Positions 1 through 11,777 of a stretch of DNA of 11,777 nucleotides are shown here, piece after piece. A program made the translations under genes and the position numbers. Source of the stretch: Jimgerdemannia flammicorona (lineage: Eukaryota; Mucoromycota; Endogonomycetes; Endogonales; Endogonaceae); the NCBI GenBank assembly GCA_003990745.1, contig RBNI01006066.1, positions 1-11,777 on the forward strand, given 5' to 3'. Each line of letters opens with the position of its first letter. The first letter of the stretch is position 1. The notes beneath the pieces were generated by a model. It ran no database searches and had not been told where the DNA came from. It saw nothing but the letters and a program-made list of their open reading frames with translations.

Positions 1-23
1 AAAAAAAAAAAAAAAAAAAAAAA
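1..23. repeat. Poly-A tract at left edge
   Basis: The window opens with 23 consecutive A residues. It could be a retroelement tail or a simple repeat. The nearest LINE lies on the minus strand, so its own tail would appear here as T rather than A; the tract therefore does not obviously belong to it. Confidence 0.9.
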
Positions 24-230
24 TTATATATTTTCTAAGATAGCTATTTTTTAAATAATATTACTATTATTAATTTTAAATTAAATTGAATTCAAAACTA
101 AATATAGTAATTCAAACTCTTATATAATATAACTTATAATAATTTTTTTTTATAGTTACTTGAACTTTATCATTTATTAATAAATTTATATTTAAAATAA
201 GATTCTTATACCATACTGATAGTCTCACCC
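24..230. other. AT-rich stretch without a recognisable gene
   Basis: Very AT-rich sequence, including a short T run near 145-153 that could be a remnant of a minus-strand element's poly-A tail. No reading frame, RNA gene or repeat unit could be supported. Confidence 0.6.
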
Positions 231-1915
231 TTCTCTTCTCTCTCTAGTTTCTCTCAATATACTCTCTTCTATCTACTCTCTCTCTCTTAAAAACTATCAG
301 TTCATCAACTATTATAACTCTTCTACCACTCTCCTTATAAATCTCTTTTATCAGATATTAATAGTGATTACTCTGAAGATACCATCTCTTCTAATAACTA
401 AATAAAATATATATCTACCATCAACTCCTCTCACTATACTATTCTCTCCTTTAAGACTATTCTTCTTCTATCCTCAAAGACATATAGCTAGTATCTAGCC
501 AACCCCACTCAGACTGCTAATATCCAACTAAGAGAGAACTACTTATTGCTGATATACTCTATCAACTACTCTCTTAAGTTCTCCCATTATTTCTCTTCCC
601 TACTCTCTTGTCTCTCTACTCTCAGATGACCTCCAACTATTACCTAGAAGTCTCTAAGTACTTTATACTCATATAGTCAATATTCAGATATCTGTATAAA
701 TTCTTCCTCCTACTCTATATCATAGTACTCCTTATATTAAAAAACCCTCCTATTGATCAAATATTCTGAATGAAAGTTTAATATGATATTTCTTCTCAAG
801 AAATATCACCACATTATCTAATTTTCAGAAGAAGCCATTATTGTATCTCTTTACTCTAAGACTAGATATTAGCCCAGTTTTATACTTTATTAATATCTAC
901 TATCTACTAACTAACTGACTATAGATTCTGTTTTACTCTCCTTTAATACTCTACTCTAATACTAATGTTAAAGTCTATTAGTTGAAATTTACTCAACAGT
1001 AGCTTATCCTATCTCTATATTATAGGTTTCTATATTATCTCTCCCTCATTACTATATGTATCAATATAAACCAATATAGTGAATATTTTCTATTACCCCT
1101 CACCAGAATCTCTTATACATACTGCAAGTACTAACTGTCACTCAGTTCAATTATTACTAACAAATCATCTGAAGAGTCTTTAGAGAAAAACCTTATCTCT
1201 CAGACCCTCTGCATCAATGGTACCTACCTACTACTTTATAGCTCAATAGTTCTCTTTAATGATCAAATCCTAAAACAGTATAGCTGCTTTAGAAAGTTCA
1301 CCAGATCTATATCTCCTCTAACTACTGATGTTGCCAATACCTTCCAATCAATCTGATACTATCTATTAGTCTAAATCTAGTCTTTGGTCATCTTTAACAA
1401 TTTCTTCACTACTTAAGCTAGAAAATTTAAGTAATATATCAGATACTATAGCTTCAGCAACTAGTAGACATTAAGAATCACTATATACTCAGTAAGAGAA
1501 ATATGATACCCCTCTTAACTCTGAAGGACATCTCTCTATTTTACTATCTTTCTCTTCTACCAAGCTCTAGATAAGATAGATCTATATATTAATAAGAAAA
1601 CACTCAGATATTTACAGTCTCTTCTGCAGAGACAATAGTTCCAATAATATCTCTACTAATTAGTCCATTCTCTAGCACTATTATCTCTTACTTATACCAA
1701 TTGAGCTTTATCCCAGAATATTCTTTATACTATACCACAGCTTCTCTCAGTATATCCATATTTATAATAGAGTCTAGTTCTACCACTATATTATCTATAA
1801 AGACTCTAATCTTCCAGATCACTTCTAGTACTAGAAGTTCTGATACCTTGAGTAAATTCTGTCTATTGTAATGATGATCTCAGAATGATGATATCATTAT
1901 AGGATATAGCCTTTC
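230..1915 (-). mobile_element. Decayed, 5'-truncated LINE (non-LTR retrotransposon)
   Basis: On the minus strand the sequence decodes, with many stops and some frame changes, into the catalytic and C-terminal portions of a non-LTR reverse transcriptase. The catalytic block and the following S/G-x-K-L-N-W-x-K-S-E-type block are at about 1860-1680, a stretch resembling the post-RT 'LSFRGK...LLLKLWYL' region at about 1560-1420, and a G-x-x-L-V-N-F-L block at about 1320-1260. No endonuclease or early RT fingers region precedes them, and the strand composition switches near 1910, as expected of a 5'-truncated insertion. Below about 960 I cannot read protein reliably; the left limit rests on the continued CT-rich composition. 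A Tad1-like fungal LINE is plausible but not demonstrated. Confidence 0.6.
1262..1860 (-). pseudogene. LINE reverse transcriptase catalytic core and thumb, degraded
   Basis: Read on the minus strand, the best-preserved block gives F-I-D-N at 1801-1790, where non-LTR reverse transcriptases carry F-A-D-D. It is followed by a leucine-rich helix and then G-I-K-L-N-W-Y-K-stop-E, matching the family's GxKLNWxKSE block. The second catalytic aspartate has become Asn (GAT to AAT) and the Ser of KSE a stop or lost codon, so the enzyme is dead. Downstream, about 1320-1262 reads R-G-D-I-D-L-V-N-F-L-K-Q-L-Y, like the conserved GG-x-G-L-x-N block after the RT domain. The enzyme would have copied its own RNA at a nicked chromosomal target. 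Assignment to non-LTR rather than LTR RT rests on the KLNWxKSE block; clade is not resolved. Confidence 0.6.
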
Positions 1916-1920
1916 CTTAG

Positions 1921-2940
1921 ATTGGAGCATAAGAAGATCATATAACATAACTCACTCAGGCTATAAGATGAGAAATAATGACTAACCATGAGTCATCATA
2001 ACCACAAGACAGACATCTTGAGAAATATAAAAGAAAGATCAAGAAACTATAGTAGCAGTAACTCAAACAAGGCTCACAGAAATAGTTCAAAAGACTTACC
2101 ACAAATAAAATACCTGCTGCTCATCAAATCTCAAGATCCAGGAACCACTAAGGCCCCTTAGTCTAGAAAAGAATATTCCAAAACATCAGAAGAGCCATGA
2201 GGATCTATACAAAAAGAACTCCTAGCCTTAACCTGAGTACTAGTGACTCTTATCATTATATCCTCTACTACTGTAAAATGGAAACAAGGATCACTATCCC
2301 TACTGAATGTCTCTAGATATGGCAGGAATATGAAATAGGAAACCTCCTCTGCTGGGAATTCCCTCAGGTCAGTCCCTAAGAGATACAAGATACCACTCTC
2401 ATGGATATATATAAAATAAGGACAGCCAAGAAGATTTATCAGATCTTTAGACATGCACCATAGTCAATCTCCAACTTGAAGTATACCAGAGTCTCAGACT
2501 TCAAGGAATTATCAGCCCACCATACCAATATACTGGAAGCTATGGTTGCTACAGAAGCCCAGTCTACTATCACTCTCAATAGTGATGAAGTAGAAGAGTT
2601 CTAGAATCTCATCCTCCAGGACAATCCAGATCAATTCCTACAGGAGTTGAACTCAGTATTCCAAGGCCCCAGTATCCAGGTCAGATCTCCCCAAGACCCC
2701 ACATTTGTTCCTTATTTTGTTGAAGAGAATGTCATAGATTGGAGAGCTCTTGCCACTACTGAATATGATAATGTTATTGGTAATGACATTATCCTGCTAA
2801 TTGGTAATATATACAAAATATATAAAACAGATAAAATATTCACTGACCTCATTTCCTTCAAAGACATCCTGTCTCCAACCTCTAGCCTTAATGATAGTGA
2901 TAAAGATAAAGCCCCCATAATCCTGAATATTCTGCTCTAA
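1921..2940 (+). pseudogene. Unrecognised decayed reading frame of about 340 codons
   Basis: Frame 1 reads from about 1921 to the TAA at 2938-2940. The first third (to about 2166) has many stops; from 2167 only four internal stops occur, at 2314 (TAG), 2377 (TAA), 2461 (TAG) and 2602 (TAG). All are one C-to-T step from glutamine codons, and the TGA upstream is one step from CGA. The N-terminal part is rich in Lys/Gln/Glu and could be coiled coil; the middle contains C-W-E-F-P-Q; the end is acidic and Ser/Asp/Lys-rich. It abuts the LTR-like segment. It could be the ORF of an older element or a captured host exon. I do not recognise a domain, and a minus-strand frame at 2158-2454 is also open, so the coding strand is not certain. 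Confidence 0.45.
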
Positions 2941-2956
2941 GTTCTTAGTAACACCA

Positions 2957-3046
2957 AAATCTTCTGGCATCTTTTTTCTATATAACTGAATTCTACTAGC
3001 ATCCTTTTTCTGTACCACTGAAATCTACTGGCATTCTGAACTTGTG
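2957..3046 (+). repeat. 32-bp tandem repeat, about 2.8 copies
   Basis: Three successive units at 2957-2988, 2989-3020 and 3021-3046 share the pattern AAWTCTWCTRGCATC followed by a T-rich stretch and CTG. The third unit is incomplete. Position inside the LTR-like segment fits a U3 enhancer-type repeat, but function is inferred only. Confidence 0.7.
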
Positions 3047-3170
3047 TAACCATTTGTACAGGTACTCAAATTTGTACTTACAGCCAAAGTTTTCTGTATT
3101 CCAGTATTTTATTTAATCATTAGAATTTATATTTAGCTTTATATTTGAGCAACTATCAAATTATATTTTG

Positions 3171-3178
3171 TATAAATA
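3171..3178 (+). promoter_or_regulatory. TATA-like box in the putative LTR
   Basis: TATAAATA, followed 27 bases downstream by AATAAA at 3198-3203. The pair resembles the R-region arrangement of an LTR. No transcription start is demonstrated. Confidence 0.4.
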
Positions 3179-3245
3179 TCCCTGTTATTTATTTTGAAAT
3201 AAAGTCAGTCAAGTTCACTTATACTCAATTCTATATAAGCAATCT

Positions 3246-4790
3246 AAGAGATAATAAGACAGTTTAAAGATAAGAAGTTTGAGGACTATAAGACCTTGAG
3301 AAGATACTCCAATAAGAACTTGCTTATAACAAACTTGTGGTTAGTATAAGAGATATATCTTGAAGAGAATCTGATATATTTGAAGGACTCAGTGACTACT
3401 ATGTGACAATTTGGTGCCCATTAGCAAGTGATTCAAGATGAGTTCCTCACTTTCAAGTTAAAAAACAAATAACTACTAAAACAACTACCCTGATTACAAG
3501 AGTCATTCCCTGTAAGAATTCAAGATAAGATAGAAATATATTCCCCTATATTCTATAGATATACTACTGAAGAGTCTATCCTGACCTTCATTGAAGACTT
3601 TGAAAATTTACCATCATATGAGCCCTCAATATTGATATACAATTGACTCTTCTACTAGTCAGCCTCAGAGGACCTGTCAGAGATAAGTTCAATGCAACCA
3701 CCATTACTAATGCTAGTACAGCCAAACTTGTTAATATAAAGAATTTCTCAGAACTATATACTATACTGAAGAGATCAAATAAGCTCTCAAGGATTAACTT
3801 AATACTATCTGTTAAGAACTTAGTAAAGACCCCAACTCATTCTACACTCAAATCTACTACCAGATTATCTTGGCTGGCTATGATAACTATCTTAAAGAAC
3901 AAATAGCTGATTCAACCTTCCTCAAAAGAGTCTATTCTGAAATTACTCTAGCAATCTGGTCTACTCTAGCTGCTCTGACCCTTGACCAGAAAGTGGTCTT
4001 TGCATAGAGATATTGAACTGTCAGATACTCTGCCAAACACTCAATGGAGAAAATAACTGGTATCAAGATGGAGCCACAAAAGTCAACTAGTATTATATCC
4101 ACCACAGTTATCAACAGACAACTATCCCCACTTACCCCCAAGGTAGCCAAAGCTGACCCAGTGGAGGAACTCACCAAGCAGTTTGCTGAGATGACTGCAC
4201 ACCTTGGTGATATTGTTAGAGAAGTCCAAAGTGCTAACAGAAAACTAGTATAGAGATTTGTGGTTACTATAGAAGAATGCAATATCACATACTTTAGATA
4301 TAGAGAAGAAGGCCACTATACAAAGAGTTGTATGACTGAAACAAGATACAAAGCCCAACCAAGCAATGCTACCAGAACTAGAGAACAAACTAATGTAGTA
4401 GTCATTGAGGAGATTGGTGATACTGATGATGAAGAATACTATGAGTAATCTGAATTCTACTCTATTACTGAAGATACCAGAACCTGATCCAAGCTCTATG
4501 ATAAGAAGAGCAACAGCAAGTCAGTTGGAAGATCAAAGAAGACTTCAGCTATCATTATTTAAAGCAAAACCCAATCTGAGGAGATTGATCAAGACATAGA
4601 GTTAGATGAAGCTACCTACCAAATTATTGAAGACACTACTCTAGTCTTAGGAGAAAGTGAGAGTAAGAAAGAACAGAAGCTATATAAGATCAAGATCCAC
4701 CAGTATGATATCTACAAGGATCTCAAGAAACAGAAGGTCAATACTACTTTTGGACAACTAGCTAAAGTCTCTGCCTTCAGACAGCAGTTA
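3246..4790 (+). pseudogene. gag: Gag polyprotein of Ty3/gypsy element with CCHC-like zinc knuckle, degraded
   Basis: Gag forms the virus-like particle and binds the element's RNA. Frame 2 runs from about 3246 to 3642, frame 1 to about 3868 (with L-R-G-P-V-R-D-K-F, matching the conserved end of Ty3/gypsy capsid domains), then frame 3 to about 4790. The nucleocapsid knuckle is at about 4290-4333: Y-F-R-Y-R-E-E-G-H-Y-T-K-S-C. Compared with C-x2-C-x4-H-x4-C, both leading cysteines read Tyr, as TGY-to-TAY changes would give, while the Gly-His and last Cys remain. Stops are TAG, TAA and TGA in places suited to Gln or Arg. Past the knuckle, frame 3 continues through an acidic and Lys-rich linker (4340-4790) leading to the protease. 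The true start codon cannot be chosen. Confidence 0.75.
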
Positions 4791-4795
4791 AGAGT

Positions 4796-5335
4796 AGGAC
4801 TTCAATTACTATCAAGAACCAAGAGTACAAGATCATAGAAGCTCACAATATACAAGAAGAATTCAAGAACTCAGATGAAGAATCTGAAGATCAGTACAAG
4901 ATATCAGCCTATATCTCATGTCAGATTGAAGATTGTATCTTTGATACCATCATTGATATCAGTGCTAGAGGATATCTCATGAGCAAGAAGACAATTGACT
5001 GCCTAGGCTGAGACATTGAAGAGTCTACCAAAATGATCTATATCATAGCAGATAGTATATAAGCTACCCCCCTAGGCAAGATCCAGGAAGTCTTCATCAA
5101 GATAGGAGGAGCTATCATTCCAGTAGATATGATTGTTACAAATACCACTAACTATAATATTCTCATTAGTAACCAATGGCTTTATAAGGCCAAGGCTGTC
5201 ATTAATCTTAATGCTCAGAAGATATAGATTAACTATAAAGGAAGAAAGATATGAGTCTCTATCAATATCTACAAAGAAGTACTACTAGACATGGAGAAAG
5301 GAGATGAAGAGGATATAGAAGTCTTCATATACTCA
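4796..5335 (+). pseudogene. Aspartic protease domain of Ty3/gypsy pol, degraded
   Basis: Retropepsin-type proteases cleave the Gag-Pol polyprotein as homodimers, each monomer giving one D-T/S-G-A loop. Frame 2 shows the active-site loop as I-I-D-I-S-A at 4952-4966: the aspartate survives, Thr has become Ile (C to T) and Gly has become Ser (G to A). The flanking context fits the family: a beta strand before it, S-K-K-T-I-D-C-L-G after it, then A-D-S-I, T-P-L-G-K-I, a flap-like I-G-G-A-I-I-P-V-D-M-I-V, and N-I-L-I-S-N-Q-W-L, like the family's I-L-G-x-x-W-L. Stops at 5009 (TGA, from CGA) and further on are decay. The domain is followed by a charged Lys/Glu/Ala-rich linker to 5610 leading into the dUTPase. 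Confidence 0.8.
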
Positions 5336-5610
5336 GTATATAAGAATAAGAGCAAGATACTTAAGCTCACAGATGAGCAGTAGTATGACAATATCATTAA
5401 TGACTATGCTCCTCAAGGAAGATGCCACCATAGTACTAGAATATACTACTCCAAACACCTGAATAACTGCTGGTCCTATATCAGTGAAGTCAGGAAAATC
5501 CACCAACAAAAGTATGAGCAAGAAGCTGCTGAAGCAAAAAGAAAAGCCAAAGAAGATGACTAGCCCCCAGAGCTTCAAGCTAATAGTGATGATGAGGAGA
5601 AACTAGAACC

Positions 5611-6054
5611 AGACATCACTCTTAAGGTCAAGAGTTTCATCCTAAAGCCAAGATCCCAGAATATAATACTGAAGAAGCCATAGGAATAGACCTTACTAGT
5701 ATCTAAGATGCTATCCTCAAACCACAGATCACTACTCTACTTGGCACTGGAATTGGAGTCAAGTTACCAGAGAACCATATCAGAATTATCAAGACCAGAA
5801 GTAGTCTGGCTAAGAGCAAAATCTCAGTTAAAGGAAGAGTAATTGACCCTGATTATATTGGTGAGATTTTTCTCATAGTCAGGAATCACAACTCTACCAC
5901 TCTATTCAAAGTCAAGAAGTATAACAGAATTGACCAGATATTGATCTATGAAGTCAAAAAGCCTAAGATCACTGAAGCCATCAAACTTATTAAGACTAAG
6001 AGAGAAGAACAAGACTTTGGATCTACTGAAAGAGGAGCCTATATATACTGCTAT
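5611..6054 (+). pseudogene. dUTPase domain inside the Ty3/gypsy pol, degraded but nearly full length
   Basis: dUTPase hydrolyses dUTP to dUMP and pyrophosphate, limiting uracil incorporation during DNA synthesis. The domain enters in frame 2 (L-K-V-K-S-F), shifts near 5636 and continues in frame 1 to about 6045. All five trimeric-dUTPase motif regions appear in order: motif 1 A-I-G-I-D-L-T-S (5677-5700), motif 2 ending T-R-S-S-L-A (5794-5811), motif 3 G-R-V-I-D-P-D-Y-I-G-E-I (5833-5868) with the catalytic Asp at 5845 and the base-stacking Tyr at 5854, motif 4 K-Y-N-R-I-D-Q-I (5917-5940), and the C-terminal motif 5 D-F-G-S-T (6013-6027). G-T-G-I-G-V-K-L-P (5743-5769) also fits the family. About 145 residues is the normal size. 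Decay: one stop (TAA 5704), eroded G-R of motif 2 and G-D/A of motif 4. It lies between protease and RT. Confidence 0.88.
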
Positions 6055-7021
6055 CAAGATTACCAAACTTGAGCACAAGAAAGACAAGGACCAGAACAAG
6101 CACACATATACCATTGGAGAAAACTTCTCTCTAGAAGAACAACTTCTCAAGATTCTATACCAGAATGAAGAAGTACTTGCCACAGACTTCAGAGACATCC
6201 ACAATCAAGAACTCAAGTACTATTATAAAGTTGACACTAGTGATACTAAGCTCATCTATCAGAAAGCCAGACCTATACTACTTGCCTATAGGGAATAGCT
6301 GTGAGCAGAACTCAAGGAAATAGAAGAAGTTAGAATCATCAAGCAAGCTATCAGCCCCTGGACTTCACTCATTGTCCTCACTCCAAAGAAAGGAAGTAAG
6401 TCTGGAGAGTTTTTTCCAAGACTCTGTATTGATTACAGGAAGCTCAATATAATTACTAAGAAAGATAGGCAATCCTTGCCAAATATTCAAGAAATCCTTA
6501 TCACTCTTAGAAGCAAAGCCAAATACTATACTACCTTAGATCTGTTCTCAGGCTCTATCAGATTGGTCTCACTTAAGATACCAGTGAGAAATCAGCCTTC
6601 ATCATACCTGATGCCATCTATGTCTACCTGTGAATACCATTTGGAATATATAATACTCTAGCAAGTTTTTAGTGAATAATGAACAGAGTTTTTAGCAATG
6701 AGATTGAAAAATGACTCTTTGACTATATTGATGATGTAATCATCTTCAGCAATACTGTATGAGAATATATCAACTATATATAGCTGGCTCTTAAAAAGCT
6801 CAAAAAGTATAGCCTCTATATCAAGCCCAAGAAGTACAAGTTTGCAGCTCAGGAAATTACCTACCTAGGGCACATCATCAACCAGACTGGAATTCATACA
6901 GACCCTATAAAGATTGAGGCTATTGCAGTCTACCCAAGATCCAGAACAATTACAGAAGTCTACACCTTCCTTGGACAGAGATTCATCAAAGAATACTCTA
7001 ATATTAGTGCTCTGAATAAAT
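6040..7021 (+). pseudogene. Reverse transcriptase domain of Ty3/gypsy pol, degraded and 3'-truncated
   Basis: RT copies the element RNA into cDNA inside the particle. Frame 2 covers the connector (about 6040-6298) and early RT blocks: P-W-T-S-L-I-V-L-T-P-K-K (6358-6393) and L-C-I-D-Y-R-K-L-N (6422-6448), then T-T-L-D-L-F-S-G (about 6530-6553). A frameshift there moves the rest to frame 1: Y-Q-I-G-L, E-K-S-A-F-I-I-P, P-F-G-I-Y-N-T, then the catalytic F-D-Y-I-D-D-V-I-I-F-S (6718-6750, YIDD intact at 6724-6735). Next come K-C-x-F-type K-Y-K-F, T-Y-L-G-H-I-I and F-L-G-Q-R-F-I-K-E-Y-S. Stops include 6296 (TAG), 6302 (TGA) and several between 6580 and 6790. The protein breaks off around 7021, before RNase H. 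The catalytic aspartates survive, but the gene is inactive. Confidence 0.9.
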
Positions 7022-7100
7022 GGAGTTGATCCAGATGAGATTCAATTCAGGTTTGTCATGTGATGGATTTGAATCAACTTGGATTGGTCTCATAATCTAA

Positions 7101-7258
7101 TCTGGATTGATCTATTCAGATGATCCATCCAGATTGATCCATCTGGATTGATCCATCTGGATTGATCCATCTGGATGATTCATCTGGATTGATCTGGATT
7201 GATCTATCTGGATTGATCCATCTGGATTGATCCATCTGGATTGATCCATCCAGATTGA
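7101..7258. repeat. 14-bp minisatellite, about 11-12 copies
   Basis: Consensus TCTGGATTGATCCA. Exact or near-exact copies are at 7101, 7128, 7142, 7156, 7193, 7207, 7221 and 7235, with 13-bp variants at 7115 and 7170 and 10-bp truncated units at 7183 and 7249. Weaker GGATT/GATCC-like words already appear from 7022. The array follows immediately on the end of the Ty3/gypsy RT remnant. Variation is partly C/T (TCTGG versus TCCAG, ATCCA versus ATCTA). No coding interpretation is needed. Confidence 0.95.
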
Positions 7259-7260
7259 AA

Positions 7261-7380
7261 TCTTTGGTGATATCACTCTTTCTTTTGTTCATTTTGCTCT
7301 TGTTTTTTTTTTCCTGTCACACTTTGGTGACATCACTCTTTCCTTTGTTCTCTTTCTTTTCTTTGTTCTTTTTCTTTATT
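7261..7380. repeat. 60-bp tandem duplication, T/C-rich, with a palindrome
   Basis: 7262-7290 and 7322-7350 match at 27 of 29 positions with a period of exactly 60 bases; both differences are C/T. Each unit begins with CTTTGGTGAYATCACTC; the first contains the perfect 10-bp palindrome GTGATATCAC (7267-7276). The remainder of each unit is a pyrimidine-rich tract. Confidence 0.85.
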
Positions 7381-7965
7381 CTTTCCTGCCGCATTATGAG
7401 CAAACAAAACAACAGCTCTTAATTTATATGTTAGTCCAGTCTACTCATTTTTTACCCTGCAATAATCATCAAAAGAGGGAGTATTTGAGGTAGAAATGTA
7501 CTCTCTGCTGATAATGTTAGATTCTTTCTTATATGGGCAGCATACAAGCTGTTCATCAAGAGCCAAAGGGGTGATGGTGGTGGCAATAGTGATGGTGACA
7601 GTGATGGTGGGGATGAGGGTGAATTCTAGCAATAACTTATGGCAGCCCTTTGGATCTCAGAATTCACAGATCTCACAGCTATATATACAGCAGCCTTTTT
7701 GGAGCAACTGGTAGTAGATGTAGGTTGCTCTTTTCTGCTGCTACTTTTTACTTGTTTAAATTCCCCCAGTATGATCTGATTCACCTCATGCTCTTCTTAG
7801 GGTCCACAGCTCTACAGCGAGATCTGCTGACTTTATTTGCAATATCTGGTCAAGATGAAGAAAGATTGGAGAATATTGTGGAGTATGCCTTTGGTAGCTG
7901 AGCTGTTGAGTCAATGCATCATGTGTTGGAGGTCTCAAAAGGAACAGAAGCAAGCCTTCATGAGT
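7381..7965. other. Stretch without a supportable gene
   Basis: Several short open frames exist on both strands (for example plus-strand frames in 7496-7714 and 7650-7901). None matches a family I recognise, and I could not link them by convincing splice sites with consistent phase. A GGTGAT-rich run lies at about 7567-7622. A short plus-strand stretch at about 7662-7718 reads like ordinary protein and could be a lost exon, but this is weak. Confidence 0.5.
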
Positions 7966-7966
7966 A

Positions 7967-8037
7967 ATCTTATACAACTTGTGCAACTTATTGGTGTGCA
8001 ACTTGTTGGCATACAGCTCACTCACTCACTCACTCAC
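7967..8037. repeat. 15-bp repeat block 1 plus CTCA microsatellite
   Basis: Units of the type GTGCAACTTRTTGGY at 7981-7995 and 7996-8010, with diverged units on either side (7967-7980 and 8011-8025), run into a CTCA tetranucleotide microsatellite at 8017-8037. The 15-bp period makes a translated frame appear as repeating Q-L-V/I-G-I/V, which explains one short open frame here. Confidence 0.8.
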
Positions 8038-8120
8038 ACTCTTTTTCTGAAATATCCATCTCTATATTTTATTTAATTTCATTTTTTACATGGTCTCTCC
8101 CTAAAAAACACTCATACCCA

Positions 8121-8195
8121 CATGCAACCTGCCTGCATACAACTTGCCCACATACAACTCATCTGTATACAACTCATCTATATGTAACCTGTCTG
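8121..8195. repeat. 15-bp repeat block 2, five copies
   Basis: Five back-to-back 15-mers (8121, 8136, 8151, 8166, 8181) with consensus CATACAACTYRYCTG. They share the AACTTG/AACCTG core and period with the block about 100 bases upstream and are probably the same family split by intervening sequence. Differences are mainly C/T and A/G. Confidence 0.85.
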
Positions 8196-8310
8196 CACAC
8201 TTATCTCAGTCCCTCAGATCAGGACTCAGTTCCATTGAAAAGGAGAGTTCAAAGTTACCCAAGTTCAATCATGTCTGGCATTTGATCAAATAGAGAAATT
8301 TGAGGACAAG

Positions 8311-9485
8311 ATGTTCAGTATGAGCAGTACCAGTATCATCATCAAGGCTTGGGGGTCTATATTCAAATCAGAGCCAATCATTCTTAACCAAGGGGTCCAT
8401 TGGCCAGCAAGAGTAACCAATGATAAAGAGAACTATATCTTTATTAATGAATATGGAGAGGTGGTTGCAATGGTGATAAGGAATCTTTATGATGATGAGC
8501 TTTGCCACCATATCAACAAGATTTGTGAGGATTGCATCAAATACTAGGTGGCAGGAAAGAGGGGGCAAAAAAAGCAAGGAGGAGGGGTTTGGACAGGAAT
8601 TGGGTATACTTCAACACTGGCAAAGGGTGGGTTCTGGAGTTCCAAAATCCCCCACACTTGTCTCCCTTTTTTTTTTTTCTCCTCTCTAGATAAATCTCAC
8701 TCTTTACTGACATACTCTTTTTGATACAATTCTAGGGATGCACAAGATTCTGTACCCCTACTGGAACTTTAGAAGTGCTGTCAAAGAGCAAACTGTGCAC
8801 AAGCATGACACAGTCTATATGGCAATAGTGGCTATAATCTGGGGTTCTTTGAGCAGATTGGTAGAGCGTATGGTAGGCCAGCTTGGTGGTGATCTCAGCA
8901 CAGCTATACATACATTCTTGGTGCAATTTAGCATGCTGTATGAGGTGAGGAGCTCCACTTTTTTGGGGTGCTACAGCCTGGGGGGTTTCTGCAATCTAGA
9001 GGGTTTCTGCGGCCCAGGGGGTTTCTGCCCCCCCACATGCAAAAGGACTGACTAGTTGCTATCTATTTTGGTAGATTTCTAAGCCAGGGCTCCCAGGGCT
9101 GGACCAAGAGCAGGTATCCACCAGCACAGTCTGGCAGTATAAGGTCCTGGGCCAAGGGTTCATCCAACTATATGCTTATATCATATCAGGATATATCAGG
9201 CACAATGTTTCTCTACCCATACACACAGACAACAATGTCACCCCAGTAATGTTTTACATCCCAGAAAGGAAGGGCCCAACCTGGGAGAATAGTGGAGAAG
9301 TCTGGTACAACCTCACCTATAGTTTCGAGGTCCTATTTGCAGCCAATACAGTCATCCTCTTCCAACCACATGACCACCATGGTACCATTACCTTCAAGGA
9401 GAGCTCAGACACAACAGTTGTCACATTCACAAAGAATGATAGGCTCATTAAGGCCTGGGACTGGTGGGTAGAGCAGTTTTTGTAA
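8311..9485 (+). CDS. Three-exon hypothetical protein, 277 residues, possible HxD...H dioxygenase-like fold
   Basis: Exons 8311-8524, 8736-8944 and 9075-9485 join without a stop into 277 residues. Exon 1 ends with T and exon 2 supplies GG, giving Trp72; exon 2 ends and exon 3 begins at phase 0. Both introns have donor GTGAGG and branch site CTGAC 22-24 bases before TAG. It is the only intact gene among decayed neighbours. Residues 30-71 include W-P-A-R-V-T and Y-G-E-V-V-A-M-V-I-R-N. Exon 3 carries L-P-I-H-T-D-N-N (191-195), G-E-V (215-217) and F-Q-P-H-D-H-H-G-T (237-245), a spacing reminiscent of the HxD...H iron ligands of 2OG-Fe(II) dioxygenases, for instance the fungal TET/JBP-like set. The usual 2OG-binding Arg is not obvious (Arg264 is far downstream), so function is a hypothesis. 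ATG 8311 is the first in-frame start after a stop at 8236; 8320 is an alternative. Confidence 0.6.
8525..8735 (+). other. Intron 1 of the 277-residue gene
   Basis: 211 bp, GTGAGG donor, CTGAC branch site at 8707-8711, TAG acceptor at 8733-8735. It contains a long T/C tract (about 8663-8690). Without splicing, the exon 1 frame meets TAG at 8545. Confidence 0.6.
8945..9074 (+). other. Intron 2 of the 277-residue gene
   Basis: 130 bp, GTGAGG donor, CTGAC branch site at 9048-9052, TAG acceptor at 9072-9074, phase 0 on both sides. It contains an 18-bp tandem repeat that stays open in the exon 2 frame until TGA at 9053-9055. Confidence 0.65.
8984..9028 (+). repeat. 18-bp repeat inside intron 2, 2.5 copies
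   Basis: Units starting GGTTTCTGC at 8984, 9002 and 9020. Two complete 18-mers share the pattern GGTTTCTGC plus a nine-base tail ending YAGRG; the third is interrupted by a C run. In the exon 2 frame it would encode a six-residue G-x-F-C repeat. Confidence 0.8.
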
Positions 9486-9569
9486 GGGTTAGGCAATCTT
9501 TCACAAGGGATAGGCAGTCTTTTGTGAGGGTTAGGCAGTTATTTTGTATAAGTTAGGTAGTCTTGTGTG
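9485..9569. repeat. About 21-bp degenerate tandem repeat, four copies
   Basis: Units at 9485-9505, 9506-9526, 9527-9549 and 9550-9569 with consensus AGGGTTAGGCAGTCTTTTGTG. The first unit begins on the last base of the stop codon of the 277-residue gene (TAA 9483-9485), so the array forms the start of its 3' untranslated region. Confidence 0.8.
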
Positions 9570-9736
9570 AGGGGTTGGGCTGGGTGCCTCTTCTGTAGTA
9601 CTAGCTTAGCTATTATGCAGGGCCCTACCAGCTCCTTGGCCCTGCTCTGCAGTGCTACTGGTGCAGTGCTGCAGTGCAGGGCCAGGGTGCTCATGGGACT
9701 CAAACCAGTGATGGGGCCCAAATCTGTTGTGGATTT

Positions 9737-9856
9737 TGACTGCTAGAAGTACCCTCTGACTGCCAGAAATGCCCTCCAACTGCCAGAAGCTCCCTCCGAC
9801 CACTAGAAGCACCCTCTGACTACTAGAAGTACCCTCCAACTGCCAGAAGTACTCTC
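9737..9856. repeat. 20-bp tandem repeat, six copies
   Basis: Six contiguous 20-mers starting at 9737, 9757, 9777, 9797, 9817 and 9837, consensus YGACTGCYAGAAGTACCCTC, every unit ending in CTC. Differences are almost all C/T or A/G. Between this array and the 21-bp repeat (9570-9736) lies a GC-richer spacer with CAGTGCTGCAG-like words and no gene I can support. Confidence 0.92.
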
Positions 9857-9867
9857 TACCCCAGACT

Positions 9868-10560
9868 CCTTGGTGGCTTGGGGCTACTCCTATGCCACTG
9901 ATAGAGGATTGCAAATTTTGTACACTCCCTTTGCCTGCCCTGCCCATCCCAGGCACTTGCAGCTTGGGGCTGCCCCTTGCTGCTGGTGAAGGGCTGCAAA
10001 TTTTGCATGCTTCCTTACTGACCCTGCTCACTGATCTGGGTACTGATAGCTTGGAGCTATCCCTCACTGCTGGCAGAGGGCTGCAAATTTTGTGCGCTCC
10101 CTCCATCTGCCCCACCTGTCCTGGACACTTGTGGCTTGGGGCTGCCCCTTACTGCCAGCAGAGAGCTGCAAATTTTGTGTACTCCCTCCACTAACCTCAT
10201 ACCCATCAACTCCGCTGACTGACTCTACCTACTGACCCAGGCGCTGACAGCTTGGAGCTACCCCTCACTGCTGATGGAGGGCTGCAAGTTTTGCATACTC
10301 CCTCTGCCAACCCCCCCTCTGCCAACCCCCCTGACTGGGACACTTGCAGCTTGGGGCTGCCCCTTGCTACCAGTGGAGGGCTGTAAATTTTGCATGCTCT
10401 CTCCGCCAACCCTGCACCCACCCACCAACCCACCCACTGATCTGAGCACTGACAGCTTAGGGCTGCCCCTTGTTGCTAGTGGAGGGCCACAAACATTACA
10501 TGCTCTCTCTGCTGCCACTGTCAACCCCACCAACTGCTGCCCACTTGGGCCACAAACTCT
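9868..10560. repeat. Long-unit tandem array (about 85-115 bp) with two alternating subtypes
   Basis: The word GCAAATTTTG or a close variant recurs at 9911, 9996, 10083, 10168, 10284 and 10383, with a decayed copy near 10488: spacings of 85, 87, 85, 116, 99 and 105. Between these words two versions of a GCTTGGGGCTGCCCC-type block alternate. Type A (ACTTGYRGCTTGGGGCTGCC) is at 9951, 10123 and 10337; type B (CTGAYAGCTTGGAGCTAYCC) is at 10039 and 10240; a B-to-A hybrid is at 10444. An A-like copy starts the series at 9868. The effective unit is therefore a dimer of about 170-215 bp. Open frames on both strands are by-products of the GC-rich, stop-poor repeat. Confidence 0.85.
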
Positions 10561-10665
10561 GGGCTGAGTCCTCAGAGTTTTTTATCTTTTTATTATTTTT
10601 GAAAGGTATTAAATATTTCACAAGGCCAATCAACTTATCTATGAACCCCCAGGACCCACCAAATT
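10561..10665. other. Spacer between tandem array and hAT remnant
   Basis: T-rich stretch (about 10576-10610) and AT-rich sequence downstream of the hAT transposase stop on the minus strand. It should contain the hAT 3' end and terminal inverted repeat if these survive, but I could not identify a terminal repeat without its partner, which lies outside the window. Confidence 0.4.
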
Positions 10666-10857
10666 TTAGCGGCCCAAGCCCCACTAAGACTTCAGACACA
10701 TATACACCTGGATTGTCTCAGTATTCAGCATACACCTCTTTGGGGCAATGAGGTCTACCCTACCTAAGAACACCCACTCAACAGGAGCACTAGAGGCAGG
10801 AATTGCCAGATAGTCCCAAGCCATGCCATATAGGCTGGGGAAGTCTGTTTGATGCAG

Positions 10858-10931
10858 CTGCATGCCCTAGTGGGTAGAGCGGTGGTTAGATTGGTGGGTT
10901 AAATTGGCCTAATGCCCACCTGACAACCCAC
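10858..10931 (-). other. hAT intron between exons 3 and 4
   Basis: 74 bp on the minus strand: donor GTGGGT directly after W-W-K, CTAAC branch site in the middle, acceptor GCATGCAG, phase 0. Removing it restores the W-W-K to L-H-Q-T-D join typical of the family. Confidence 0.75.
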
Positions 10932-11233
10932 CTTCCACCAGTTGAGTACCTCTGCACCCTCCAGCAGAATCACATGGTCACTGGCAAGATAAATGGTAAG
11001 TTCATCTATTAATGGTAGCTCTTCTACTGATGGCTCCCTCTTCCTCTTTCTGCTGAAGTAAATGTGAGACAGGAGAGATCCCTCAGCATATTCATCTAGA
11101 CTTTAGCCAGAACCTTACAGCAGCACATAGTTTTTCTGATACACTTCGATTACAGCCTGCTTGGTTCTCTCAATGAAGTGCTGCTCTCAGCCCTGATCTT
11201 TATAGTATTGTAGCTTTAAGTGTGGGTCCAGCA

Positions 11234-11319
11234 CTGTTCAAAGAAAAGGAGAGAGTGAGTTTTTACAGGGATTTCTCTGTTTTGGAAGAGGCAACAGCCA
11301 TATGCCAACATTGACATAC
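11234..11319 (-). other. hAT intron between exons 2 and 3
   Basis: 86 bp on the minus strand, donor GTATGT, acceptor TTTGAACAG. The first codon base from exon 2 (G) and two from exon 3 (TG) give the Val of the T-V-L-D-P block. Confidence 0.8.
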
Positions 11320-11554
11320 CTGTACTGATTGAGTATACGGCAGTATCTGTTTGGGAGTAGTACTTTCTGAGCTTGCTAAGAGCAACCTCCATGGTATCTC
11401 TCTGATCCAGACTCAACCATAAATCACTGCAATCCTCCAACCTATCCTCAAGCTTGTTTTCTAGCCAGTCAATCTGAAGATTGTATACTGGTATTGCCAA
11501 GCTTATTATCAGGGTCGTTTGTTTGACTATATCCTTTGTACAATCATTGAAATA

Positions 11555-11655
11555 CTGGTAGTTATATGTAGTGAGGTATTGCATTATACAGAGGTAGACA
11601 AAACAAGTGTAGAGGCTAACAAAACAAGTGTGGAGCCAGAGCAATCACCACTTAC
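11555..11655 (-). other. hAT intron between exons 1 and 2
   Basis: 101 bp on the minus strand, consensus donor GTAAGT, acceptor ACTACCAG, phase 0. It joins R-V-L-E to Y-F-N-D-C-T-K, matching the family pattern V-L-x-P-F-x-x-x-T-K. Confidence 0.75.
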
Positions 11656-11754
11656 TTCCAAAACTCTGACAACATTCCTAAGTATGTCCCACTCACTTTC
11701 ACCTAGAGTCTTGGCCTGTATTTCCTTGTCGGCAGCCACTGTTGAATCTATTGG

Positions 11755-11777
11755 CTTTTTTTGTTTTTTTTTTTTTT
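11755..11777. repeat. Poly-T tract at right edge
   Basis: T run with a single G. On the minus strand this is a poly-A run directly preceding the visible hAT exon, so it may sit in an upstream intron or mark an insertion boundary; the window ends before this can be decided. Confidence 0.85.

Follow-up and report, generated by a model that had tools for sequence, protein, structure and literature searches.

Does the dUTPase-like sequence between the protease and reverse-transcriptase remnants of a decayed fungal Ty3/gypsy element belong to that element and, if it does, where was it acquired and what might it do? The question is posed by an 11,777-nucleotide stretch of Jimgerdemannia flammicorona DNA (the window, contig C6066), which we analyzed within an assembly of 134.8 Mb in 7754 contigs. 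A fungal source is indicated by 22 matches in this assembly to the fungal transcription-factor domain PF04082, for which 14 bacterial and archaeal control genomes had no match. We think it likely that the window holds a dead, truncated copy of a high-copy Ty3/gypsy element, and that its dUTPase (DUT) is an inherited Pol module, gained once and directed against dUTP.

All parts of the element lie on the forward (+) strand. A 5′ LTR (1867..3408), which starts with TGTAATG, ends with GTGACA, and aligns to both LTRs of a full-length relative (L059), is followed by an internal region (3409..7005) that was defined by alignment to L059 and ends inside the reverse transcriptase (RT). From 1863 to 7005, LTR included, the window was 80.6% identical to L059 positions 522-5691 in reverse-complement coordinates (5227 columns). 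Near 7005 the element breaks off into other repeats; it keeps the 5′ LTR only, its 3′ end is missing and RNase H is not reached, and the RNase H and integrase of the family are visible only in other copies. An eroded Gag zinc-knuckle region (4254..4445) had no Pfam match in the window itself, and the corresponding stretch of L059 matched zf-CCHC (E 4.8e-5). The retropepsin (PR) remnant (4766..5224) consists of two open pieces with a changed active-site motif: the piece at 4766-5008, which carries the changed DTG-type site, had no Pfam match, and the piece at 5063-5224 matched RVP_2 (E 3.3e-4; 1.3e-9 for the L059 counterpart). A cysteine/histidine module (5423..5479), placed in the linker between PR and DUT by alignment to residues 123-141 of another copy (L061), has lost its last Cys in the window. 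The dUTPase domain follows (5629..6042), and then a truncated RT remnant (6044..7011) in two frames with several stops, identified by alignment to L061 and by weak RVT_1 matches of two pieces (E 0.13 and 0.004).

Alignment to L061, which has a natural 795-residue open frame spanning the end of PR, DUT, RT, and RNase H, showed how the window copy has come apart. The PR end and linker (5063-5638) aligned in frame 2 (74% identity), the dUTPase (5629-6042) in a single frame, frame 1 (78%), and the RT in frame 2 at 6044-6553 (84%) and in frame 1 at 6556-7011 (69%). The original prediction had placed the dUTPase between a retropepsin and a Ty3/gypsy RT; this order holds, but both neighbors are eroded and the frames change. 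The window copy is dead: its frame differs from piece to piece, DUT is interrupted by a stop, and the RT ends abruptly near 7005.

Multiple comparisons support the identity of the dUTPase. First, the frame-1 piece at 5707-6069 matched Pfam family PF00692 (E 6.7e-17), a profile search that bears out the dUTPase originally read from the letters alone. Second, the domain matched solved dUTPases in the PDB with E values as low as 2.2e-12. Third, motif 3 (VIDPDY) and the terminal FGST, both said to be retained, are present. Judged by these matches, 5629-6042 certainly encodes a dUTPase of the trimeric type. The domain had also been described as complete in its five motifs, and here the identity stood but the integrity did not: a stop at 5704-5706 falls between motifs 1 and 2, and of the 11 columns without variation in a set of 55 other dUTPases, nine are preserved in the window, which has lost one glycine of the GG preceding VID and one position in motif 5. 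The window also keeps 14 of the 24 columns that are conserved in at least 90% of those 55 sequences.

The conserved catalytic-family columns are retained by the family, not by the window copy. The L061 domain matched PF00692 with E 4.9e-28, and its dUTPase identity was also found at E 1.2e-22. It keeps 11 of 11 invariant columns (L061 stands outside the set of 55) but has the common residue at only 13 of the 24 nearly invariant ones and departs at 11, three of them around motif 2, and L061 therefore appears by sequence to encode a divergent enzyme. The motif 3 Asp and an FGST or FGSS were found in all 17 rows of the alignment, and motif 2 reads IK-T/P-RSS, versus the common APRSG, in L061, P0125, P0126, and P0133.

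The PR-DUT-RT family is large and of high copy number in this genome. A search with the window DUT piece yielded 4923 first-look candidates and, counting the piece itself, at least 150 scored matches, the others being 78-86% identical to it, and a DNA-level search with the window DUT gave at least 40 scored matches among 1257 candidates. Of the RT matches, 150 were listed and the top 30, with the window among them, were examined; in 30 of 30 loci the RT piece was preceded by a DUT match at a distance of about 0.6 kb; L043 retained only the second half of DUT, and L031 and L036 carried it in two pieces. Because the domain occupies the same place in every one of these loci, it is not a nested insertion in those copies. 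The original prediction had named copies lacking DUT, together with signs of a later nested insertion in the window copy, as what would speak against it, and had proposed a search for intact copies; L061 supplies a natural frame running from the PR end (assigned by alignment to the window piece that matches RVP_2) through DUT and RT to RNase H. The frame changes that flank the window DUT on both sides might be taken to mean that it arrived between PR and RT later, as an insertion of its own, or that its open frame is due to chance. This reading is refuted for the copies examined by the constant position in 30 of 30 loci, runs against the single L061 frame and the strong dUTPase profile matches, and has a negligible probability.

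The full-length anatomy of the family is given by L059, in which 1.5-kb LTRs surround a CCHC-PR-DUT-RT-RNase H-integrase array. Its LTRs (528-2071 and 7778-9320, about 1.54 kb) are 92.6% identical and are flanked on both sides by CTAT, a candidate target site duplication of four bases only. The Pfam order was zf-CCHC, RVP_2, dUTPase (E 1.1e-27), RVT_1, RT_RNaseH, Integrase_H2C2, and rve, with the RVT_1 and rve matches below their cut-offs; L059 thus has both the paired LTRs and the PR-RT-RNase H-integrase order of a Ty3/gypsy element. Gag was recognized by its zinc knuckle, and the Gag piece matched no Pfam capsid model. No Chromo match was found in the integrase-end piece or in nine of the 11 other stop-free pieces of at least 20 residues (the remaining two have 21-22 residues), although erosion of L059 could hide a chromodomain. 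As to a retroviral env gene, no ORF of at least 70 residues was listed between the integrase end and the 3′ LTR, and the short pieces there had no Pfam match above cut-off. A chromodomain remnant (L060:84-338, E 3e-12) lies upstream of another family copy and probably belongs to a different element.

The PR-DUT-RT order itself is already published for fungi (PMC2864245), for bdelloid rotifers (PMC5408684), and for a planarian element (PMC6431247), and the original suggestion that Gag-PR-DUT-RT might be new as a fungal layout is not supported in view of PosPlaTy3-5 of Postia placenta. In that element, as described by Novikova et al. (2010; PMC2864245), the dUTPase lies between PR and RT, and earlier fungal reports are cited there, including 2008 papers and elements from Phanerochaete and Tmt1 of Tuber, which we know through that citation. 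Likened by description alone, PosPlaTy3-5 and the window family are both fungal Ty3/gypsy elements with a Pol dUTPase between PR and RT; the legend to the dUTPase tree in that paper refers to chromodomain-bearing elements, whereas no chromodomain was found in L059. The bdelloid elements Juno, Vesta, and TelKA, as described, resemble our family both in carrying DUT between PR and RT and in having no chromodomain (Rodriguez et al., 2017; PMC5408684), and some bdelloid elements carry a third ORF (PMC5408684). The giant Burro elements of planarians likewise have a dUTPase-like domain between PR and RT but are much larger and are described with extra domains (PMC6431247). With the present analysis, the fungal Ty3/gypsy elements that carry a dUTPase of their own gain one more family, an abundant one.

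In retroviruses the dUTPase is located elsewhere and either precedes PR or separates RNase H from integrase. Many cellular dUTPases matched the window piece better than did the retroviral Pol dUTPase 1f7d. Like the family domain, the dUTPases of betaretroviruses and non-primate lentiviruses are of the trimeric type and are encoded by the retroelement (Hizi and Herzig, 2015; PMC4531489).

How was the domain acquired? In a protein database search with the L061 frame, 16 of the 120 pol relatives listed (of 1363 hits) carried DUT, and in 16 of 16 it preceded RT; because DUT was part of the query, DUT-bearing pols are favored in this list. Among seven database pols scanned with Pfam, PR preceded DUT in P0125 and P0129, and the other five had no PR match reaching 1e-5, P0128 starting after PR by eye. 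The order PR-DUT-RT with the dUTPase in one Pol frame was found in L061, and the order was also found by Pfam in P0125 and P0129. A homology search with the family DUT alone returned three proteins only. In a tree of RT-RNase H sequences, built without DUT from 60 rows (15 DUT pols, L061, a further dUTPase-bearing element, L062, and 43 non-DUT hits, for which the best 30 of 104 and one in six of those ranked lower were taken; P0124 was dropped for its short overlap), the 15 DUT pols and L061 formed one clade with support of 100/100, and L062 fell outside it. In a 55-row DUT tree, from which P0130, P0135, P0136, and P0138 were omitted as they begin inside DUT, the 15 domains of the PR-DUT-RT lineage were united at 89/86, a moderate support from a bootstrap that had not settled. 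Distances in DUT and in RT-RNase H agreed across 12 members (Mantel r 0.668, with 0 of 5000 permutations as high), and mean identity over these members was 40% in DUT and 55% in RT-RNase H. These comparisons suggest that DUT was probably gained once, long ago, in the PR-DUT-RT lineage and was inherited with RT, rather than captured recently from the host. They are evidence for a single gain followed by retention through deep divergence, and retention this long makes a retrotransposon's need for dUTP control testable.

A host source had been offered as a possibility in the original prediction, together with a phylogeny as the way to check it. A recent capture of the host fungus dUTPase by the family lineage alone would be in keeping with the report that fungal Ty3/gypsy elements acquired dUTPases independently and from different sources (PMC2864245), and in this genome the DUT of a second family, described below, is 50-55% identical to four named fungal cellular dUTPases. 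However, the family DUT stands apart from those same four enzymes in the tree and groups with the domains of other PR-DUT-RT pols, whose RT-RNase H sequences also form one clade, and such a capture is very unlikely. The host's own cellular enzyme was not distinguishable: with a fungal cellular query, the top eight places were all among those listed for PF00692 and, where opened on the right strand, were copies of the second family; capture from a close relative of the host is therefore conceivable.

In the window family, the linker that leads from PR to DUT holds a single cysteine/histidine module, C-x-H...C-x2-C. A strict pattern, C-x(1,3)-H-x(5,16)-C-x2-C, occurred upstream of DUT in seven of 13 rows (L061, P0124, P0128, P0129, P0131, P0132, and P0139), versus 0 of 104 non-DUT hits; the 13 rows are those DUT pols that extend upstream of the domain, and the other four rows start inside it. 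The pattern was missing from P0125, P0126, P0127, P0133, P0137, and P0140, of which P0127 and P0140 have only 8 and 68 residues upstream of DUT. The number of modules rises from one in the window family to three in metagenomic relatives by the strict pattern (P0128, P0129, and P0131, three copies each) and to six to seven by a looser pattern, overlaps included (six places in P0131 and seven, partly overlapping, in P0132); the looser pattern also catches the ordinary Gag knuckles of P0125. Shuffling was tried on five sequences, and between 0 and 4 of 2000 shuffles reached the strict counts. The patterns were written after the sequences had been seen, and the counts are therefore descriptive.

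No Pfam model covered the module in four proteins at E values up to 5, and the literature searched, which mostly omits subscription journals, described no such array. Within that literature the nearest described counterpart is the extra zinc knuckle of Juno, which lies upstream of RT but after DUT, whereas the modules of the window family precede DUT and have other spacing (PMC5408684). The module between PR and DUT is possibly new. The modules presumably bind zinc, and we suggest, tentatively, that they form an undescribed zinc-binding-type array in this lineage that may hold the dUTPase on the RNA or cDNA template, so that dUTP would be removed at the site of reverse transcription. Their linkage to DUT suggests a larger accessory unit than the dUTPase alone.

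What might the domain do in a working element? In L061, a single frame covers the PR end, DUT, RT, and RNase H, and in functional members the dUTPase would be a module of the Pol polyprotein in that same frame. By homology, it would be released or remain tethered, form a homotrimer, and hydrolyze dUTP inside the virus-like particle or in the cytoplasm. As RNA is copied, the cDNA would then take up less uracil, in settings where the cellular dUTPase is presumably low. The domain would have been acquired once in an ancestor of the lineage and passed on with RT, and the window copy would later have been mutated by C-to-T changes and split up by other repeats. By homology, keeping uracil out of cDNA is a plausible function. 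The usual rationale for such a dUTPase invokes a host that excises uracil. A search of the contigs, an incomplete set, gave 0 candidates for a uracil-DNA glycosylase, an absence that is weak evidence against this function because the RPB2 family gave two loci only and because introns hide genes. According to the review consulted (PMC4531489), dUTPases lower the ratio of dUTP to dTTP, and retroviral cDNA is generally regarded as harmed by uracil, though a benefit against self-integration is described as well.

Alternatively, the dUTPase could have been kept for a non-hydrolytic job, as a trimeric scaffold for Pol or in binding nucleic acid or protein, with the CxH...CxxC modules helping to tether it. 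A precedent exists in bovine immunodeficiency virus, in which a dUTPase-related gene is critical and its protein is reported to lack dUTPase activity (PMC4261571). Also in keeping with this account are the motif 2 departures from APRSG in four pols, the 11 nearly invariant columns at which L061 departs, and the restriction of the strict module pattern to DUT pols among the sequences compared. Against it, the full set of invariant columns in L061, and the motif 3 Asp and FGST or FGSS in every row, would be unexpected were catalysis dispensable. We consider a non-hydrolytic role unlikely and favor a catalytic Pol module acting on dUTP.

The same genome contains two more dUTPase-bearing families. 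In family 2 (L003, L004, L006, and L007), DUT lies between the Gag knuckle and PR by eye, and in its member L071 a dUTPase match (E 6.3e-36) is followed by RVP_2 (E 3.9e-6). In a third family, L062 carries, in one frame, a knuckle that scored just under the cut-off and a dUTPase after it (E 2.6e-34), RT-RNase H in the next frame, and an integrase followed by a chromodomain (Chromo, E 4.5e-17); its PR was recognized by eye only. These dUTPases, like that of the window family, are carried by retrotransposons, but DUT precedes PR in L004/L071 and follows the Gag knuckle in L062, and thus dUTPases stand on both sides of PR in one genome. L062 further differs in its chromodomain, none having been found in L059, and in an RT outside the PR-DUT-RT clade. 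Differing dUTPase positions within one genome have already been reported for Postia placenta (PMC2864245).

All of these elements could descend from one capture, after which the domain moved across PR. When all retroelement DUTs were held together, the tree was not rejected (p-AU 0.704), and the held tree outscored the free tree; nor was a tree holding the L062 RT with the PR-DUT-RT clade rejected (p-AU 0.428). Further one-clade DUT tests were likewise not rejected (f1+f3, p-AU 0.448; f2+f3, p-AU 0.72; f1+f2, p-AU 0.265). By contrast, the free trees placed family 2 DUT in its own clade (100/97) among cellular-type dUTPases and the L062 RT outside the 100/100 clade, two placements that are weak because the domain is short and the branches are long. 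A common capture is possible but doubtful, and the trees suggest that the PR-DUT-RT family originated independently of the other two.

The elements show extreme C-to-T decay, and on both strands. Between the two L059 LTRs, 115 of 1542 columns differ and 114 of these 115 differences are transitions, which makes LTR divergence unfit as a clock. C/T difference rates in these LTRs were 0.69 at CpG, 0.17 at CpA, 0.14 at CpC, and 0.03 at CpT, and the observed/expected CpG ratio of the window element (3409-7005) was 0.00. C/T and G/A differences were about equal per base, with both strands alike. The decay resembles what would be left by deamination of methylated cytosine in double-stranded DNA. Strand-biased deamination of cDNA was rejected on the near equality of C/T and G/A differences, and classical CpA-only RIP was a poor fit, as CpG was most strongly affected. 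For context, black truffle elements are heavily methylated with a CpG preference, and evidence of RIP is reported there as not found (PMC4165359). The assembly contained two weak matches to cytosine-methylase exons.

Other repeats surround the element in the window. Positions 1-1860 belong to an older AT-rich repeat; other places align to it over long stretches with an identity of about 68-76% (1459 candidates, at least 40 of them scored). A separate interspersed repeat lies at 7290-9590, and its copies, some full and some partial, almost all show 84-87% identity (779 candidates, at least 40 of them scored). At 7093-7283 and 9718-10511 there are tandem repeats, whose periods are 14 and 20 bases, and repeated units about 85-116 bases apart. 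On the minus strand, 10687-10866 holds a remnant of a hAT transposase dimerization region (E 6.1e-10).
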